Positions 1-64,000 of a stretch of 64,000 nucleotides of DNA are shown piece by piece. The DNA is taken from assembly GCA_009697505.1 (NCBI GenBank), contig SHUD01000002.1:62001-126000 (forward strand). The letters run 5' to 3'. The notes under the pieces are model-generated. The model was given only the letters and a program-made list of their open reading frames with translations, was not told the DNA's origin and did not search any database. Origin of the DNA: Bryobacterales bacterium. GTDB lineage: Bacteria; Acidobacteriota; Terriglobia; Bryobacterales; Bryobacteraceae. A program made the position numbers and the translations under genes. Position 1 is the first letter of the stretch. Every line of letters starts with the position of its first letter.

Positions 1-1
1 C

Positions 2-91
2 GATCCGTCACTCAACGCGGATGGAGCCGCCGGCTACCGCTTCGATGTGATCCTGCGCGGCGAGGGCGAGACGCCCTTCTTTGTGGATTAG
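2..91 (+). CDS. C-terminal fragment of probable intradiol ring-cleavage dioxygenase
   Basis: The window opens inside a reading frame whose last 29 codons are visible, ending in TAG at 89-91. The tail reads YRFDVILRGEGETPFFVD. This resembles the C-terminal beta-strand of protocatechuate/catechol-type intradiol dioxygenases, which typically end in a stretch like FDI-L-G-ETxFF. These non-heme iron(III) enzymes split aromatic rings between the two hydroxyls. The metal ligands lie upstream of the window, so the assignment rests on tail similarity alone. The next gene starts 27 bases later on the same strand. Confidence 0.4.
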   Translation, partial: DPSLNADGAAGYRFDVILRGEGETPFFVD

Positions 92-118
92 TGGGCCGGG
101 ATGTAGTATAAACAAGAC

Positions 119-880
119 GTGGTGTTTTATCCCGGACACATCGCGTTACTGTGTCTGTCGTTCGCCTTGGCGTTCGCTTCGGCGGCCGCCCAGCCGAAGT
201 CCGAGGTGGTCATCGCCGCCGCCGCGAATCTGACGCAAGCGCTGAAGGAAATCGGACCTGTGTTTGAAGCGGACACGGGAATCCATCCGGTCTTCAGTGC
301 GGCTTCCACGGCGCAGTTGGCGCAGCAAATCGAGTACGGGGCGCCCTTCGACGTGTTTCTCGCCGCCGATGAGGAGCACGTCGCGCAACTGGTACGCAAG
401 GGACTGATCGAGCCGGGCAGTCGCGCGGTCTACGCGCGCGGCGTAATCGCACTGTGGATTCCGCCGGGAGGGAAGCCGGGCGTGAAGCGCATGGAAGACC
501 TGATCGCGCCCGAAATTCGCGTAATCGCGGTCGCCAAACCCGAGTTGGCGCCGTATGGTGCCGCCGCGGTTGCCGCGCTCAAGAGCGCCGGGATCTGGAA
601 TCAGATCCAATCCAAGGTGGTGTACGCGGAAAACATTAATATGGCCCGGCAATACGGAGTTCTGCGTAACGCCGATGCCGTCTTAACCGCATATGCTTTG
701 GTCGCGAACGCCGGGGGCACGGTAATTCGCCTGGATCCGGGTGTGCATCCTCCCATCAACCAATCTTTGGGGATTCTCGCGCGGGCCGGGAATCCCGCCG
801 CTGCGAGGAAGTTTGCGGAGTACCTATTGCACGGAAAAGGCCGCGATGCGCTGGCCCGCTCCGGCTATCTGGTCCGCTAG
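119..880 (+). CDS. modA: Periplasmic molybdate-type ABC transporter substrate-binding protein (ModA-like)
   Basis: A 253-residue protein with a GTG start and a hydrophobic signal peptide of about 24 residues ending in ASAAAQ. The mature part opens with VVIAAAANLTQALKEIG, followed by a STAQLAQQIEYGAPFDVFLAAD segment, the ModA-family pattern in which Ser and Ala-rich loops bind tetrahedral oxyanions. Family length is normal. No modB permease or modC ATPase follows; the next genes are unrelated secreted DinB-like proteins. This is therefore an orphan binding protein, or its transporter is encoded elsewhere. No clear Shine-Dalgarno sequence is seen, and a second GTG follows immediately. Binding of tungstate or another oxyanion is possible. 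Confidence 0.82.
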   Translation: MVFYPGHIALLCLSFALAFASAAAQPKSEVVIAAAANLTQALKEIGPVFEADTGIHPVFSAASTAQLAQQIEYGAPFDVFLAADEEHVAQLVRKGLIEPGSRAVYARGVIALWIPPGGKPGVKRMEDLIAPEIRVIAVAKPELAPYGAAAVAALKSAGIWNQIQSKVVYAENINMARQYGVLRNADAVLTAYALVANAGGTVIRLDPGVHPPINQSLGILARAGNPAAARKFAEYLLHGKGRDALARSGYLVR

Positions 881-915
881 AATAGAAGACAGACCCCAGG
901 AAATCAGGAGCAAAC

Positions 916-1431
916 ATGAGAGTTGTGACGATTACATTCGGTATGTTGATGGCCGGTGCCACGGGACTGTGGAGCCAGCAGAATCCGCTGAGCGCGGAAG
1001 TGAAACGCATGTATGATGGCACCAAGAACAACCTGACCCGGGCGGCGGAAAAGGTTCCCGAGGATGTTTATAGTTTCAAACCCGTGCCTACGGTGCGCAC
1101 GTTCGGCGAAGAAGTTGGCCATGCGGCGGAGTGGAACATGATCAGTTGCGCGTCAGCGAAAGGCGAGCCGGCCACCAATCCGGCGGCGGGCAAGACGGCA
1201 AAGGCGGATTTGATTGCCGCTTTAAAGTCGGCCTTTGATTATTGCGACGCAGTCTACAATACGCTGAACGATGCGTCCGCCACGCAGATGTCGGATTTCC
1301 GCGGCCGCCAGCAGTCCCGGCTGGCAACGCTGTACTTCAATGTTTCCCATAACAATGAGACTTACGGGACGATGGTGCCGTACATGCGCATCAAGGGGAT
1401 CGTCCCGCCGAGCAGCGAGCCGCGCCGGTAG
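916..1431 (+). CDS. Secreted DinB-like family protein, copy 1
   Basis: A 171-residue protein with a short hydrophobic leader (residues 1-20, ending near LWSQQ) and a helical DinB/DUF664-like core. Family-type features are a helix around AAEKVPEDVYSFKP, a His in VGHAAEWNM and a His in NVSHNNETYG. In DinB-type four-helix bundles, such histidines bind a metal. The biochemical role of the secreted branch is unknown. An AGGAG ribosome site lies seven bases before the ATG. The next gene is a paralogue sharing QNPL near the mature N-terminus, the YGxxxPYMR/YGTLAAYLR segment and the KxxVPP tail, so the two look like a tandem duplication. Confidence 0.72.
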   Translation: MRVVTITFGMLMAGATGLWSQQNPLSAEVKRMYDGTKNNLTRAAEKVPEDVYSFKPVPTVRTFGEEVGHAAEWNMISCASAKGEPATNPAAGKTAKADLIAALKSAFDYCDAVYNTLNDASATQMSDFRGRQQSRLATLYFNVSHNNETYGTMVPYMRIKGIVPPSSEPRR

Positions 1432-1449
1432 GGGAGGGAGCTTACATTT

Positions 1450-1953
1450 ATGAAAACCACACTCTTACTCGTATTGTCACTGGCGGGCGCTTCCGCCGCG
1501 TACGCGCAGAATCCGCTGACCACCGAGCTGCGGCAAGGATACAACGAGATTAAGGACGCGATCACAAAAGCCGCCGCTGAGATGCCGGAAGCCGATTACG
1601 CATTCGCGCCGGGTCCCGGAAGCCGGCCCTATGGCGCTACCGTTCTGCATGCCGCCGTCGTGCAGGCCGCTGTTTGCGGGATGGCCAGCGGGAAAACGGC
1701 TCCCAAGTTCGATCAGACCAAGACTTCCAAAACCGATGTGGTTGCCGCGGTGAAAGCGGCGTTCGATTTTTGTGACCCGATTTACTTGAGCGCGACGGAC
1801 GTGGAAGGCACCAAGATGGTGAAGATGTTCGGGCGCGACCGCACCATGTTTGGGACGCTGGATATGGGAGTCATTCACAGCAACGAGACCTACGGAACCC
1901 TCGCGGCTTATTTGCGAGCCAAGTCCAAGGTGCCCCCGACAAGTCAGAAATGA
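1450..1953 (+). CDS. Secreted DinB-like family protein, copy 2
   Basis: A 167-residue paralogue of the preceding gene, with a signal peptide of about 20 residues (ending ASAAYAQ). The core shows EMPEADYAFAPGPGSRPYG, LHAAVVQAAVCGM and IHSNETYGTLAAYLR, so the metal-type His positions of the first copy (HAAxxN and SHNNETYG) are partly kept. It is preceded by a strong GGGAGGGAG site nine bases before the ATG and lies 18 bases downstream of copy 1, so co-transcription is likely. It converges on guaA with only 17 bases between the stop codons, and no terminator hairpin is visible there. Function unknown. Confidence 0.72.
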   Translation: MKTTLLLVLSLAGASAAYAQNPLTTELRQGYNEIKDAITKAAAEMPEADYAFAPGPGSRPYGATVLHAAVVQAAVCGMASGKTAPKFDQTKTSKTDVVAAVKAAFDFCDPIYLSATDVEGTKMVKMFGRDRTMFGTLDMGVIHSNETYGTLAAYLRAKSKVPPTSQK

Positions 1954-1970
1954 CCAGCCAGAGATAGCCG

Positions 1971-3746
1971 TTACTCCCACTCGATGGTGGCCGGCGGTTT
2001 GTTCGTCAGATCGCAAAACACGCCGGCTACGCCTTCCACCTGCATCAGTTCACGCGTCATTTGATCGAGCGCACCCTGTGGAATGCGCACGGCCCGCGCG
2101 GTCATTCCGTCCACGGAGTCGATGGGGCGTAAGACGACGCAGTCCGGGCGATCAGGAGTTCCCAACGGGATCAGTACTACGGGGAACTGCCAGATGGTGG
2201 CGTCGAAGCCGGATTCACCGGAGATGCGCCGCACGATCGCGTCCACGCGGCGCAGGCGGTCGAGCCGTGCGGCGGTAAGATGCGCGGGATGGACTTCCAG
2301 TTCACCAACCGGGCGGCAGGTCTTGACGACACTGACCGTGCGGTTGACGTCGCGGCGGCGATTGGTGAGCTCGGCGATCTCATCTTCTGACGCAGGAACA
2401 TCTGCGATGGCCAACACGGGACGGTAAGTCCGCGAGTCGCCTTGCACGCCGACGGAACTGACCGGGATAATCCAGCCTTCCTCTACCCTTTGCGGCTTGG
2501 CGTGAGAGTCGGTGCACAGGCAGCGGATGGCGAGACCCGGGCCAGGGAAGGGATGGCGGTCGAGCAATTCAGGCGCGAGGCCCAGCTCGCGGCCAATCGC
2601 GCGCACTTCGTCTTTGTAAAAGGACGAAAGCGGCTCGATGATGCGGCCTTCGTCGATCAGCTTCTGAATGCCCGCGACACGGTTATGGTGGGTCTTGATG
2701 AGATCGGCTTTGCCTTTGCCAGCCTGAGCGCCGCCGGATTCGATGGTGTCCGGGTAAATGGTGCCTTGGCCCAGAATCCACTGGCCGTCGAGGTAATGTT
2801 CGCTTTCCAGAATCCTCTGCTGGACTTCGACGAATTTCTCGCCGATGATGTGGCGTTTTTCCTCGGGGCCGGTGACGCCTTGGAGGGCGGCGAGGAAACG
2901 CTCGCGGGCGTCTTCCACGAAGAAGGCGCGCGCACCCAGCGCCGCAAAGTGTTGGCGCACGAATTCGGTCTCACCTTCACGCATCATGCCGGTGTCGACG
3001 TAGGTGCCGTGGACGCGCTCCGGGCCGAGGGCGCGCAGGCACAGCGTATAGGCGACAGTCGAATCCACGCCGCCGCTGACGAAGAAGAAGATGTTGCGCT
3101 CACCGGCGGCTTCGCGGATGTGTTGCTCGACGGCGAGGACTTGGCCGGCGGGGTCCCAATCTTTGGTGCAGCCGCAGACGCCGAATACGAAGTTGGAAAG
3201 AATCGCCTGGCCGGAGGGAGTGTGCGCGACCTCGGGATGGAACTGCACGCCGTAGAGTCTTCGCGAAGGCGAGCCCATGGCGGCGACCGGACACGTGGAA
3301 GTCACAGCCATCACGTCGAAACCCGGAGGCGGCGTGACCACCAGATCGCGATGGCTCATCCATACTTGGTGGGTGGCTTGTTGGTTGCGCTCGATGCCCG
3401 CGAAGATGTGAGCAGGGCGCGTGATTTCGACGCGGGCGAAACCGTATTCGCCTTGGTCTCCCTTTTGGACCGAGCCATCCAGCAAATGCGCGATGAGCTG
3501 GTGCCCGTAACAGATGCCAAAAACCGGGATGCCCATGCCGAGCAGCGCGCGGTCGATCGTCGGGCTGCCGGCGTCGTAAACACTGGAAGGACCGCCCGAA
3601 ATGATAATGCCTTTTCTGCCGGCGAGCGCGGAGGCGGGGGTTTCACTCGCCGCGACTTCCGCGTAAACGCCAAGCTCGCGGACTTTGCGTGCGATGAGAT
3701 GACAGTATTGTCCTCCGGCGTCGAGGACGGTGATTTGCGGGGTCAA
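1971..3746 (-). CDS. guaA: GMP synthase (glutamine-hydrolysing)
   Basis: Converts XMP to GMP using ATP and glutamine, the last step of guanine nucleotide synthesis. The protein has 591 residues. The N-terminal class I glutamine amidotransferase carries Cys79 in GICYGHQ and His170/Glu172 in VQFHPE. An ATP-pyrophosphatase P-loop, SGGVDST, lies near residues 224-230. The C-terminal dimerisation domain ends TIEWE, as usual for GuaA. It is longer than the common ~525 residues. The frame begins at a TTG, because an in-frame TAG lies two codons upstream. The conserved VLDAGGQYCHLIARKVREL motif starts only seven codons in, so the TTG start is forced. No strong ribosome site is seen. Confidence 0.95.
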   Translation of the reverse strand: MTPQITVLDAGGQYCHLIARKVRELGVYAEVAASETPASALAGRKGIIISGGPSSVYDAGSPTIDRALLGMGIPVFGICYGHQLIAHLLDGSVQKGDQGEYGFARVEITRPAHIFAGIERNQQATHQVWMSHRDLVVTPPPGFDVMAVTSTCPVAAMGSPSRRLYGVQFHPEVAHTPSGQAILSNFVFGVCGCTKDWDPAGQVLAVEQHIREAAGERNIFFFVSGGVDSTVAYTLCLRALGPERVHGTYVDTGMMREGETEFVRQHFAALGARAFFVEDARERFLAALQGVTGPEEKRHIIGEKFVEVQQRILESEHYLDGQWILGQGTIYPDTIESGGAQAGKGKADLIKTHHNRVAGIQKLIDEGRIIEPLSSFYKDEVRAIGRELGLAPELLDRHPFPGPGLAIRCLCTDSHAKPQRVEEGWIIPVSSVGVQGDSRTYRPVLAIADVPASEDEIAELTNRRRDVNRTVSVVKTCRPVGELEVHPAHLTAARLDRLRRVDAIVRRISGESGFDATIWQFPVVLIPLGTPDRPDCVVLRPIDSVDGMTARAVRIPQGALDQMTRELMQVEGVAGVFCDLTNKPPATIEWE

Positions 3747-3790
3747 ATTCTATGGTAACGCGCGGCGTATTTATAATGGCCGCGCATCCA

Positions 3791-5413
3791 TTACCGCGGC
3801 AACCGCTCTTGCTGATTGACGCGCTGCACCAGGAGCTTCTTGGCGTTTTCCAGCAGCGTGACGGCTTTGGGCATGGCATCGACGGCGCGCGCGATTTCCG
3901 GATCCTGCTGAATGTTCACGCGCACGGACTGTTCCCAGCTAAACGCGGTGATGTACATCTCGCGCTTGAGCTGCTCTTTGACCCACTGGTGATTCGCCGT
4001 GAAGTCCGCTTCGGTGAACTCGACGGTGTTCTTTAGCAGGTAATCGTGGAGCTGGTTGACGATATTCTCGTCCGGTTCCCATCCCTTGGGCATGCGGGCG
4101 TCGGTCTTGGGCCCGAAGTAGGCAGCGGAGAAGTTAAAGAAGCCCGACTTGCGCAGCAGTTCGATCTGGAACTTATTCAGCTTGGCCGCTTCGTATTTCT
4201 CGTCCGGCGTGATCCCGCCGCCGCCGTAAACCGTGCGGCCGGCATCGGTCATCTTGACGTCGGAGAGGTCTTTCTGTTCATTCTTGTTGCGGTAATAATA
4301 ATCCAGGAACGAAATGTGCGAGTAGTCGCGCTGAATCAGACGGCCGCTGGGCGTATAGTAGTGCGCGGTGGTGAGCGCCAGTCCGGTGTTCTCGCTGAGG
4401 GGGAACACGGTCTGTACCAGTCCCTTGCCGAAGGTCGGCTCGCCCAGCACCCAGGCGCGGTCATGATCCTGCAAGGCGCCGCTCACGATCTCGGCGGCGG
4501 AAGCCGAGGAGCGGTTGACGACAACGACCACCGGATACCCGGTCTTGCCGCCATTGTCGGATTTTGAGTAATAGTTTTTGTTGGGCTGGGCGCGGCCGCG
4601 ATGGCTGACGACCAGGTCATTCTTCTTGAGGAAATGTCCGGCCACTTCGACGCCTTCGTTCAGCAGGCCGCCGGGGTTGCCGCGCAGATCGAGCACCAGG
4701 CCTTTGATGTTGTTCTCGCCCAGCTTGCGGAACTGCTCTTCGAATTCCTTGCTGGTGTTCTCACCAAACTGGGTCACGTTCATGTAAGCGATACCGGGCT
4801 TGAGCCAGATGGCTTCCGGAACACTGGGGCGCGCGATGGCGTCGCGCACGATGTCATACACAACCGGCGTGGTGAGTCCCTCGCGGCTCACTCGGACCTG
4901 GACCTTGGTGCCGCGCGGCCCCTTCAGAAGTTCGGCGATCTCGGTGGTGTTGAGCCCGTCGGTTTTCTTGTCGTTGATCTGCGCGATCACGTCGCCGGGC
5001 CGCAGACCGGCGCGGTAGGCCGGTGAATTTTCGAACGGCCACATGATCATGGTCTTGCCATTGCGCGGGCCCACCTGCATACCCACGCCGTAATACTGGC
5101 CGCGCTGGTCTTCGCGGAGAGCGGCATACGCTTTGGGATCAAAGAAGTTGGAGTGCGGATCGAGCGTCCGCAGCATGCCCGGCACCGCTCCGTTGTAAAT
5201 GGCTTTGTCGGCGTCGACTTTATCGGCGAAGTTTTGCTCGACAACATCGAAGACGGAAGTGAACGCCTTCATGCTCTGACTGATGGAATCGTCGTTGGGA
5301 GGGGCAGCCGAGACCCGGCCGCCCGTCCACATACCGGCGGCGGCGGCGCAGGCCGCGATGACCACGACAATTCCGACAGACGAACGGATAAACGAGCGGT
5401 TCTGAGAAAGCAT
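3791..5413 (-). CDS. S41 family carboxyl-terminal processing peptidase (CtpA/Prc type)
   Basis: A 540-residue membrane-anchored or exported protease. An N-terminal transmembrane segment covers about residues 10-28. A PDZ domain follows around 100-180 (GVGMQVG, YRAGLRPGDVIAQIN), then the S41 catalytic core. The serine lies in the NRSSASAAEI motif at about 300-308 and the general-base lysine is Lys330 in GEPTFGKG. LDLRGNPGG at about 241-249 is the typical oxyanion/strand motif. A GGAGG site sits five bases before the ATG. These proteases trim C-termini of periplasmic or envelope proteins; the substrate cannot be told. A shorter C-terminal extension follows the catalytic domain. Confidence 0.92.
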   Translation of the reverse strand: MLSQNRSFIRSSVGIVVVIAACAAAAGMWTGGRVSAAPPNDDSISQSMKAFTSVFDVVEQNFADKVDADKAIYNGAVPGMLRTLDPHSNFFDPKAYAALREDQRGQYYGVGMQVGPRNGKTMIMWPFENSPAYRAGLRPGDVIAQINDKKTDGLNTTEIAELLKGPRGTKVQVRVSREGLTTPVVYDIVRDAIARPSVPEAIWLKPGIAYMNVTQFGENTSKEFEEQFRKLGENNIKGLVLDLRGNPGGLLNEGVEVAGHFLKKNDLVVSHRGRAQPNKNYYSKSDNGGKTGYPVVVVVNRSSASAAEIVSGALQDHDRAWVLGEPTFGKGLVQTVFPLSENTGLALTTAHYYTPSGRLIQRDYSHISFLDYYYRNKNEQKDLSDVKMTDAGRTVYGGGGITPDEKYEAAKLNKFQIELLRKSGFFNFSAAYFGPKTDARMPKGWEPDENIVNQLHDYLLKNTVEFTEADFTANHQWVKEQLKREMYITAFSWEQSVRVNIQQDPEIARAVDAMPKAVTLLENAKKLLVQRVNQQERLPR

Positions 5414-5509
5414 CCAGCCCTCCAGTCTAACTATACTCCGGTTTTAGGGGGTGTGGGGAAGGAACCGAAGCTTGCGCATCGGATGCAGCCCGCAATGTCC
5501 CGCATTTTT

Positions 5510-6022
5510 TTAGCCCAGGCGGACGCGGCGGCCGCTCACCACGGCGGCTTCCATGCGCGCCGGCTTGCGGACGACCGCTTCCAGCCGGCGGGCCTGATCG
5601 CTGACGCAGACCAGGAACATGGGCTGGCGGGCGTTCTTGAGCAGATCGATGATCCGGTCGTTCTGGTCTTCCAGATAAATCGACTTGCCGTCGGTGACCA
5701 GGTGGAGATCCGACACCGCTTGCGTGACATCGGCCAGGCGCTTGCCCATTTCGCGTTGCAAGAAGCGCAGTACGCGGCGGATTTTCTGCAACGAAAATCC
5801 TTTGCGGCGAAGTTCGGCGATCACGGTGATCTCGATCACCTCGGCGGGGAAGTACACGCGGCGGTGTCCTTCGTGACGGGGGGAAACCACTTTGCGTTCG
5901 TCCCACCACTGCAACTGCCGCAGGCTGACTTCCGCGATAGTGGAAACTTCGATGGAGGAAAACGTGCGATCGGGGTTCGCTGGCTCGGGGCGGCTCTTAC
6001 GGCCTTTCATCATTTGCGGCAT
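5510..6022 (-). CDS. MerR-family transcriptional regulator
   Basis: A 170-residue protein. The N-terminal winged helix-turn-helix (about residues 22-75) has the MerR signature SLRQLQWWDERKVVSP followed by HRRVYF. A dimerisation helix follows (KIRRVLRFLQREMGKRL), then a C-terminal region (about 100-150) that could hold a small effector or contact domain. No metal-binding cysteine cluster of the classical mercury/copper branch is seen; the only Cys is in FLVCVSD. It lies upstream of the S41 peptidase on the same strand, about 100 bases away. Effector and targets are unknown. Confidence 0.82.
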   Translation of the reverse strand: MPQMMKGRKSRPEPANPDRTFSSIEVSTIAEVSLRQLQWWDERKVVSPRHEGHRRVYFPAEVIEITVIAELRRKGFSLQKIRRVLRFLQREMGKRLADVTQAVSDLHLVTDGKSIYLEDQNDRIIDLLKNARQPMFLVCVSDQARRLEAVVRKPARMEAAVVSGRRVRLG

Positions 6023-6069
6023 GGGGCGACTTTCCGATTGTACTCAACTTCGGCGGCATGTCAACAGGG

Positions 6070-7191
6070 TCATTGCGGGGCACTGGCCGGCGTGCTGGCG
6101 GCGAGTACTACGTTTGGGCTGCGCGTTGCATGCTCCATCACCAATGCGATCAGCAAAAGTACTAGTAGCAGCGGTGCCGGCGCCAAAAGAGGAACGCTCG
6201 GAGAAACCAGGAAGGGCAAGGGAGACAGTAACAACCCGGCGAACAGCCGCACGGCAGTGGTGGTTGCCGTTCGCATGACAACGACGAGCATGGGCAACAG
6301 GGGAAGCAAATCGAAAAGATACGCGTGATGGCTGGTCAGTAACCCACCCACCAGAGCCGCGCTCAGCGCGACGCTGAAGCTGACACGCAGGGAAAGCCAG
6401 GCGACCATCGCGGCAATCACCACGCCACCCGCGAGCTCCCATATGCTGGCGTGGGGAAGTCCGGCAAAGAGCGCGACGAAGCTGGACATTGTGTAGGGCT
6501 GCTTGGCGGCCACGTCGTTCGCTGCGAAATCGATGAATTGCGGGAGCCAGTGGTCGATGCTCACCGCGGTCGAGATCCCCAGCAGCGCCAGCACTCCGGC
6601 GGCGGCCCAGGCCGCGACGCGCCACTTGCGTTGGGCGATCAGAACCACGGGCACCAGGAAAAAGAGATTAAACCTGAGCGCGCACAGCGCCAGGCAGAGT
6701 CCGGCCAGCCACGGCCGCGACTCATGAAAGCGCCAGACTCCGGCGAGGAACAGCAGTAGGAAGACGACATCTTTTCCATTCAAGATGCTGGTCATCAGCG
6801 GAATCGACCAACACGCGGCCACCAGCAGCGCATCCCGGCCGGGTTCCGGCCATAGCCACCAGAAACCGAGAAGCGCGGCCAATAAAAGCGCCTGCCACAC
6901 ACGGTATGCCGCGCCATAGGAAAGAGCCGTCAGCGGGCGCGACACAAATGCAAACACGGGCCAACGCAGGTACCGTAGCTGCGCGGGGAGTACCCAGCCG
7001 GTGACGGTCAATTCATCTTCCGCGTACTTCCGCGAATAAAACTGGTCCGGCGTGCCGACCAGACGCGCGCCGGTATACACGTTCATGAAGTCATTCATCC
7101 CGCGCGCCGCGTCGGAAAAATTCGACTGAAAGCGGAACCCGAGAAACGTGAGCCCGGCCAGGGCGATCAAGATGGCTGTGGTGCGGCTCAA
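6070..7191 (-). CDS. Polytopic membrane glycosyltransferase, GT87/DUF2029-like
   Basis: A 373-residue, strongly hydrophobic protein with about nine or ten predicted membrane segments and an early extracytoplasmic loop containing DFMNVYTGARLVGTPDQFYS. That loop matches the family of polyprenyl-phosphate-sugar-dependent mannosyl/arabinosyl transferases (GT87), where an acidic loop residue near the first membrane helix is catalytic. The start is read as TTG because no ATG lies near the conserved N-terminal helix, so the exact start is uncertain. It begins only five bases after the ThiS-like gene on the same strand. Acceptor and sugar are unknown. Confidence 0.62.
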   Translation of the reverse strand: MSRTTAILIALAGLTFLGFRFQSNFSDAARGMNDFMNVYTGARLVGTPDQFYSRKYAEDELTVTGWVLPAQLRYLRWPVFAFVSRPLTALSYGAAYRVWQALLLAALLGFWWLWPEPGRDALLVAACWSIPLMTSILNGKDVVFLLLFLAGVWRFHESRPWLAGLCLALCALRFNLFFLVPVVLIAQRKWRVAAWAAAGVLALLGISTAVSIDHWLPQFIDFAANDVAAKQPYTMSSFVALFAGLPHASIWELAGGVVIAAMVAWLSLRVSFSVALSAALVGGLLTSHHAYLFDLLPLLPMLVVVMRTATTTAVRLFAGLLLSPLPFLVSPSVPLLAPAPLLLVLLLIALVMEHATRSPNVVLAASTPASAPQ

Positions 7192-7196
7192 GGCGG

Positions 7197-7427
7197 TTAG
7201 CGCGCTCCGCCGCCGACGAACCAGACCACTTCGACCCGCGCGCCGTCATTCACTTCGGACGTGGCCCACGCGGGCTGGCGCACGATCTCGCGATTGAGTT
7301 CCACGGCCACGCGGGAGCCATCCATGTTGAGCCAGGAGAGGAGCGTGGCGACGGTCATGCCCGCGGGAACGCTGCGGGGCTCGCCGTTTAAAACAACTTG
7401 AATTGTATTTGTTTCAGAGGCTTGCAT
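7197..7427 (-). CDS. thiS: ThiS/MoaD-type sulfur carrier protein with a two-residue extension after GGG
   Basis: A ubiquitin-fold sulfur carrier of 76 residues, starting at the ATG at 7427. A frame extending upstream to 7514 exists but its first 29 codons do not look like the family. Landmarks are IQVVLNGEPRSVP, TVATLLSWL, RVAVELNREIVRQ and the C-terminal VEVVWFVGGG, all ThiS-like. ThiS delivers sulfur for the thiazole ring of thiamine after its terminal Gly-Gly is adenylated by ThiF. Oddly, the frame continues past GGG with Ala-Arg before the stop, so the glycine tail is not terminal. No thiazole-synthesis genes adjoin, and no TPP riboswitch is recognisable upstream. Confidence 0.78.
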   Translation of the reverse strand: MQASETNTIQVVLNGEPRSVPAGMTVATLLSWLNMDGSRVAVELNREIVRQPAWATSEVNDGARVEVVWFVGGGAR

Positions 7428-7465
7428 CCGGCGCGTTTGACACTCCCTTTCGATCCTCATTATAT

Positions 7466-7491
7466 TTGAATGTTCAAGGGAAAAACTTGAA
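7466..7491. promoter_or_regulatory. Three TTGAA half-sites between divergent thiS-like gene and nuoA
   Basis: The divergent gap holds TTGAA-TG-TTCAA (7466-7477), and the second half-site also pairs with CTTGAA at 7486-7491 across a seven-base spacer. Three alternating half-sites in an AT-richer patch inside a GC-rich chromosome suggest a protein-binding operator shared by the complex I operon and the leftward thiS-like gene. The binding factor is unknown and no clear -10/-35 pair was identified. Confidence 0.35.
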
Positions 7492-7537
7492 CTCAGTGCG
7501 AGGGCCGCTTCCACCCTCCGTGTAAATCAACGAAAAC

Positions 7538-7942
7538 ATGCCGACAACTTTACCCGAGATCTACTTCCCCATCGTAGTGCAGGTGATTATCGCCATCGCC
7601 GTGGCGGCTGGCCTGATCGGTGCGTCGACACTACTGGGCAAACGCGGCAAGAGCCCGCTTAAGGACACGCCTTATGAATCCGGCATGGCGCCGGTGGGCT
7701 CCGCGCGCGAACGGTTCAGCGTGAAGTTTTATCTGGTAGGGATGATTTTCATCCTGTTCGATATCGAAGCCGTGTTCCTGTATCCGTGGGCCGTGGTGTT
7801 CCGCGAACTGAAGATGTTCGCGCTGGCGGAGATGTTCGTCTTCGTGGCCCTGGTGCTGGTGGGTTACTTCTATGTATGGAAGAAGGGCGCCCTGGATTGG
7901 TCGGTAACGAGCCCGGCCGCCCGGAAGGGCAGGTCCAAGTGA
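7538..7942 (+). CDS. nuoA: NADH-quinone oxidoreductase subunit A
   Basis: First gene of the complex I operon. The protein has 134 residues and three membrane helices: about 10-30, 66-88 and 96-117. The loop between helices 1 and 2 carries the family motif KDTPYESGMAPVGSARERFSVKFY, in which the conserved Tyr-Glu-Ser-Gly is unmistakable. NuoA sits at the junction between the membrane arm and the quinone site. No clear Shine-Dalgarno precedes the ATG. Its stop overlaps the GTG start of nuoC, so nuoB, which usually comes next, is absent. Confidence 0.95.
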   Translation: MPTTLPEIYFPIVVQVIIAIAVAAGLIGASTLLGKRGKSPLKDTPYESGMAPVGSARERFSVKFYLVGMIFILFDIEAVFLYPWAVVFRELKMFALAEMFVFVALVLVGYFYVWKKGALDWSVTSPAARKGRSK

Positions 7943-8394
7943 ATCGCGCCTTCCATCACCCGGCAATTCTTGAAACACGTCAGGCCCTGGGCGAGATGAC
8001 GCTCATTGCCGATCCGGCGCGCATCGCGGATTTGTGCCGCCATCTGAAGGACAGCGAAAACTTTGTCCGCCTCAGTTCGCTCACGGCGGTCGACTGGCAT
8101 CCGGCCGAACCGCGCTTTGAAGTGGTGTATCACCTGCACTCGGTGGATCCCATTGGCAGGCTCCGCGTGAAGTGCGCGGTGGGCGGCGGCAGCCCTGAAA
8201 TCGATTCGGTGACCGGCGTGTGGCGCTGTTCCAATTGGTATGAGCGCGAGGTCTTCGACTTGTTCGGTATCCGCTTCCGCAATCATCCCAACCTGGTGCG
8301 CATCCTGATGCCCATCGACTGGGAAGGCCACCCGCTGCGCAAGGATTACCCGGTGCACGGCTACAAATACGACTACGGCCAGAGGAAAGATTAG
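7939..8394 (+). CDS. nuoC: NADH-quinone oxidoreductase subunit C
   Basis: A 151-residue peripheral-arm subunit (30-kDa homologue). The GTG at 7939 was chosen as start because it overlaps the nuoA stop (GTGA) and follows a GGAAGGGCAGG ribosome site. The open frame extends further upstream inside nuoA but is not NuoC-like there. Family motifs are NFVRLSSLTAVDW, FEVVYHLHS, WYEREVFDLFGIRF and HPLRKDYP near the C-terminus. Six bases separate it from nuoD, so it is not fused to NuoD as in some bacteria. Confidence 0.94.
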   Translation: MNRAFHHPAILETRQALGEMTLIADPARIADLCRHLKDSENFVRLSSLTAVDWHPAEPRFEVVYHLHSVDPIGRLRVKCAVGGGSPEIDSVTGVWRCSNWYEREVFDLFGIRFRNHPNLVRILMPIDWEGHPLRKDYPVHGYKYDYGQRKD

Positions 8395-8399
8395 CGGGC

Positions 8400-9644
8400 A
8401 TGAGCGACGTAAAGCATCCTTTTGACGACCACGTAGCGACCATTCCCGCCGCACAGGAGACGCCTGCCGGCCCCGCCGCGCCGCGGCGCATGACGCTGAA
8501 CATGGGGCCGCAGCATCCGTCGACGCACGGGGTGTTGCGCATCGTGATCGAACTCGAGGGCGAGATCATCGTCAAGGCCGAGCCGGATATCGGCTTCCTG
8601 CACACCGGCATTGAGAAGCAGTGCGAAGCAATCAACTGGGCCCAGGTGGTCACGTTGACCGACCGTGTTGACTATCTGTCGAACCTGGCCAACAACCTGG
8701 TCTATGCGTTGACAGTGGAAAAGCTCCTGCAAATGGAGATTCCGCCCAAGGCGCAGTGGATGCGGGTCATGCTGGCGGAACTCGACCGCCTGAACAGCCA
8801 TCTGGTCTGGCTGGGAACGCACGCGCTGGATATCGGCGCGATGAGCATGTTCTTCTACTGCTTCCGCGAGCGGGAAGACATCCTGCGGCTGAAGGAAATG
8901 TTCTCCGGCCAACGCATGATGACCAGCTACATCCGCCCTGGCGGTCTGGCGCTGGAGCCTCCGCGCGGCTGGGAGAAAGCGGTCGGCAAGTTCATTCGCG
9001 CGTTTCCGAGCAAGGTGGACGAGTACGAGAGCCTGCTCGATTCCAACCCGATCTGGAAGATCCGCACGCAGGGCGTGGGCTTCATTTCGATCGAAGACAT
9101 GCTGGACCTGGGTGTGACCGGGCCCATGATCCGCGCGGCGGGAATTCCGCTCGACGTGCGCAAGACGGAGCCGTATTCGAGCTACGAGAAATTTGATTTC
9201 ATCGTGCCGACGCGCACGGAAAACGACGTGTATTCGCGGTACCGCGTGCGCATGGAGGAGATGCGGCAGAGCGCGCGCATTGTGGTCCAGGCCATGGAAG
9301 GAATGCCGGAAGGCGCCATCACCGCCGATGCTCCGCACGTGGTGTTGCCGGATCGCGAAAAGATGAAGACCCAGATGGAGTCTTTGATCTATCATTTCAA
9401 GATCGTCACCGAGGGTTATCGCGTGCCGGCGGGCGAAGCATACCAGGCGGTGGAATCCCCGCGCGGCGAGATCGCCTACTACGCGGTGAGTAACGGAACC
9501 TCGAAGCCCTACCGCTTGTACATGCGCACGCCGAGCTTCGGGAACTTGATTGCGCTGCCCACGCTGCTGGAGGGGACGCTGATTGCCGATTCCATCGCGT
9601 CGCTCGGCAGCATGGATTTCGTGCTGGGAGATACGGACCGCTGA
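8400..9644 (+). CDS. nuoD: NADH-quinone oxidoreductase subunit D
   Basis: The 49-kDa homologue, 414 residues, which lines the quinone cavity together with NuoB. Seen are MNMGPQHPSTHGVLR-like sequence near residues 31-46, with the quinone-site His, and DIGFLHTGIEK. A C-terminal SIASLGSMDFVLGDTDR is the standard NuoD ending. Length is normal. A low-similarity N-terminal stretch of about 30 residues precedes the core. The ATG lies five bases after the nuoC stop and the gene overlaps nuoE by one base (TGATG). Its obligatory partner NuoB is not encoded in this operon. Confidence 0.96.
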   Translation: MSDVKHPFDDHVATIPAAQETPAGPAAPRRMTLNMGPQHPSTHGVLRIVIELEGEIIVKAEPDIGFLHTGIEKQCEAINWAQVVTLTDRVDYLSNLANNLVYALTVEKLLQMEIPPKAQWMRVMLAELDRLNSHLVWLGTHALDIGAMSMFFYCFREREDILRLKEMFSGQRMMTSYIRPGGLALEPPRGWEKAVGKFIRAFPSKVDEYESLLDSNPIWKIRTQGVGFISIEDMLDLGVTGPMIRAAGIPLDVRKTEPYSSYEKFDFIVPTRTENDVYSRYRVRMEEMRQSARIVVQAMEGMPEGAITADAPHVVLPDREKMKTQMESLIYHFKIVTEGYRVPAGEAYQAVESPRGEIAYYAVSNGTSKPYRLYMRTPSFGNLIALPTLLEGTLIADSIASLGSMDFVLGDTDR

Positions 9645-10126
9645 TGACTTTCTCGCCCCAACTGGAACAACGATTCGCGAAAATGCTGACGCGCTATCCG
9701 GAGGGCCGCACGCGCTCGGCGGTGATCCCCATGCTGATTTATGCGCAGGACGAAGTGGGAGCGATTACCCGCGACGTGATTGAAGAGGTCGCCAAGCGCT
9801 GCAAGGTGACGCCGGTGCAGGTGGATGAAGTGGTGGGCTATTACTCGATGCTCCACCGCAAGCCGCAAGGCAAGTTTCACGTGCAGGTGTGTACCAATAT
9901 CAGTTGCCTGCTGGTGGGCGGCGAAGAACTCTATGAGCACGCCAAAAAGAAGCTGGGCGTCGGCCATAAAGAAACCACGGCGGACGGGCAGTTTTCGCTG
10001 GAAGAAGTGGAATGCATGGGCGCCTGCTCGTGGGCCCCGGCGGTCGAGATCAACTACGATTTCCATCACCATGTGACGCCTGAGAAACTGGACCAGTTGA
10101 TCGACGGCCTCAGGAAGGCTCACTAA
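9644..10126 (+). CDS. nuoE: NADH-quinone oxidoreductase subunit E
   Basis: The 24-kDa homologue, 160 residues, with the thioredoxin-like fold that binds the off-path [2Fe-2S] cluster N1a. The four ligands are visible: CTNISC (C-x4-C, about residues 83-88) and CMGACSWAP (C-x3-C, about 124-128). The N-terminal helical region (about 1-75) includes VTPVQVDEVVGYYSML. It is translationally coupled on both sides: its ATG shares a base with the nuoD stop, and its own TAA overlaps the nuoF ATG. Confidence 0.95.
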   Translation: MTFSPQLEQRFAKMLTRYPEGRTRSAVIPMLIYAQDEVGAITRDVIEEVAKRCKVTPVQVDEVVGYYSMLHRKPQGKFHVQVCTNISCLLVGGEELYEHAKKKLGVGHKETTADGQFSLEEVECMGACSWAPAVEINYDFHHHVTPEKLDQLIDGLRKAH

Positions 10127-11418
10127 TGGCGAAACAACTTTACAATCCACCGAGTCCGCTCGAAACCAGAATCCTCAGTAAACGTTTCGGCCTGGAAGGG
10201 TCTGAAACGCTGGATGTGTACCTGGCCAACGACGGCTACAAGGCGTTCTTGAAAGCCAAGGAGATGGCGCCGGAGGCCATCATTGAAGAAGTGAAGACCT
10301 CGGCGCTACGCGGCCGCGGCGGCGCCGGATTCCCGACCGGACTCAAGTGGAGCTTCGTTCCGCGCACGTCGCCCAAGCCGCGCGTGATCGTGGTCAACGC
10401 CGATGAAAGCGAGCCGGGCACCTGTAAAGACAGGCTGCTGATGGAATACGATCCGCACCAGATGATCGAGGGGATTCTGATCGCGAGCCTCGCGGTGCAG
10501 GCGCACGTGGGTTACATCTATATCCGCGGCGAGTATCGTTATCTGGTCGAGGCGATGGACCGCGCGCTCGAGGAAGCCTACGCGAGGGGCTATCTGGGCA
10601 AGAACATCGCGGGCACGGGCTGGGACTTCGATCTTTACACCCATACCGGTGCGGGCGCTTACGAGTGCGGCGAGGAAACGGCCCTGCTCGATTCGCTGGA
10701 AGGCAAGCGCGGCATACCGCGGATGAAGCCTCCCTTTCCGGCCGTGGCCGGCGCGTGGGCCATGCCGACGCTCCTCAACAACGTGGAAACGTTCAGCGCG
10801 ATTCCTCCTATCATTCGCGACGGCGGCGCGGCATTCGCGGCGCTGGGCACGCCGAAAAACGGCGGGACGCGGCTGGTGTGCATCTCCGGGCATGTGAACC
10901 AGCCGGGCGTATATGAACTGCCCCTGGGCTTCCCGATGATGAAGGCGATCGAGGAGGTCGCGGGCGGCATCCCCGGCGGCAAGAAATTGAAAGCCGTGGT
11001 TCCGGGAGGGTCGTCGTGTCCGATCTTGAGAGCCGATGAGTGCGACATCGCCATGGACTACGATACCCTCGCGAAAATCGGCAGCATGCTGGGCTCGGGC
11101 GGCATGGTGGTGCTGGATGAGACCACCGACATGGTCGGCTTCGCGCTGCGCATCATGCGCTTCTACGCGCACGAGAGCTGCGGCTGGTGCATCCCCTGCC
11201 GCGAAGGCACCACCTGGATGAAGAAGATCCTGACGCGATTCCACGAAGGGCAGGGCCGCCGCGAAGACATAGCGCTGCTGGGCGAGCTGTCGAAGAACAT
11301 GCTGGGGCGCACCTTCTGCGCGCTGGGCGACGCCGCGGCTTTGCCCACTATCTCTATCGTTGAGAAATTCACGGAAGATTTTGAAACATATCTCGCGCGC
11401 CAAGAGGTGATGGTTTAA
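10126..11418 (+). CDS. nuoF: NADH-quinone oxidoreductase subunit F
   Basis: The 51-kDa homologue, 430 residues. It accepts hydride from NADH onto FMN and passes electrons to cluster N3. Visible features are GRGGAGFPTGLKW (about residues 62-74, NADH/FMN site), VNADESEPGTCKDR (FMN loop), YIRGEY, and the N3 [4Fe-4S] motif ESCGWCIPCREGT at about 346-358 with a distal Cys in GRTFCALGD at about 395. It starts at the nuoE stop (TAATG) and lies three bases ahead of nuoG. Confidence 0.97.
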   Translation: MAKQLYNPPSPLETRILSKRFGLEGSETLDVYLANDGYKAFLKAKEMAPEAIIEEVKTSALRGRGGAGFPTGLKWSFVPRTSPKPRVIVVNADESEPGTCKDRLLMEYDPHQMIEGILIASLAVQAHVGYIYIRGEYRYLVEAMDRALEEAYARGYLGKNIAGTGWDFDLYTHTGAGAYECGEETALLDSLEGKRGIPRMKPPFPAVAGAWAMPTLLNNVETFSAIPPIIRDGGAAFAALGTPKNGGTRLVCISGHVNQPGVYELPLGFPMMKAIEEVAGGIPGGKKLKAVVPGGSSCPILRADECDIAMDYDTLAKIGSMLGSGGMVVLDETTDMVGFALRIMRFYAHESCGWCIPCREGTTWMKKILTRFHEGQGRREDIALLGELSKNMLGRTFCALGDAAALPTISIVEKFTEDFETYLARQEVMV

Positions 11419-11421
11419 GCC

Positions 11422-13476
11422 ATGGCTGAACTTGTAAAGCTGACAATTGACGGCAGAGAGATCCAAGCCGAAAAAGGCGCGCTGCTGATCGAAGTGGCGC
11501 GGCAGAACGGCATCGAGGTGCCCGCGTTCTGCTATCACGAGGATTACTCGCTACAGGCCGCCTGCCGCATGTGCCTGGTGGAGATCGAGAAGACTCCCAA
11601 GCTTCAGGTCGGCTGCACGACGCCGGCGGCCGAAGGCATGGTGGTGCGCACGGATTCCGACATCGTCAGAACAGCACGGAAAGGAACGCTCGAATTCCTG
11701 CTGACCAACCATCCGCTGGACTGCCCGGTGTGCGACAAGGGCGGCGAGTGCGAATTGCAGGACATGGTGTTCCGCTACGGCGCCGGGGAGAGCCGCTTCG
11801 TCGAGCGCAAGCATCACGTGGACGAAAAGCAATGGTCTCCCGTGGTGTACTTCGACGCGCCGCGCTGCATCCTGTGTTACCGCTGCGTGCGCGCCTGCAA
11901 TGAAGGCATGGGCGTGGGCGCGTTGGGCGTCGGCAATCGGGGAGCCATCTCAGAGATCATTCCCAATCACGACGATCATCTGGAATGCGATGAATGCGGC
12001 GCCTGTATCGATATCTGTCCCGTGGGCGCGCTGACCAGCGGCAGCTACCGCTATCAGACGCGGCCCTGGGAGATGGAGCATGTCGGCACCATCTGCACGC
12101 ACTGTGCCGACGGTTGCAAGACCACGCTGGGCGTTCGCAACCACGAGATCGTCCGCGGTAACAACCGCGACCGCAGCGGCATCAACGACGAATTCCTGTG
12201 CATCAAGGGCCGCTACGCGTTCGATTTCACGAAACATCCGGAGCGGTTGCAATCGCCGATGCTGCGTACAGAGAAGGGTTACCAGCCAATCTCCTGGTCA
12301 AAGGCCCTCGCCATCGTCGCCACCAAGTTCAGCACGGTGAAGCTGGCGGGCGGACGCTTCGGCGTAATCGGCTCCAACCACACGACCAACGAAGAAAACT
12401 TTTTCCTGGCCAAGTTCGCGCGCCAGGGGCTCGAAACCAAGAACATCGATCATCACCGCACGGGTGATCTGGCGGCATTCTTTGATGCACTATCGGGAAA
12501 GAATAACGTGCTGGCAACGACGGCGGATCTGTACCAAGCGAAAGCCGTGCTGGTCGTCGGCGCGGATCTCTCGCAGCAGCATCCGTTCCTGGCGTTCCAG
12601 GCTCGCGCCAATGTCCGCCATCACGATGGCCACATTTACGCAGTCACTACCGGTGAGGTTCGCGAAGACCAGCAGGCCGTGGCGAGTGTCCGCGTCGAAA
12701 AGGGCGGGGAACTGGCCGGGGTCGAATCGCTGCGCGACAAGTTGAAAGCGGAAGGCGATCTGGTGATCGTGTTCGGCGACGCCGTGCAGGGTGATGTTCT
12801 CCGCAAGCTGGTAGCTTTCGGCGATTCGCTCGGCATTCCGGTCAAGTACGTTTGCCTGGTGGATTATTCGAATTCGCGGGGCGCATTCGACATGGGCGTG
12901 ACGCCGAAGGACGGCGGCCTATCGCGCGAGCAGATGCTGGCGGCGGCCGACTTGGACGTGTTGTGGGTGGTGGGCGCGAATCCGCTCAAGAACGCCCAGC
13001 TCGCATCGAAGAATGCGTTCGTCGTGGTGCAGGACCTGTTTATGACGGAGACGGCGAAGCAGGCCGATATCGTGCTGCCCGCGGCTTCCGCGTATGAGAA
13101 GAGCGGCACGGTGACCAACGTTTGCGGCGAAGTGCAGAAGCTGGCCCAAGCGATCAAGGTGATGGGTCCGAAGACGGATCTCGAAGTTATGGGCCTGATC
13201 GCCAAGGAAATGGGCTTGGACCTGGGTATCTGGCTGCCGGAGAAAGTGTTCGCGGAAATCAGGAAGTCCGTTCATGGATACAACATGTCGCAGGGCCAGT
13301 TGGCTGTGGGACCGGCCGCGACCATGCCGCTCAACGGCCGGGTGGCGGCGCTGCCGGGAACCATCCAATCTTCCGGCGATACCTTGTTCACCTCCGGATC
13401 GCTCACGCGTTATTCCGGGATTCTCAACTCCGTTATGGAAGCCCCGGGTCAACTGTACCGCGGTAAGGGGCAATAG
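11422..13476 (+). CDS. nuoG: NADH-quinone oxidoreductase subunit G
   Basis: The 75-kDa homologue, 684 residues. An N-terminal ferredoxin domain carries N1b ligands (C-x10-C-x2-C in CYHEDYSLQAACRMC, then a further Cys near residue 64). Then come the His-Cys cluster region (HPLDCPVCDKGGECELQ), a two-cluster segment (CILCYRCVRAC, CDECGACIDICPVGAL) and CTHCADGC (C-x2-C-x3-C) with a later Cys in EFLCIKGRY. That last set is the extra N7-type cluster motif found in E. coli and Thermus. The C-terminal half is a molybdopterin-oxidoreductase-like domain without catalytic cofactor. Normal operon position, seven bases upstream of nuoH. Confidence 0.96.
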   Translation: MAELVKLTIDGREIQAEKGALLIEVARQNGIEVPAFCYHEDYSLQAACRMCLVEIEKTPKLQVGCTTPAAEGMVVRTDSDIVRTARKGTLEFLLTNHPLDCPVCDKGGECELQDMVFRYGAGESRFVERKHHVDEKQWSPVVYFDAPRCILCYRCVRACNEGMGVGALGVGNRGAISEIIPNHDDHLECDECGACIDICPVGALTSGSYRYQTRPWEMEHVGTICTHCADGCKTTLGVRNHEIVRGNNRDRSGINDEFLCIKGRYAFDFTKHPERLQSPMLRTEKGYQPISWSKALAIVATKFSTVKLAGGRFGVIGSNHTTNEENFFLAKFARQGLETKNIDHHRTGDLAAFFDALSGKNNVLATTADLYQAKAVLVVGADLSQQHPFLAFQARANVRHHDGHIYAVTTGEVREDQQAVASVRVEKGGELAGVESLRDKLKAEGDLVIVFGDAVQGDVLRKLVAFGDSLGIPVKYVCLVDYSNSRGAFDMGVTPKDGGLSREQMLAAADLDVLWVVGANPLKNAQLASKNAFVVVQDLFMTETAKQADIVLPAASAYEKSGTVTNVCGEVQKLAQAIKVMGPKTDLEVMGLIAKEMGLDLGIWLPEKVFAEIRKSVHGYNMSQGQLAVGPAATMPLNGRVAALPGTIQSSGDTLFTSGSLTRYSGILNSVMEAPGQLYRGKGQ

Positions 13477-13482
13477 CCACCG

Positions 13483-14700
13483 ATGACTTTTTTCATAGTC
13501 AGTATCATTAAGTCCGCGGTGGTGGCCTTCGTGCTGCTTACCGCGCTGGCCTATTTGCAGTGGGCCGAACGCAAAGTTCTGGCGCACATCCAATTGCGCG
13601 TTGGGCCGCGCCGCGTGGGTCCGCATGGGTTGCTCCAGCCGCTGGCCGACGTCATCAAGTTGATCACCAAAGAAGACATGATGCCGTCGCATGTGGACAA
13701 GTTCTTTTGGTTTCTGGCGCCCTTCATCGCGGTGTTGTTCGCGCTCATCCCGATCGCAGTCATTCCGTTCGGCACGGAACTGAATCTTCCTGCCATGGAT
13801 CTTGGCCCGCTTCACATCCCGGCAATCCAGACCGCCATGCAGTTGACCGACATCAATATCGGCGTGCTGTTCATTCTGGGGATTTCCGGCTTGGGTGTGT
13901 ACGGAGTCGCGCTGGCGGGTTGGTCGTCGAACAATAAGTATTCGCTGCTCGGCGGACTGCGCAGCTCCGCGCAGATGATCAGCTACGAACTGCCGATGGC
14001 GCTGGCCATTGCGGCGCCGCTTTTGGTTCTGAACACGCTCAGCTTCCGCGGCATCGTTGACGGGCAGAGCGGATTCATGCTCGGCTTCCTGCCCAAGTGG
14101 ACCATCTTCCAGGTGTTCCCGTTCAATCTGATCAGTTTCATTCTGTTTATGATCGCGGCGTTCGCGGAAACCAACCGCGTGCCCTTCGATTTGCCCGAAG
14201 CCGAAAACGAACTGGTGGCGGGTTTCCATACCGAGTACGGCAGCATGAAGTTCGCCGCGTTCTTCATGGCCGAATACTGCAACATGGTGACGGTCTCCTG
14301 CGTGGCGACGCTGCTGTTTCTGGGCGGCTGGCATCCGCCATTCCCGGCGGAATACGGTTCCAATTACGTTCCCTCGCTGGTTCTGGTTGGCGCGGGGATT
14401 TTGAGTTTTCTGCACGGCGCCAATCCCGCGCGGCCGTTTGACCGGATCACGCTCCCGGTGTTCGGCGTGGTGTTCTTCGGTCTGGCGGTCCTGATTGCGA
14501 TTCCCGCGGTCGCATTGCCGCTGATGCCGATTATCTGGTTTTCGGCGAAGGCGTGCTTCATCCTGTTTGTCTATATCTGGGTGCGCGGCACTCTGCCGCG
14601 TTTCCGCTATGACCAACTCATGAGCTTCGCCTGGACCTTCATGTTTCCGATTGCGATCGTCAACCTGTTCCTTACCGGCCTATGGGTGGCCTTGAGCTAA
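13483..14700 (+). CDS. nuoH: NADH-quinone oxidoreductase subunit H
   Basis: A 405-residue membrane subunit with about eight to ten helices, lining the quinone entry tunnel. Signature sequences are ERKVLAHIQLRVGPRRVGP (about residues 29-47), followed by LLQPLADVIKLITKED, and the acidic AETNRVPFDLPEAENELVAG near 228-247, the best conserved NuoH loop. It is about 80 residues longer than E. coli NuoH, partly through a longer helix-linker segment after residue 80. nuoI would normally follow, but nuoJ begins four bases downstream. Confidence 0.96.
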   Translation: MTFFIVSIIKSAVVAFVLLTALAYLQWAERKVLAHIQLRVGPRRVGPHGLLQPLADVIKLITKEDMMPSHVDKFFWFLAPFIAVLFALIPIAVIPFGTELNLPAMDLGPLHIPAIQTAMQLTDINIGVLFILGISGLGVYGVALAGWSSNNKYSLLGGLRSSAQMISYELPMALAIAAPLLVLNTLSFRGIVDGQSGFMLGFLPKWTIFQVFPFNLISFILFMIAAFAETNRVPFDLPEAENELVAGFHTEYGSMKFAAFFMAEYCNMVTVSCVATLLFLGGWHPPFPAEYGSNYVPSLVLVGAGILSFLHGANPARPFDRITLPVFGVVFFGLAVLIAIPAVALPLMPIIWFSAKACFILFVYIWVRGTLPRFRYDQLMSFAWTFMFPIAIVNLFLTGLWVALS

Positions 14701-14704
14701 GCCT

Positions 14705-15202
14705 ATGGACGCACTTCTCTTCATGATCTTCGCCGCCATCGCCGTGGTGTGCGGCATCAATTTGGTGGTGCAGACGCATCCGATTTCGAGCGCGCTGTCA
14801 CTGGTGGGCGTGATGGGCGCGCTGGCCGCGCTGTACTTGCTTCTCGGAGGCGAATTCATCGCCGCCGCGCAGTTGGTGGTTTACGCGGGCGCCATCATGG
14901 TGCTGTTCATCTTCGTGATCATGCTGCTCAACGCCGGCACCGAAGCTCGCGGACGCCGCAGTTGGGCGCATTATGCGGGCGTCCCTCTGTTGCTCTTGCT
15001 GTTCGGATTGATCGCCTGCCTCATCACGCGGCGCATGCCGGCCTCGGAAAATGTGGTTTTCGGGCAGTTCACCAAGGGAGGGCCGCTGGACATCGGGCGG
15101 GCGCTGTTCACCACCTATCTGTTGCCATTTGAAGTCACCAGCGTGCTGATCCTGGTCGCCATTCTGGGGGCGATCGTTCTGGCGCGCAAGGAGATCGACT
15201 AA
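14705..15202 (+). CDS. nuoJ: NADH-quinone oxidoreductase subunit J
   Basis: A 165-residue membrane subunit with five helices. The family region [30 protein letters not shown] (about 55-84) includes the pi-bulge helix 3 involved in coupling quinone chemistry to the proton path. The C-terminal helix [17 protein letters not shown] is also typical. It directly follows nuoH, skipping nuoI, and overlaps the nuoK ATG by one base. Confidence 0.95.
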
Positions 15203-15522
15203 TGCCTGCTCTTCCCGCGAGCGTTCCTCTTTCCTGGTATCTGATCCTCAGCGCGATTTTGTTTTCGCTGGGCGTGGCCGGGTTTCTGTTCCGCCGCAAC
15301 ATCATCACCGTGTTTATGTCCATCGAGCTGATGCTCAACGCGGTGAATCTGAGTTTTGTCACGTTCTCCTACAAACTGAAACAAGTAGACGGACATATTT
15401 TTAGCTTCTTCGTGATGGTAGTGGCGGCAGCGGAAGCCGCGGTTGGCCTCGCGATTATCCTGACGGTTTTCAAAAACCGGCAGACCCTCGAAATCGACGA
15501 AGTGAGTTCTCTGAAAAATTAA
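15202..15522 (+). CDS. nuoK: NADH-quinone oxidoreductase subunit K
   Basis: A 106-residue, three-helix subunit. It keeps the two membrane glutamates that take part in proton transfer: one in [12 protein letters not shown] (about residue 40) and one in [12 protein letters not shown] (about 76). Length and hydropathy match NuoK. The start overlaps the nuoJ stop (TAATG) and the nuoL ATG lies one base after the nuoK stop. Confidence 0.96.
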
Positions 15523-15523
15523 G

Positions 15524-17461
15524 ATGCACCAACTTTGGCTGATCCCTCTTCTCCCGCTGGCCGGCTTTGCCATCAACGGACTGTTTGGCCGGCGCCTGGC
15601 CAAGCCCGCGATTAACGCCGTGGCGGTCGGCTCCGTGCTGCTGAGTTTCCTGTGGGTGCTGAAGACCCTGAGCGCGTTGGGTGTTTTCGGTGGCGGCGAA
15701 AGTGTGCTCGAACTGGCCTACCAGGAACACTATTTCACCTGGATTCAGTCCGGCTCGCTGAACATCGGCGTGGACTTCGCCATTGACCGGCTGACGGCGG
15801 TCATGCTGATGATCGTCACGGGAGTGGGCTTTCTGATTCATGTGTACGCTGTCGGCTACATGGCGCACGAGGGCGGCTATTACCGCTTCTTCGCCTACCT
15901 GAATCTGTTCATGTTCTTCATGCTGACGCTGGTGCTGGGCGCCAACTTCCTGCTGCTATTCGTGGGCTGGGAAGGCGTGGGCTTGTGCAGCTACCTGCTG
16001 ATCGGCTTCTACTTCCTGGAGAAGTTTGCCACCGACGCCGGCAACAAGGCGTTCATCGTGAATCGCATCGGCGACTTCGGGTTTTCGCTCGCGGTCTTTC
16101 TCATCGCCATGCACTTCGGCTCGCTGGATTTCACGACAGTGTTCGGCAAGGCGAAGGATATGCCGGTGGAATCGAGCGCGGGCTGGATGACGGCGATTGC
16201 GCTGCTGCTGTTTGTCGGTGCGGCGGGCAAGTCGGCACAAATTCCGCTGTATGTCTGGTTGCCGGACGCGATGGCTGGTCCCACGCCGGTCAGTGCCCTC
16301 ATCCACGCCGCGACCATGGTGACGGCGGGCGTCTACATGGTGGCGCGTAGTTCAGAGATCTTCCTGCATGCGCATGGAGCGCTGGAAGTGGTGGCGATGG
16401 TCGGTCTGGCGACGGCATTCTTCGCGGCGACGATGGGCCTGGCGCAGACGGATATCAAGAAGGTTTACGCCTACTCGACGGTCTCGCAGCTCGGCTACAT
16501 GTTCCTGGGCCTGGGTTCGGGAGCATTTTCCGCCGGCATCTTCCACGTGATGACCCACGCGTTCTTCAAAGCCCTGTTGTTCCTGGGCGCCGGCAGCGTG
16601 ATCCACGCCATGTCCGGCGAGCAGGACCTGGGCAAGATGGGCGGACTGAAAAAATACACGCCAATCACTTTCTGGACGTTGTTGTGCGCGAGCGTGGCCA
16701 TCGCGGGTATTCCACCGTTTTCCGGCTACCACAGTAAAGACGCGATTCTCGCGGCGGCCTACGAGTTCGCCCCGTGGATGTACTGGGTAGGCGTTGTTAC
16801 TGCCGGCATGACCGCCTTCTATGTCTTCCGCGCGTTTTTCCTGGCGTTCTTTGGAGAGCCTCGTTGGAAGAAGACTCACGATTCCCACGGGCATGGCCAC
16901 GAAGATCGCGATGCGCACGGCGGCCACGGTCACGGCGAGCCGCATGAATCGCCGGCGTCAATGTGGGTTCCGCTGGCCGTGCTGGCGGTGGGGAGCCTCG
17001 CCGGTGGCTACATCAACATCCCCAAATGGCTGGAGCCGATGTTCAAGTTGCATGAAGAAGCTCCTGGCACCGAATGGCTAGTGATCGTTTCGGTTGCAGC
17101 AGGAGTGATCGGCATCGCGCTCGCGGCGCTGTTCTACCTGGTCTCGCCGGGCATTCCGGAAGGGCTCGCGCGGACGTTCAGTACCCCGTACCGGTGGATC
17201 TACAACAAGTACTTCGTGGACGAGTTCTACGATGCACTCGTGGTGAACCCTACCGTGGACGGCTCCCGCTCGCTGCTGTGGCGGGTGGTGGACGCCGGCG
17301 CCATTGACGGAACCGTAAATGGTGTCGGAAAGACGGCACGGGCCGTGGGTGGAATCTTGAAACGCATGCAATCCGGCTCCATACGAAGTTACGCGGCATG
17401 GGTGGTGCTGGGCTCGATCATCGTCATCACGGCGATCAACATGGCGGGAGGCGGGAAATGA
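15524..17461 (+). CDS. nuoL: NADH-quinone oxidoreductase subunit L, with His-rich loop
   Basis: A 645-residue antiporter-like proton-pumping subunit at the distal end of the membrane arm, with about 15-16 helices and a long amphipathic C-terminal helix region. Family motifs include FVGWEGVGLCSYLLIGFY (about 144-161), AGKSAQIPLYVWLPDAMAGP with a key Lys, TPVSALIHAATMVTAG, and AYSTVSQLGYMFLGLG. Between two C-terminal helices, near residues 452-478, lies a soluble loop with ten His residues, rich in HGH and DxHGG repeats. That is unusual for NuoL and could bind metal. The ATGA overlap with nuoM points to coupled translation. Confidence 0.96.
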   Translation: MHQLWLIPLLPLAGFAINGLFGRRLAKPAINAVAVGSVLLSFLWVLKTLSALGVFGGGESVLELAYQEHYFTWIQSGSLNIGVDFAIDRLTAVMLMIVTGVGFLIHVYAVGYMAHEGGYYRFFAYLNLFMFFMLTLVLGANFLLLFVGWEGVGLCSYLLIGFYFLEKFATDAGNKAFIVNRIGDFGFSLAVFLIAMHFGSLDFTTVFGKAKDMPVESSAGWMTAIALLLFVGAAGKSAQIPLYVWLPDAMAGPTPVSALIHAATMVTAGVYMVARSSEIFLHAHGALEVVAMVGLATAFFAATMGLAQTDIKKVYAYSTVSQLGYMFLGLGSGAFSAGIFHVMTHAFFKALLFLGAGSVIHAMSGEQDLGKMGGLKKYTPITFWTLLCASVAIAGIPPFSGYHSKDAILAAAYEFAPWMYWVGVVTAGMTAFYVFRAFFLAFFGEPRWKKTHDSHGHGHEDRDAHGGHGHGEPHESPASMWVPLAVLAVGSLAGGYINIPKWLEPMFKLHEEAPGTEWLVIVSVAAGVIGIALAALFYLVSPGIPEGLARTFSTPYRWIYNKYFVDEFYDALVVNPTVDGSRSLLWRVVDAGAIDGTVNGVGKTARAVGGILKRMQSGSIRSYAAWVVLGSIIVITAINMAGGGK

Positions 17462-18999
17462 GTCTACTGGACATCGTCCTGTTCCTGCCGCTGGTAGGCT
17501 TCCTGTTGCTGGTCTTCACGCCCAAAGGCAACGATCAACTGCCGCGGGTGATGGCGCTGGGGATTTCTCTTCTGGTCTTCGTGATCTCCTTAGGTCTGAT
17601 CGGTCCGTTCATGGGCTCGACGATCCCCGAGGGTTACCAGTTCGTCACCGATGCTTCGTGGATCAGCTCGCCGCCGATCCGCTATCACATAGGTCTGGAC
17701 GGCCTCAGTCTGTGGCTGGTGCTCTTAACCACGCTGCTGACGCCGATCGCGGTGCTGGTTTCGTGGAAGTCCATCGACCATCGCGTCAAGGAATTTTTCG
17801 CGTTTCTGATTTTGTTGGAATTCGGGCTGATCGGCGTGTTCGTTTCGCTCGACCTGTTCCTGTTCTACGTGTTCTGGGAAATCGGTCTGGTGCCAATGTA
17901 TTTCCTGATCGGAATCTGGGGCCACGACCGCCGCATCTATGCCGCCGTCAAGTTCTTCTTGTACACGATGGCGGGCTCGGTGCTGATGCTGGCCGGGATC
18001 ATCTATCTCTACAACCGCGCCGGCACATTCGATTACGTGCAGATCCTGAGCCAGTTGCAGAGCGGCCGTCTGGTGCTCAGTTCGCAGGCGGAAATGCTGC
18101 TGTTCAGCGCCTTCTTCCTGGCGTTCGCGATTAAAGTGCCGTTGTTCCCGTTGCACACCTGGTTGCCGGACGCGCACGTGGAAGCGCCGACGGCCGGCTC
18201 CATCATGCTGGCCAGCGTCATGCTGAAAATGGGAACGTACGGGTTGGTGCGCTACTCGGTGCCGCTGTTCCCGAACGCCGCGCACAAAGCCGCGCCATTC
18301 ATCATCGGACTCGCGGTCATCGGCATTATTTACGGAGCGCTGGTCGCGCTGGTCCAGCCGAACATGAAGAAGTTGGTGGCGTATTCTTCGGTCAGCCACC
18401 TTGGCTTTGTAGTCCTCGGTGTATTCTCTTTCACCCAACAGGGACTGGACGGCGCCGTGTACCAGATGTTGAATCACGGCATCTCGACGGGCGCGTTGTT
18501 CATGCTGGTTGGATTTCTGTACGAACGGCGCCATTCGCTGGAGATTTCAGCCTATGGCGGCGTGGCCACGCCCGCTCCAAACCTGGCTATCGTTTTCTTA
18601 ATTACGACGTTGGCCTCAGTGGGTTTACCCATGCTGAATAACTTCGTGGGCGAATATCTGGTGCTGCAGGGCGCATCACAGGTCAATTTCACGGCAACTG
18701 TGTTCGCGGCCGTGGGCGTGATCCTCTCGGCCTGCTACATGCTGTGGCTGTACCAGCGGACGTTCTACGGAAAAGCCTCCGAATCTCTGAGTCATCACAT
18801 GCCCGATCTCAGCACGCGGGAGTGGGCGGTGTCTGTGCCTCTTCTGCTGCTGATGTTCTGGATGGGCATTTATACGCAGACATTCATGCCACCGATTAGT
18901 GCGCAGAACGCACGGATTCTTCAGCAATACCAGCAACAACAGAACCGGCCACAATCAGCGAACACGCCCGGCGCAAGCGAGGTGGCCAATGCCCGCTAA
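17458..18999 (+). CDS. nuoM: NADH-quinone oxidoreductase subunit M
   Basis: A 513-residue antiporter-like membrane subunit. The ATG at 17458 was chosen because it overlaps the nuoL stop (ATGA) and gives a standard N-terminus (MSLLDIVLFLPLVGFLLL). An in-frame extension upstream lies inside nuoL and is not membrane-like. Motifs are FWEIGLVPMYFLIGIWG with the conserved Glu, FAIKVPLFPLHTWLPDAHVE with its Lys and His, and AYSSVSHLGFVVLG. It ends with a Gln/Asn-rich hydrophilic tail and overlaps nuoN by 11 bases. Confidence 0.95.
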   Translation: MSLLDIVLFLPLVGFLLLVFTPKGNDQLPRVMALGISLLVFVISLGLIGPFMGSTIPEGYQFVTDASWISSPPIRYHIGLDGLSLWLVLLTTLLTPIAVLVSWKSIDHRVKEFFAFLILLEFGLIGVFVSLDLFLFYVFWEIGLVPMYFLIGIWGHDRRIYAAVKFFLYTMAGSVLMLAGIIYLYNRAGTFDYVQILSQLQSGRLVLSSQAEMLLFSAFFLAFAIKVPLFPLHTWLPDAHVEAPTAGSIMLASVMLKMGTYGLVRYSVPLFPNAAHKAAPFIIGLAVIGIIYGALVALVQPNMKKLVAYSSVSHLGFVVLGVFSFTQQGLDGAVYQMLNHGISTGALFMLVGFLYERRHSLEISAYGGVATPAPNLAIVFLITTLASVGLPMLNNFVGEYLVLQGASQVNFTATVFAAVGVILSACYMLWLYQRTFYGKASESLSHHMPDLSTREWAVSVPLLLLMFWMGIYTQTFMPPISAQNARILQQYQQQQNRPQSANTPGASEVANAR

Positions 19000-20446
19000 C
19001 GCATTCCCCACCAGCGCGGAATATTTGCGCTTTCTCCCCGAGATCATCCTGACGCTCGGCGGCGTGGTGATCATGCTGCTCGAAGCCGTCTTCACGAATG
19101 ACGACCAGCGCAAGATCTTCGGGCCGCTATCAATTGTTGCCCTGTTCGCGGCGCTACTCGCATCGATTTCCGCCGCGGGCGACCCCGGCGCGGCGTTCAG
19201 CAACATGCTGGTTATCGACGGTTTCGCTTCGTTTTTCCGGGCCCTGGTGATCGGCATCGGCGTTCTGGCGATCCTCGGTTCCACCGGTTACCTGCGCCAG
19301 GAGCGCATGCCGGGTGGCGAATATCATGCTCTGATCCTGTTCAGCATTCTGGGCCAGTGCGTCATGGTCAGCGCCAACGAACTGATCATGATTTTCATCG
19401 GCCTGGAGATTTCTTCCATCGCTTCTTACGTGCTGGCGGGTTACCTTCGCGACGATCCGCGCAACAATGAGTCGGCGCTCAAGTATTTTCTGCTGGGCTC
19501 CTTCGCCACGGCATTCCTGCTGTATGGCGTGGCTTGGATCTACGGCCTGACGGGTTCCACCAACCTGGATCAGATCCGCGGCGCGTTGCAGACGTCGGCC
19601 GCGCCTCTGGTGATGGCCGGGGCAGCCGCGGCTTTCATGTTTGTGGGTTTCGGATTTAAGATCTCCGCCGCTCCGTTCCAGATCTGGGCCCCGGACGTTT
19701 ACCAGGGCGCTCCCGCGCCGGTGTCAGGTTTTCTCTCGGTGGGCCCCAAGGCAGCCGCATTCGCGATTCTGCTGCGCGTGTTCATGACCGCGTTCGGCCC
19801 TATCGCCGACCGCTGGGAGCCGATGGTTTGGGGTTGCGCGCTGGCGACCATGATGGTCGGTAACTTCGCCGCGCTTCAGCAATCCAACATCAAGCGCATG
19901 CTGGCCTATAGCTCGATTGCCCATGCCGGATACGTGCTGGTTGCGGTCACGGCGCATTCGGAAACCGGTTCGGCGGCCGCCATGTTCTACCTCGCCGCGT
20001 ACGCCTTCACGAACCTGGGCGCGTTCGCCGTGGTCACCTATTTCTCGCGCAAGGGAGAAAAGTACGTTGCCATTGACGACTTCGCGGGGCTCTCGCAGCG
20101 CCAGCCCGCGATGGCCGCGATGCTGACCATCTTCCTGCTGAGCCTGATTGGCGTGCCGTTGACGGCCGGCTTCTTCGGCAAGTTCTATATCTTCAAAGCA
20201 GCTCTCGATGCCAATCTCACCTGGCTTACCGTGCTCGGCTTGCTCAATAGCGCCGTCGCCGCGTATTACTATCTGCGTCTGCTGGTCGTGATGTACTTCA
20301 AGGACCCGGGCGATTCCGTAGAAAACCTCGAACCCGCGGGCCTCAGCTTGCAGATTGCCGTGTATGCATCCGCGTTCGGCACGCTGCTGTTGGGGATTTT
20401 CCCGGGTTGGGTGCTGGATATCGCGACCAAGTCGGCACTCAAGTAA
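18989..20446 (+). CDS. nuoN: NADH-quinone oxidoreductase subunit N
   Basis: A 485-residue antiporter-like subunit and the last gene of the operon. The start at 18989 gives MPANAFPTSAEYLRFLPEI, and the gene overlaps the nuoM end by 11 bases. Motifs are ELIMIFIGLEISSIASYVL (about 124-142), FKISAAPFQIWAPDVYQGAP with the conserved Lys, and AYSSIAHAGYVLV. It converges on the HAD-hydrolase gene with one base between the stop codons, leaving no room for an independent terminator. Confidence 0.95.
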   Translation: MPANAFPTSAEYLRFLPEIILTLGGVVIMLLEAVFTNDDQRKIFGPLSIVALFAALLASISAAGDPGAAFSNMLVIDGFASFFRALVIGIGVLAILGSTGYLRQERMPGGEYHALILFSILGQCVMVSANELIMIFIGLEISSIASYVLAGYLRDDPRNNESALKYFLLGSFATAFLLYGVAWIYGLTGSTNLDQIRGALQTSAAPLVMAGAAAAFMFVGFGFKISAAPFQIWAPDVYQGAPAPVSGFLSVGPKAAAFAILLRVFMTAFGPIADRWEPMVWGCALATMMVGNFAALQQSNIKRMLAYSSIAHAGYVLVAVTAHSETGSAAAMFYLAAYAFTNLGAFAVVTYFSRKGEKYVAIDDFAGLSQRQPAMAAMLTIFLLSLIGVPLTAGFFGKFYIFKAALDANLTWLTVLGLLNSAVAAYYYLRLLVVMYFKDPGDSVENLEPAGLSLQIAVYASAFGTLLLGIFPGWVLDIATKSALK

Positions 20447-20447
20447 G

Positions 20448-21137
20448 TCAGAAGTGCAAGCGAAGCTCTGGGAACCTTTCGAGTTCGAGCAGGCGTCCAT
20501 CTCCCGGCTCACGCAAGTCCTGATGCTCGAGAACCCAGGTGTGCGGGTGCGGCACCAGCGCCGCGTTGAGGCCCGCTTCCAGCGCCGGATTGATGTCGGA
20601 CTTTGGCGAATTTCCGATCATCCATGTGTATTCGCGCGCCAGACCGCGCTCGTCCACCAAACGCGCGTAGGCGGCGGCGTCCTTTTCTTTGACGATCGCC
20701 GTGTGGTTGAAATAGCGCCCCAGGCCGGAGCGGTCCACCTTTAAACGCTGTTCTTCGGGATGCCCTTTGGTGAACAGCGTCAGATCGTGGCGCCCGGAAA
20801 GATATCCCAACGTTTCTTCGACGCCCTCGATCAGTTGGATGGGCTGCTCCAAAATCCGCTCGGCCAGCGCCAGCACGTGGCGGAGATCATGGTCACGTAT
20901 CTCCCGCTGCGCCAGATGCCGGTAGGCCTGCTGCAGGTTCCGTCCGAAGTTCAAGGACCCGTAACCGTGAATCTTGGCGTTCACCAACTCGATCTCATTC
21001 AACACTTCGCGAATCTGAAACGGGGTGAGCGCGGAGTGATCCAGAAAATCGCAAAAGTGATCGAAGGCACGCTCGAAGTAGATGTTGTTTTCCCAGAGCG
21101 TGTCGTCGGCGTCAATGAGCAAGGACAGATGGTTCAT
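20448..21137 (-). CDS. HAD-superfamily hydrolase
   Basis: A 229-residue haloacid-dehalogenase-like phosphatase. The catalytic N-terminal motif LLIDADDTLWENN gives the DxD nucleophile/acid pair at about residues 9 and 11. Motif II Thr is in LTLFTKGHPEEQ (about 136-147), and motif IV acids lie near MIGNSPKSDINPAL (about 176-189). The cap is helical (about 20-95). The substrate cannot be predicted. Its ATG overlaps the stop of the upstream LON-domain gene (ATGA), so the two are translationally coupled. Confidence 0.8.
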   Translation of the reverse strand: MNHLSLLIDADDTLWENNIYFERAFDHFCDFLDHSALTPFQIREVLNEIELVNAKIHGYGSLNFGRNLQQAYRHLAQREIRDHDLRHVLALAERILEQPIQLIEGVEETLGYLSGRHDLTLFTKGHPEEQRLKVDRSGLGRYFNHTAIVKEKDAAAYARLVDERGLAREYTWMIGNSPKSDINPALEAGLNAALVPHPHTWVLEHQDLREPGDGRLLELERFPELRLHF

Positions 21138-21778
21138 GGAACGCCCGCTACCTTGCCGCCATGGCCGTTGCGCGGCGCTACCTGCTTGACGCGCTCGATG
21201 CGGCGCTGGCGCACTAAAAACGCCGGGAGGAAATCGGCGAGTTTCCGCAGGCGCTCGGTCTCACTCCGGCTGGATAAGAGCGCCTGCCGCAGGCTCAGAT
21301 CCTGGACGGGCCGGGCCAGCCGGAAGCTCAGTTGCGGATGGTAAATGTCGTCCATTGGCAACGGCGCTTCCGCGGACAGTGCCCGCAATTCGTTATAGCC
21401 CGCGATGGCGCGGACGCGGAAGTCGTCGCCGCCCGGGGACTCGGCGTGTCCCGCAACTTCTTCATCGTCGAAGTACTCGACCTCGCCGCGCAGAAACGGC
21501 CGGTCCTCGTTGAGGCTCATGATCTCGAACCGCCGCCGTCCCTTGGTGAGAATGTCGAGCCGCCCGTCCGGATATTGGCGCAGCACGCGGTCGATCACCC
21601 CCGTACAGCCGGTACCGGCGAGGCCTTGATCGCTGGCGAGCACGACGCCGAACTCAATGTTATCGCGCAATATTTCGCCGATCATTTCTTTGTAGCGTTC
21701 TTCGAAAATGTGCAACGGAAGCTCGGCATCCGGCAACAGAACAACCTGAAGAGGAAACAGCGGTAACCAAGCCTGCAT
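21134..21778 (-). CDS. LON peptidase substrate-binding domain protein
   Basis: A 214-residue stand-alone LON N-terminal domain, with no AAA or protease part. The family opening is LFPLQVVLLPDAELPLHIFE (about 6-25), followed by RYKEMIGEIL, FGVVLAS, GCTGVIDRVL and GRLDILTKGRRRFEI. Such proteins occur widely as single domains; a substrate-recognition or adaptor role is presumed but unproven. It is the first gene of a two-gene leftward unit with the HAD hydrolase. The divergent aroK begins 41 bases away, so the two promoters must overlap. Confidence 0.85.
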   Translation of the reverse strand: MQAWLPLFPLQVVLLPDAELPLHIFEERYKEMIGEILRDNIEFGVVLASDQGLAGTGCTGVIDRVLRQYPDGRLDILTKGRRRFEIMSLNEDRPFLRGEVEYFDDEEVAGHAESPGGDDFRVRAIAGYNELRALSAEAPLPMDDIYHPQLSFRLARPVQDLSLRQALLSSRSETERLRKLADFLPAFLVRQRRIERVKQVAPRNGHGGKVAGVP

Positions 21779-21819
21779 GCTACTATTATGACTTTCGCGC
21801 GTCGTGCGTTCGTGGCGGA

Positions 21820-22362
21820 ATGACCAGCATGCTCCTGAAGCTCAAACAAACTCCCGGCATCTACCTGGTGGGCTTCATGGGATGCGGCAAGTCGACGATA
21901 GGGGCCCGCCTGGCCGATGAGCTGGGCTGGAGTTTCTTCGATCTGGATCAGGAGATCGAAAAGGCGGCGGGTGAGCCGGTGACAGAAATTTTCAAGCGTC
22001 ACGGGGAGGCCGAATTTCGCCGGCTGGAAACGGAGGCCTTGAAGCAGCGCGTGCAAGACGTCCGCGGCGGCCGTCCACAGGTGGTGGCGCTCGGGGGCGG
22101 GGCTTTTACTGTGCAAGACAATTATGAGCTCGCGACGACCCACGGGGTGACCATCTGGCTCGACGCGCCACTGGACGTGATTGAGAAACGGATCGCCGTA
22201 GAGACGCACCGGCCGCTGGCGGCCGATCCCGTCCGTTTCCGGGCTCTGTATGAAGACCGCCGTCAGGCCTATGCGCGCGCGGATTATCGAATCGAAACTT
22301 TCGATCTGGAAAAGGATTATGTGGTCGCGCGCATCCTCGCGCTGCCCCTATTTCAACCATGA
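21820..22362 (+). CDS. aroK: Shikimate kinase
   Basis: Phosphorylates shikimate in the chorismate pathway. The protein has 180 residues. The Walker A loop GFMGCGKSTIGARL is near residues 19-32. The shikimate-binding Asp is in FFDLDQEIE, the Arg is in EFRRLETEAL (about 67-69), and the GGGAF loop is near residue 90-94. The lid region around HRPLAADPVRFRALYEDR carries the Arg that contacts ATP/shikimate. An alternative ATG lies three codons downstream. The stop overlaps the start of the glycerate kinase gene (ATGA). Confidence 0.93.
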   Translation: MTSMLLKLKQTPGIYLVGFMGCGKSTIGARLADELGWSFFDLDQEIEKAAGEPVTEIFKRHGEAEFRRLETEALKQRVQDVRGGRPQVVALGGGAFTVQDNYELATTHGVTIWLDAPLDVIEKRIAVETHRPLAADPVRFRALYEDRRQAYARADYRIETFDLEKDYVVARILALPLFQP

Positions 22363-23606
22363 GTCAAAAACACGCACTACAGATGTTCCGCGCCGCCCTG
22401 AAGGCCGCGGACCCAACGGAAGCGGTTCTCCAGCATGTGAAGGTCGCCGGCGGCGTGATGCAAGTCGACGGTCGCCGTTACCGGCTGGCGGACTATGACC
22501 GCATCCGCGTCATCGGATCGGGAAAGGCCAGCGCGCGTATGGCGCTCGCTCTTGAACGGCTCTTCGGCAGCCGTATCCGGGATGGCTGGGTGAATGTGCC
22601 GGACAACACTACTGCTCGCTCGCGCCGTATTACGTTCCACCAGAGCGGCCACCCGGTTCCCGATGAACGAGGTGTTGAGGGCGCGCGACGGATCGCGGAA
22701 ATCGCGAGCGAGAGCGGTCCGCGGGATCTGGTGTTCGCCGTGATTTCCGGCGGCGCGTCGGCGCTGATGCCGCTGCCTGTCGCCGGCATTACGCTCGAGA
22801 AGAAAAAAGAAGTGACGCGGAGCTTGCTGGCTTGCGGCGCGACGATTCATGAGATCAACACCGTCCGTAAACATCTGTCGGCTATCAAGGGCGGGCATCT
22901 GGCGGCGCTGGCGCATCCGGCGGCGTTGATCTCTCTCATTCTTTCCGATGTCATCGGCGACGATCTCAGCGTGATCGGCTCCGGTCCTACCGTTTTGGAT
23001 TCGACAACCATCGCCGGCGCCAAAGCGGTTCTGAACCGCTTCGGCATTCCCGAGCCGCCGTTAACGGAAACGCCCAAAAAGAATGTCGCGGCGCAAAACG
23101 TGATCATCGGCAGCAACCGGCAATCCATAAATGCCGCCGCGAAGAAGGCCAGGGAATTGGGCTACAAGGCCGTGGTTCTGTCGACAACCATCGATGGAGA
23201 AACTCGCGAGATCGCCCGCATGCACGCCGCGATTGCACGGGAATCGCTGGCGAATGGGAAACGCGGAATCTGCTGGCTATCCGGTGGCGAGACCACCGTC
23301 ACCCTGCGCGGGAAAGGGATGGGCGGCCGGAATCAGGAGTTCGCGTTAGCCGCCGCCATCGCGCTGGAGGCGACCCCTGGCGTTACCATCTTTAGCGGAG
23401 GCACCGACGGGATTGACGGGCCCACCGATGCGGCCGGGGCCGTGGCGGACGCCGCTACCCTGCGCAGGGCCGCCGTATTGCGCCTCAACCCGCGGGAGTT
23501 TCTGGATAACAACGATTCCTATCACTTCTTTGAGAAGGCCGGTGGCCTGATCAAGACCGGTCCCACGGGAACCAACGTGGCGGATGTCCGCATGCTATTG
23601 CTATAG
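22359..23606 (+). CDS. Glycerate 2-kinase (GckA/MOFRL type)
   Basis: A 415-residue protein with the two domains of class III glycerate kinases: an N-terminal DUF4147 domain (about 1-235) with a Lys in VIGSGKASARMALALE and the GGASALMPLP loop, and a C-terminal MOFRL domain (about 285-410) with LSGGETTVTLRGKGMGGRNQ and FSGGTDGIDGPTDAAGA. It makes 2-phosphoglycerate from D-glycerate, feeding glycolysis or serine metabolism. It is translationally coupled to aroK and is followed three bases later by nrdR, so aroK, this gene and nrdR look like one transcript. Confidence 0.88.
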   Translation: MSQKHALQMFRAALKAADPTEAVLQHVKVAGGVMQVDGRRYRLADYDRIRVIGSGKASARMALALERLFGSRIRDGWVNVPDNTTARSRRITFHQSGHPVPDERGVEGARRIAEIASESGPRDLVFAVISGGASALMPLPVAGITLEKKKEVTRSLLACGATIHEINTVRKHLSAIKGGHLAALAHPAALISLILSDVIGDDLSVIGSGPTVLDSTTIAGAKAVLNRFGIPEPPLTETPKKNVAAQNVIIGSNRQSINAAAKKARELGYKAVVLSTTIDGETREIARMHAAIARESLANGKRGICWLSGGETTVTLRGKGMGGRNQEFALAAAIALEATPGVTIFSGGTDGIDGPTDAAGAVADAATLRRAAVLRLNPREFLDNNDSYHFFEKAGGLIKTGPTGTNVADVRMLLL

Positions 23607-23609
23607 CTT

Positions 23610-24068
23610 ATGACTTGCCCATTTTGTGGCCACCGCCAGGACCGCGTCATTGATTCCCGCGAAAGCAAGGAAGGAGACACGATCCGCCGCCGCCGGGAGT
23701 GTGTCAAGTGCGAGCGGCGCTTCACCACCTACGAGCGGAGCGACGAAGTCCCCTATATGGTCGTCAAACGGGACGGACGGCGCGAAAAGTTCGACCGCCA
23801 GAAGGTGCTGGAAGGGTTGATCAAGGCTTGCGAAAAGCGTCCGGTGGCGATGGGGAGGCTGGCCGAGGTCGTCGACGAAGTCGAATCAATGCTTGCAGAT
23901 AGCCAGGATCGGGAGATCTCGACCACGGCCGTCGGGGAGCTCCTGATGGCCCGCCTGCGGACGCTGGATAAGATCGCTTATGTGCGCTTTGCCTCGGTTT
24001 ACCGTGACTTCCAGGACGTGGAAGCCTTCGTCACCGAACTAAAAGACCTGTTGCAACGTCGGACTTGA
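23610..24068 (+). CDS. nrdR: Transcriptional repressor NrdR
   Basis: A 152-residue, near-universal repressor of ribonucleotide reductase genes. The N-terminal zinc ribbon has CPFC at residues 3-6 and CVKCERRF near 31-38. The ATP-cone domain spans about 47-137 and begins with VVKRDGRREKFDRQKVLEG. It senses ATP/dATP and binds NrdR boxes. No ribonucleotide reductase gene is in the window, and no NrdR box pair was recognised nearby. It lies upstream of rpoD but is separated from it by an intergenic stretch with its own promoter. Confidence 0.95.
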   Translation: MTCPFCGHRQDRVIDSRESKEGDTIRRRRECVKCERRFTTYERSDEVPYMVVKRDGRREKFDRQKVLEGLIKACEKRPVAMGRLAEVVDEVESMLADSQDREISTTAVGELLMARLRTLDKIAYVRFASVYRDFQDVEAFVTELKDLLQRRT

Positions 24069-24140
24069 AGATAAGCGCACCCAAGCTAAGCACAGCAGTT
24101 GAATCCTAGGGATTTCTTCAACATCTGTTGACATAGGGAC

Positions 24141-24169
24141 TTAACAGAAGCCAGGAACGCTGATATACT
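24141..24169 (+). promoter_or_regulatory. Sigma-70-type promoter for rpoD
   Basis: TTAACA at 24141-24146 and TATACT at 24164-24169 are separated by exactly 17 bases. Each hexamer differs from consensus at one position, which is striking in this GC-rich sequence. Transcription would begin near 24176 and give a leader of about 85 bases to the TTG start, or about 48 to the upstream GTG. A TTGACA at 24128-24133 also exists, but it is 30 bases from the -10, so it is not the partner. Confidence 0.65.
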
Positions 24170-24262
24170 GGGACGCGGCTTTGTTTGCGATAAGGCTGAG
24201 GGGCTTATCTTGTTAAGAGATAAGTGTTTGGCTGCTCCGAGGTAGTTCCGAGGTGGATACGT

Positions 24263-25789
24263 TTGGATCATTTTGAGGACCAATTTGAGGGTCGTGAGCC
24301 GTTAGCGCTTCCTTTTGATGAAGAGGGTGGTTTTTTCCATCCCGAGGAAGTCCATGATGCGGAAGAGTTTCCGGCTGCGCACCCGGTAGAGGAGTCGATT
24401 TACACTGACGACCCGGTCCGCGTGTATCTGCGCGAAATGGGGGCGGTGCCGCTGCTCACGCGCGAGGGTGAAGTAAACCTGGCGCGCCGTATGGAGCGCG
24501 GTAAGTTGCGGATGCAGAAGGCCATTAGCCGCTCCGCTCTGGTTCAACTACACGTGGTCGAGATCTGCGAGCAGATCCGCAAGGAAATCGAGGATCTGGA
24601 CGCCTTTATCGACCTGGGCGACCTGGAAGTGGAAAGCGCGGCCTACGCCAAGAAGCGCGCGGAAGTGAAACAGCATTTGGCCGGGATTGTGGCCCTGCAC
24701 AAGAAGCTGGGCCAACTTTCCGACAAAGCTTCCACCATCCCGGTCAGCAACAAGAAGGGCCGCCGCCGGGCGAAAGGCAAAGTCGCCCGCTGCTGGGTGC
24801 AGATTTCGCGCGAGATGCGCGCCGTCCCCTTCTACGTTTCCCAGTGGAAGCAATTTGGCAAGGAGATCGAAAGGGTGGTGGAGGAACTCTCCCACCTGGA
24901 TCAGGCCCTGCGTAAGCTGGAAGGCCGCACCAGCCAAACCGCACAGGCCAAAGCGAAAGAACTGAAGCGCGAGATCCGCAAGCGGGAACAGACGGTTGGC
25001 GCCGGCCTGACGGACCTGAGACACACGCTGTCGGTCATCCGGCACGGCGAAATTGAAGCCGAGCGCGCGAAGAAAGATCTGGTTGAAGCCAATCTCCGCC
25101 TGGTGGTTTCCGTCGCCAAGAAGTACGTCAATCGCGGCTTGCACCTCCTGGATCTGATTCAGGAAGGCAACATCGGCCTGATGCGCGCGGCCGATAAGTT
25201 CGAATACCGCCGCGGCTACAAGTTTTCGACCTACGCCACCTGGTGGATCCGGCAGGCCATCACGCGGGCGATCGCCGACCAGTCGCGTACGATTCGTATT
25301 CCGGTGCACATGAACGAGTCGATGAACAAGTTCCTGCGCGCCACCCGTGAGCTGGAAAAAGAACTCGGCCGCGCGCCCACCAACGACGAGATCAGCCGTC
25401 GCATGGACATTCCGGTCGAGAAGGTGCAAAAGCTCAAGACCATCTCGCGCGACCCGGTGTCGCTCGAAACTCCGGTCGGCCGCGACGGCGAATCCGCGCT
25501 GGGAGACTTAATCGAAGACCGTTGGGTGGGCTCGCCCGTGGACGCCGTGATCGACACTAACGTCCGCGACGAAACGGCCAACATCCTCAAGACACTTTCT
25601 CCCAAGGAGGAGAAGGTGATCCGCCTGCGCTTCGGTATCGGCTGCGAGCGCGAGCACACGCTGGAGGAAATCGGCCAGGAGTTCGACGTCACCCGCGAAC
25701 GCATCCGCCAGATCGAAGCCAAGGCCCTGCGGCAGTTGCGCTCCCCGGAACGCGCCCGCCATCTGCGCGCTTTGCTAGCCGCGCGCTAG
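24263..25789 (+). CDS. rpoD: Primary RNA polymerase sigma factor (RpoD/SigA)
   Basis: The vegetative sigma-70 factor. The TTG at 24263 is preferred because GAGGTGG lies six bases before it. An in-frame GTG at 24224 has only a weak site and would add 13 residues. Region 1.2 is [21 protein letters not shown] long charged non-conserved insert follows, with a basic patch [10 protein letters not shown]. Region 2 is [20 protein letters not shown] with [15 protein letters not shown], then region 3. Region 4.2 is [19 protein letters not shown]. Region 1.1 is short and acidic (about 508 residues in total). The gene is transcribed alone from the promoter at 24141. Confidence 0.95.
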
Positions 25790-25825
25790 AGTTCGCTTTC
25801 AGAAAACGCTTCGTGACCGGCGCAC

Positions 25826-26188
25826 ATGACCAATAAGGAGATTCGCTCCTGGTACTTGGCCGGCATCTCCGCGATTCGCGGCCTGAACTAACCTTGGATC
25901 CAGGAGGGAGCATCACTCGAAGAACGCGCACGGCGAGCCTGGCGTTTCCGGCACGATTTGCGAGCAGCCGCCCGCGAGCTGATGACAGATCCCATGGAAG
26001 TGGAAGCATTGCGTGCCCGCGATTCGCGGCTCTACGGAAATCCTGAAGGCCCCACGTTTGAGCAGCTACTGGAGGAAGAGAGGGCGAGCGGTTTGACGGA
26101 GGATCAGGCCTACGAACGAATCATTCAAGGATCGCAGAGCGCCAATCAGAAAGTAAACCGGAGGGTAGGCCCTCCGAATCCGGAATGA
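25826..26188 (+). pseudogene. Hypothetical gene interrupted by an in-frame TAA
   Basis: An ATG at 25826 opens a frame (MTNKEIRSWYLAGISAIRGLN) that stops at TAA 25889-25891. The same frame continues without another stop to 26188: PWIQEGASLEERARRAW, RHDLRAAARELMTDP, RARDSRLYGNPEGPTFEQLL and GLTEDQAYERIIQGSQ. The two halves read as one small helical protein of about 120 residues, so a single nonsense codon probably broke the gene. The downstream part could still be made from an ATG within it (near 25982). I do not know its function. A 7-bp hairpin (CGGAGGG/CCCTCCG, 26159-26176) lies within its last codons and could serve as a weak terminator. Confidence 0.5.
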
Positions 26189-26225
26189 GCCAAAGGGACT
26201 TCGCTATCATGAAGAAGGGAAGCGC

Positions 26226-26549
26226 ATGAAGAGGACTGCGGTTGACGAGAAGAAGAATCGGCCTCGCTCCTTGCGGGAGTGTTCGCGCCTGGCTGTCCTT
26301 TGGTGCAACACGAAGGATTCTCTGATGCCGTTTCGTGCCGAGGTTGGCGCCGATACGTGGCAGTTGCGGCTCAACGATTTTCCAGCAGAGCATTTGTACA
26401 CACTGCTTGTAAACGGCAGTGAGATCGACGGATTTGACGACTGGCCCAAGAGCTGGAAACGGCCGCTCCCAGGAACGCGCCCGTCGAAGAAAGGGCAAGA
26501 CGCTGTTGGGCAAGGCGCTGCTGGCCGGACGGTACCAGCCGCGCGGTAG
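26226..26549 (+). CDS. Small hypothetical protein
   Basis: A 107-residue frame, with an AAGGG-type ribosome site just before the ATG at 26226. The convincing part is residues 34-80: MPFRAEVGADTWQLRLNDFP, then EHLYTLLVNG and FDDWPKSWKRP, which look like a compact alpha-beta protein. The first 33 residues and the tail after WKRP look less protein-like. The true gene may begin at the ATG at 26325 or carry a frameshift near its end. No function recognised. It lies in a low-density stretch between rpoD and a TolC-like gene. Confidence 0.45.
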   Translation: MKRTAVDEKKNRPRSLRECSRLAVLWCNTKDSLMPFRAEVGADTWQLRLNDFPAEHLYTLLVNGSEIDGFDDWPKSWKRPLPGTRPSKKGQDAVGQGAAGRTVPAAR

Positions 26550-26695
26550 GCTGTACCCCATTTCACAGTCCCTCTGTAACCGCGCCGCCGCGAGTTTACG
26601 GTCCTGCATCAGTAACTTCGGGCCACGCGGGCGGCGGTCTTGTCTCCCAATGTTGAAAATCCCTCCCAGCGAGTGCGATTCCGCAAGGGAACCCT

Positions 26696-27937
26696 ATGAA
26701 AAGACTTTCGGCATGGTTACTTCCCCTTGCATTGGCATCCTCCGGTATTGCGCAGGTTTCGGACAAACCAACGCTCGATCAGTTGGTGGCGGAGGCATTG
26801 CAAAATAACCTCCGGCTGATTGCGGAGCGATACAATATTCCGGTCGCGGAGGCGCGGATCGTTCAAGCGCGGCTGCGGCCAAACCCCACTCTGCTGCTGC
26901 AAGCCCAATATCTCGACGCGTTCGGGTTGGATTTCTCGCTGAAGAACCCGGCCGGCCCTCCAGAAGGTGACATCGGGTTGCTCATGCCTATCGTTCGCGG
27001 CGGAAAACGCGCCGCAAAAATGGGAACCGCGCAATGGTCGAAGACGGTCACGGAGGCGGACTTCCTGAATGCCTCGCGAAACCTGATCCTGGATGTACAG
27101 TTGGCGTTTGTGGATTTCTTACTGGCGCGGGAAAATGTTCAGCTCCTGCAATCCAGTCAAATCAGCATCGAACAAATCGTCGAGGTGAACAAGAACCGGG
27201 TCGTTGCGGGTGATGTGACGCCGCTCGAATTGGCCCGCAGCCGCTTGGCCTTGCTGCAACACAGGAACTTACTATTCGTCGCCCGGCGTAGATTCCGGCA
27301 GAGCCAGTTCCGTCTGCAAATTCTGGCAGGCAGGCCTAACTTGTCGCTCGATTTTGACGTTACCGGTAGTTTTCGCCGGGAAGAGCCGGTTCCCCTTCCG
27401 GGGCTCCAGGAGACGGCGCTCCGCAACCGGCCGGATCTGGAATCGGCGCGCCGGGAGGTCAATCGGGCGCAATCGGGGCTGCGTTTGCAGAAGGCGATGG
27501 CAAAGCCGGATTGGACCACGTACTCGTGGGTCAATCGCCAGTGGAACATTGGAATCCAGAACGGCATGTCCCTGACTTTTCAATGGAACATCCCACTGGC
27601 GGTCAGCGATCGTAATCAAGGCGAAATCATGAGAGCCGAGCAGGAGATCTCACAATCGGAAACTCGCGTGCGAGCTTCGGAACGCGAGATCAAGAACGAA
27701 CTTGCCGCCGCCTACTTTAACTACCAGAACGCGCTCGAAACGGTCCTGCTCGCGGAAAACGAGGCCGTGAAGCAGGCTCTGGATGTCCGTGAAGAAATGC
27801 ATACGGTTTACAGGCAAGGACAAGAGCCTTTGGACGTTTTGCTCGATGTGCAGAAGTTCTACGATGAAGCGGTGCTTTCGATGAACGACTCGCGCGCGGA
27901 GCTGGCCCGCGCACCCTATACGTTATCGAGGCCATGA
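26696..27937 (+). CDS. TolC/CzcC-like outer-membrane efflux protein
   Basis: A 413-residue protein with a signal peptide (about 1-20, ASSGIAQ) and two outer-membrane-efflux repeats (about 25-210 and 225-405) rich in coiled-coil helices: LVAEALQNNLRLIAERYNI, ARLRPNPTLLLQ, ALRNRPDLESARREVNRAQ, REMHTVYRQGQEPLDVLLD-type segment. TolC-family trimers form the exit duct of tripartite pumps. No membrane-fusion or RND gene adjoins, so it is an orphan. The last residues (ARAPYTLSRP) differ from the family ending. A different frame from about 27916 reads LYVIEAMTGAGRH, which fits better, so a late frameshift is possible. Confidence 0.8.
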   Translation: MKRLSAWLLPLALASSGIAQVSDKPTLDQLVAEALQNNLRLIAERYNIPVAEARIVQARLRPNPTLLLQAQYLDAFGLDFSLKNPAGPPEGDIGLLMPIVRGGKRAAKMGTAQWSKTVTEADFLNASRNLILDVQLAFVDFLLARENVQLLQSSQISIEQIVEVNKNRVVAGDVTPLELARSRLALLQHRNLLFVARRRFRQSQFRLQILAGRPNLSLDFDVTGSFRREEPVPLPGLQETALRNRPDLESARREVNRAQSGLRLQKAMAKPDWTTYSWVNRQWNIGIQNGMSLTFQWNIPLAVSDRNQGEIMRAEQEISQSETRVRASEREIKNELAAAYFNYQNALETVLLAENEAVKQALDVREEMHTVYRQGQEPLDVLLDVQKFYDEAVLSMNDSRAELARAPYTLSRP

Positions 27938-27996
27938 CCGGCGCAGGCAGGCATTAGCCTCCTGAAGGATGTGGGTGTACACTCTAGGCTAAACCA

Positions 27997-28683
27997 ATGA
28001 GCACCAATAGGCGTGGATTTCTGACGGTGGCGGGAGGGGCGGCGATGCAAGGTCACGCTCACGGACAGGAGCACGGGCACGATCACGACCACCAGGTGGT
28101 CCCATCCGACCCAGCGCTGCGAACGAAAGCGCTGGAATCGCTGTTGGTGGAAAAAGGACTCGTGGATCCCAAGGCGCTCGATGCGCTGGTGGACGCCTAC
28201 GAGAACAAGATTGGTCCCCGCAACGGTGCGCGTATCGTGGCTCGCGCTTGGGTGGACCCGGCCTACAAGAAACGCCTGCTGGCCGATGGCGGCGCGGCCA
28301 TCGCGGAGATGGGGTATGAAGGTGCGCAGGGCGAGCACATGGTGGTGGTGGAAAACACTCCAAAAGTTCACAACCTGGTGGTGTGCACCTTGTGTTCCTG
28401 CTATCCGTGGCCGGTATTGGGGCTACCGCCCGTGTGGTACAAATCCGCGCCGTACCGCTCGCGCGCGGTGATGGAACCACGCGGTGTGCTGCGCGAATTT
28501 GGCGTGGAGGTTTCCGAAGACACTGAGGTTCGCGTGTGGGATAGCACCGCTGAAATCCGTTACCTGGTTCTGCCGGAGCGCCCCGCGGGCACCGAGAAAC
28601 TGAGTGAGGAAGAACTGGCCGCGCTGATCACCCGCGATTCCATGATCGGAGTGGACAAGCTGACTCCGGGAGCCAAGCCATGA
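27997..28683 (+). CDS. nthA: Nitrile hydratase alpha subunit, cobalt type, with RR-containing leader
   Basis: Hydrates nitriles to amides. The active-site claw is Cys-Thr-Leu-Cys-Ser-Cys at residues 130-135 within [15 protein letters not shown]. Thr at the second position with Tyr after the last Cys marks the low-spin cobalt branch; iron enzymes have Ser and Thr there. In known enzymes two of these cysteines are oxidised. The upstream start gives [17 protein letters not shown], resembling a twin-arginine leader with a short hydrophobic part, followed by a His-rich stretch ([15 protein letters not shown]). An internal ATG at 28045 has a strong GGGAGGGG site five bases before it and would yield a normal cytoplasmic subunit. 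Which start is used is open. It overlaps the beta gene (ATGA). Confidence 0.92.
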
Positions 28684-29339
28684 ACGGCGTGCATGACATG
28701 GGCGGCATGCACGGCATGGGCCCCATTCAGCATGAAAAGAACGAGCCCGTATTTCACGCGGCATGGGAAGGCCGCGTGTATGCCATCAACCGCGCTATTG
28801 GGGCGTGGGGGAAGTGGAATCTCGACGCAAGCCGCCACGAAATCGAGCGGCTTCCGCCGGCCGACTACCTGCGCATGAGTTATTACGAAAAATGGCTCGC
28901 GGGCCGCACTGAGTTGCTGGTGAAACATGGTTTGGTGACCCGTGAAGAGATCGAATCGGGAAAACCGGCCGCCGGATCGGCCAAAGCCACTCCGGCACTC
29001 ACGCTGGCCGGAGTGACCGCGGCGCTTGCGCGCGGCAATTATAGGCGAGTCGATCCCAAGGCGAAAGCCCGCTTCAAAGCCGGCCAGCATGTCCGGGCAT
29101 TGAATCTGAATCCCGCGGGCCACACCCGTCTGCCGCGCTACGCGCGTGGGAAACAAGGCGTCATTGCCCGCCATCACGGAATCTTTGTTTTCCCGGATAC
29201 CAACGCGCATTTTCTGGGCGAGCAGCCTCGGCATCTGTACTCGGTGCACTTCGCGGCTCGTGAGTTGTGGGGTGCAACCGCCTCGCCGCGCGATTCCGTG
29301 TTTATTGACATGTGGGAGAGCTATCTTGAGCGCCTCTGA
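28680..29339 (+). CDS. nthB: Nitrile hydratase beta subunit
   Basis: A 219-residue partner of the alpha subunit. Seen are [16 protein letters not shown] at the N-terminus and [19 protein letters not shown], typical of NHase beta. A linker follows at about 100-125. The C-terminal SH3-like barrel has [21 protein letters not shown] and [18 protein letters not shown]. Conserved Arg residues in the beta subunit hydrogen-bond the oxidised claw cysteines. It is translationally coupled to the alpha gene upstream and overlaps the accessory gene downstream by 14 bases. The alpha-beta-activator order matches cobalt NHase operons. Confidence 0.93.
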
Positions 29340-29715
29340 TCCGCAATCCGGCATTGAGAACTTCGGGGCGCTGCCGTCGCTGCCTCGCGATGAAGGCGGT
29401 CCCGTGTTCGCCGAGCCCTGGCAGGCGCAGGCCTTCGCGCTGGCCGTGAGACTTTCCGGTGAGGGTCACTTTACGTGGAAGGAATGGGCCGCCGCACTCG
29501 CGGAGGAATTGAAAGCGGCGGCGGACCGGGGCGAGCCCGACAATGGCTCGCGCTATTACGAGCACTGGCTGGCCACGCTGGAGCGCCTGGTCACGGCAAA
29601 GTCTCTCACAAATACAGCAGAACTGGCCGAGCGGAAAGAAGCGTGGGCGGACGCCTACCGCCACACTCCCCACGGCAAGCCAGTTGTTCTGAGCAGAGGT
29701 CCATCCGGGTTGTAG
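29326..29715 (+). CDS. Nitrile hydratase accessory protein (activator, NHase beta N-terminal-like)
   Basis: A 129-residue protein starting at TTG 29326, which follows a GGGAG ribosome site by about seven bases inside the end of the beta gene. It resembles the N-terminal helical half of NHase beta: LPRDEGGPVFAEPWQAQAFA, HFTWKEWAAALAEELKAA, RYYEHWLATLERLV. Cobalt NHases use such a 'P14K-like' chaperone for cobalt loading by subunit swapping. The C-terminal AWADAYRHTPHGKPVVL also fits the family. No cobalt transporter gene adjoins. It is the last gene of the cluster. Confidence 0.86.
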   Translation: MSASDPQSGIENFGALPSLPRDEGGPVFAEPWQAQAFALAVRLSGEGHFTWKEWAAALAEELKAAADRGEPDNGSRYYEHWLATLERLVTAKSLTNTAELAERKEAWADAYRHTPHGKPVVLSRGPSGL

Positions 29716-29771
29716 CATCGCGCGCGCGTGGAGCGCCGCCGGTTCGACGGGATTCAAAATACCGCAGGCGC

Positions 29772-29801
29772 TTGAAAAAAAGGCGCTCGGGACGCTATCC
29801 T
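29772..29801 (+). promoter_or_regulatory. Candidate sigma-70 promoter for the sdh operon
   Basis: TTGAAA at 29772-29777 and TATCCT at 29796-29801 with an 18-base spacer, placed about 40 bases before the first sdh gene. The -35 hexamer matches at five of six positions and the -10 at four of six. An overlapping TATAAG at 29801 is better as a -10 but poorly spaced. The separation from the nitrile hydratase genes suggests the sdh operon is independently transcribed. Confidence 0.4.
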
Positions 29802-29842
29802 ATAAGATTGCCCCACCTTTTTGAACCCTGGAGTCCGGCATA

Positions 29843-30637
29843 ATGTCATCCATTGATGTGCCCCTGAAAAAAGGGGGTTTTGGGACCACTTCGCGCACGG
29901 ACAATTGGTGGGCGGAACCACTGCTTGTTTTCTTGGGATACATGTCGTTTATCGTCTATGCGACATGGGCCGCGCTGCAAGGCAACAACTATTTGTGCAC
30001 TGCGCAGTGCGGCGGCGCCGACTATTTGTCGCCGATGTATTCGCCGCTGTTGATCGAGCAGGCTCCGGCGTGGTGGCCCGCGTTTCTGCCGTTTTCGGCG
30101 GCGATGTTGATCCTGCCATTTCCCGGTTTGTTCCGCTTCACGTGTTATTACTACCGCGGCGCTTATTACAAGGCCTTTTGGGCGGACCCGATCTCCTGCT
30201 CCGTGGGCGAGCCGCGCAGCAGCTATCGCGGCGAAAAGAAGTTTCCGCTGATTTTGCAAAACGTGCATCGCTACTTCCTCTACTTCGCGATTCTGTTCGT
30301 GTTCATCCTGCTCTATGACGGCTACAAGGCGCTGTGGTTCACGGGTCCGGATGGCGCGAAACACTTCGGAATCGGGGTAGGGTCTTTGGTCTTGATTCTC
30401 AATCCGATTCTGCTGGGTGGCTACACGTTTGGTTGCCATTCCTTCCGCCATCTGGTGGGCGGCATGAAAGACATTTTGTCCGCCTCGCCGGTGCGCAAGA
30501 CGGCCTACGACTGCGCGGGGTGCCTGAATCGCAGCCACATGAAATGGGCCTGGGTGAGTATGTTCTTTGTGGGTTTTGCGGATGTTTACGTCCGGTTGTG
30601 CGCGATGGGGATCTGGCACGACTGGAGAATTCTGTAG
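29843..30637 (+). CDS. sdhC: Succinate dehydrogenase membrane-anchor subunit (Sdh1/Rv0249c-like)
   Basis: A 264-residue membrane protein with about five helices (24-45, 77-99, 138-162, 175-200, 232-255). It precedes the flavoprotein and iron-sulfur subunit genes. It is a single long anchor rather than the usual SdhC plus SdhD pair, like the anchor of mycobacterial Sdh1. His residues suited to haem or quinone binding are in QNVHRYFLYF (about 142) and YTFGCHSFRHLVGG (about 199 and 202). A Cys pair occurs in YDCAGCLNRSH (about 222-225). Two bases separate it from sdhA. Haem content cannot be decided from sequence alone. Confidence 0.8.
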   Translation: MSSIDVPLKKGGFGTTSRTDNWWAEPLLVFLGYMSFIVYATWAALQGNNYLCTAQCGGADYLSPMYSPLLIEQAPAWWPAFLPFSAAMLILPFPGLFRFTCYYYRGAYYKAFWADPISCSVGEPRSSYRGEKKFPLILQNVHRYFLYFAILFVFILLYDGYKALWFTGPDGAKHFGIGVGSLVLILNPILLGGYTFGCHSFRHLVGGMKDILSASPVRKTAYDCAGCLNRSHMKWAWVSMFFVGFADVYVRLCAMGIWHDWRIL

Positions 30638-30639
30638 CC

Positions 30640-32454
30640 ATGGCGGAGTATCCGATTCACGAATACGACGTGCTGGTGGTGGGCGCGGGCGGCGCGGGTC
30701 TGCGCGCGGCCATTGAAGCGGCCAACGCGGGCTGCAAAACCGGCGTGATCACCAAGTCGCTGTTGGGGAAAGCTCATACCGTGATGGCCGAAGGCGGCAT
30801 GGCGGCGGCGATGGGCAATGTGGACGATCGCGACAACTGGCGCGTGCATTTCGCCGATACCATGCGCGGCGGCCAGTACCTGAACCACTGCCGCATGGCG
30901 GAACTGCACGCCAAGGAAGCGCCCGCGCGAGTATACGAGCTCGAAGCCTGGGGCGCGATTTTCGACCGCACTCCCGACGGGCGGATTCTGCAGCGCAACT
31001 TCGGTGGACACCGTTATCCGCGCCTGGCGCACGTGGGCGACCGCACGGGCTTGGAGATGATCCGCACGTTACAGGATCATGCGATTCATCAGGGGATCGA
31101 TGTTTACGCTGAACACACCATTGTCATTTTGCTGATGGATGGCAATCGCTGCGTGGGTGCGTTCGGTTACGACCGCGAACGAGGGCGCTTCAAGATCTTC
31201 CACGCCAAGGCCGTGGTTCTGGCCACGGGCGGCGTGGGACGTGCATTCCAGGTAACCAGCAATAGTTGGGAATACACGGCTGACGGACAGGCGCTGGCTT
31301 ACAACGCCGGAGCTGCTTTGCTGGACATGGAGTTCGTGCAGTTTCATCCGACGGGCATGGTCTGGCCGCCCAGCGTCAAAGGCATCCTGGTGACCGAGGG
31401 CGTGCGCGGCGAAGGCGGCGTGTTGCGCAACAAAGACGGCAAGCGGTTCATGTTCGACGATATTCCGGATAACTACAAGAGCTCGACCGCTGACAATCCG
31501 GAAGAAGGCTGGCGTTATACGCAAGGCGATAAGAGCGCGCGGCGTCCGCCGGAGCTGCTGACGCGCGACCACGTGGCGCGCTGCATCACTCGTGAAGTAA
31601 AAGCGGGACGGGGGAGTCCGCACGGCGGCGTGTTCCTGGACATCGCCTGGATCAAAGAGAAGATTCCGAATTCGATCGAGCACATCAAGAAGAAGCTACC
31701 CAGCATGTATCACCAGTTCAAGCAGCTTGCCGATCTCGATATCACCAAGGAGCCAATGGAAGTCGGGCCCACCACACACTACATCATGGGCGGCATCCAG
31801 GTGGATGGCGACACGCAGATGTCGTCGGTAGACGGATTGTTCGCGGCGGGGGAGTGCGCTGCCGGATTGCACGGCGCGAACCGCCTGGGTGGAAATTCAC
31901 TGTCCGACTTGCTGGTCTTCGGCAAGCGCGCCGGCGAATATGCCGCCAAGTTCGCGAAAGAACGCTGGGCGGGAAAACTGGACCAGGCGCAGGTTGACGA
32001 CGCGGCCAAGATCGCGCTGGCGCCGTTTGAACGCGGAGCGGCTGGTGAGAATCCGTTTGCCGTGCAGTCTGAATTGCAGAACGCGATGCAGGGTCTGGTG
32101 GGCATCGTGCGTCTGGAAAATGAAATGCAGCAGGCTATCGAGAAGGTGAGTGCATTGCGGGCGCGCGCCGCGAACGCGGGCATCACCGGCCACCGCGAAT
32201 ACAACACCGGGTGGCACACCGCAATCGACCTCGACAACATGCTGTCGATTTCCGAGATCATCGCCTTGGCCGCTATCGAGCGCAAGGAAAGCCGCGGCGG
32301 ACATTTCCGTGACGACTATCCGGACAAGAGCGCCGAGTGGGCCAAGTACAATCTGCGTGTCACCAAGGGCGGGGATGGACGCCCCAAGGTCGAGCGCGTT
32401 CCGGTAGTGCCGCTCACCGATGAAATGAAGCTGGTGATCGAGGAGAACAAATAA
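30640..32454 (+). CDS. sdhA: Succinate dehydrogenase/fumarate reductase flavoprotein subunit
   Basis: A 604-residue FAD subunit that oxidises succinate. The start at 30640 gives MAEYPIHEYDVLVVGAGGAG, with the dinucleotide fold at residues 13-24; the frame is open further upstream but overlaps sdhC. The His for covalent FAD is His46 in GKAHTVMAEGG. The catalytic Arg/His region and the substrate loop VQFHPTGMVWPP are present. GANRLGGNSLSDLLVFGKRAG is the C-terminal FAD motif, and its ending RVPVVPLTDEMKLV is typical of the Sdh1 branch. The TAA overlaps the sdhB ATG. Confidence 0.95.
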   Translation: MAEYPIHEYDVLVVGAGGAGLRAAIEAANAGCKTGVITKSLLGKAHTVMAEGGMAAAMGNVDDRDNWRVHFADTMRGGQYLNHCRMAELHAKEAPARVYELEAWGAIFDRTPDGRILQRNFGGHRYPRLAHVGDRTGLEMIRTLQDHAIHQGIDVYAEHTIVILLMDGNRCVGAFGYDRERGRFKIFHAKAVVLATGGVGRAFQVTSNSWEYTADGQALAYNAGAALLDMEFVQFHPTGMVWPPSVKGILVTEGVRGEGGVLRNKDGKRFMFDDIPDNYKSSTADNPEEGWRYTQGDKSARRPPELLTRDHVARCITREVKAGRGSPHGGVFLDIAWIKEKIPNSIEHIKKKLPSMYHQFKQLADLDITKEPMEVGPTTHYIMGGIQVDGDTQMSSVDGLFAAGECAAGLHGANRLGGNSLSDLLVFGKRAGEYAAKFAKERWAGKLDQAQVDDAAKIALAPFERGAAGENPFAVQSELQNAMQGLVGIVRLENEMQQAIEKVSALRARAANAGITGHREYNTGWHTAIDLDNMLSISEIIALAAIERKESRGGHFRDDYPDKSAEWAKYNLRVTKGGDGRPKVERVPVVPLTDEMKLVIEENK

Positions 32455-33194
32455 TGGCGGACAAGGCGACCTTCCGCATCTGGCGGGGTGGCAACGGAAC
32501 CGGGCACTTTGTTGATTACGCCACGGCCATTTCTCCCGGCATGGTGGTGCTGGACGCCGTGCACGGTATTCAAGCCGCCGATGCCAACGATATGGCCGTG
32601 CGTTGGAATTGCAAGGCTGGCAAGTGCGGGTCCTGCTCGGCGGAGATCAACGGCAAGCCGCGTTTGATGTGCATGACGCGGTTGAATACGCTCGATCTCA
32701 GCGTTCCGGTGACGGTCGAGCCGATGAAGACTTTCCCGCACGTCAGGGACTTGGTCACGGACGTCTCGTGGAATTACCGGGTCAAAACCAAGATCCAGAA
32801 GTTCAAGCCGCGCAAGCCGGACGCCCCCGACGGAACCTGGCGCGTGCAGCAGGCTGACGTCGACCGGCCGCAGGAATTCCGCAAGTGCATCGAGTGCTTC
32901 CTGTGCCAGGATGTGTGCCACGTCTTGCGCGACCACAACCTGCACGAGGAATTCATCGGCCCGCGCTTCCTGATCTACACCGCCCAACTCGAAATGAATC
33001 CGCTCGACACAGGCGACCGTCTGAAAGATCTCAAGGACCGCGACGGCATCGGTTACTGCAACATCACCAAGTGCTGCACCAAGGTGTGCCCGGAAGAAAT
33101 CAAGATCACCGATAACGCGATTATCCCGCTCAAGGAGCGCGTGGTCGACGAGTTCTTCGATCCGCTAGGCGGGCTGTTCAAGATTATCCGGTAG
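32454..33194 (+). CDS. sdhB: Succinate dehydrogenase iron-sulfur subunit
   Basis: A 246-residue electron-transfer subunit. The N-terminal ferredoxin domain binds [2Fe-2S] through CKAGKCGSC (about 51-59) and a Cys in LMCMTRL. The C-terminal domain binds [4Fe-4S] and [3Fe-4S] through CIECFLCQDVCH (about 145-156) and CNITKCCTKVCPEEI (about 202-216). It overlaps sdhA by one base. It converges on the MazF-like gene with six bases between the stop codons and no visible terminator. Confidence 0.95.
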   Translation: MADKATFRIWRGGNGTGHFVDYATAISPGMVVLDAVHGIQAADANDMAVRWNCKAGKCGSCSAEINGKPRLMCMTRLNTLDLSVPVTVEPMKTFPHVRDLVTDVSWNYRVKTKIQKFKPRKPDAPDGTWRVQQADVDRPQEFRKCIECFLCQDVCHVLRDHNLHEEFIGPRFLIYTAQLEMNPLDTGDRLKDLKDRDGIGYCNITKCCTKVCPEEIKITDNAIIPLKERVVDEFFDPLGGLFKIIR

Positions 33195-33200
33195 GCCTGT

Positions 33201-33533
33201 TTAAGCCGCGCCGATCAATTCGTCCCAGGCGAGGGAGTGTCCCAGCGCGCGTTTGACCTCAGCGTGTCTACCGGCTGCGAGATGGCCTATCCGTCCGGTG
33301 AGTGTGGATCGGGAAACCGTGCGAACGTTGTCGCAATTCGCGACGCACGGCCGCGCCAGTCCTTCCGTCTTGCCCAAAGGCACCTCCACCGCGATGTTGC
33401 GGATCGTCGATGTAATTTCCACCACGATGTACTTATTCAGATATGCATAGGCGCTGTCCCGGCTCAGCAGGAGCACCAGCCGGCGGCCGCCAGGCTTGGG
33501 ACGCTCAGCCCACCAGAGTTCGTACTGCTTCAT
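33201..33533 (-). CDS. MazF/PemK-like endoribonuclease toxin
   Basis: A protein of about 110 residues. The start at 33533 is chosen because a GAGGA site precedes it by nine bases and the ATG overlaps the antitoxin stop (ATGA). Another ATG three codons upstream has no spacing. MazF-fold landmarks are QYELWWAERPKPGGRRLVLLLSRD with the Gly/Arg-rich beta1-beta2 region, YIVVEITSTIRNIAVEVPL and PCVANCDNVRTV, where the DN motif is typical of PemK/MazF. Members cleave mRNA at short sequences; the target is unknown. It pairs with the ribbon-helix-helix gene upstream. Confidence 0.75.
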   Translation of the reverse strand: MKQYELWWAERPKPGGRRLVLLLSRDSAYAYLNKYIVVEITSTIRNIAVEVPLGKTEGLARPCVANCDNVRTVSRSTLTGRIGHLAAGRHAEVKRALGHSLAWDELIGAA

Positions 33534-33748
33534 CGGTTCCATTCCTCGGCGTTGGACCAGTCATCGGCTCCCGTCTCCGTATCCGGATGCCGCAGAAAGG
33601 CGAGCCGCATGCGCTCCTCTTCGGCTTCTCGAATCGCCTTCCGGATCGCGGTACGTATGAACTCGGCTCGCTGCCGTTTGGCGGCGAGAGCAACCCGGTT
33701 CAGGTTCCGGAGCGTAGACTCATCAAGCTGGACCAACAAAGACTTCAT
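33530..33748 (-). CDS. Ribbon-helix-helix antitoxin partner of the MazF-like toxin
   Basis: A 72-residue protein: a short beta strand MKSLLVQLDESTLRNLNRVA, then helices RAEFIRTAIRKAIREAEE, the CopG/Arc-type ribbon-helix-helix DNA-binding pattern, with an acidic tail (DTETGADDWSNAEEW) suited to blocking the toxin. The start at 33748 was chosen by family alignment; the frame is open for 13 more codons upstream and no strong ribosome site distinguishes them. Its stop overlaps the toxin start. Autoregulation is expected for this class, but no operator palindrome was identified. Confidence 0.7.
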   Translation of the reverse strand: MKSLLVQLDESTLRNLNRVALAAKRQRAEFIRTAIRKAIREAEEERMRLAFLRHPDTETGADDWSNAEEWNR

Positions 33749-33800
33749 ATTTTCAAATCGCGCGCCTCCACCGTGCTTCCCATGCAACGACGGAATGCCG

Positions 33801-35288
33801 CTACGCTGGATTCAACTTCGGATGCCTGCCATGCCATTCCGTTGCCTGTTCGTAGGCATGCGCCAGTGCCAGAACCGTTGACTCCGCGAACGGAGCGCCG
33901 GCGATCTGCAGGCCAATCGGCAGGCCGGAGGTGGTGAAGCCGCAAGGAACGGAGATTGTGGGCAGCCCCAACACATTGAAGGGCAAGGTATTGCGAGTAC
34001 TCACTGCGGTGGGGTCCGCACCCTGCGCGATCGAGACCGGCGGGCCCGGCATCGTGGGAGTGATCAGAAGGTCCACGCTGGTAAATGCCTTCTTGATCCC
34101 TCTACGAAGTACATCAAGTTGAAGGCGAGCCTGCACATAAGCCGTTGCCTGAACGCTCGCGAAATTTTGCGTGATCCTCTGGCGGGTGGCTGCCTGATAC
34201 TTCTCCGGGGACTCGGCGATCCATTGTGAGTGGTAGGTGTAAGCTTCGACGCTGCGCACCTTGGCGTAGATCTCATCAAATGAGATACTCGCTGACGGAA
34301 GCGTGATGTCTACTACGGTTGCGGTAAGCTTGCGGAGCACCTCGATGGCGGCCTCCACTGCCTTTGCGATTTCCGGGTCCAGGCTGGCGAAGAACGAGGT
34401 TCGCGGAACACCCAAGCGCAATTTCGACGCCGGCAGCTTGAACGCGCGGCTGTAGTCGGGCACCGGCATGTCTGTAGTCGTGGGGTCCAGTTCGTCATAG
34501 CCAGCGATGACGCCCAGCATCAGCGCGGTGTCTTCGACGGTTCGGCACAAAGGACCGACATGGTCCAGAGTCCAGGAAAGCGGAATCACTCCGCGATTGC
34601 TCACGCGGCCATAGGTGGGCTTGAATCCTACAACTCCACAATAGGAAGCCGGGGCTCGGACTGACCCTGCGGTATCGGTTCCCAACGACCCGAAACAAAG
34701 GCCGGCGGCGGTGGCGGCCGCTGAACCGCCGGACGATCCCCCCGGAATCCGGTCCAGCGCCCAGGGATTGTGCACGGCTCCAAAGTAGCTGACCGAGGAA
34801 GTTCCGCCGTAGGCGAATTCGTGGAGGTTGGTCTTGCCCAGCAGAATCGCGCCGGCTTTCTTCAACCTGCGGACCACCTCTGCGTCTTCGGAAGGAACCC
34901 GGTCTTTGAATAATTCACTTGCCGCAGTGGTCCGAATGCCAGCGGTGTCGATGTTGTCTTTCAAGGCGATGGGAATGCCGTGGAGAGGGCCTCGCCATTT
35001 CCCGCGCCGTTGCTCGGCCTCCATCGCGCGCGCGTCTGCCAGAGCCTGCTGCCCCGTGACCGTGATAAAGGCATTCAGTGCGGAGTTGTGACTTTCAATT
35101 CACTTCAGGCAAGCTTGCGTGAGATCCACTGGGGATACCGTTTTGCTTCGCAGCAGATCCGAAGCTTGCTTGAGAGTCAGGTCAGTCAAATCTCGCGATT
35201 CGCCCGCGGCGGGCTTCACAGCCAGGCCGACGGCCGTACTGATGCCGGCGGCCAGAAAGGTTCTGCGGTTGTGAGGGTATGACTTCAT
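33801..35288 (-). pseudogene. Amidase-signature enzyme with twin-arginine leader, interrupted by in-frame TGA
   Basis: A start at 35288 encodes a leader (NRRTFLAAGISTAVGLAV) and an amidase N-terminus up to VDLTQACLK, then TGA at 35100-35102. The same frame continues as IESHNSALNAFITVTGQQAL and then a full amidase core: Ser-rich signature GGSSGGSAAATAAG, catalytic Lys in IALKDNID, Ser in DTAGSVRAPASYCG. Relatives have Lys-Arg-Ile-Glu at this point, so CGA to TGA by one transition explains the stop. Together the parts give a normal length of about 495 residues. The downstream part alone, from an internal ATG at 35024, would lack the leader and first helices. Confidence 0.78.
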
Positions 35289-35356
35289 GTGTGTCCATAC
35301 TAGTTCATTAGGCAGCCCACTAGGGTTCCCGACTCACCTGAACGGATGCTCCCGTA

Positions 35357-36544
35357 TTGCGGTTTTCGTGCGAGTGCACTCCAGCGGCGGCCCACGGCCG
35401 GGGTAGAATCATTCTGATCTGCTCGGAGGCGCCCATCGCGCTCGGCGACCCCACCAATATCCAGTACACGTCGGGCACAACGGGCTCTCCGAAAGGCGTG
35501 CTGCTGACGCATCGCAACATCATGAACAACGGGTATTTGATTGCCCGTGCGCTGCGCTATACCGAAAACGACCGCATCTGCCTGGCGGTTCCGTTCGCGC
35601 ACTGCTTCGGCAACGTGATCGGCACCATGTCGGCGGTGGCCAGCGGCTGCGCGTTGATTCATCCCAACGCGACCTTTGATCCCAAGGCCGTTCTCGAAGC
35701 CGTCGAGGCCGAGCGCGCCACGGCGATCTACGGAGTGCCCACCATGTTTATCGCCGAGCTGCGCCATCCCGAATTTGTGAAGTTCGATCTCAGCAGCCTG
35801 CGCACCGGCGTGATGGCGGGCGCGCCTTGTCCTATCGAGATCATGAAACAAGTGGTTTCGGACATGCACTGCCGCGAGATGGTGATCGCCTACGGCCTGA
35901 CCGAGACGGCGCCTGTGCTTACGATGTCGGAAGTGGACGACGATTTGGAACATCGCGTGTTGACGGTGGGCAAGGCCATGCCTTGCACCCAACTCAAGGT
36001 GGTGGATCTGGAGACACGGCAGACCGTGGAACGGGGCGCGCAAGGCGAGATCTGCGCGCGTGGCTACATGCTGATGCAGGGTTACGACGGCGAGCCCGAA
36101 GCCACCGCGCGCGCGATCGACGGTGAAGGCTGGTTCCGTACCGGCGATCTCGGCGTCATGCGCGAAGACGGTTACCTGAACATCACCGGCCGCGCCAAAG
36201 ACATGATCATCCGGGGAGGCGAAAACATCTACCCGCGCGAGATCGAGGAGTTTCTCTACACGCATCCAAAAATCGCTGAAGTACAGGTCACCGGGTTGCC
36301 GAATGAACGCATGGGTGAGATCGTCCTGGCCTGGATCCGGCTGAAGCCCAGTGAAACAGCCACGGCCGAAGAGATCCGCCAGTTCTGCGAGGGGAAGATC
36401 GCCAAGTTCAAGATCCCCGAGTCGATCCGTTTCGTCGAATCCTTCCCGGCCACGCTCAGCGGAAAGATTCAGAAGTTCCGCATGCGGGAGATGGAGATCC
36501 GCGAGCAGGGTCTGGATGAAGTCGCGCGGCGCGGGACGGCGTAA
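35357..36544 (+). pseudogene. Acyl-CoA synthetase/AMP-ligase lacking its N-terminal third
   Basis: The frame carries the AMP-binding core from the A3 loop onward: QYTSGTTGSPKGVLLTHRN (about 36-54), YGLTETAPV (A5), GWFRTGDLGVMREDGYL (A7), GRAKDMIIRGGENIYP (A8), and the catalytic Lys in LSGKIQKFRMRE (A10). Family members have about 170 further residues before the A3 loop. Here similarity starts abruptly around DPTNIQ, after about 30 unrelated residues. No start codon with a good ribosome site is evident. A deletion joining this to the upstream amidase pseudogene region is likely, so activity is doubtful although the C-terminal part is intact. Confidence 0.75.
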
Positions 36545-36561
36545 GTCTTTTTCAGAATCGC

Positions 36562-37338
36562 CTAGCGGCCCCGCCACTGGGGCTTCCGCTTTTCGAGGAA
36601 TGCGCAGATCCCCTCTTGGGCGTCGGCGGACTGGGCGTTTGCCGTCATCACCTGCTGCGTGAATTCGTAAGCGTCCCCTTGGGCCATGTCGAACTGCCGG
36701 TAGAACGCTTGCTTGCCGATCGCCAAGGTGTGCGTGCTGGCTTGGGTGACGCGCTTGGCCAGAGCGTGCGTGGAGGCGCGCAGCTCGGCCGCCGGAACGA
36801 CGCTGTTGACCAGCCCCCAATCCGCTGCCATCCCGGCATCAATAGGATCGCCCGTAAGCAGCATCTGCAGGGCGCGCTTGCGGCCGATGGCGCGGCTCAC
36901 GGCGACCATCGGTGTCGAACAAAAGAGCCCGATGCGGACGCCCGGTGTCGCGAACGTGGCGGTTTCGGAAGCGACGGCCAGATCGCACGTCGCGACCAAC
37001 TGGCAGCCGGCCGCGGTAGCCATGCCCTGCACTTCGGCGATCACCGGTTGTGGTAGCGCCTGGATCTTCTGCATGAGCTCTGTACAGACGCGAAAGATCT
37101 CTTGATAGTCGGCTTCGGCCCGCCCAGTCATTTCGCGCAGGTCGTGTCCGGCGCAATAGGCGGGCCCAGCGGCGGCCAGGATGACGGCGCCGATTTGGCG
37201 GTCGGCCTCAATCCGCGTCAGGCACTCGATCAGTTCGCGCATCAGCTCGAGTGAAAGAGCGTTGCGCTGTGCCGGACGGTTGAGCGTAAGGATAGCAATG
37301 CCGTCTTCCGTTGTGAGTTGGAGATGGGAATCCGGCAT
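36562..37338 (-). CDS. Enoyl-CoA hydratase/isomerase family protein
   Basis: A 258-residue crotonase-fold protein. The oxyanion-hole segments are RNALSLELM (about 25-33) and GPAYCAGHDLREM (about 59-71) with IAEVQGMATAAGCQLVATCD (about 104-123). The C-terminal part has IGLFCSTPMV and FLEKRKPQWRGR. The catalytic Glu positions of true hydratases (in the GxxxTQR and second acidic loops) are not evident, so it may belong to the ECHDC3-like branch of unknown substrate. It lies 37 bases downstream of the phosphofructokinase gene on the same strand and may be the last gene of that transcript. Confidence 0.85.
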   Translation of the reverse strand: MPDSHLQLTTEDGIAILTLNRPAQRNALSLELMRELIECLTRIEADRQIGAVILAAAGPAYCAGHDLREMTGRAEADYQEIFRVCTELMQKIQALPQPVIAEVQGMATAAGCQLVATCDLAVASETATFATPGVRIGLFCSTPMVAVSRAIGRKRALQMLLTGDPIDAGMAADWGLVNSVVPAAELRASTHALAKRVTQASTHTLAIGKQAFYRQFDMAQGDAYEFTQQVMTANAQSADAQEGICAFLEKRKPQWRGR

Positions 37339-37375
37339 CTGGGCGCCTCCTGGCGGTGTTGTTGACTACCGGTGC

Positions 37376-38536
37376 TTACGCCCGCGTGAGAAACACCGGC
37401 ATCCCGAGCTTACCAGTGTAGTTGGGCCGGTAGCGCTCCTTGTTGTACATGGTGTCGACGTCCAGTTTCCGCGGGCCCAGCTTGGGATCGGGAATCGGCA
37501 CCATGTCGTAGCACCCGTTGTGGATCGCGGCCATCAAACCGCTCTTGCCGGCCACGGTGGCTTCAAACGCCATGGTTCCGAACGTCGAGGCGATCAATTT
37601 GTCCATGAAGTCCGGAGAGCCACCGCGCAGGTCGTAGGTCAGGTCGCTCACCACGGTCTCTTCGCCAGTGCGCCGGATGATTTCGCTGCTGAGCGTTTCG
37701 GCGATGCTGGTTTTCTTGCGATGCCCGTAGCCATCCGGCTCGCCGTATTCCTGAAGTTTGTAGCCTTCCCATTGCGCGCCTTCTGACAGCACGACCAGAG
37801 CGTAGTTGCTCGGGTTACGGCGCTTGTCGGTGAGGATCAGATCGATCAGCTTGTCCAGGTTCACTTTGTATTCCGGGATTACGCAGCGGATCGAACTGAC
37901 CCACGCCGTATAGAGGGCGGTGTATCCCGCGTCGCGTCCGAACACGCGGAAGATGCCGATGCGCTCGTGCGAGCCGACGGTGGTGAGCTGCCGGTCGATG
38001 GCGTCGGCCGCGCGCGTGACAGCGGTGGAAAAGCCGACGCAATACTCGGTGTTCTGGACGTCATTGTCCATAGTCTTGGGCACGGCGATCACTTTCACGC
38101 CCAGTTGGTCAAGGCGGGCGGCAAAGCTCAGCGTGTCGTCACCGCCGATGGCGATCAGGGAATCAATGCCTAGCCGTTCCAGGTTATTGAGCACCTGTCC
38201 GCTCATGTCCCACTTGCCGTCTTTCTCCGGGAAACCGGCGTCCGCCAGGAATTCGGGAACCTTTTTCATCTTCGACGGGTTGGTCCGGCTGGTGTGCAGC
38301 ATCGTGCCGCCGTCGCGGTCGATGGTGCGCGTGTTGTCGCGCGTGAGAGGGAGAACGTAGCGTTCCCGGCTCTCCGGGTCGTCCAGGTTGAGGTGGGTGA
38401 GCGCTTCCCAGCCGCGGCGGAAGCCGGTGACTTCAATGTTGTTTTCCGCACCGCGGTAAACAACGCTCTTGATGACTGCATTCAGGCCGGGGACATCGCC
38501 ACCGCCGGTAAGGATACCGATTCTTTTAAGTGCCAT
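37376..38536 (-). CDS. 6-phosphofructokinase with PPi-type active-site residues
   Basis: A 386-residue PfkA-superfamily enzyme. GILTGGGDVPGLNAVI at residues 7-22 is the phosphoryl-donor loop. The donor-specificity positions read GGDDT (131-135) and PKTMDND (153-159). ATP enzymes have GGDGS and PGTIDND, whereas Asp and Lys at these positions are the mark of pyrophosphate-dependent enzymes. The catalytic Asp of DND and the sugar-binding RDAGYTA motif are present. It begins three bases after the fliJ stop, so it seems co-transcribed with the flagellar genes. Assay would be needed to prove PPi use; a reversible, ATP-sparing glycolytic step is the inference. Confidence 0.88.
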   Translation of the reverse strand: MALKRIGILTGGGDVPGLNAVIKSVVYRGAENNIEVTGFRRGWEALTHLNLDDPESRERYVLPLTRDNTRTIDRDGGTMLHTSRTNPSKMKKVPEFLADAGFPEKDGKWDMSGQVLNNLERLGIDSLIAIGGDDTLSFAARLDQLGVKVIAVPKTMDNDVQNTEYCVGFSTAVTRAADAIDRQLTTVGSHERIGIFRVFGRDAGYTALYTAWVSSIRCVIPEYKVNLDKLIDLILTDKRRNPSNYALVVLSEGAQWEGYKLQEYGEPDGYGHRKKTSIAETLSSEIIRRTGEETVVSDLTYDLRGGSPDFMDKLIASTFGTMAFEATVAGKSGLMAAIHNGCYDMVPIPDPKLGPRKLDVDTMYNKERYRPNYTGKLGMPVFLTRA

Positions 38537-38539
38537 ACG

Positions 38540-38983
38540 CTATTCTATATTTTCCCGATTCCATCTGGCCAGGTGAGACTCCTCGGCCTGCTGGGCGATC
38601 TCGCGCTCGAAATCGCTTTTCCAGGCGGTCCGGCGCTGCAATTTAAGCTTCTCCAGAAGCTTCACCTCGCGGCGCTTGCCGGTCACGATTTCAAGTTGGG
38701 CGTGGATCCGGCGTTCGCAGGCGGCGCGAGCCTGCTGGCTGCGCTGCATTTCCGCCTGTACATGTTGCTGGAACGCGTCGAGGGCGCCGAGCTCGCCGGC
38801 TGTCGCTTCGCCGCGAATGCAGATTTCGGATTCCGACTGCCGGCGCTGGTCACGCAGGGACCGTTCGTGGGTCTCGATCGCCGTCCGTTCGCCGTACAGC
38901 TGTTCGAGCTTCATTTCCTCGATGCGCGCCTGTGCCTGCCGCAGATGGAGCACACGCTCAAGAGAAAAGACGAATTTCTTCAT
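38540..38983 (-). CDS. fliJ: Flagellar export protein FliJ
   Basis: A 147-residue, almost entirely coiled-coil protein opening FVFSLERVLHLRQAQ, the family's N-terminal signature, followed by long heptad-rich helices (about 10-135). FliJ sits inside the FliI hexamer and helps couple the ATPase to the export gate FlhA. It lies nine bases downstream of fliI. Sequence conservation in this family is low, so the call relies on position and coiled-coil pattern. Confidence 0.82.
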   Translation of the reverse strand: MKKFVFSLERVLHLRQAQARIEEMKLEQLYGERTAIETHERSLRDQRRQSESEICIRGEATAGELGALDAFQQHVQAEMQRSQQARAACERRIHAQLEIVTGKRREVKLLEKLKLQRRTAWKSDFEREIAQQAEESHLARWNRENIE

Positions 38984-38992
38984 GCACCGGTG

Positions 38993-40303
38993 TTATGCGT
39001 CAGAATGCAGTGCTAGTTGGGCCAGTTGTTCCAGCGTCTGCCCGATGGGCGCGGTGACATCGGGCGGTTGACGCAGAAACTCGAGCAATGCCGGACGCAT
39101 GCGGATGGCCGCGTCCAGCCGGGGATTAGAGCCGCCGGCATAGGCGCCCAGATTGATGAGATCCTCCGACTGCTGGTAGCTCGCCAAAGCCTCGCGGATC
39201 TTGCGCGCGGCTTCCTGTTGCGGCTGGGACGCCACCCGGCCCGCCAGCCTGCTGACGGAATTCAGAACATCGATGGCCGGATAGTGTCCCATGGCGCCGA
39301 GTTCCCGCGACAGGATCACGTGACCGTCGAGGATGGCGCGCACCGCGTCGCAGATGGGTTCGTTGAAGTCGTCTCCTTCCACCAGCACCGTGAAGAAGCC
39401 AGTGATGGAGCCTTTGGGAAAATTGCCAGCGCGCTCAAAGATCTTGGGCAAGAGGCTGAACACGCTCGGCGGATAGCCCTTTTGCCCCGGGGGTTCGCCG
39501 GCCGCCAGGCCGATTTCCCGTTGCGCCATCGCCAGCCGCGTGACCGAATCCATCACCAGAAGGACACTCTTGCCGCAATCGCGAAAATACTCCGCTACGG
39601 CCACGGCTACAAATCCGGCGCGGATGCGCAGGGGCGCGGGCATGTCGGAAGTGGCTACGATTACCACCGAGCGTTGCAGTCCTTCGGCCAGCAGTTCGTG
39701 CTCCAGGAATTCGCGCACCTCGCGATTCCGTTCTCCGATGAGGGCGATCACGCTTACATCCGCGGAGTTCTGCCGCGCCATTGCGCCCAGCAGCGTGCTC
39801 TTGCCCACGCCGGAGCCGCCGAAAATTCCCACGCGCTGCCCTTTGCCGAGCGGAAGGAGGCTGTCGATGGCGCGCACGCCGGTGACTAAAGGCTCGCGGA
39901 TGGGCTCGCGCTCCAGGGGCCCGGGGGGCGCGGTGTAGAGTGGGTAGAGTGCCTCCGGGTGAACCGGCGGTAAGTGATCCATGGGTCTTCCGAATCCGTC
40001 CAGAATCCGGCCCAGCAATTTGGGCGAAACTCCCACCCGTGCGGCCTCGGCGCGGGCAACTACCCGGTTCCCCGGTTGCAGGCCAGTGATTTCCTCGAGC
40101 GGCATGAGCAATACCTGGCGGTCGCGGAAACCGACTACCTGGGCCCGCACCGGACCGCTTGGCGCGTCGATTTCGCAAAAGTCGCCCAGCGCCGCCGCCG
40201 GGCCTTCGCAGGCGATGAGGAGTCCGGTCATATCCTGGACGCGCCCGGTGCGCTGCACGGTCTCGATGTTGGAAACCGCGTGAATGTATTCCTGCAAATT
40301 CAT
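38993..40303 (-). CDS. fliI: Flagellum-specific ATPase FliI
   Basis: A 436-residue F1-beta-like ATPase powering type III flagellar export. It has an N-terminal beta-barrel, then Walker A GIFGGSGVGKSTLLG (about 158-172), a catalytic Glu in ALIGERNREVREF, Walker B VLLVMDSVTRLAMAQREIG, and the export-ATPase hallmark SLLPKIFERAGNF. The C-terminal helical domain binds FliH. The ATG overlaps the fliH stop (four bases), indicating coupled translation. Confidence 0.96.
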   Translation of the reverse strand: MNLQEYIHAVSNIETVQRTGRVQDMTGLLIACEGPAAALGDFCEIDAPSGPVRAQVVGFRDRQVLLMPLEEITGLQPGNRVVARAEAARVGVSPKLLGRILDGFGRPMDHLPPVHPEALYPLYTAPPGPLEREPIREPLVTGVRAIDSLLPLGKGQRVGIFGGSGVGKSTLLGAMARQNSADVSVIALIGERNREVREFLEHELLAEGLQRSVVIVATSDMPAPLRIRAGFVAVAVAEYFRDCGKSVLLVMDSVTRLAMAQREIGLAAGEPPGQKGYPPSVFSLLPKIFERAGNFPKGSITGFFTVLVEGDDFNEPICDAVRAILDGHVILSRELGAMGHYPAIDVLNSVSRLAGRVASQPQQEAARKIREALASYQQSEDLINLGAYAGGSNPRLDAAIRMRPALLEFLRQPPDVTAPIGQTLEQLAQLALHSDA

Positions 40304-41010
40304 GTGCTGCGCCTCCGCATGATGTCCGTTAAGCCCCGCTCGATTTTACTAAGTTGCGTATCGACGGAAGCGTCGAGCTCGCCGCGCGAAGTTTCAAACA
40401 CAACACCGCCACGGGGCAGAGAAGCGTCCCCGGCGATTTCGAGCGCCCCGGGCAGGTTTAAGCCGGCGTGATACTCTTCCAGAACGGCCGCGTCCCGCGG
40501 AGCCAGGCGCAAACGATGCGCCTCCCGCGCATTCAGTTTGTGGAACGCGGCCTTGACCAGTCCCAGGATGGCTTCCGGGTCCGTGGTCAGTTCGCGATGC
40601 AGGACGCGCCGGGCAATGACCAGCGCCAGCTTGACCGTGTCCTCTTCCAGTTCCGCGCGGAGCCGCGGGCGCGTTTGCGAGAGTTCTTGCAGCACCGCGC
40701 CCAGGTCGGCCAGGATCGGCTCCAGGCGCTGGTTGGCGCGCTGGATTCCCGACGCTTCGCCTTCCGCGCGCGCCTGTCTCCGCGCGGATTCGATCTGCCG
40801 TTGCAACTCCCGCGACGGAGGAAACGGGGAAGTTTCGGGCTCGGCCAGTAAGTCTGCTTGCGGAGTGCTGGGCAGAAGCGCAAGCGCCGGATCCTGGCCC
40901 GCTCCCGGCCACACGATGGGTCTGGCCAGGGGACCCGCTGAGTTTCCACCCTGTTGGCGCAGCAAGCGGACGGGTTGATGCGCGGCGCCCTGCATGGATT
41001 GCTTCCGCAT
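40300..41010 (-). CDS. fliH: Flagellar assembly protein FliH
   Basis: A 236-residue regulator of FliI. The N-terminal 60 residues are low-complexity. A helical stretch with glycine/alanine spacing follows (LQRQIESARRQARAEGEASG), then a C-terminal domain with VKLALVIARRVLHRELTTDP and a VEPD-like segment (RGGVVFETSRGELDASVDTQ). These match the FliH/YscL/V-ATPase E-subunit family. Positioned between fliG and fliI as in many flagellar operons. The start is uncertain by a few codons; 24 bases separate it from fliG. Confidence 0.85.
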   Translation of the reverse strand: MRKQSMQGAAHQPVRLLRQQGGNSAGPLARPIVWPGAGQDPALALLPSTPQADLLAEPETSPFPPSRELQRQIESARRQARAEGEASGIQRANQRLEPILADLGAVLQELSQTRPRLRAELEEDTVKLALVIARRVLHRELTTDPEAILGLVKAAFHKLNAREAHRLRLAPRDAAVLEEYHAGLNLPGALEIAGDASLPRGGVVFETSRGELDASVDTQLSKIERGLTDIMRRRST

Positions 41011-41034
41011 GGCTAACGCGCTTCCCTCCGTGCA

Positions 41035-42072
41035 TTAGAGAACATATTGTTCCCCGGCGGTGCCCTTCAGGCTGATGGTGCCTTCACTTTCCAGTTGCCG
41101 GATGACCGCAATGATCTGCTGTTGCGCCGCTTCCACCTCCCTGATCTTGATGGGGCCCAAAGCCTCCATGTCTTCGCGCAGCATGTCCGCTCCGCGCTGG
41201 CTCATGGCCTGCAGCATATGGTTCTTCAACTGCTCGCTGGTGCCCTTGAGAGCCGCCGTCAGGATCTTGCGGTCGACTTTGGCGAGAATTTCCTTGACCG
41301 CGTTGGCGTTGAGCAGCAGGATGTCTTCAAAGACAAACATCAGGTGTCGAATGTTCTCGACCAGCGCCGGGTCGGCCTTCTCGATGCTGTCGAGGACGGC
41401 CCTGCTGGTGTTGGAATCCAGGCGATTGAACATTTCGGCGACCGCCGGCACGCCGCCATAGGCCTCGCGGCTGGTTTCCCCCAGTGCGTTGAGTTTGGAG
41501 CCGATCACCCCGGCGATTTTGCCGATAATCTCCGGCGAGATCTGATCCAGGTTGGCCATGCGGAGCGCCACGTCGGCGCGCAGTTCCGCAGGGAGGGAAA
41601 ACAGCAGGCCCGCGGCTTGCGACGCGTTCAAATGCGAGAGGATCAGGGCGATGGTCTGCGGATGTTCGCTGTCGATGAATTTCGCCAATTGCTGTGGATC
41701 GGTCTTCTGCAGGGCGTCGAAGCTGAGCGTCTCGTTGCCCAGCGACTTCACCAGGCGGTCCAGCATTCTTTTGGCCGATTCGGGGCCGAAAGCGGAATTC
41801 AGGATTTTGCGCGCATAGTCGATGCCACCCTTCACCACATAATCGTGGGCGATACCCATCTGGTAAAACTCTTCGAGCACGCCCTCGGCTTCCGTCGGAC
41901 TGAGGTTGATCACTCGTGCGATTTCACGGCCGATTTTCTGGACTTCCTCCTCGTCCATTTCGCGCATAATGCCGCTGGAAGCTTCGTCGCCGATCATCAC
42001 CATCAGGATGGCGGCCTTGCGCAGCCCGGACAGCGATTCTTCGTCGGGGACCCGATTCGAGGTCCTAACCAT
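41035..42072 (-). CDS. fliG: Flagellar motor switch protein FliG
   Basis: A 345-residue rotor protein linking the MS ring to the C ring. The N-terminal domain (about 1-110) binds FliF. The middle domain has the EHPQT motif near residues 135-139. The C-terminal domain carries the charged torque helix region LMFVFEDILLL and MSQRGADMLREDMEALGPI. A GVPAVAEMFN armadillo segment is also present. Length matches the family. It overlaps the end of fliF by eight bases. Confidence 0.96.
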   Translation of the reverse strand: MVRTSNRVPDEESLSGLRKAAILMVMIGDEASSGIMREMDEEEVQKIGREIARVINLSPTEAEGVLEEFYQMGIAHDYVVKGGIDYARKILNSAFGPESAKRMLDRLVKSLGNETLSFDALQKTDPQQLAKFIDSEHPQTIALILSHLNASQAAGLLFSLPAELRADVALRMANLDQISPEIIGKIAGVIGSKLNALGETSREAYGGVPAVAEMFNRLDSNTSRAVLDSIEKADPALVENIRHLMFVFEDILLLNANAVKEILAKVDRKILTAALKGTSEQLKNHMLQAMSQRGADMLREDMEALGPIKIREVEAAQQQIIAVIRQLESEGTISLKGTAGEQYVL

Positions 42073-43777
42073 TGAGCCAGCTCCGCACTACCTGAGCCAT
42101 CAGCGCGGGATTGGTCTTGGCTTCCGCCGCGATGTGCTTGGTCAGCACCTCGGTCTTCTTAGTGGAGACTTCCGGTATCTTGAGCTTCATCAGCTCTTCG
42201 GCCTCGCGCCGGGCGTGCTGGGCCGCTTGCTCGGCCATCTGCGCTTGCAGCTTCTTTTGTAGGTCTTCGGGCGCCGCGAGTTCTCTTACGTTGTCTCCCG
42301 CGATGGCCGCGGTAGCCATTTCGGCGGTAATCTTTTTGCGTTTGCGGCTGCGCATCAGCACCCAGACCAAGACTCCCAACAGCACCAGCATGGCGGCTGC
42401 TCCAATGCCCGCGATCAGTAGAAAGTTCTTGGCGCCCATCAGCTTTTGCAGCCACTGTGGCATCCACGCGGGTAGCTGGTTGGGCGGTCCCGAGGCCGGG
42501 GAGGAGACCGGTGTGATCACCGGCGGCTCGGCAGCCAGCGTGGCTTCAAACGGAAAGGCCTCCACGACCAGCTGGTCGCCGCGATCCATGCTAAAACCCA
42601 CCGCGGCCGCAACCAGATCGTGGATCACTTTGAGCTTTTCCGGTGACGGCGGTTCCACCACGCGCTTGGAACCTTCCCAGCGCAAGGTGTGATCGACCAG
42701 AACGGAAAGAGACAGCTTGCTCACCGCGCCCTGCGGAATCTTGGTGTGTTTGACGATGCGGCTGGGCTGATAGGTAACGCTCTCGGTTTTGCGCGAGAAG
42801 TTGCCGGCTCCCGCCGGCGCCGCCGCCGCGCCCGCCGTCGGCCGTGGCAAGTTCGAAGCCGTTCCGGGCACGCCTCCCGCTGCCAAAGGAGATGCCGGGC
42901 CATCCTGCGTGGTCTGCGAAGTCAGCACCGCCGATTTCTGCGGGTCGTAGATTTCCTCGCTTTGATCCGCGCTGGTGACATCGACATCGGCGGAAACTCC
43001 CGCGCGAAAATGCTCCAGTCCAAGCAAGGGATCGAGCGTCGCCGCGATCTTATTTTGCAGGTCTTTCTCGATGCTCTTGCGGTATTCGAGGGCCGCTTCG
43101 CTGCTGTCCGCGCCCTCCCCGGGCAGGCTCCGCCGCGGCCGGCTGAGCAAGGTTCCATTGGTATCGACCAGCGCCACTTGATCCACGGATAACTCTGGCA
43201 CCGCGCTGGCGGTGAGCTGGCAGATGGCCGCGATATTTTGCGGAGAGAGCCGGGCGCCCGGGCGCAGCTTCACCAGCACACTGGCTTTGGCGGGCTGCCG
43301 GGACTCGCTGTACAACGACTCTTTCGCCAAAGTCAGGTGCACGCGGGCCTGCTCGACCTCGGTGATGGACATCACCGAGCGCTCGAGTTCGCCCTCGATC
43401 GCGCGGTGATAGTTGACCTGTTCGGCGAAATCACTGGCGCCGAAATTGGCTTTGTCGAATAATTCAAAGCCGATTCTGCCGGACTTAGGTAGCCCCGCCG
43501 AAGCCATCGCGAGGCGCGCCTCGGCTACTCTCTCGGATAACACCAGGATGACCGAGCCATTCTCACCTAGGCGGTATTCGATGCCGCTTTCCTTTAGCTT
43601 GCCGACCAGCGCTCCGGCGTCTTCGGCGGCCAGGTTGGTGTACAGCGGCTTGAAGTCGCGCTCCTGGCTCCAGCGCGAAAACATCGTCAAGCCGCCGCCC
43701 ACGGCCACGGCCGCGATCAGCAGCCAGATTCGCTGCGCCCAGGAAAGCCCTCCGAAGAGCCGGTTCAGTTGGTCCAT
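42065..43777 (-). CDS. fliF: Flagellar MS-ring protein FliF
   Basis: A 570-residue protein that forms the membrane ring on which the basal body is built. Helix 1 is WAQRIWLLIAAVAVGGGLTMF (about 14-33). The periplasmic ring-building domains follow, with FSRWSQERDFKPLYTNL, FELFDKANFGASDFAEQVNY and SVMSITEVEQARVHL. A low-complexity Pro/Ala-rich stretch spans about 290-330. A second transmembrane helix is near 445-470, and the cytoplasmic tail contains the FliG-binding segment. It starts 25 bases after the interrupted fliE and overlaps fliG. Confidence 0.96.
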   Translation of the reverse strand: MDQLNRLFGGLSWAQRIWLLIAAVAVGGGLTMFSRWSQERDFKPLYTNLAAEDAGALVGKLKESGIEYRLGENGSVILVLSERVAEARLAMASAGLPKSGRIGFELFDKANFGASDFAEQVNYHRAIEGELERSVMSITEVEQARVHLTLAKESLYSESRQPAKASVLVKLRPGARLSPQNIAAICQLTASAVPELSVDQVALVDTNGTLLSRPRRSLPGEGADSSEAALEYRKSIEKDLQNKIAATLDPLLGLEHFRAGVSADVDVTSADQSEEIYDPQKSAVLTSQTTQDGPASPLAAGGVPGTASNLPRPTAGAAAAPAGAGNFSRKTESVTYQPSRIVKHTKIPQGAVSKLSLSVLVDHTLRWEGSKRVVEPPSPEKLKVIHDLVAAAVGFSMDRGDQLVVEAFPFEATLAAEPPVITPVSSPASGPPNQLPAWMPQWLQKLMGAKNFLLIAGIGAAAMLVLLGVLVWVLMRSRKRKKITAEMATAAIAGDNVRELAAPEDLQKKLQAQMAEQAAQHARREAEELMKLKIPEVSTKKTEVLTKHIAAEAKTNPALMAQVVRSWLNG

Positions 43778-43802
43778 CGCTTTCGCCGCGGAAGCCTACG
43801 CT

Positions 43803-44099
43803 TCAAATCTGCATGCGCATGATTTCCTGATAGGCGGAGATCACCTTGTTACGCACCTGAAGGAACATTTGAAACGAAAGATCGGCCTGCTGCGCTGCCA
43901 GAGCCACTTTGTGGATCTCTTCGCCTTCGCCGTTCAGGAAGCGGCCGGCGCTTTGCTGGGCGTTGTGCTGGAACAATTAGACTTTCTGGACCGCCTCCGA
44001 GAAGACGGACTTAAAAGGCGATCCACCGGAGCCTGCGGACTTGGCTTCGAAAGCTGGAACGGCGATCGTATGGGTGACGGGGAGAATCGGAGTTGGCAT
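43803..44099 (-). pseudogene. fliE: Flagellar hook-basal body protein FliE, interrupted by in-frame TAA
   Basis: Between flgC and fliF, a 99-codon frame begins at ATG 44099 and ends at TGA 43803. It reads FKSVFSEAVQKV up to codon 40, TAA at codon 41 (43977-43979), then LFQHNAQQSAGRFLNG, EIHKVALAAQQADLSFQMF and LQVRNKVISAYQEIMRMQI. Both halves are clearly FliE (position, length, and the C-terminal RNKVxxAYQEIMRMQI signature). FliE joins the MS ring to the rod and is needed for flagella. A GAA-to-TAA change at one base would explain the stop. A TTG directly after it might allow reinitiation, but this is speculation. Flanking genes look intact. Confidence 0.82.
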
Positions 44100-44100
44100 A

Positions 44101-44529
44101 TCACTTTAGAATGTCGAGTGAACGGTTGATCATATCTTTCACCGCGGAGATCGCCGACACGTTGGCCTGATACGACCGCGACGCGCTGAGCAGATCCACC
44201 ATTTCCTCCGCCGGATTCATCTTGGGATAAGCGACGTAGCCCTGGGCGTTGGCATCCGGATGTCCCGGCTGGTAGCGCAGGTCGGGCGCACTGGAGTCGC
44301 GCACCACGTCGGCCACCTCGACTCCCATGCCCATTTCGTTTTGGAATACCGCTGAGAACGGAGAAGTCTGCATCTGCGTGGAAAACACTACATCCTTGCG
44401 GCGGTAGGGGCCGCCTTCCGGCGTCCGTGTGGTTTCCGCGTTGGCCATGTTTTCCACCAGCATTTCGGCGCGGGTCCGTTGCGCCGTCATACCCGATGCG
44501 CTGACTTGTAGAGAAGAGAACAGGCTCAC
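44101..44529 (-). CDS. flgC: Flagellar basal-body rod protein FlgC
   Basis: A 142-residue rod subunit. The N-terminal flagellar rod motif is SLFSSLQVSASGMTAQRTR, followed by MLVENMANAETTRTPEGGPYRRK, where the NxAN-type motif is typical. The C-terminal helix has EEMVDLLSASRSYQANVSAI and ends NRSLDILK. Length is normal. The ATG overlaps the flgB stop by four bases. It is immediately upstream of fliE with one base between stop and start. Confidence 0.95.
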   Translation of the reverse strand: MSLFSSLQVSASGMTAQRTRAEMLVENMANAETTRTPEGGPYRRKDVVFSTQMQTSPFSAVFQNEMGMGVEVADVVRDSSAPDLRYQPGHPDANAQGYVAYPKMNPAEEMVDLLSASRSYQANVSAISAVKDMINRSLDILK

Positions 44530-44864
44530 GACCCGTTACCTCCCTGGATGGCCTGCTGTACCATTCTGAGTTGGCCGCGTAGCAAAGTGGATGCCAGGTT
44601 GAAACGCGCGGCATTCTCGGCGAGCATCCGCGCCTCGCGATCCAGGTTGACGTTGTTGCCGTCCGGCTTTTGCTTAAGCCCCTGCGCCTGGATGATCTGC
44701 GGTTGCTGGCCTTGCAGCAGACTCGCGAATTCGAATTGAAAATCAATGTCTTGGGTCTGATACTTGGGCGTATCGGCATTGGCGATATTAGAGGCGACCA
44801 GCTTCTGCCGGGTGCTCAGAAGGTCTAAGTAGCGCTCCAGGCTGGAGGTCAATCCATTCAGCAT
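44526..44864 (-). CDS. flgB: Flagellar basal-body rod protein FlgB
   Basis: A 112-residue proximal rod subunit. Seen are SLERYLDLLSTRQKLVASNI and ANADTPKYQTQDIDFQFEF, the standard FlgB N-terminal motif, with a C-terminal helix including RFNLASTLLRGQLRMVQQAI. It is the first clearly flagellar gene of the leftward cluster and begins 43 bases downstream of the hybrid kinase gene. Confidence 0.94.
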   Translation of the reverse strand: MLNGLTSSLERYLDLLSTRQKLVASNIANADTPKYQTQDIDFQFEFASLLQGQQPQIIQAQGLKQKPDGNNVNLDREARMLAENAARFNLASTLLRGQLRMVQQAIQGGNGS

Positions 44865-44907
44865 GATGGCAATGGCGGTGCACGCCGCATGCCATGCCGT
44901 GAATTCT

Positions 44908-46023
44908 TTAACTCAGATTTTGCGAGATAGCGGACCAGAGTTCGGTGGACTGCACGGGCTTGGAGAGAAATCCCTGCATACCAAACTCCTGGCACTGCTG
45001 GCGTACGGTATCGGAGCAGTTGGCGGTCAACGCGAGAATAGGAATATTCCGGTAGCCGGGCAGCTTGCGGATCGCGGCAGTGGTTGCAAACCCGTCCATG
45101 ACCGGCATTTGCAGGTCCATTAGAATCAGATCGTAGGAATGAGTGCCCGCCGCCTGTAGGGCTTCCTGCCCGCTACCTGTCACGTCCAATTCGATAGCCC
45201 GGCCTTTGAGGGAATGCCGCAGCACCATCTGGCCCACGGGATTGTCTTCCACCGCCAAAATGCGCGGGGAGTGCGCCGTCTGCACTTGTGGTTGCGCCGC
45301 CGGCTGACGCAGCGGGATCCGCAGCCTGAAGGTCGACCCGACATCCAATTGACTTTCAAATTCGATGCCGCCGCCCATTAAACTCGCCAGCTTCCGTGCC
45401 AGCGCCAAACCCAGGCCTAGGCCCGGATAGCTCCGCGATAGGCCCATTTCTCCTTGGCGGAAGGACTCAAAAATGTGCGCCTGGCGGTCGGCTGGAATGC
45501 CAATTCCAGTGTCGCGGACGGAGGCGATCAGTTGATCGTAGTCGCTGGACAAAGTGAGCGTAACGCTTCCTTGCGGGGTGAACTTGATGGCATTATCCAG
45601 GAGGTGAAGCAGGATGTCGCGAATCCGCCCCGCGTCGCCGATCACGGTTTCCGGCAACGACGGTTCCAGGCTGGAAAGCAGACGGAGTCCTTTGGCTTCT
45701 GCTTTTTCGCGTTCCTGGCCGACGATGGAATCCAGCATCTCGCGCAGGCTGAATTCCGTCTCGTCGAGTTTCAACTGGCCGGCTTCCAGGGCTGAATATT
45801 CCAACGTGGAATTCAGAACGTGGAAGAGATTTTCGGCGCACAGGCGGGCCGCCTGGACGTATTCCTTCTGCTCGTCATCCAGATTGGTTTCCAGCAGGAG
45901 GTCCGCCATGCCCAGAATCCCGCTCAAGGGCGTGCGAATCTCATGGTTGAGACTGGATAAGAAAGTCCCCTTCAGTTGTTCGAACTCCGCGCGTTCAGCG
46001 TCGGCACTGGGGGCACCCGCCAT
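44908..46023 (-). CDS. Soluble hybrid histidine kinase with receiver domain
   Basis: A 371-residue protein without a sensor or membrane segment. The HisKA helix pair has phospho-accepting His27 in FLSSLNHEIRTPLSGILGM. HATPase_c (about 130-240) contains N-box LLHLLDNAIKF, G1 DTGIGIP and G2 GLGLGLALARKLA. A receiver domain (about 252-371) has Asp303 in DLILMDLQMP and Lys in FLSKPVQ. It lacks a phosphotransfer domain. Position just upstream of flgB on the same strand suggests a link to flagellar or motility control, but this is inference. Signal input would have to come through a partner protein. Confidence 0.9.
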   Translation of the reverse strand: MAGAPSADAERAEFEQLKGTFLSSLNHEIRTPLSGILGMADLLLETNLDDEQKEYVQAARLCAENLFHVLNSTLEYSALEAGQLKLDETEFSLREMLDSIVGQEREKAEAKGLRLLSSLEPSLPETVIGDAGRIRDILLHLLDNAIKFTPQGSVTLTLSSDYDQLIASVRDTGIGIPADRQAHIFESFRQGEMGLSRSYPGLGLGLALARKLASLMGGGIEFESQLDVGSTFRLRIPLRQPAAQPQVQTAHSPRILAVEDNPVGQMVLRHSLKGRAIELDVTGSGQEALQAAGTHSYDLILMDLQMPVMDGFATTAAIRKLPGYRNIPILALTANCSDTVRQQCQEFGMQGFLSKPVQSTELWSAISQNLS

Positions 46024-46091
46024 ACGCTCCTCTATCGGCGGATTCCGATGGGAGGTTTACGGTATGAGCCTGAGGACTATGCCCAGCGGCC

Positions 46092-46928
46092 TTACTTGGC
46101 CGGGGGCTTGGCCGGGGCTGGTGGCTTAGGCGGAGCCGGAGTGGCCGGTTTGGTCTCGTCTTTGACTTCGTCGCCGAAGGTGATCTTCGTTTCCGCGCCG
46201 AACTGCTTATAGTCTTCATAACGAATGGTTTGGCGGATACGCTGGTCGCCGCTCTGGAAGTGCAGGGTGTCGTTGGCGACAGTATAAGTGGGGAACCAGT
46301 ACTTGCCGTCGATCTGCTCGCGATAGGTCTCAAACTTGGGGAACTGGTTGTCGCCCTTGCGGCTGACATTACCCACGCCGCGGCCGTAGGATTTGACGAT
46401 CTGCAGGTCGCGGTCGTCTACCCACACCTGCCCCGCGAAGTAGCGCTGGTTGCCTTCGATTTTCTTGGGTTTGACGGCGAAAACGAAGGTACCGATTTCG
46501 TCCACGTTCTGGTGGCCCAGGTAACGGATAAGGTATTTCGAAAGCTCCGCTGTCGTTAATACAAAGGGTTGCACGCTGCGCATGTCTTCCAGGTCCTCGG
46601 GCGTCAGCGTAATGTTGCGGAGCGTGGGAACAGGAGAGCGAACTACCTTCTCGCTGCGCTTGCCATCCTGGCTGAATACGATGTCGGAAATGGTTTCCCA
46701 GCGGCCCATGATCGCGCCGCCTTCGTCGAGTTCCTGAATGCGCGCCGACTGGCGATACGTGTAGGCTTCGCGGGCCTTGGCAAAAGCCGCTTCCTTCGCA
46801 GCGAACTTCTGCACAATGTCGTCGATCTGCGCCGGGGAGAGGTCGTAGGATTTCTGGGCCGTAAGCGTGGCCGCGCCCAAGGTCATCACGCCAAGCCAAC
46901 CAATGAGCCGCAGGTTTTGTCCAATCAT
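46092..46928 (-). CDS. Secreted protein of unknown function, possible LolA/RseB-like fold
   Basis: A 278-residue protein with a signal peptide (about 1-25, GAATLTAQ). A coiled segment has AKEAAFAKAREAYTYRQ. The following beta-rich region has IQELDEGGAIMGRWET, RYFAGQVWVDDRDLQIVKSY, FETYREQIDGKYWFPTYT and QTIRYEDYKQFG. The alternation of strands and the 'vDdrDLqIvks' pattern resemble outer-membrane lipoprotein-sorting-like folds, but this is a weak visual match. The tail after residue 250 is a Pro/Ala/Lys repeat (APPKPPAPAKPPAK). It lies upstream of the hybrid kinase, about 68 bases apart. Confidence 0.55.
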   Translation of the reverse strand: MIGQNLRLIGWLGVMTLGAATLTAQKSYDLSPAQIDDIVQKFAAKEAAFAKAREAYTYRQSARIQELDEGGAIMGRWETISDIVFSQDGKRSEKVVRSPVPTLRNITLTPEDLEDMRSVQPFVLTTAELSKYLIRYLGHQNVDEIGTFVFAVKPKKIEGNQRYFAGQVWVDDRDLQIVKSYGRGVGNVSRKGDNQFPKFETYREQIDGKYWFPTYTVANDTLHFQSGDQRIRQTIRYEDYKQFGAETKITFGDEVKDETKPATPAPPKPPAPAKPPAK

Positions 46929-46980
46929 GCTACCTCCAATATAGTCCTGACGGAGCCAGTGCGCAGAAGGTTGCGCCCGG

Positions 46981-48126
46981 CTACTTCCCGAGCAGATGTT
47001 TCGCGATTGTCACCCGCTGCATATTGGCCGTACCTTCGTAGATCCGGCCGATCTTGGCGTCGCGGTAAAGTTTTTCCACTCCGTACTCTTTGGTAAAGCC
47101 GACCCCGCCCAACACTTCTATCGCGCGCGAAGCGCAGCGCTCGGCGATCTGCGCCGCAAAGAACTTGGCCATGGCGGCTTCCTTTACGAACGGAAGCCCC
47201 GAGTCTCTGCGCCGCGCCGCGTTGTAGGTCAGGAGCCTCGCTGCTTCGATGTCCACGGCCATCTCCGCCAATTCGAACTGCACTCCCTGAAATTCGGCGA
47301 TTGCCTTGCCAAATTGCTTGCGTTGCTTGGCATAGGCGAGAGCGTGGTCGAGGGCACCTTGGGCCAGGCCGGTCATCTGGGCCCCGATGCCGATGCGCCC
47401 TTCATTGAGAGTCTCAATCGCCACTTTGTAGCCTTTGCCGATTTCGCCCAGGAGGTTCTCCGCCGGGACGCGGCAGTCGTCGAGAATCACCTCGCACGTG
47501 GAAGACGCCCGGATGCCCAGTTTGTCTTCCTTCTTGCCGATGGAGAGCCCCGGCGTGCCGCGTTCCATCAAGAACGCCGTGATGCCTTTGTATCCCGCCG
47601 ACGGATCGACGGTCGCGAAGATGAGGAATAATCCGGCCTCGGCGGCGTTAGTGATCCACATCTTTCGTCCACTAAGGCGGAAGCCTGCGCCGTCGGCGGT
47701 CGCGCGGGTGGCCAGCGCAAAAGCGTCCGAACCGGAGCCTGCTTCCGACAGCGCATACGATGCCACCGTGTCTTTGGCCAGGCGCGGAAGGAAGCGGCGC
47801 TTCTGATCCGTCGTGCCCCAACGTTGGATGGCCGAAGTACAGAGTGTGTTCTGTACGTCGATGATGACGGCCGCCGACGGGTCCACCTTGGCCAGCTCTT
47901 CGATCGCGAGAACCGTTTGAAAAAAGCTGCCGCCCTGGCCGCCAAACTCTTCGGGAACGTCTACGGCCATCAGGCCGAGTTCGAAAAACTCGCTGAGCAG
48001 TTCCTTACGGAAGACGCCGGCTTGGTCCATCTGGCGCACATGCGGAGCCAGGCGTTCTTTCGCAAATTGCGCGACCGTAGAGCGAAACAATTCCTCTTCG
48101 TCACTCAAGTGCGTCAGCGGGCGCAT
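46981..48126 (-). CDS. Acyl-CoA dehydrogenase
   Basis: FAD-dependent alpha,beta-dehydrogenation of acyl-CoAs. The protein has 381 residues from the ATG at 48126. The frame is open for 50 more codons upstream, but those overlap the divergent amidase gene and are not family-like. Motifs are YALSEAGSGSDAFALATRA (FAD/substrate), MWITNAAEAGLFLIFA, GRIGIGAQMTGLAQGALDHA and RDAKIGRIYEGTANMQR with the catalytic Glu. The divergent amidase begins only 22 bases away, so promoters must overlap one of the coding regions or a start is mis-set. The chain-length preference is unknown. Confidence 0.93.
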   Translation of the reverse strand: MRPLTHLSDEEELFRSTVAQFAKERLAPHVRQMDQAGVFRKELLSEFFELGLMAVDVPEEFGGQGGSFFQTVLAIEELAKVDPSAAVIIDVQNTLCTSAIQRWGTTDQKRRFLPRLAKDTVASYALSEAGSGSDAFALATRATADGAGFRLSGRKMWITNAAEAGLFLIFATVDPSAGYKGITAFLMERGTPGLSIGKKEDKLGIRASSTCEVILDDCRVPAENLLGEIGKGYKVAIETLNEGRIGIGAQMTGLAQGALDHALAYAKQRKQFGKAIAEFQGVQFELAEMAVDIEAARLLTYNAARRRDSGLPFVKEAAMAKFFAAQIAERCASRAIEVLGGVGFTKEYGVEKLYRDAKIGRIYEGTANMQRVTIAKHLLGK

Positions 48127-48148
48127 TCCCAATTGTAGACTGGAGCTT

Positions 48149-49504
48149 ATGGCCGTTTTGCCGATCCTCGCCCAAGCCTTGCGCAACGGGGAAATTTCCT
48201 CACGCGAGCTGGTGCAAGAAGCGCTTCTCAAGATCAAACGGTGGGATCGCAAGCTCAACTCATTCATCACGGTCACAGGCGACGCGGCCCTGGAGACATC
48301 GGCCGCGCGTGATGAAGAGCTGGCGCGCGGTTTTGACCGCGGCGTGTTTCACGGCATCCCGATCGCATATAAAGACCTGATCCGCACTAAAGGCGTGCAT
48401 ACCACGGCGGGGTCCAAAATCTTCGCGCATTATGTGCCCACGCGCGATGCCGAGATCGTCACGGAACTGAGCGAAGCCGGCGCAGTCTCGCTGGGCAAGA
48501 CCGGCTTGCATGAGCTGGCTTACGGCATCACGTCGAACAATCCGCACTACGGCCCGATCCATAATCCGTGGGATCTGCAACGCATTTCGGGCGGTTCGAG
48601 CGGCGGCTCGGCTGTGGCGGTGGCGGCCGGTATCGTGCCGCTGGCCATCGGTACCGACACCGGCGGCTCCATCCGCATCCCGGCGTCGTTCTGTGGCGTC
48701 GTCGGCTTAAAGCCTACGTTTGGACTTGTGAGCGTGAAGGGCGTGCTGCCGCTGGGATTTTCGCAGGATCACGTCGGGCCGATAACGCGTACCGTACGCG
48801 ACGCGGCCCTGGCGTTTCAGGCGATGGTCGAGGAACCGAGCGGCTACATTCCGGGCGATGCTCCTGACCCGGGCGGCTTGCGCATCGGCTATCCCACCAA
48901 CTTCTTCCGCGACCGCGTGGACCCGCAGGTGGAGTCGGCGGTGCAATCGGCCATCCTCACTATGGCCGGGCGAAAAGCCCGCGTTATTGAAATCGCCGTG
49001 CCGGATATGGAAGCGCTGCGCGCCGCCGCTGCGACGTGTCTGCTGGTGGAAGCCGCGGCCGCATTGCGTCCGTACTTCGAGCGCCGCGCGGACTTCGGTG
49101 CGGATGTTCTGGCATTACTCGATCAGGGCCAAGTGATCCCCGGCATTGATTACATCGAAGCCCAGCGCACGCGCCGCCGGATCGGCCGCCAGTTCGCGAA
49201 GCTATTTGATGACATGGATTGCATCTTTACCCCTACGACGCCCATAACAGCACCGAGAATCGGTGAAGTGACGGTGGAGGTGGGCGGTGCCAAAGAAGAA
49301 GTCCGCGCCGCCGCGACGCGCTTTACGCGAGGCATGAACGCGCTGGGGCTGCCCGCGATTTCGATCCCCTGTGGATTCACTCGCGGTGGGTTGCCCATCG
49401 GTCTCCAGATCATCGCAGCCGCCGGACAAGAAGACCTGCTCCTGCACGTTGCCGCCGCGACGGAAGACGCTTTGGGGTTGACGGACCGGGTGCCTCTTCT
49501 ATGA
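48149..49504 (+). CDS. Amidase-signature enzyme, GatA-like
   Basis: A 451-residue hydrolase with the Ser-cisSer-Lys triad region: IAYKDLIRTKG with the Lys (about 73), GGSSGGSAVAVAAG (about 149-162) with the first Ser, and DTGGSIRIPASFCG with the nucleophile. SIPCGFTRGGLPIGLQI is the C-terminal family motif. It resembles GatA, but no gatB or gatC adjoins, so a stand-alone amide hydrolase is as likely as the tRNA-amidotransferase subunit. No secretion signal is seen, unlike the other amidases here. The stop overlaps the methyltransferase start (ATGA). Confidence 0.88.
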   Translation: MAVLPILAQALRNGEISSRELVQEALLKIKRWDRKLNSFITVTGDAALETSAARDEELARGFDRGVFHGIPIAYKDLIRTKGVHTTAGSKIFAHYVPTRDAEIVTELSEAGAVSLGKTGLHELAYGITSNNPHYGPIHNPWDLQRISGGSSGGSAVAVAAGIVPLAIGTDTGGSIRIPASFCGVVGLKPTFGLVSVKGVLPLGFSQDHVGPITRTVRDAALAFQAMVEEPSGYIPGDAPDPGGLRIGYPTNFFRDRVDPQVESAVQSAILTMAGRKARVIEIAVPDMEALRAAAATCLLVEAAAALRPYFERRADFGADVLALLDQGQVIPGIDYIEAQRTRRRIGRQFAKLFDDMDCIFTPTTPITAPRIGEVTVEVGGAKEEVRAAATRFTRGMNALGLPAISIPCGFTRGGLPIGLQIIAAAGQEDLLLHVAAATEDALGLTDRVPLL

Positions 49505-50133
49505 CCGGTCTTAACCAGCAATTCGGCGGCGTCGACATTTACCTGTTCGATCAGCTGCTGCGTGGGCGCATCGCGGCCGGGATGCGCGTCGTCGATGTGG
49601 GGTGCGGCGCGGGCCGTAATCTCGTGTATCTGCTCCGCGAGGGCTTTGACGTGTACGGCGTGGACGCTGACCCGCGGGCGATCAACGCCACGCGTCACCT
49701 GGCGGCGTCCTTGGCGCCGGCGCTTTCCGCCGATCACTTTCGGCAGCAACCAATCGAAGCCATGTCTTTCCCCGATGCCTTCGCCGACGTGGTCATCAGT
49801 AGCGCCGTGCTGCATTTTGCCCGTGACGATGCGCATTTTCTCGCGATGCTGCAAGGCACGTGGCGCATTCTGAAACCGGGCGGCCTATTCTTTTGCCGCC
49901 TGGCGTCTTCTATCGGAATGGAGCACGAAGTCCAAAACCTGGAAGGACGCCGCTTCCGGCTCCCCGACGGATCAGAGCGCTACCTGGTCGATGAAAAGCT
50001 TCTGCTTGAGCTTACGGAACAACTCGGAGGCGAACTGGTGGATCCCCTGAAGACCACAGTCGTCCAGAATCAGCGCTGCATGACCACGTGGGTTGTGCGG
50101 AAAAACAAGCTATTGCAAGAAGGCCACGTGTAA
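49501..50133 (+). CDS. Class I SAM-dependent methyltransferase
   Basis: A 210-residue Rossmann-fold methyltransferase. Motif I VVDVGCGAGRNLVYLL (about 30-45), motif II VYGVDADPRAI, and motif III VVISSAVLHFARDD, with a WRILKPGGLFFCRL motif IV/post strand, are clear. The C-terminal part (YLVDEKLLLELTEQLGG) is a small cap. The substrate is unknown. It overlaps the upstream amidase, and a second amidase follows about 27 bases downstream, so the three may form one unit. Confidence 0.88.
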   Translation: MTGLNQQFGGVDIYLFDQLLRGRIAAGMRVVDVGCGAGRNLVYLLREGFDVYGVDADPRAINATRHLAASLAPALSADHFRQQPIEAMSFPDAFADVVISSAVLHFARDDAHFLAMLQGTWRILKPGGLFFCRLASSIGMEHEVQNLEGRRFRLPDGSERYLVDEKLLLELTEQLGGELVDPLKTTVVQNQRCMTTWVVRKNKLLQEGHV

Positions 50134-50160
50134 ACTCCATCGCGTGATAGACTCACACCC

Positions 50161-51660
50161 ATGAGTGAGAACCTTCCGAACCGTCGTGAAGTCCTGTTGG
50201 GTTTGGCTGCCGTGCCACTCCTCAAGGGAACTCTGGCTGCGCAAGTTGCCGATTCCTCCATCTGTTTCATGAGCACGGTCGAGATGGCCCGGCTGATCCG
50301 CGCGAAGAAGCTGTCGGCGCGCGAAGCACTGGCCGCGCATCTGAAACAGATCGAGCGCGTAAATCCGAAGGTCAACGCCATCGTGACGCTGGTGCCGGAA
50401 ATGGCCGCGGCCGCCGCTGCTAAGGCCGATGAGATGCAGGTGCGCAAAGAGACGCTGGGGCCGCTGCACGGCCTGCCGGTCGCCCACAAGGATCTGGTGG
50501 AAACCCGTGGCATCCGCACCACCTTTGGATCGCCGCTCTATAAAGACTACATCCCCACCGAGGACGATCTGATCGTCGAACGGCTTCACCGCGCGGGCGC
50601 GATCACCATCGGCAAAACCAACACACCAGAATTCGGGTCAGGATCTCAGACGTTCAACACCATCTTTGGCGCTACAACCAACCCCTACGATCTGACCAAG
50701 ACCTGCGGAGGTTCTTCCGGCGGCGCAGCCGTTGCGTTGGCCTGTGGGCTTGTGCCCGTGGCCGATGGGTCCGATACCGGTGGTTCCCTCCGCAATCCCG
50801 CCGCGTTCTGCAACACAGTTGGCTTTCGGCCTTCGGTCGGCCGGGTACCGAACCCAAAAGCGGCGTTCGCGTGGTCCACGCTAAGCACTTCAGGATGCCT
50901 TGGCCGCTCGGTGGCGGACCTTGCGTTCGTATTGAGCACGATCGCGGGGCCAGATTCCCGCGCACCGCTATCCATCAATGAACCGGGAGAACGCTTCGCG
51001 CGTCCGCTCGATCGCAGCTTTAAAGGAGTGCGCGTGGCCTGGTTTAAGGACCTGGGCGGTGTGCCCTTCGACCCGCGCGTGCGCACCATTGTGGATGGGC
51101 ATCGCAAGACATTTGAATCGCTGGGGTGCATCGTCGAGCCGGCGGAGCCGGACTTCGCTCTCGCCGAGATCGCATTCCGTACACTGCGCGCTTGGGGCAC
51201 CGCGAATACGTTTAGCCCGCGGCTGCGTGAACACCCGGATGCTTTTAAGGACACGCTCAAGGGCGAAATCGAGGAAGGGTTGCGCCTGACCGGCGTGGAC
51301 GTCGCGCGCGCCGAAACCGCCCACGGCCAGCTCTGGCGGCGCTTTCAGGCGTTTCTTGAAAAGTACGAATACTTCGTTCTGCCCACCACCCAGTTGCCAC
51401 CATTCGATGTCAACACTCCGTACCCGAAGGAGATTGCGGGTGTGAAGTTCAATAACTACATCGACTGGATGAAGTCCTGCTGGTATATCTCGGCAACGGG
51501 CAATCCAGCAGCCTCGGTGCCGGGAGGCTTCACGCCCGAGGGACTTCCGGTTGGCGTACAAATTGTTGGTCGTCACCACGCGGACTTCAGTGTCCTGCAA
51601 CTGGCACATGCGTTCGAACAGGCTACTGGCTTTGCGAAGAAGCACCCGGCCATTGCGTAG
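50161..51660 (+). CDS. Amidase-signature enzyme with twin-arginine leader
   Basis: A 499-residue protein. The leader NRREVLLGLAAVPLLKGTLAAQ-like stretch has a Tat-type RR pair and hydrophobic core (about 7-27), so export in folded form is likely. The catalytic Lys is in GLPVAHKDLVETRG (about 102), the cis-Ser in TCGGSSGGAAVALACG and the nucleophile Ser in SDTGGSLRNPAAFC. The C-terminal has PGGFTPEGLPVGVQIVGRH. Substrates of the group include aliphatic and aryl amides; none can be assigned. The leader is like those of the disrupted amidase and nitrile hydratase alpha in this window. Confidence 0.9.
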   Translation: MSENLPNRREVLLGLAAVPLLKGTLAAQVADSSICFMSTVEMARLIRAKKLSAREALAAHLKQIERVNPKVNAIVTLVPEMAAAAAAKADEMQVRKETLGPLHGLPVAHKDLVETRGIRTTFGSPLYKDYIPTEDDLIVERLHRAGAITIGKTNTPEFGSGSQTFNTIFGATTNPYDLTKTCGGSSGGAAVALACGLVPVADGSDTGGSLRNPAAFCNTVGFRPSVGRVPNPKAAFAWSTLSTSGCLGRSVADLAFVLSTIAGPDSRAPLSINEPGERFARPLDRSFKGVRVAWFKDLGGVPFDPRVRTIVDGHRKTFESLGCIVEPAEPDFALAEIAFRTLRAWGTANTFSPRLREHPDAFKDTLKGEIEEGLRLTGVDVARAETAHGQLWRRFQAFLEKYEYFVLPTTQLPPFDVNTPYPKEIAGVKFNNYIDWMKSCWYISATGNPAASVPGGFTPEGLPVGVQIVGRHHADFSVLQLAHAFEQATGFAKKHPAIA

Positions 51661-51726
51661 ATGCGGCCCACTGGTGGCTGTAATCCGTGTCCACCTGTGA
51701 GCTAATAATGTTTGCAGGGAGGTACT

Positions 51727-52578
51727 ATGAGCCAAGTCATGAAAATCGGGATCCTGTTTGCCGGCACCGTGCTGTGCGTGCATGCCCAGTGGTTGAACCA
51801 TCCCACGCCCGGGACTCCCCGGACCCGCGATGGCAAGCCGGACCTTTCCGCGAAGACGCCGCGCGCCGCCAACGGGAAGCCCGATCTTTCCGGAGTCTGG
51901 CAGACCGAGTTTGCGCCTGCGGGGGAAAACGAGCGCTTATACGGCTCGGCTCTGGGCGCCTTCGTTGTGCCCGGGGACGACCCGCGCACGTTCTCCAAGT
52001 ACTTCTTCAATATCCTGGCCGACTTCAAGCCCGAGGATGCGCCGATACGGCCCGCGGCCGCCGAGCTGACGCGGCAGAACGCAGCGCGAATCGGGCCGGA
52101 TAGTCCATCCATCCAGTGCCTGCCGCACGGCATTACGCGCGCCGATATTTTTGCTTACGCTCCGTTTAAGATCATTCAAACCCCAGGATTGATCGCGATG
52201 CTGTACGAGGTGGACAACACGCATCGCCAGATATACACGGATGGACGTAAGCTTCCCGCTGATCCTCAGCCTTCGTGGCTGGGCTACTCGGTCGGCCACT
52301 GGGAAGGCGACACGCTGGTGGTGGATTCGGCGGGATTCAACGACAAGACTTGGCTGGATGGCCGTGGACACCCTCACAGCGAGGAACTCCGGGTCCAGGA
52401 GCGCTTCCACCGCCGCGATTTCGGTCACATGGACTTGAGCCTGACCATCGACGATCCCAAGATGTACACCAAACCGTTCACCATCAAGGTCACGGAAGTT
52501 CTGCTTCCGGACAGCGACATTCTCGAGACCGTCTGCAACGAAAACGAGAAAGACCGCGTGCACATGGAGAAGCGGTAG
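51727..52578 (+). CDS. Secreted protein of an acidobacteria-rich family, function unknown
   Basis: A 283-residue protein. The start at 51727 is preferred because GGGAGG sits four bases before the ATG (an in-frame ATG five codons upstream lacks it). The signal peptide ends near CVHAQW. The mature N-terminus has two copies of a GKPDLS element (DGKPDLSAK and NGKPDLSGVWQTE). Further features are IQCLPHGITRADIFAYAP, YEVDNTHRQIYTDGR, WLGYSVGHWEGDTLVVDSAG and GHPHSEELRVQERFHR. I know the pattern as a family abundant in soil acidobacteria, with no established function. It lies 66 bases after the amidase. Confidence 0.65.
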   Translation: MSQVMKIGILFAGTVLCVHAQWLNHPTPGTPRTRDGKPDLSAKTPRAANGKPDLSGVWQTEFAPAGENERLYGSALGAFVVPGDDPRTFSKYFFNILADFKPEDAPIRPAAAELTRQNAARIGPDSPSIQCLPHGITRADIFAYAPFKIIQTPGLIAMLYEVDNTHRQIYTDGRKLPADPQPSWLGYSVGHWEGDTLVVDSAGFNDKTWLDGRGHPHSEELRVQERFHRRDFGHMDLSLTIDDPKMYTKPFTIKVTEVLLPDSDILETVCNENEKDRVHMEKR

Positions 52579-52596
52579 AGCCGCGCCGCATTCCTC

Positions 52597-53880
52597 TCAC
52601 CCGCAGTTGTACGCCATCGATCCCGCCGCCAGCTTCCGCAACGTAGCCGGCGATGAGCGATAGCCGGGCCTCGTGGCGAGCTTCCGCTCTTCTCGCTCTG
52701 CCAGTGCTGCGATCTCCGGCGACTCCGGCCGGAAGCCGAGCTTGTAGTAGAACCAGAACGCTCCTGACTCGATCGCTTCGTCGTTCTGGTGGCCTATCTG
52801 GTAGGGGTCGATCGCAAATGTGGTCACGCCATAGCGCTCGCGGAACAGCTTCAACAGGCGCGCGTAAAGCCACGCGGTTTCGCCCTGGCGGAACGTGTAA
52901 TACAGATTGAAGCCGACTTCCATGCGCACGCCGCCCTCTTCACGCGATGAGATCACTTCCACATAGCCGGTGGGCACGCCGTTCTTGAAATACATTCCGG
53001 CGTAATACTCACGGCGCGGCAGACGCCACTTGCGTGGGATGCCCAAAAAATAGAAAGCGACGCCCCGTCCCAGGTCCGCATGAAACACTCCCGCGAGATC
53101 GGGATAGAGGAATCCGTACAACTCGCGATAGCGCACTGCCGATGCGTCGATGATGATGTCGAGGATTGCTTGCGCCTGTTGGCGCGGCAAGCGCGTCGCC
53201 GTTATCTTCGGCGCGGCGAACTCGGCCGTGAACGACACGTTGTTCCGTGTGAGAAACGGTCCGCTGTGATAGAAGATCTTCTTGCACGCAATGCGCGCGT
53301 GTGAGCGTGATACGGAACTGTCGCTCAATTCCCAGCGCAGCGGCAAATCCAGCAAGTCGTAAACGTCAGGCCTGACGCGGGAGATCAGCCAGCCCAAATT
53401 CCCGCCGGCTTGCTCATACCAGCGCCGCCAGTCGGGATGCGGGGCAACGGCCCAGTCCGCAAAGGCTTCCGGAATCAGCCGCCCGAGGATGGGGCCCAAT
53501 TTGTCCGCGTGCTGGTAGTGGTCCCAATCAATGTGGATAGCGCCGCCGTGCCGCTCCGCCAGGCTCTTGGCGAACGGGTAACTGAAAGTGGTGCCGAGGC
53601 CAGTGCCCGCTATGCCCGAGACGTCGGAATACTCAAAGGGCTCTTGGTCCAGGCCGCCCACACGCCCGGAAAAGGAAAACAGGATTTGATCGGCCAGCTT
53701 GAGCACGCGCGCGCTCTGGGGATGTGCGCGAAGAAACAGCACGGTCTCGTGCAGTTCGATGAGTTCCTCGGGATCACGAATGCGCATACGCCGCACGCGT
53801 TCCAGGAGCGCGGCAGTCTGGCGCGCGGCGGCCTTCCCGAATTCTCCTTTACACTTCGCGAGCGCGGCCAACACCGACAT
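52597..53880 (-). CDS. Hypothetical protein with C-terminal GNAT-like region
   Basis: A protein of about 427 residues using the ATG at 53880. The frame is open another 45 codons upstream but would then run into the divergent kinase gene. The N-terminal 100 residues are helical, with ELIELHETVLFLRAHPQSAR. The middle holds FSYPFAKSLAERHGGAIHID. The C-terminal half has the strand-helix rhythm of an acetyltransferase (GYVEVISSREEGGVRMEVGF, FWFYYKLGFRPESPE), where YKLGF-type endings are common in GNATs. I could not name a substrate or relatives. It converges on the secreted-protein gene. Confidence 0.55.
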   Translation of the reverse strand: MSVLAALAKCKGEFGKAAARQTAALLERVRRMRIRDPEELIELHETVLFLRAHPQSARVLKLADQILFSFSGRVGGLDQEPFEYSDVSGIAGTGLGTTFSYPFAKSLAERHGGAIHIDWDHYQHADKLGPILGRLIPEAFADWAVAPHPDWRRWYEQAGGNLGWLISRVRPDVYDLLDLPLRWELSDSSVSRSHARIACKKIFYHSGPFLTRNNVSFTAEFAAPKITATRLPRQQAQAILDIIIDASAVRYRELYGFLYPDLAGVFHADLGRGVAFYFLGIPRKWRLPRREYYAGMYFKNGVPTGYVEVISSREEGGVRMEVGFNLYYTFRQGETAWLYARLLKLFRERYGVTTFAIDPYQIGHQNDEAIESGAFWFYYKLGFRPESPEIAALAEREERKLATRPGYRSSPATLRKLAAGSMAYNCG

Positions 53881-53928
53881 TCGCTTAGTGTAACCTTGTC
53901 CGAACTGATGGCGCGCTAAACTTGATCC

Positions 53929-54516
53929 ATGCCACGGGACTCGCACGCGGACCAACTCGCGAAAGAGTGTGTCCGGGGCCGCAAAGAACTCCGCCGCGCG
54001 GCGCAGGTGCTTCATGACGACGTAGGCTCGCTATTGGCCGTCGCCGGATTACGCCTGCAACTTTTGCGCATGGACTTTCCCGGCGCCTCCGCGCGCGCCG
54101 CTGAAGTGAGCGAGGCGCTGGACGGCGTGATGGGGCACCTGCGAACTCTCAGCCGCGCGTTGGAGCCCTCTCCGGTCCGCCGCACCGGGCTGAAGAACGC
54201 GCTGATGGATCTGGCCGAGGGCTCTCACCACGGCACCAGCATCCGGCTCCGCTATTCCGCGACCGCGACGCTGGCTCCGGAAATCGCCGACGCGATGTAT
54301 CACGCAATAACTAGCGCCGTAGCGGCGGCCGGCGGAGCCAAGGACGTCGCGATTTTCGTATCCGGCGCGCGTATCGCATGCCGGGCGCGGCGGAAAAAAG
54401 CGCTGGCCGCTGCCGCGCTATTGGCCCGGCATTCCGGGCTCGGCTTCGACGTCACAACAGAAAAAGGTACAATTGTTTCCATCCGCTATGCCATTCGACG
54501 TCCTTCTGGTGGATGA
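53929..54516 (+). CDS. Degenerate histidine kinase-like protein (HisKA_3 remnant)
   Basis: A 195-residue soluble protein. The N-terminal helical hairpin resembles NarL-partner kinases: AAQVLHDDVGSLLAVAGLRL with candidate phospho-His29, then MGHLRTLSRALEPSPVRRTG. The ATPase half (about 95-195) keeps only the outline of the fold. The N-box Asn expected in LxNAxKHA is replaced by AMYHAITSAVAAAGG, and no DxGxG or GxGL motif is seen, so ATP binding is doubtful. It overlaps the response regulator gene by 29 bases. It may act as a phosphotransfer or adaptor protein rather than a kinase. Confidence 0.6.
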   Translation: MPRDSHADQLAKECVRGRKELRRAAQVLHDDVGSLLAVAGLRLQLLRMDFPGASARAAEVSEALDGVMGHLRTLSRALEPSPVRRTGLKNALMDLAEGSHHGTSIRLRYSATATLAPEIADAMYHAITSAVAAAGGAKDVAIFVSGARIACRARRKKALAAAALLARHSGLGFDVTTEKGTIVSIRYAIRRPSGG

Positions 54517-55147
54517 CCACAAGATCATGCGCGATGGCATTAAGGCCATCCTCAGCCGCGACGGCAATTTTAACGTCGTCGGCGAAGCCGCGAACGGCCC
54601 GGACGCCCTGCAATTCGTGAAGCAGAACAAGCCAGCGCTCGTGCTGATGGATATCGGCCTGCCCGGATTGAATGGCGTGGAGACTACCGCGGAAATTCTG
54701 CGCCATCACCCGGAATGCAAGGTCGTCATCCTGTCCATGTATGACGATGAGAACTCCGTGGTGGGCGCGGTGCGCTCCGGCGCGCGCGGATTCGTGCTGA
54801 AGAACGTGTCCGACAACGACCTGCTGGAAGCCCTGCGCGTGGTTGCCAACGGCGGCGCGTATCTGAGTCCGCAGGTGTCCGACCGGCTGCTGACCCGTAT
54901 TCAAAAGGGCGATCTCGAATGCAAGCAGGATTCGGCGCTCGATTCTTTGTCGCCGCGAGAGGTTCAAGTTCTGCGGCTGGTGGCGGACGGCAAGACCAGC
55001 AAAGAGATCGCCACGCTGCTGGTTCTCAGCGAGCAGACCGTGCGCAGCTATCGCAAGACCATGATGAAGAAACTCGGCGTCAACAACGTCGCGGGCCTTA
55101 CCCAACTCGCGTTATCCACCGGGCTGACGCAGTTGGGGGCCGAATAA
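54488..55147 (+). CDS. NarL/FixJ-type response regulator
   Basis: A 219-residue protein. The receiver domain (about 1-120) has acidic pair DD at 9-10, phospho-acceptor Asp55 in LVLMDIGLPG and Lys in FVLKNVS near 104-110. A LuxR-type helix-turn-helix (about 150-215) has LSPREVQVLRLVADGKTSKE and VRSYRKTMMKKLGVNN. The start at 54488 lies within the end of the degenerate kinase gene. It is intact, so its phosphate must come from another kinase or small donor if the neighbour cannot autophosphorylate. The amidohydrolase gene begins at the last base of its stop codon. Confidence 0.92.
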   Translation: MPFDVLLVDDHKIMRDGIKAILSRDGNFNVVGEAANGPDALQFVKQNKPALVLMDIGLPGLNGVETTAEILRHHPECKVVILSMYDDENSVVGAVRSGARGFVLKNVSDNDLLEALRVVANGGAYLSPQVSDRLLTRIQKGDLECKQDSALDSLSPREVQVLRLVADGKTSKEIATLLVLSEQTVRSYRKTMMKKLGVNNVAGLTQLALSTGLTQLGAE

Positions 55148-56055
55148 TGGAACGCATTGCCCGGCAATCCCCGTGGGGCCCGCTGATCGTTGCCGACGCA
55201 CACGTGCATTTGTTCTCGCGGCATTTCTTTGAAATTCTGGCCGCGCAGAAACCGGGGCTGACGGTGGAGGGCATGCAAAGCCAGCTCGACTGGCAGTTTC
55301 CGCCCGCCCCGCCTGAAGCGCTGGCCGAAACCTGGGCCCGCGAACTCGACCGCCACGGTGTGGACCGGGCGGCCTTGATCGCCAGCATTCCGGGTGATCA
55401 TGAATCGGTCACTGCGGCCGTGCGCGCCCACGCGGACCGCTTTTTCGCATTCGCCATGGTGAATCCGAAGAGCTGGAAGCCCGAAACATTTTCTGACGTG
55501 CGCGTGGCGTGCCTGTTTCCCGCCATGCACGGCTACTCCATTCAGGATGAAATCGTGGAGCCCGTCCTCACCTGGGCAGCGCAGGGCCGCCGGGCGGTAT
55601 TCGTGCACTGCGGGGCTTTGAGCGTTGGCGTCCGCCAGAAACTGGGGCTGCCCTCGGCGTTCGATTCGCGGCTGTCCAATCCCGTGGATCTCCATATGGC
55701 CGCCGCGCGGCATCCCAAGGTACCGTTCATCGTTCCTCACTTTGGCGCCGGATACTTTCGCGAGGCGCTGATGCTGGCCGATCTCTGTCCGAATGTGTAC
55801 TTGGACACGTCCAGCTCCAACCGCTGGATGCGGTATCACGCTCCGCACCTGGATCTGCGGGTGGTGTTCCGCCAAGCCCTGGAGGTCGCCGGACACAAGC
55901 GCCTGCTGTTCGGCAGCGACTCCTCGTTCTTTCCACGGGGCTGGCATTACCAGATTTTTGAGGAGCAGGCCACCGCGCTCTACGAACTGGGCCTGGATCT
56001 GGCCGGGGCGCGGGCCATTTTTGGCGAAAATCTCCTGAGAATCCTGGCCGCCTGA
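55147..56055 (+). CDS. Amidohydrolase family metal-dependent hydrolase
   Basis: A 302-residue TIM-barrel protein, starting at ATG 55147, which overlaps the response regulator stop. The HxH pair is in VADAHVHLFSRHF (about 18-20), further His in AVFVHCG and VPHFGAGYF, and the Asp in LLFGSDSSFFPRGW. The layout is that of the amidohydrolase-2/ACMSD branch, which holds one zinc. Substrates in the branch include decarboxylated aromatic acids and lactones; none can be assigned. The unusual overlap with a response regulator suggests co-expression. Confidence 0.85.
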   Translation: MERIARQSPWGPLIVADAHVHLFSRHFFEILAAQKPGLTVEGMQSQLDWQFPPAPPEALAETWARELDRHGVDRAALIASIPGDHESVTAAVRAHADRFFAFAMVNPKSWKPETFSDVRVACLFPAMHGYSIQDEIVEPVLTWAAQGRRAVFVHCGALSVGVRQKLGLPSAFDSRLSNPVDLHMAAARHPKVPFIVPHFGAGYFREALMLADLCPNVYLDTSSSNRWMRYHAPHLDLRVVFRQALEVAGHKRLLFGSDSSFFPRGWHYQIFEEQATALYELGLDLAGARAIFGENLLRILAA

Positions 56056-56071
56056 GCGAACATTAGTTTAT

Positions 56072-56608
56072 GTGGAAGCCTTTGCATATCCCATCGCGCC
56101 GGTGCCGCGCACGGCGGTTTTAGTTCCCTGGTTTTCCAACGCGTTTTCCAATGGGTTTTCTAGCGGGTGTGTTTCAGGAATTCTACGGCCGCGACCCGTT
56201 CGCATCTTTCGTAAAGGATGGGGCTCCGATGTAGTCGAGTTCGCTCCCGCGGCGATCGCCGGAACTTGGGAGCAGTGGCAGGCACTGTTACGCGTCTCGA
56301 TCCCGTCGTTGACGCACGCGGTCATTGTGCTGTGGCGGCCGGGCCAGGAGCGGCTCACCGAAACCGATCGCGACCGCCTCTGGGACGCTTTCCGTGTACC
56401 CGTGTTCGAGCAGGTCATCGGCAAGTCCGGCGAACTGTTTGCCTCCGAGTGTGAAGCACATGACGGGTTGCACCTGAAATCTTCCCGCCTGCCCACTGAC
56501 AACGAATACGTCGACGCCTCCCCCTGCCCCTGCGGCCAAAAGACTTCCCGTATCGGCTGTTCCCAGGGGACCGCGATGCTGCGCCGGATCGCGGCCTACG
56601 CGCGCTGA
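56072..56608 (+). CDS. Hypothetical protein, possibly frame-scrambled between 56167 and 56227
   Basis: A 178-residue frame with GTG start. The C-terminal two thirds look like a real family: VVEFAPAAIAGTWEQWQALL, SIPSLTHAVIVLWRPGQERL, ELFASECEAHDGLHL and a cysteine motif SPCPCGQKTSR. The stretch CVSGILRPRPVRIFRKGWGS looks random, whereas another frame of the same bases (about 56167-56227) reads VFQEFYGRDPFASFVKDGAP and joins smoothly to both sides. Two compensating one-base indels would explain this. The N-terminus includes a repetitive FSNAFSNGFSSG. Function unknown. Confidence 0.5.
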   Translation: MEAFAYPIAPVPRTAVLVPWFSNAFSNGFSSGCVSGILRPRPVRIFRKGWGSDVVEFAPAAIAGTWEQWQALLRVSIPSLTHAVIVLWRPGQERLTETDRDRLWDAFRVPVFEQVIGKSGELFASECEAHDGLHLKSSRLPTDNEYVDASPCPCGQKTSRIGCSQGTAMLRRIAAYAR

Positions 56609-56738
56609 GAGCTTGCGCTTGCTAGCGACGCTTCCCGCCCTCGGCTGACCTAATCGCCTTTGCCGCGTCTTTGCGGAGGCGCTGCAGGGTGGGCCGATCC
56701 AGGTTTCGTGACCTATAATGTGTTCTACCGGGACCTAA

Positions 56739-57755
56739 ATGACACACCACCGCGGGACACCTATGCCAAGGAAAAAGATAACGAAACCACTACCGCCCGT
56801 TGGCCTAAAGCACGTGATTGGACTTCCGCGGGCAAGCTCGGAGCGGACCCATAAGGTGATCGGCGCGTTGACCAAACAGGGGAACTTTGAGAGCATCGAC
56901 GATTTGAACGCACACCTGCGGAAACTCATGGATTCGGGTGAACTGCAACAGATGATAAACGCCGCCCCGGAGAGTCCGGCCGAACAGGCGCAGGACCTGG
57001 CCTACCGCGCGATGGAGGAGCCCTCGAGCGCCAAAGCGCGCAAGCTGGCGGAAAAGGCGCTCAAGCTCGATCCGGATTGCGTTGATGCGATGACGATCTA
57101 TGCGCAGACCCGCCGGCTTTCGTTTAACGACTACGTTGCGGAGGTGCGCGCCGCGGTGAAGGCCGGCGATCGGGTCTTGGGCCAGGACCGGTTCCGCAAA
57201 GATAAGGGCCATTTTTGGGGATTCGTCGAGACACGCCCGTATATGCGGGCACGCCGCGAATTGGCGATGGCTCTGATCTCCGATGACAAGCTGCGGGAAG
57301 CCGCGGCCGAGTTCGAAGGGATGCTCGAACTGAATCCCAACGACAATCAGGGTGTCCGCGATTACCTGCTAGGGATTTACCTGGCGCTGAGCGACTTGGA
57401 CGGCGCGGCCAGTTTGTACCGCCAGTACGAGAACGATGTTAGTGCGGTGTTTGCCTGGGGCCGGGTGTTTCTGCTGATGTTGAGCGGCCGGCGCGCCGAG
57501 GCGCGGGAAGCGCTGGCTGCCGCGTTCCGCAACAACCCGTGGCCGACCAAAATTTTCTTTGGCGGCAAGCCGCCGGAGGACCCGCTTTCCTATGCATTGG
57601 GGGATGAGGACGAAGGCCAGCACGCCGCCGTCGCGTTACTACCCGCGGTGGCCGAGCATCCCGATGTGCTCATATGGATCGCCAAGGAGTCCATTGGTGT
57701 GATGGAGAAGCTGATGGAACCGCCCGCGCGGCCCGGTCCACGCAGGATTCACTAA
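56739..57755 (+). CDS. ST7-like tetratricopeptide-repeat protein
   Basis: A 338-residue helical protein. TPR-like repeats span about 85-290: AQDLAYRAMEEPSSAKARKL, AEKALKLDPDCVDAM, REAAAEFEGMLELNPNDNQ and DLDGAASLYRQYENDVS. The motif KGHFWGFVETRPYMRARREL (about 155-174) is the one I know from ST7-type and related bacterial TPR proteins. The N-terminus starts with a basic stretch. The first ATG (56739) has no clear ribosome site; an ATG eight codons downstream (MPRKKITK) is an alternative. The role is unknown, with protein-protein contacts likely. A bidirectional terminator-like hairpin follows. Confidence 0.65.
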   Translation: MTHHRGTPMPRKKITKPLPPVGLKHVIGLPRASSERTHKVIGALTKQGNFESIDDLNAHLRKLMDSGELQQMINAAPESPAEQAQDLAYRAMEEPSSAKARKLAEKALKLDPDCVDAMTIYAQTRRLSFNDYVAEVRAAVKAGDRVLGQDRFRKDKGHFWGFVETRPYMRARRELAMALISDDKLREAAAEFEGMLELNPNDNQGVRDYLLGIYLALSDLDGAASLYRQYENDVSAVFAWGRVFLLMLSGRRAEAREALAAAFRNNPWPTKIFFGGKPPEDPLSYALGDEDEGQHAAVALLPAVAEHPDVLIWIAKESIGVMEKLMEPPARPGPRRIH

Positions 57756-57760
57756 ACGCC

Positions 57761-57781
57761 CAGGGCGATGGCGTCGCCCTG
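57761..57781. terminator. Hairpin after the TPR gene
   Basis: CAGGGCGA at 57761-57768 pairs with TCGCCCTG at 57774-57781 over a five-base loop (TGGCG), giving an eight-bp GC-rich stem, followed by a short T-containing stretch (CTCTTT, 57787-57792). It lies just after the TPR gene stop and before the convergent sugar-isomerase remnant, a position expected for transcription termination. Confidence 0.5.
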
Positions 57782-57800
57782 CAGGGCTCTTTGCGCCGGA

Positions 57801-57834
57801 CCGCGACCTAGCCGGCAACGGTGGCCGGTCGCGG
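57801..57834. terminator. Second convergent hairpin, possible bidirectional terminator
   Basis: CCGCGACC at 57801-57808 pairs with GGTCGCGG at 57827-57834, with an inner GCC/GGC pairing in the 18-base loop. It sits between convergent genes and close to the leftward remnant ending at 57847. No T-run follows, so Rho-independent termination is doubtful; it may be a structural barrier. Confidence 0.4.
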
Positions 57835-57846
57835 CCCGGTGCGGCT

Positions 57847-58732
57847 CTACAGCACGCCTGCCTGCCGCATGATCGGTTCCGCCTTTTGGCGGATGCCGCG
57901 GGCCAGCTCGTATGGGTCGGCCTGCTGATGCTTGGGCGAAAATACCTCGACGGAAGCCGGTCCCGAGTATCCCCTTTCCGCCAGCTTGCGAAGAATGCGC
58001 GCGAGGGGCGCCACTCCTTCGCCGGGGATCTCCCGCGTCAATCCATCCAGGAGTTCGCGCGGTACGTCGGGGACGTCGGCCCAATGCACATGCGCAATCT
58101 CCTGGGGACGGATCTGATCCAGATCCCCCAACTGGCTCATGCCGGACCAGAAAAGGTAGACGTCAATCATCGGCCGCACGTTGGGGTGGTTGGCCTCGCG
58201 AGTCAGCTTGAGGGTGGTGGGCAAAGTGGCGATGAACGTCGTCCCGCGAATGAACTCGACCATGCCGATCATGCGATAGGCCTTGGCCGTCTCGCCCACT
58301 TCACGCATGGCGTCGATGCCACGCTTGTAGTCGTCGAGCGTCCACTTCTGCGTGGAGAAGCTGGGGATGACGATGCGATCGATGCCGAACGGGGAGAACT
58401 GTTCGCAACGCGTCTTCAGTCTGTCGAGCGCCGCCGCGCGGTCGGGACCCGGCTCCCAGAGCCCGCGCTCGGCTCCGCAGGAAACGGCCTTCAGTCCCAG
58501 ATCTGAAACCACACGGCGGGCGGCCGCCAGGCTGTCGGTCTTGAGGAAGCCGTCGAGCAGCGCGCTGGTGAGTTCCACGTACTTGATGCCGGCGCGCGCC
58601 CAATGACGAGTTCTGATGTACGCACAACGTCATCTTGCCGGACGCGGCCGAGGCCAGGGGGATGGCTGCGCCTACGAGCGGGGCAATCAGCGGCGTCGCC
58701 AGCATTTTCCTGCGCGTCAACATGGCCGCCAT
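57847..58732 (-). pseudogene. Sugar phosphate isomerase/epimerase-like TIM-barrel protein, frameshifted near its N-terminus
   Basis: From ATG 58732 the frame encodes an RR-type leader (LTRRKMLATPLIAPLVGAAI) and MTLCVHQNSSL. The family then continues in another frame as WARAGIKYVELTSALLDGFL to the stop at 57847, with MVEFIRGTTF, IAHVHWADVPDVP and GPASVEVFSPKHQQ typical of xylose-isomerase-like barrels. Relatives carry several residues between HQN and WAR, so a small deletion plus frameshift occurred near 58608. Metal ligands later in the sequence look preserved. Translation could begin inside, at about 58578, but would lack the first strand and the export leader. Confidence 0.72.
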
Positions 58733-58773
58733 TATATTGCAAGGTGGCAGAGATGGTTCGTGCCGCGAGCTGT

Positions 58774-58814
58774 GTTCATCCGCGAGCAGATAAGTTTTTG
58801 GCCCGCGGATGAAC
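58774..58814. repeat. Perfect 11-bp inverted repeat with adjoining GATGNACGC direct repeats
   Basis: GTTCATCCGCG at 58774-58784 is the exact complement of CGCGGATGAAC at 58804-58814, across a 19-base loop. The right arm runs into tandem GATGAACGCA GATGGACGCT GATG (58808-58831), a ten-base period. It lies downstream of the HicB-like gene and upstream of the broken isomerase gene. It could be an extragenic palindromic (REP-like) element or hairpin terminator; no T-run is seen. Confidence 0.55.
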
Positions 58815-58844
58815 GCAGATGGACGCTGATGACTTCGGTTTAAT

Positions 58845-59057
58845 TCAATGGGGAACACTGATACTGTCAGCGACCGTAGTTGCCTCTGGAATCGCGTCAC
58901 CATCCTCACGCATGGTTTCCAAATGCAGCTCGATGGCGCCGCGTTTGAGTTCGGCAGTCTCGGCGAGTGTTGCGCCCGCAGCGACGCAACCGGGAATATC
59001 CAGCGCATACGCGCTATAGCCCGTGGCGGTCTTCTCATAAATGACTGCGTATTTCAT
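58845..59057 (-). CDS. HicB-like protein without a HicA partner
   Basis: A 70-residue protein with the HicB N-terminal partial-RNase-H fold: MKYAVIYEKTATGYSAYALD, PGCVAAGATLAETAELKRGA, and IELHLETMREDGDAIPEA. It lacks the C-terminal helix-turn-helix that many HicBs have. No HicA-type double-stranded-RNA-binding toxin is seen on either side; the adjacent genes are a TIR protein (upstream in transcription) and an intergenic palindrome. Solitary HicB-like genes are common in acidobacteria and may have other roles. Confidence 0.7.
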   Translation of the reverse strand: MKYAVIYEKTATGYSAYALDIPGCVAAGATLAETAELKRGAIELHLETMREDGDAIPEATTVADSISVPH

Positions 59058-59080
59058 CGCCTGGCTAACCCAAATCAGCG

Positions 59081-59530
59081 CTACGCCGGGCGCGACGCTG
59101 GTAGCCTATTCTCAAGGGCTTCCGCAAATCGTTCGGAGCCCTCTGGCGTATCGAGATCCTTGAGATCCAAAGATTGGTAGGCGCGAAGCTGGATAGGAAA
59201 ACGGTCAATAAGATCCATTCGCGCTGTTAGCGGAATGATCGGCTTGTCTAGAGCCCAAGCAGCGCCGGTTTCTTGGAGTACCCAGCTATCGGCGACGGAA
59301 TTTGGCGTTAGGAGTGGGACGAAAACGTCCGTATTCTCCAACTCCTTTCGGAGTTTCGATTGCCAGTCCTCGCCGGCGCTCAGATCTTCGTGCAAGAAGA
59401 CTGTAAGACTGAGATGCCGCGAGAGGACGCTACGAATCCTTCGGGCGAGCCCCAAGTCTGCGTATGAGTGGCTCAGAAAGACTTTGACTGGACGTTTGCG
59501 CCTGTAAGCCGCTACTTTGGCTTCCCTCAT
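59081..59530 (-). CDS. Stand-alone TIR-domain protein, second in a TIR-TIR pair
   Basis: A 149-residue protein that is essentially a bare TIR domain. The motif VKVFLSHSYADLGLARRI (about 15-32) is box 1. A BB-loop region follows (VFLHEDLSAGEDWQSKL), then FVPLLTPNSVADSWVLQETGAAW with the candidate NADase Glu. The N-terminus is basic (REAKVAAYRRKRP). TIR domains of this kind cleave NAD+ or make signalling nucleotides in bacterial immunity. The ATG overlaps the stop of the upstream TIR gene by four bases. Both genes are AT-richer than their neighbours, which hints at transfer. No cognate effector such as ThsA is adjacent. Confidence 0.85.
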   Translation of the reverse strand: MREAKVAAYRRKRPVKVFLSHSYADLGLARRIRSVLSRHLSLTVFLHEDLSAGEDWQSKLRKELENTDVFVPLLTPNSVADSWVLQETGAAWALDKPIIPLTARMDLIDRFPIQLRAYQSLDLKDLDTPEGSERFAEALENRLPASRPA

Positions 59531-59952
59531 TTTCGTCCTTTCTTTAATCTCTTTCGTAGTTGCTCGAGGTACACGTCATCAAAGTCATTAAGGTCAACGG
59601 CCTTGTGTGGGTACGTGATGTCAGGCATTTCTTGCGGGCTCAAGCTATGTAGGATTGTCATGATTTGTTTCTTGAGTCCCCATGCGGCACCCATCTCGAT
59701 TAGCACCCACTCTCGGCCTTTTGAATTGGGGCTGAGAAGCACGACAAACTCGTCGCACCGCTCGATAGCTTCACGGACTTCCTCTGCAATATGTTGACCT
59801 ACTTCGATATCTTTTTCGTCAAGAAATACGTGGACAGCCCTTCCTGCCAGATTCTCGATCTCCCTCACAATACGCTTCGCGATCCAACGATCTTTGTGGG
59901 AGTAACTGACGAAGACTCGATAAGCCTCCCGGGAGCGGCGATTCGCTACCAT
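59527..59952 (-). CDS. Stand-alone TIR-domain protein, first in a TIR-TIR pair
   Basis: A 141-residue TIR protein. Box 1 is YRVFVSYSHKDRWIAKRIV (about 11-29), followed by VFLDEKDIEVGQHIAEEV and EFVVLLSPNSKGREWVLIEMGAAWG with the candidate catalytic Glu in the IEMG segment. It is paralogous to the downstream TIR but clearly diverged (SPNSKGREWVL versus TPNSVADSWVL). The C-terminal part (about 115-141) is charged. It is divergently oriented from ffh, with a 105-base gap. Compared with the other TIR it has a longer BB-loop acidic stretch. Enzymatic activity is inferred from residues only. Confidence 0.85.
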   Translation of the reverse strand: MVANRRSREAYRVFVSYSHKDRWIAKRIVREIENLAGRAVHVFLDEKDIEVGQHIAEEVREAIERCDEFVVLLSPNSKGREWVLIEMGAAWGLKKQIMTILHSLSPQEMPDITYPHKAVDLNDFDDVYLEQLRKRLKKGRK

Positions 59953-59977
59953 CCGACCTGTAGTTTATCGTACCCTC

Positions 59978-59993
59978 GGGGGCGAACGCCCCC
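59978..59993. repeat. GGGGGC-GAAC-GCCCCC hairpin between TIR genes and ffh
   Basis: GGGGGC (59978-59983) and GCCCCC (59988-59993) flank a GAAC tetraloop, a strong hairpin in the divergent gap. A TACAAT hexamer follows at 59999-60004 and could be the -10 of an ffh promoter, though no -35 at 17-bp spacing is convincing. It could mark the boundary between the accessory TIR locus and the ffh operon. Confidence 0.35.
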
Positions 59994-60057
59994 TGCGCTA
60001 CAATGGAAATCTACCTTCCGGTGGCTATCCCCAGGTATTTAAAGCCCGGGGCGAATA

Positions 60058-61431
60058 ATGTTTGATAACTTAAGCGACAAGCTTCAACGCGTATTTAAGA
60101 ACCTGCGCGGAGAAGGGAAGCTCTCGGCTGAGAACATGGAAGCCGCGTTGCGCGAGATCCGCGTGGCGCTGCTCGAAGCCGACGTGCATTTCCGCGTCGT
60201 CAAACAATTCATTGAGGCCGTGAGGGAAAAGGCCATGGGCCAGGATGTGCTCACGGCCCTCTCGCCCACCCAGCAGGTGATCAAGATCGTCCGCGACGAG
60301 CTGGTCAACATGCTCGGCGCGCATCAGGCCAAGCTGCGCACCGCCAACGAACCGCCCAGCGTCTACATAATCGTCGGCCTGCAGGGCTCCGGAAAAACTA
60401 CTTCCGCGGCGAAGCTCGCCCGGTACCTTTCCAAAAACGGGCACTCGCCCATTCTGGTTTCCGTGGACGTCTACCGTCCGGCTGCGCGCAAACAATTGAG
60501 CGTTCTGGCGCGGGATCTCAAGCTTCCCATTTACGAAGGAACGCCTGAGGAAACCAAGCCGGTTGAACTCGCGCGCTCGGCTCGCAAGGAAGCCATCCAA
60601 ACCGGACGCGACATTTTGCTGGTTGACACGGCCGGACGTCTGCACATTGATGATGATCTGATGACGGAGCTGAGCCAGTTGAAAGAACTGCTCAATCCCA
60701 CCGAAATCCTGTTCGTCGCCGACGCCATGACCGGTCAGGACGCCGTGAAGTCCGCCGACGAGTTTCATAAGCGGTTGGGTATCACTGGCTCCATCCTCAC
60801 CAAGATGGATGGCGACGCGCGCGGTGGCGCGGCGCTCTCGATTCGGTCGGTCACGGGCCAGCCACTCAAGTTCGTCGGCGTGGGCGAAAAGTCCGACGCG
60901 CTCGAGCCGTTTCACCCCGACCGCGTGGCGCAGCGGATTCTCGGCATGGGCGACGTGCTCAGCCTGATCGAGAAAGTCGGAGAATCCATCGATCACAAGC
61001 AAGCCGAGGAGATGCAGCGCAAGCTGATCGAAGACGACTTCACCTTGGGCGATTTCCGTGACCAGATGAAGCAGATCCGCAAGCTGGGGCCGCTCGAATC
61101 GATCCTGGGCATGATGCCGCAGATCGGCGTGATGAAGGATCTGAAGAACGTCAAGGTTGACGAAAAAGAGATCAACCGGTTGGTGGCGATCGTGGACTCC
61201 ATGACACCCAAAGAGCGCGCCAATCACATGATGATCAGCGGCCAGCGGCGCAAGCGCATCGCCAAGGGCAGCGGGACATCGGTGCAGGAAGTCAACAATT
61301 TACTGAAGCAGTACGCGCAGATGCGCAAGATGATGAAGAGCCTCACGGGCGGCGGCGGCTTCCTGGGTAAACGCATGGCGAAAATGATGGGTTCGGGGTC
61401 GCCCTTTGGCGGCTTGCCCTTTGGGCGCTAA
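60058..61431 (+). CDS. ffh: Signal recognition particle protein Ffh
   Basis: A 457-residue SRP GTPase that targets nascent membrane proteins together with the 4.5S RNA and FtsY. The N domain spans about 1-90, and G1 is GLQGSGKTTSAAKLARYL (about 105-122). Then come ISVDVYRPAARKQL-like G2/I-box sequence (SVDVYRPAARKQLSVLAR), G3 VDTAGRLHIDDDLM, and G4 TKMDGDARGGAALS. The methionine-rich M domain (about 300-457) has MHSGQRRKRI-like MISGQRRKRIAKGSGTSVQE. An ATAATG start region without a strong ribosome site. It leads the operon ffh-rpsP-khpA-rimM-trmD-rplS. Confidence 0.97.
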   Translation: MFDNLSDKLQRVFKNLRGEGKLSAENMEAALREIRVALLEADVHFRVVKQFIEAVREKAMGQDVLTALSPTQQVIKIVRDELVNMLGAHQAKLRTANEPPSVYIIVGLQGSGKTTSAAKLARYLSKNGHSPILVSVDVYRPAARKQLSVLARDLKLPIYEGTPEETKPVELARSARKEAIQTGRDILLVDTAGRLHIDDDLMTELSQLKELLNPTEILFVADAMTGQDAVKSADEFHKRLGITGSILTKMDGDARGGAALSIRSVTGQPLKFVGVGEKSDALEPFHPDRVAQRILGMGDVLSLIEKVGESIDHKQAEEMQRKLIEDDFTLGDFRDQMKQIRKLGPLESILGMMPQIGVMKDLKNVKVDEKEINRLVAIVDSMTPKERANHMMISGQRRKRIAKGSGTSVQEVNNLLKQYAQMRKMMKSLTGGGGFLGKRMAKMMGSGSPFGGLPFGR

Positions 61432-61464
61432 ACTAAGGAAAATAGAAGGACAGGAGTTCTAGGC

Positions 61465-61713
61465 ATGTTGATGATTCGTCTGGCGCGGTTCGGCAGCAAG
61501 AAAAAGCCGACCTACCGTGTCGTAGTGATTGACAAAGAACGCGCGCGCGATAGCCGCGCCGTCGAAGTAGTGGGCATCTATAATCCGGTGTCGCAGCCCA
61601 CGGCGGTGAGACTGGATCATGCGCGCATCGAGCACTGGATGAAGAACGGCGCGCAGCCATCCGCCACCGTGGCCCGCCTGATGAAGGCCAATCCGGCGGC
61701 AGTGGCGGCCTAG
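61465..61713 (+). CDS. rpsP: 30S ribosomal protein S16
   Basis: An 82-residue protein with [35 protein letters not shown] and [21 protein letters not shown], the standard bS16 sequence in standard length. It is 33 bases after ffh and 34 before the khpA frame. The ffh-rpsP-khpA-rimM-trmD-rplS arrangement is common across bacteria. Confidence 0.97.
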
Positions 61714-61753
61714 TGGCCGGCGGAGCCGGAGATATCCTCGAAGGAGCGTGACG

Positions 61754-61984
61754 GTGAAAGAACTAGTAGCGGAAATCGCCAAAGTGCTGGTGGATAGCCC
61801 GGACGAGGTGAACGTTCGCGAAGTGGAAGGCGAACAGGTTACGGTTCTGGAACTGCGCGTGGCTCCGGGCGATCTGGGGCGCGTGATCGGTAAGCAGGGC
61901 AGGACGGCTCGTTCGATCCGCACGCTGCTGGCCGCGGCCGGCGTTAAGGCCAACCGGCGGTTCACGCTGGAGATCCTGGAATAA
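61754..61984 (+). CDS. khpA: KH-domain RNA-binding protein KhpA
   Basis: A 76-residue single KH domain with [21 protein letters not shown] (GxxG loop in GKQG). The GTG at 61754 is the likely start because AAGGAG at 61741-61746 is seven bases before it; a GTG two codons upstream is too close to the site. KhpA pairs with KhpB/EloR in some bacteria to bind RNA and affect cell elongation. Its position between rpsP and rimM is the usual one. Confidence 0.9.
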
Positions 61985-61989
61985 GGTGC

Positions 61990-62017
61990 GGGGCCCCCGG
62001 GGGTAACCGGGGCCCCT
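61990..62017 (+). promoter_or_regulatory. GC-rich hairpin between khpA and rimM
   Basis: The 43-base gap between khpA and rimM contains two GGGGCCCC-type palindromes separated by about a dozen bases (GGGGCCCC...GGTAACCGGGGCCCC), so a very stable stem can form. The rimM ribosome site GGGGAG begins at or just after the stem, so folding could limit RimM initiation. This is a structural observation only. Confidence 0.4.
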
Positions 62018-62027
62018 GGGGAGTAAT

Positions 62028-62549
62028 GTGGAGAATTGGGTCGCCATCGGGCGGCTGTGGCGTGCCCGCGGGAATCTCGGAGAGTTGCTCGGGGAATTGG
62101 ACAGCAGCGATCCGGGCCGTGAAGAGAAGCTGAAGGTAGTCGCCCTCGAAGTAGGCGGCGAGCGCCGGCGGATGCAGGTCGAAGAAGTTTGGCGCCATGA
62201 CGGCCGGCCGGTGTTTAAGTTCGCGGGAGTCGATTCGATTTCCGACGCCGAAAAGCTTGAGGGCGCGGAGATTTTGGTTTCGCCGGAAGACGTAGCGCTG
62301 CCGGAAGAGGGCGCTTACTCGTACGCGGAGCTGGTGGGATGCCGGGTGGAAGGCGGTTTTTCTTCAGGAGAGCCTTTCGCCGGTGTGGTCATGGGCGTTG
62401 AGGAATACGGCGGCCCGCCGCTGCTCGATGTGGAGTCGAACGGCCGCCAGGTTTTGATCCCGTTTGCGCGGGCGATTTGTAAAGAGATTGACGTGAGAAA
62501 CCGGATCATCCGCGTGGAGTTGCCGGATGGTTTGCTGGAGACCCAGTGA
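62028..62549 (+). CDS. rimM: Ribosome maturation factor RimM
   Basis: A 173-residue protein needed for processing of the 16S rRNA 3' domain. The N-terminal beta barrel starts VAIGRLWRARGNLGELLGEL. The C-terminal PRC-barrel is around EEGAYSYAELVGCRVEGGF, then GGPPLLDVESNGRQVLIPF and the ending IIRVELPDGLLE. The GTG at 62028 follows GGGGAGTAAT. It overlaps the trmD GTG by four bases (GTGA). Confidence 0.93.
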   Translation: MENWVAIGRLWRARGNLGELLGELDSSDPGREEKLKVVALEVGGERRRMQVEEVWRHDGRPVFKFAGVDSISDAEKLEGAEILVSPEDVALPEEGAYSYAELVGCRVEGGFSSGEPFAGVVMGVEEYGGPPLLDVESNGRQVLIPFARAICKEIDVRNRIIRVELPDGLLETQ

Positions 62550-63253
62550 AGTTTCACATCGTGACGATCTTCCCGGATTTTTTCCGGGGACCGTTCGAGC
62601 ACGGGGTGGTCCAGAAGGCGAGGGACGCCGGGCTCCTTGAGATCCATGTGCACGATTTGCGGACGTGGACTTACGACCGGCACCGGACCGTGGATGACCG
62701 GCCTTTTGGAGGCGGCGAGGGTATGCTGCTCAAGGCGGGACCGCTATTTGAGGCAGTAGAGGCCATTTTGCCTGAGCGTAGTGAAGGCTCTAAAGTGGTC
62801 CTGCTGTCGGCGCAGGGAAAGAAGTTCGATCAGGCGAAAGCGCGTGAGTTCGCCGGCTTGCATGAGCTGTTGTTGATTTGTGGCCGCTACGAAGGTGTGG
62901 ATGAACGCGTCGCCGAGCATTTAGCCGATGAGGAACTTTCCATCGGCGACTATGTTCTGAGCGGCGGCGAACTGGCGGCGGCGGTGGTGGTGGATGCCGT
63001 GGCCCGGTTGCGCGAAGGCGTGCTGGGAAACGAGACGTCCGCCGTGGATGAGTCGTTCGGCGAAGAGGGGTTGCTCGATTGGCCCCAGTACACGCGGCCC
63101 GCGGAGTTTCGCGGCTGGAAAGTGCCGGACGTGCTGATCGGCGGCAACCACGAAGAGATTCGCAAGTGGCGGGGGAAAGCAGCGCGCGAGAAAACCGCGC
63201 GGCAGCGGCCGGACTTGCTGGCGGCTTTGAGTTTGGAAAGTTCTGGAAAGTAG
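62546..63253 (+). CDS. trmD: tRNA (guanine-N1)-methyltransferase
   Basis: A 235-residue SPOUT methyltransferase making m1G37 in tRNAs. It starts with GTG. The N-terminal FHIVTIFPDFFRGPFEHGVV is followed by RPFGGGEGMLLKAGPLFEAV. The knot loop is VVLLSAQGKKFDQ, then ICGRYEGVDERVAEH and the SAM-binding SIGDYVLSGGELAAAVVVDA. The C-terminal YTRPAEFRGWKVPDVLIGGN is also standard. Coupled to rimM by a GTGA overlap; rplS follows nine bases later. Confidence 0.97.
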   Translation: MKFHIVTIFPDFFRGPFEHGVVQKARDAGLLEIHVHDLRTWTYDRHRTVDDRPFGGGEGMLLKAGPLFEAVEAILPERSEGSKVVLLSAQGKKFDQAKAREFAGLHELLLICGRYEGVDERVAEHLADEELSIGDYVLSGGELAAAVVVDAVARLREGVLGNETSAVDESFGEEGLLDWPQYTRPAEFRGWKVPDVLIGGNHEEIRKWRGKAAREKTARQRPDLLAALSLESSGK

Positions 63254-63262
63254 GAAACGATT

Positions 63263-63610
63263 ATGCAAAACGCAGTGATGGCCAAGATCTTGAAGAATAA
63301 CTTGCGGGCCAAGCACCCCGAGTTCCGCTGCGGCGACACCATCAAGGTGCACGTCAAGATCAAAGAAGGCGACAAGGAACGACTGCAGGTTTTTGAGGGC
63401 ACCGTAATCGCCCGCAATAACACCGGCATGAGCGAGACCATCACCGTGCGCAAGGTCAGCTTCGGGCAGGGCGTGGAGCGTATCTTCCCGGTGCAGGCTC
63501 CCGTGGTCGATCATATTGATGTCGTGCGTACGGGGCGGGTGCGCCGCGCCAAACTGTACTACCTGCGCGGTCTCAAAGGCAAAGCCGCCCGCCTGCGGGA
63601 GCGCGTATAG
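63263..63610 (+). CDS. rplS: 50S ribosomal protein L19
   Basis: A 115-residue bL19 with [40 protein letters not shown] and [20 protein letters not shown], ending [20 protein letters not shown]. Length and sequence are standard. An in-frame ATG eight codons downstream (MAKILKN) is an alternative start. It is followed 19 bases later by the rnhB start. Confidence 0.97.
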
Positions 63611-63629
63611 ACCGGCGGCTCGCTTCCAC

Positions 63630-64000
63630 ATGCCCAGCAGCCGCCACGAGCGCGCCGCGCGAAACGCCGGTTACCGGACCATTGCCGGACTCGACGAAGC
63701 GGGCCGGGGCGCGTTGTTCGGACCGGTCGTCGCCGCGGCTGTTGTGCTGGATCCCGGCCGCCAGATCCGCGGACTAGACGATAGCAAGCAGCTCGATCCG
63801 GAGCGGCGCCAGGTTCTCGCCGCGCGCATCCGCGAGCGCGCCGTTGCCTGGGCCATCGGCGCCGCTGACCCGTTTGAGATCGACCGCCTGAATATTCTGG
63901 AAGCCTCGCGGCTAGCCATGCGCCGTGCCGTTGAACGCCTCTCTGTCGCTTGCGACTACCTGCTCATCGATTTCATGCGCGTCGAGCTGGATATCCCGCA
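63630..64000 (+). CDS. rnhB: Ribonuclease HII (partial, runs off the window)
   Basis: The first 123 codons of RNase HII. The ATG at 63630 gives [20 protein letters not shown], followed by the hallmark [20 protein letters not shown] with the first two catalytic acids (Asp-Glu in DEAGRG). Later come [19 protein letters not shown] and [20 protein letters not shown], then [14 protein letters not shown] containing the next catalytic Asp. It removes RNA from RNA-DNA hybrids and misincorporated ribonucleotides. The gene continues past the right edge. Confidence 0.93.

What the first reader, a model, noticed from the sequence alone, without database searches (positions are those of the whole stretch)
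7538..20446. Complex I operon lacks nuoB and nuoI, with no gaps where they should be
nuoA overlaps nuoC directly (GTGA), where nuoB usually sits. nuoH is followed by nuoJ after four bases, where nuoI usually sits. All other twelve subunits are present and look intact. NuoB (cluster N2, quinone site) and NuoI (clusters N6a/b) are essential for electron transfer from NuoG to quinone, so they must be encoded elsewhere or the complex is incomplete. The tight stop-start overlaps show the gene order is settled, not a recent deletion.
Basis: partly seen in the sequence, partly recalled or inferred. Interest (0 to 1): 0.62.

Follow-up and report, generated by a model that had tools for sequence, protein, structure and literature searches.

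The report
Complex I genes nuoB and nuoI relocated
A soil bacterium keeps twelve of the fourteen genes for respiratory complex I in one cluster and, judging by its own genome and its relatives, has the other two as lone genes at distant places; this looks like an old, stable arrangement shared by much of its class, so the enzyme is most likely complete rather than broken.

Summary
Window 7538-20446 holds intact nuoA-C-D-E-F-G-H-J-K-L-M-N; nuoA/nuoC overlap (GTGA) and nuoH/nuoJ are four bases apart. The window's genome is a 65% complete MAG. Its nuoB is a solitary gene on another contig, with all N2 cysteine ligands. nuoI was not found in this assembly, but both congeners examined (99% and 100% complete) carry a full-scoring main-type nuoI far from nuoH. 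In the family sample 0 of 55 main nuoH have nuoI within 3 kb or nuoB within 20 kb; 4 of the 55 genomes, this one included, show no full main-type nuoI. In a class sample the same holds for 41 of 41 best nuoH of seven families, while three families are mixed. Seven family genomes have exactly one nuoH, nuoB and nuoI, leaving no other source for the subunits. Trees of moderate support suggest nuoI left the cluster first and nuoB later. Most likely a normal 14-subunit complex I assembled in trans from three loci. Split nuo loci are known; my searches found no report of this one.

The parts
7538..7942 (+). nuoA (134 aa), followed directly by nuoC instead of nuoB
7939..8394 (+). nuoC (151 aa, GTG start inside the nuoA stop: GTGA)
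8400..9644 (+). nuoD (414 aa)
9644..10126 (+). nuoE (160 aa)
10126..11418 (+). nuoF (430 aa)
11422..13476 (+). nuoG (684 aa)
13483..14700 (+). nuoH (405 aa), followed directly by nuoJ instead of nuoI
14705..15202 (+). nuoJ (165 aa)
15202..15522 (+). nuoK (106 aa)
15524..17461 (+). nuoL (645 aa)
17458..18999 (+). nuoM (513 aa)
18989..20446 (+). nuoN (485 aa)

Best explanation
The twelve-gene cluster encodes the N-module, the membrane arm and part of the Q-module of an ordinary 14-subunit complex I. The two missing Q-module iron-sulfur subunits, NuoB (cluster N2) and NuoI (N6a, N6b), are made from two solitary genes at separate chromosomal sites and join the complex in trans. nuoI probably left the ancestral nuoA-N cluster first, in an ancestor shared with some other acidobacterial groups, and nuoB later, in an ancestor of seven of the ten sampled families of the class; both then stayed as independent genes. 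Shown: gene positions, orthology, intact ligands, single-copy genomes. Inferred: assembly into one complex, activity, the order of events, and the presence of nuoI in the unassembled part of this genome.
For: nuoB in the same genome, C72:18489-18911(-), 185 aa, above the nuoB_fam cut-off, grouped with the two congener NuoBs in the tree. Main-type nuoI in congener G024 (99% complete; nuoH C52, nuoI C11, nuoB C22) and congener G072 (100%; nuoH C8:21521, nuoI C8:103526, about 81 kb apart, nuoB C6). In G008 nuoH, nuoI and nuoB of the main type lie hundreds of kilobases apart on one 6.69 Mb contig. Family: 0 of 55 main nuoH near nuoI or nuoB. Class: 0 of 41 best nuoH in families f1, f2, f5, f6, f8, f9, f10. 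Seven family genomes with exactly one H, B and I above threshold, so no paralogue can supply the subunits; likewise in the class sample e.g. G080, G088, G100, G091, G114. Ligands intact: both 4Fe-4S motifs in 22 of 22 NuoI; N2 cysteines in 26 of 26 NuoB, 25 matching my strict pattern and one with GVC for GAC, read by eye. Best PDB matches are complex I chains 6 and 9 of 2fug. The 16 solitary main NuoBs put in the tree, from six families, form one clade (SH-aLRT 89); the 17 solitary main NuoIs form one clade with seven of eight solitary NuoIs from outside the class (SH-aLRT 83). Intermediate state: nuoB in place and only nuoI gone in L191 and L201.
Against: nuoI is not in this assembly, and the congener's nuoI neighbourhood is not recognisable in it, so its presence here is inferred. 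A full main-type nuoI is also missing from the family list in G010 (96% complete), G038 (87%) and G045 (92%, fragment only), so 4 of 55 with G000; in the class sample from G082 (100%) and G089 (88%), so 3 of 41 with G000. I did not resolve whether those genomes use the second complex's NuoI or have gaps. nuoB was not found in G009 and G018 nor in G095. Families f3, f4 and f7 of the class are mixed. Outside the class, 12 of 24 nuoH loci read have nuoI in place, so relocation of nuoI is not phylum-wide. The trees are quick, on 150-162 columns, with moderate support and long-branch warnings. No biochemical, proteomic or expression evidence was available.
Confidence: 0.87

Rival explanations
1. 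The complex in this organism is incomplete or degenerate: nuoI (or nuoB) is truly lost and the cluster works as a partial enzyme or is decaying.
For: No nuoI in the held genome: only matches of 31.7 and 26.2 bits against a cut-off of 113. Some relatives with good completeness estimates also lack a main-type nuoI in the lists, e.g. G010 and G082.
Against: The assembly is 65% complete. Both congeners examined keep nuoI. All twelve cluster genes are open and match their families, and nuoB keeps its ligands.
Confidence: 0.06
2. The gap is an assembly or binning artefact: nuoB and nuoI were collapsed out of the cluster or placed on other contigs wrongly.
For: The source is a fragmented MAG of 87 contigs.
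Against: The H-J junction occurs in 29 of 29 nuoH loci of relatives read, both junctions in the contiguous genome G008 (L067) and in named records L180-L183, L185-L188 and L190. The C72 nuoB shares malQ and dnaJ neighbours with congener G072.
Confidence: 0.01
3. The twelve-gene complex borrows NuoB and NuoI from a second, paralogous complex I.
For: Many relatives carry a second cluster (C-D-H-J-K-L-M-N, with or without I) and some a third, canonical one; G010 and G082 list only a second-type NuoI.
Against: Seven family genomes have one nuoH, one nuoB and one nuoI only. Main-type NuoB and NuoI form clades apart from the second-complex copies. No second nuoH was found in this genome.
Confidence: 0.04

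Closest known systems
Canonical 14-subunit bacterial complex I (nuoA-N)
   Same: Twelve clustered subunits in canonical order; NuoB and NuoI match best chains 6 and 9 of PDB entry 2fug (that this is the Thermus enzyme is recalled) and keep all Fe-S ligands.
   Different: nuoB and nuoI are not in the cluster; each is a solitary gene elsewhere.
Nitrospina gracilis NUO-2 (PMC3578206, passages read)
   Same: A complex I whose genes are spread over the genome; nuoB2 is outside any operon.
   Different: There nuoB2 and nuoF2 are solitary, nuoI stays in its cluster and the others form two clusters, with altered cofactor-binding patterns. Here nuoB and nuoI are solitary and their ligands are standard.
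Split complex I gene sets in the 2025 HMM survey (PMC12361115, passages read)
   Same: The survey says that the majority of clades mix split and single-cluster complex I, and that most Acidobacteriota species showed a complete set.
   Different: In the passages seen it names no lineage-wide absence of nuoB and nuoI from the cluster.
Scattered ndh genes of cyanobacteria (recalled, no call)
   Same: Core subunits dispersed over the chromosome yet assembled into one complex.
   Different: There several small groups and no NADH module; here one 12-gene cluster with E, F, G plus two lone genes.

Membership tests
14-subunit NADH-quinone oxidoreductase (complex I, NDH-1) | N-module NuoE, NuoF, NuoG | tested here: met
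   TIGR01958, TIGR01959, TIGR01973 all above cut-off
14-subunit NADH-quinone oxidoreductase (complex I, NDH-1) | Membrane arm NuoA, H, J, K, L, M, N | tested here: met
   All seven present and open; H, K, L, M, N above at least one cut-off, A and J matched but below the cut-offs of the models listed
14-subunit NADH-quinone oxidoreductase (complex I, NDH-1) | Q-module NuoC and NuoD | tested here: met
   TIGR01961, TIGR01962 above cut-off
14-subunit NADH-quinone oxidoreductase (complex I, NDH-1) | NuoB with N2 ligands | tested here: met
   Solitary gene in the same genome; CC, GAC and PGCPPR present
14-subunit NADH-quinone oxidoreductase (complex I, NDH-1) | NuoI with two 4Fe-4S motifs | tested here: inconclusive
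   Not in this 65% complete assembly; present with both motifs in both congeners examined
14-subunit NADH-quinone oxidoreductase (complex I, NDH-1) | NADH:quinone oxidoreductase activity, proton pumping | not testable with these tools
   needs protein
Canonical single-cluster nuoA-N operon | nuoB between A and C, nuoI between H and J | tested here: not met
Complex I-like enzymes without an NADH module | nuoE, F, G absent | tested here: not met
   E, F, G intact in the cluster

The most novel reading that the evidence does not exclude
The two electron-carrying Q-module subunits NuoB and NuoI were moved under separate control so that their supply gates complex I assembly, for example by iron-sulfur or oxygen status. 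Several families of abundant soil bacteria would then have kept an assembly checkpoint at the N6-N2 electron path for a very long time.
Probability: 0.1. Interest if true: 0.6.

Novelty: new variant of a known kind. Interest (0 to 1): 0.4.

Why it matters
It is a natural test, replicated across several families, of whether complex I subunits need to be made from one operon. Both relocated subunits carry the Fe-S clusters on the last part of the path to quinone, so separate regulation is directly testable. In practice, a method that groups nuo hits only when they lie close together (250 bp in PMC12361115) would class these clusters as partial.

Tried and rejected
Assembly collapse was rejected by the same junctions in relatives. 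A nuoBI pair elsewhere was looked for: one search counted nine nuoB-nuoI placements within 20 kb in the family sample; the script printed only the count, and by the coordinates I place them in G002 (two), G008, G012, G027, G030, G031, G045 and G057, each near a second- or third-type nuoH.

I tried to see whether the nuoI locus of congener G072 exists in the window's genome without nuoI, which would mean true loss. Only scattered pieces match: pfkA, which lies in the window at 37376-38536, a piece on C21 and a short one on C22. Synteny is broken, so this decides nothing. I looked for a word or dyad shared upstream of nuoA, nuoB and nuoI in the family (6, 20 and 17 sequences): only GC-rich words came out on top, the best 7-mer in 2, 5 and 6 sequences, slightly above mononucleotide shuffles; no dyad listed occurred twice upstream of nuoA or nuoB. 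One search translated a wrong frame (coordinates off by one) and was not used. One search lost some centre genes and was redone; one search stopped with a script error at its last nuoI locus, which was run. Papers: PMC5900883 holds none of the complex I terms searched; Chadwick 2018 and Oppermann 2022 were not held, and only their titles were seen in reference lists.

Full report
Observation. The window is G000:C39:62001-126000, a MAG of 2,557,084 bases in 87 contigs, 65% complete. Between 7538 and 20446 there are twelve intact complex I genes in the order A-C-D-E-F-G-H-J-K-L-M-N. nuoA and nuoC share GTGA and nuoH-nuoJ are four bases apart. Family models name all twelve subunits; A and J match only below the cut-offs of the models listed. 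Neither NuoB nor NuoI is encoded in the window.

Where the two genes are. nuoB is alone on contig C72 at 18489-18911, minus strand, in a frame of 185 aa that scores 224 bits against a cut-off of 142.7. A NuoI search of the same genome gives only matches of 31.7 and 26.2 bits (cut-off 113), so nuoI is not in the assembly. In the congeners G024 (99% complete) and G072 (100%) a full-scoring main-type nuoI is present and not next to nuoH: in G024 nuoH, nuoI and nuoB are on three contigs; in G072, which also has a second nuoH, nuoI and nuoB, the main nuoH and nuoI are about 81 kb apart on one contig. In G008 the main nuoH (5179 kb), nuoI (3953 kb) and nuoB (4569 kb) are hundreds of kilobases apart on one 6.69 Mb contig; which of its two solitary nuoB genes is the main one rests on identity (72% against 60%) and the tree. 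A nuoI in the unassembled part of G000 is the simplest reading; true loss is not excluded.

How general. In the family sample (61 genomes) 55 have a main-type nuoH as I picked it from the list (446 bits or more). The other six (G006, G022, G040, G046, G049, G060), with a second- or third-type nuoH only, a fragment, or none, were left out. In 0 of 55 is a listed nuoI within 3 kb or a listed nuoB within 20 kb. Two of the 55 have no listed nuoB (G009, G018). Four have no full main-type nuoI in the list: G000, G010 (96% complete), G038 (87%) and G045 (fragment only). Short contigs limit the distance test in some genomes, but the direct H-J junction was read in 30 of 30 nuoH loci, 29 of them from relatives. 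In the class sample (71 genomes; 3 without a nuoH match) the best nuoH has no nuoI within 3 kb and no nuoB within 10 kb in 41 of 41 genomes of families f1, f2, f5, f6, f8, f9 and f10. Of these 41, G000, G082 and G089 list no main-type nuoI and G095 no nuoB. Families f3 (10 genomes with nuoH; nuoI near in 5, nuoB near in 1), f4 (9; 7 and 4) and f7 (8; 2 and 5) are mixed. Whole A-C-D-E-F-G-H-J-K-L-M-N clusters were read in f1, f2, f4 (G093), f5, f6, f8 and f9.

Names. The contig of L183 has the same length and match position as G109:C7 of family f9. Of the best 80 named loci found with an alignment of this nuoH type, 76 could be classed: in 52 nuoH is followed by nuoI, none of them titled as acidobacterial; in 24 it is followed by nuoJ, 21 of them with acidobacterial titles, the other three being L202 Acidimicrobiia, L210 Poribacteria and L225, a MAG labelled Bifidobacterium breve. 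That list is centred on the query and is no survey. In the phylum sample 24 nuoH loci from outside the class were read: 12 have nuoJ directly after nuoH and 12 have nuoI in place, some of the latter in second complexes. So relocation of nuoI reaches beyond the class but is not phylum-wide.

Are the solitary genes the partners? Seven family genomes have exactly one nuoH, one nuoB and one nuoI above threshold (G014, G023, G024, G034, G041, G042, G050), so the solitary copies are the only candidates there. Ligands are conserved: two CxxCxxCxxxCP motifs in 22 of 22 NuoI; N2 cysteines in 26 of 26 NuoB, of which 25 match my strict pattern and one (L164) has GVC in place of GAC, read by eye. The best PDB matches are chains 6 and 9 of 2fug.

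History. A quick tree of 54 NuoB rows puts the 16 main solitary copies, from six families, in one clade (SH-aLRT 89), apart from the NuoB of the second complex; their next relatives are not resolved. A quick tree of 55 NuoI rows puts the 17 main solitary copies of the class together with seven of eight solitary copies from outside it (SH-aLRT 83). Both trees carry long-branch warnings, and rows were chosen by hand. Some groups outside the class have nuoB in place and only nuoI gone: L191 and L201, and G146 and G158 by coordinates and junctions. So nuoI probably left first and nuoB second. Within the family the new sites are themselves old: nuoB lies divergent to malQ in 17 of 20 loci read (not in L116, L123, L128) and upstream of flaG-fliS in 8 of 20; nuoI lies near a STAS protein, a peroxiredoxin-like gene, a FAD oxidoreductase or a histidine kinase in 12 of 17 (loci chosen mainly for contig length). 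Names of these neighbours are my reading of the sequences, not a family search. In the loci from other families (11 nuoB, 8 nuoI) no malQ, flaG or fliS was found; one peroxiredoxin-like match lies 231 bases from nuoB in L164 and other matches are over 3 kb away.

Mechanism. The simplest account is a normal complex I assembled in trans. Assembly itself is not shown. No convincing shared upstream motif was found. In Acidobacterium capsulatum the nuoAC transcripts stay high while nuoE-N fall with oxygen (PMC11636273, passages); the passages give no separate nuoB or nuoI values, so they neither support nor refute separate control.

Literature. Searches with nuoB, nuoI and acidobacterial names or words for dispersed genes listed no paper that, by its title and start of abstract, describes this arrangement. 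I read passages of PMC12361115, PMC3578206 and PMC11636273, and a term search of PMC5900883 found nothing. Only openly licensed papers are in that library, lists were capped, and genome papers may mention it without these words.

Verdict. Confirmed observation and largely correct interpretation: an old relocation of two essential subunit genes, shared by several families of the class. It is a variant of a known kind (split nuo loci) and of moderate interest.

Noticed in passing
L147:8577-10853 and L152:6206-8476: In 8 of 10 family f3 genomes one nuoB lies in a 769-886 aa frame; in L147 nuoB, nuoC and nuoD matches share one frame, a likely B/C/D fusion (NCBIfam NF009808 is such a family), while cluster L146 of the same genome reads A-E-H-J-K-L-M-N without F and G.
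   Followed up: partly
L202, L226, L227, L233, L243: Clusters A-B-C-D-E-F-H-J (L227: D-E-F-H-J) with no nuoG match between F and H and no nuoI between H and J, so nuoG too may be relocated in other Acidobacteriota.
   Followed up: no
L322, L330, L350: In G161 and G173 (outside the class) nuoB and nuoI sit together as a pair, and in G133 as nuoB-nuoC-nuoI, with no nuoH in the short stretch read.
   Followed up: partly
L134 (G064:C6:176000-195900): Two complex I clusters face each other tail to tail, and both listed nuoB and both listed nuoI of this genome are on other contigs.
   Followed up: partly
L239: A Planctomycetota MAG shows nuoA followed by nuoC with nuoI in place, so nuoB may be relocated there independently.
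   Followed up: no
G010, G082: Genomes estimated 96% and 100% complete that list only a second-type NuoI although they have the main cluster type; a gap, a true loss or sharing between complexes.
   Followed up: no
window 37376-38536 (-): A phosphofructokinase-like gene; in congener G072 its counterpart lies about 3.7 kb upstream of solitary nuoI, in the window it does not.
   Followed up: yes
L004:11021-12112 (-): In the window's genome a 363 aa gene sits between malQ and nuoB and ends 12 bases before nuoB, so nuoB may be co-transcribed with it here, unlike in most relatives read.
   Followed up: no
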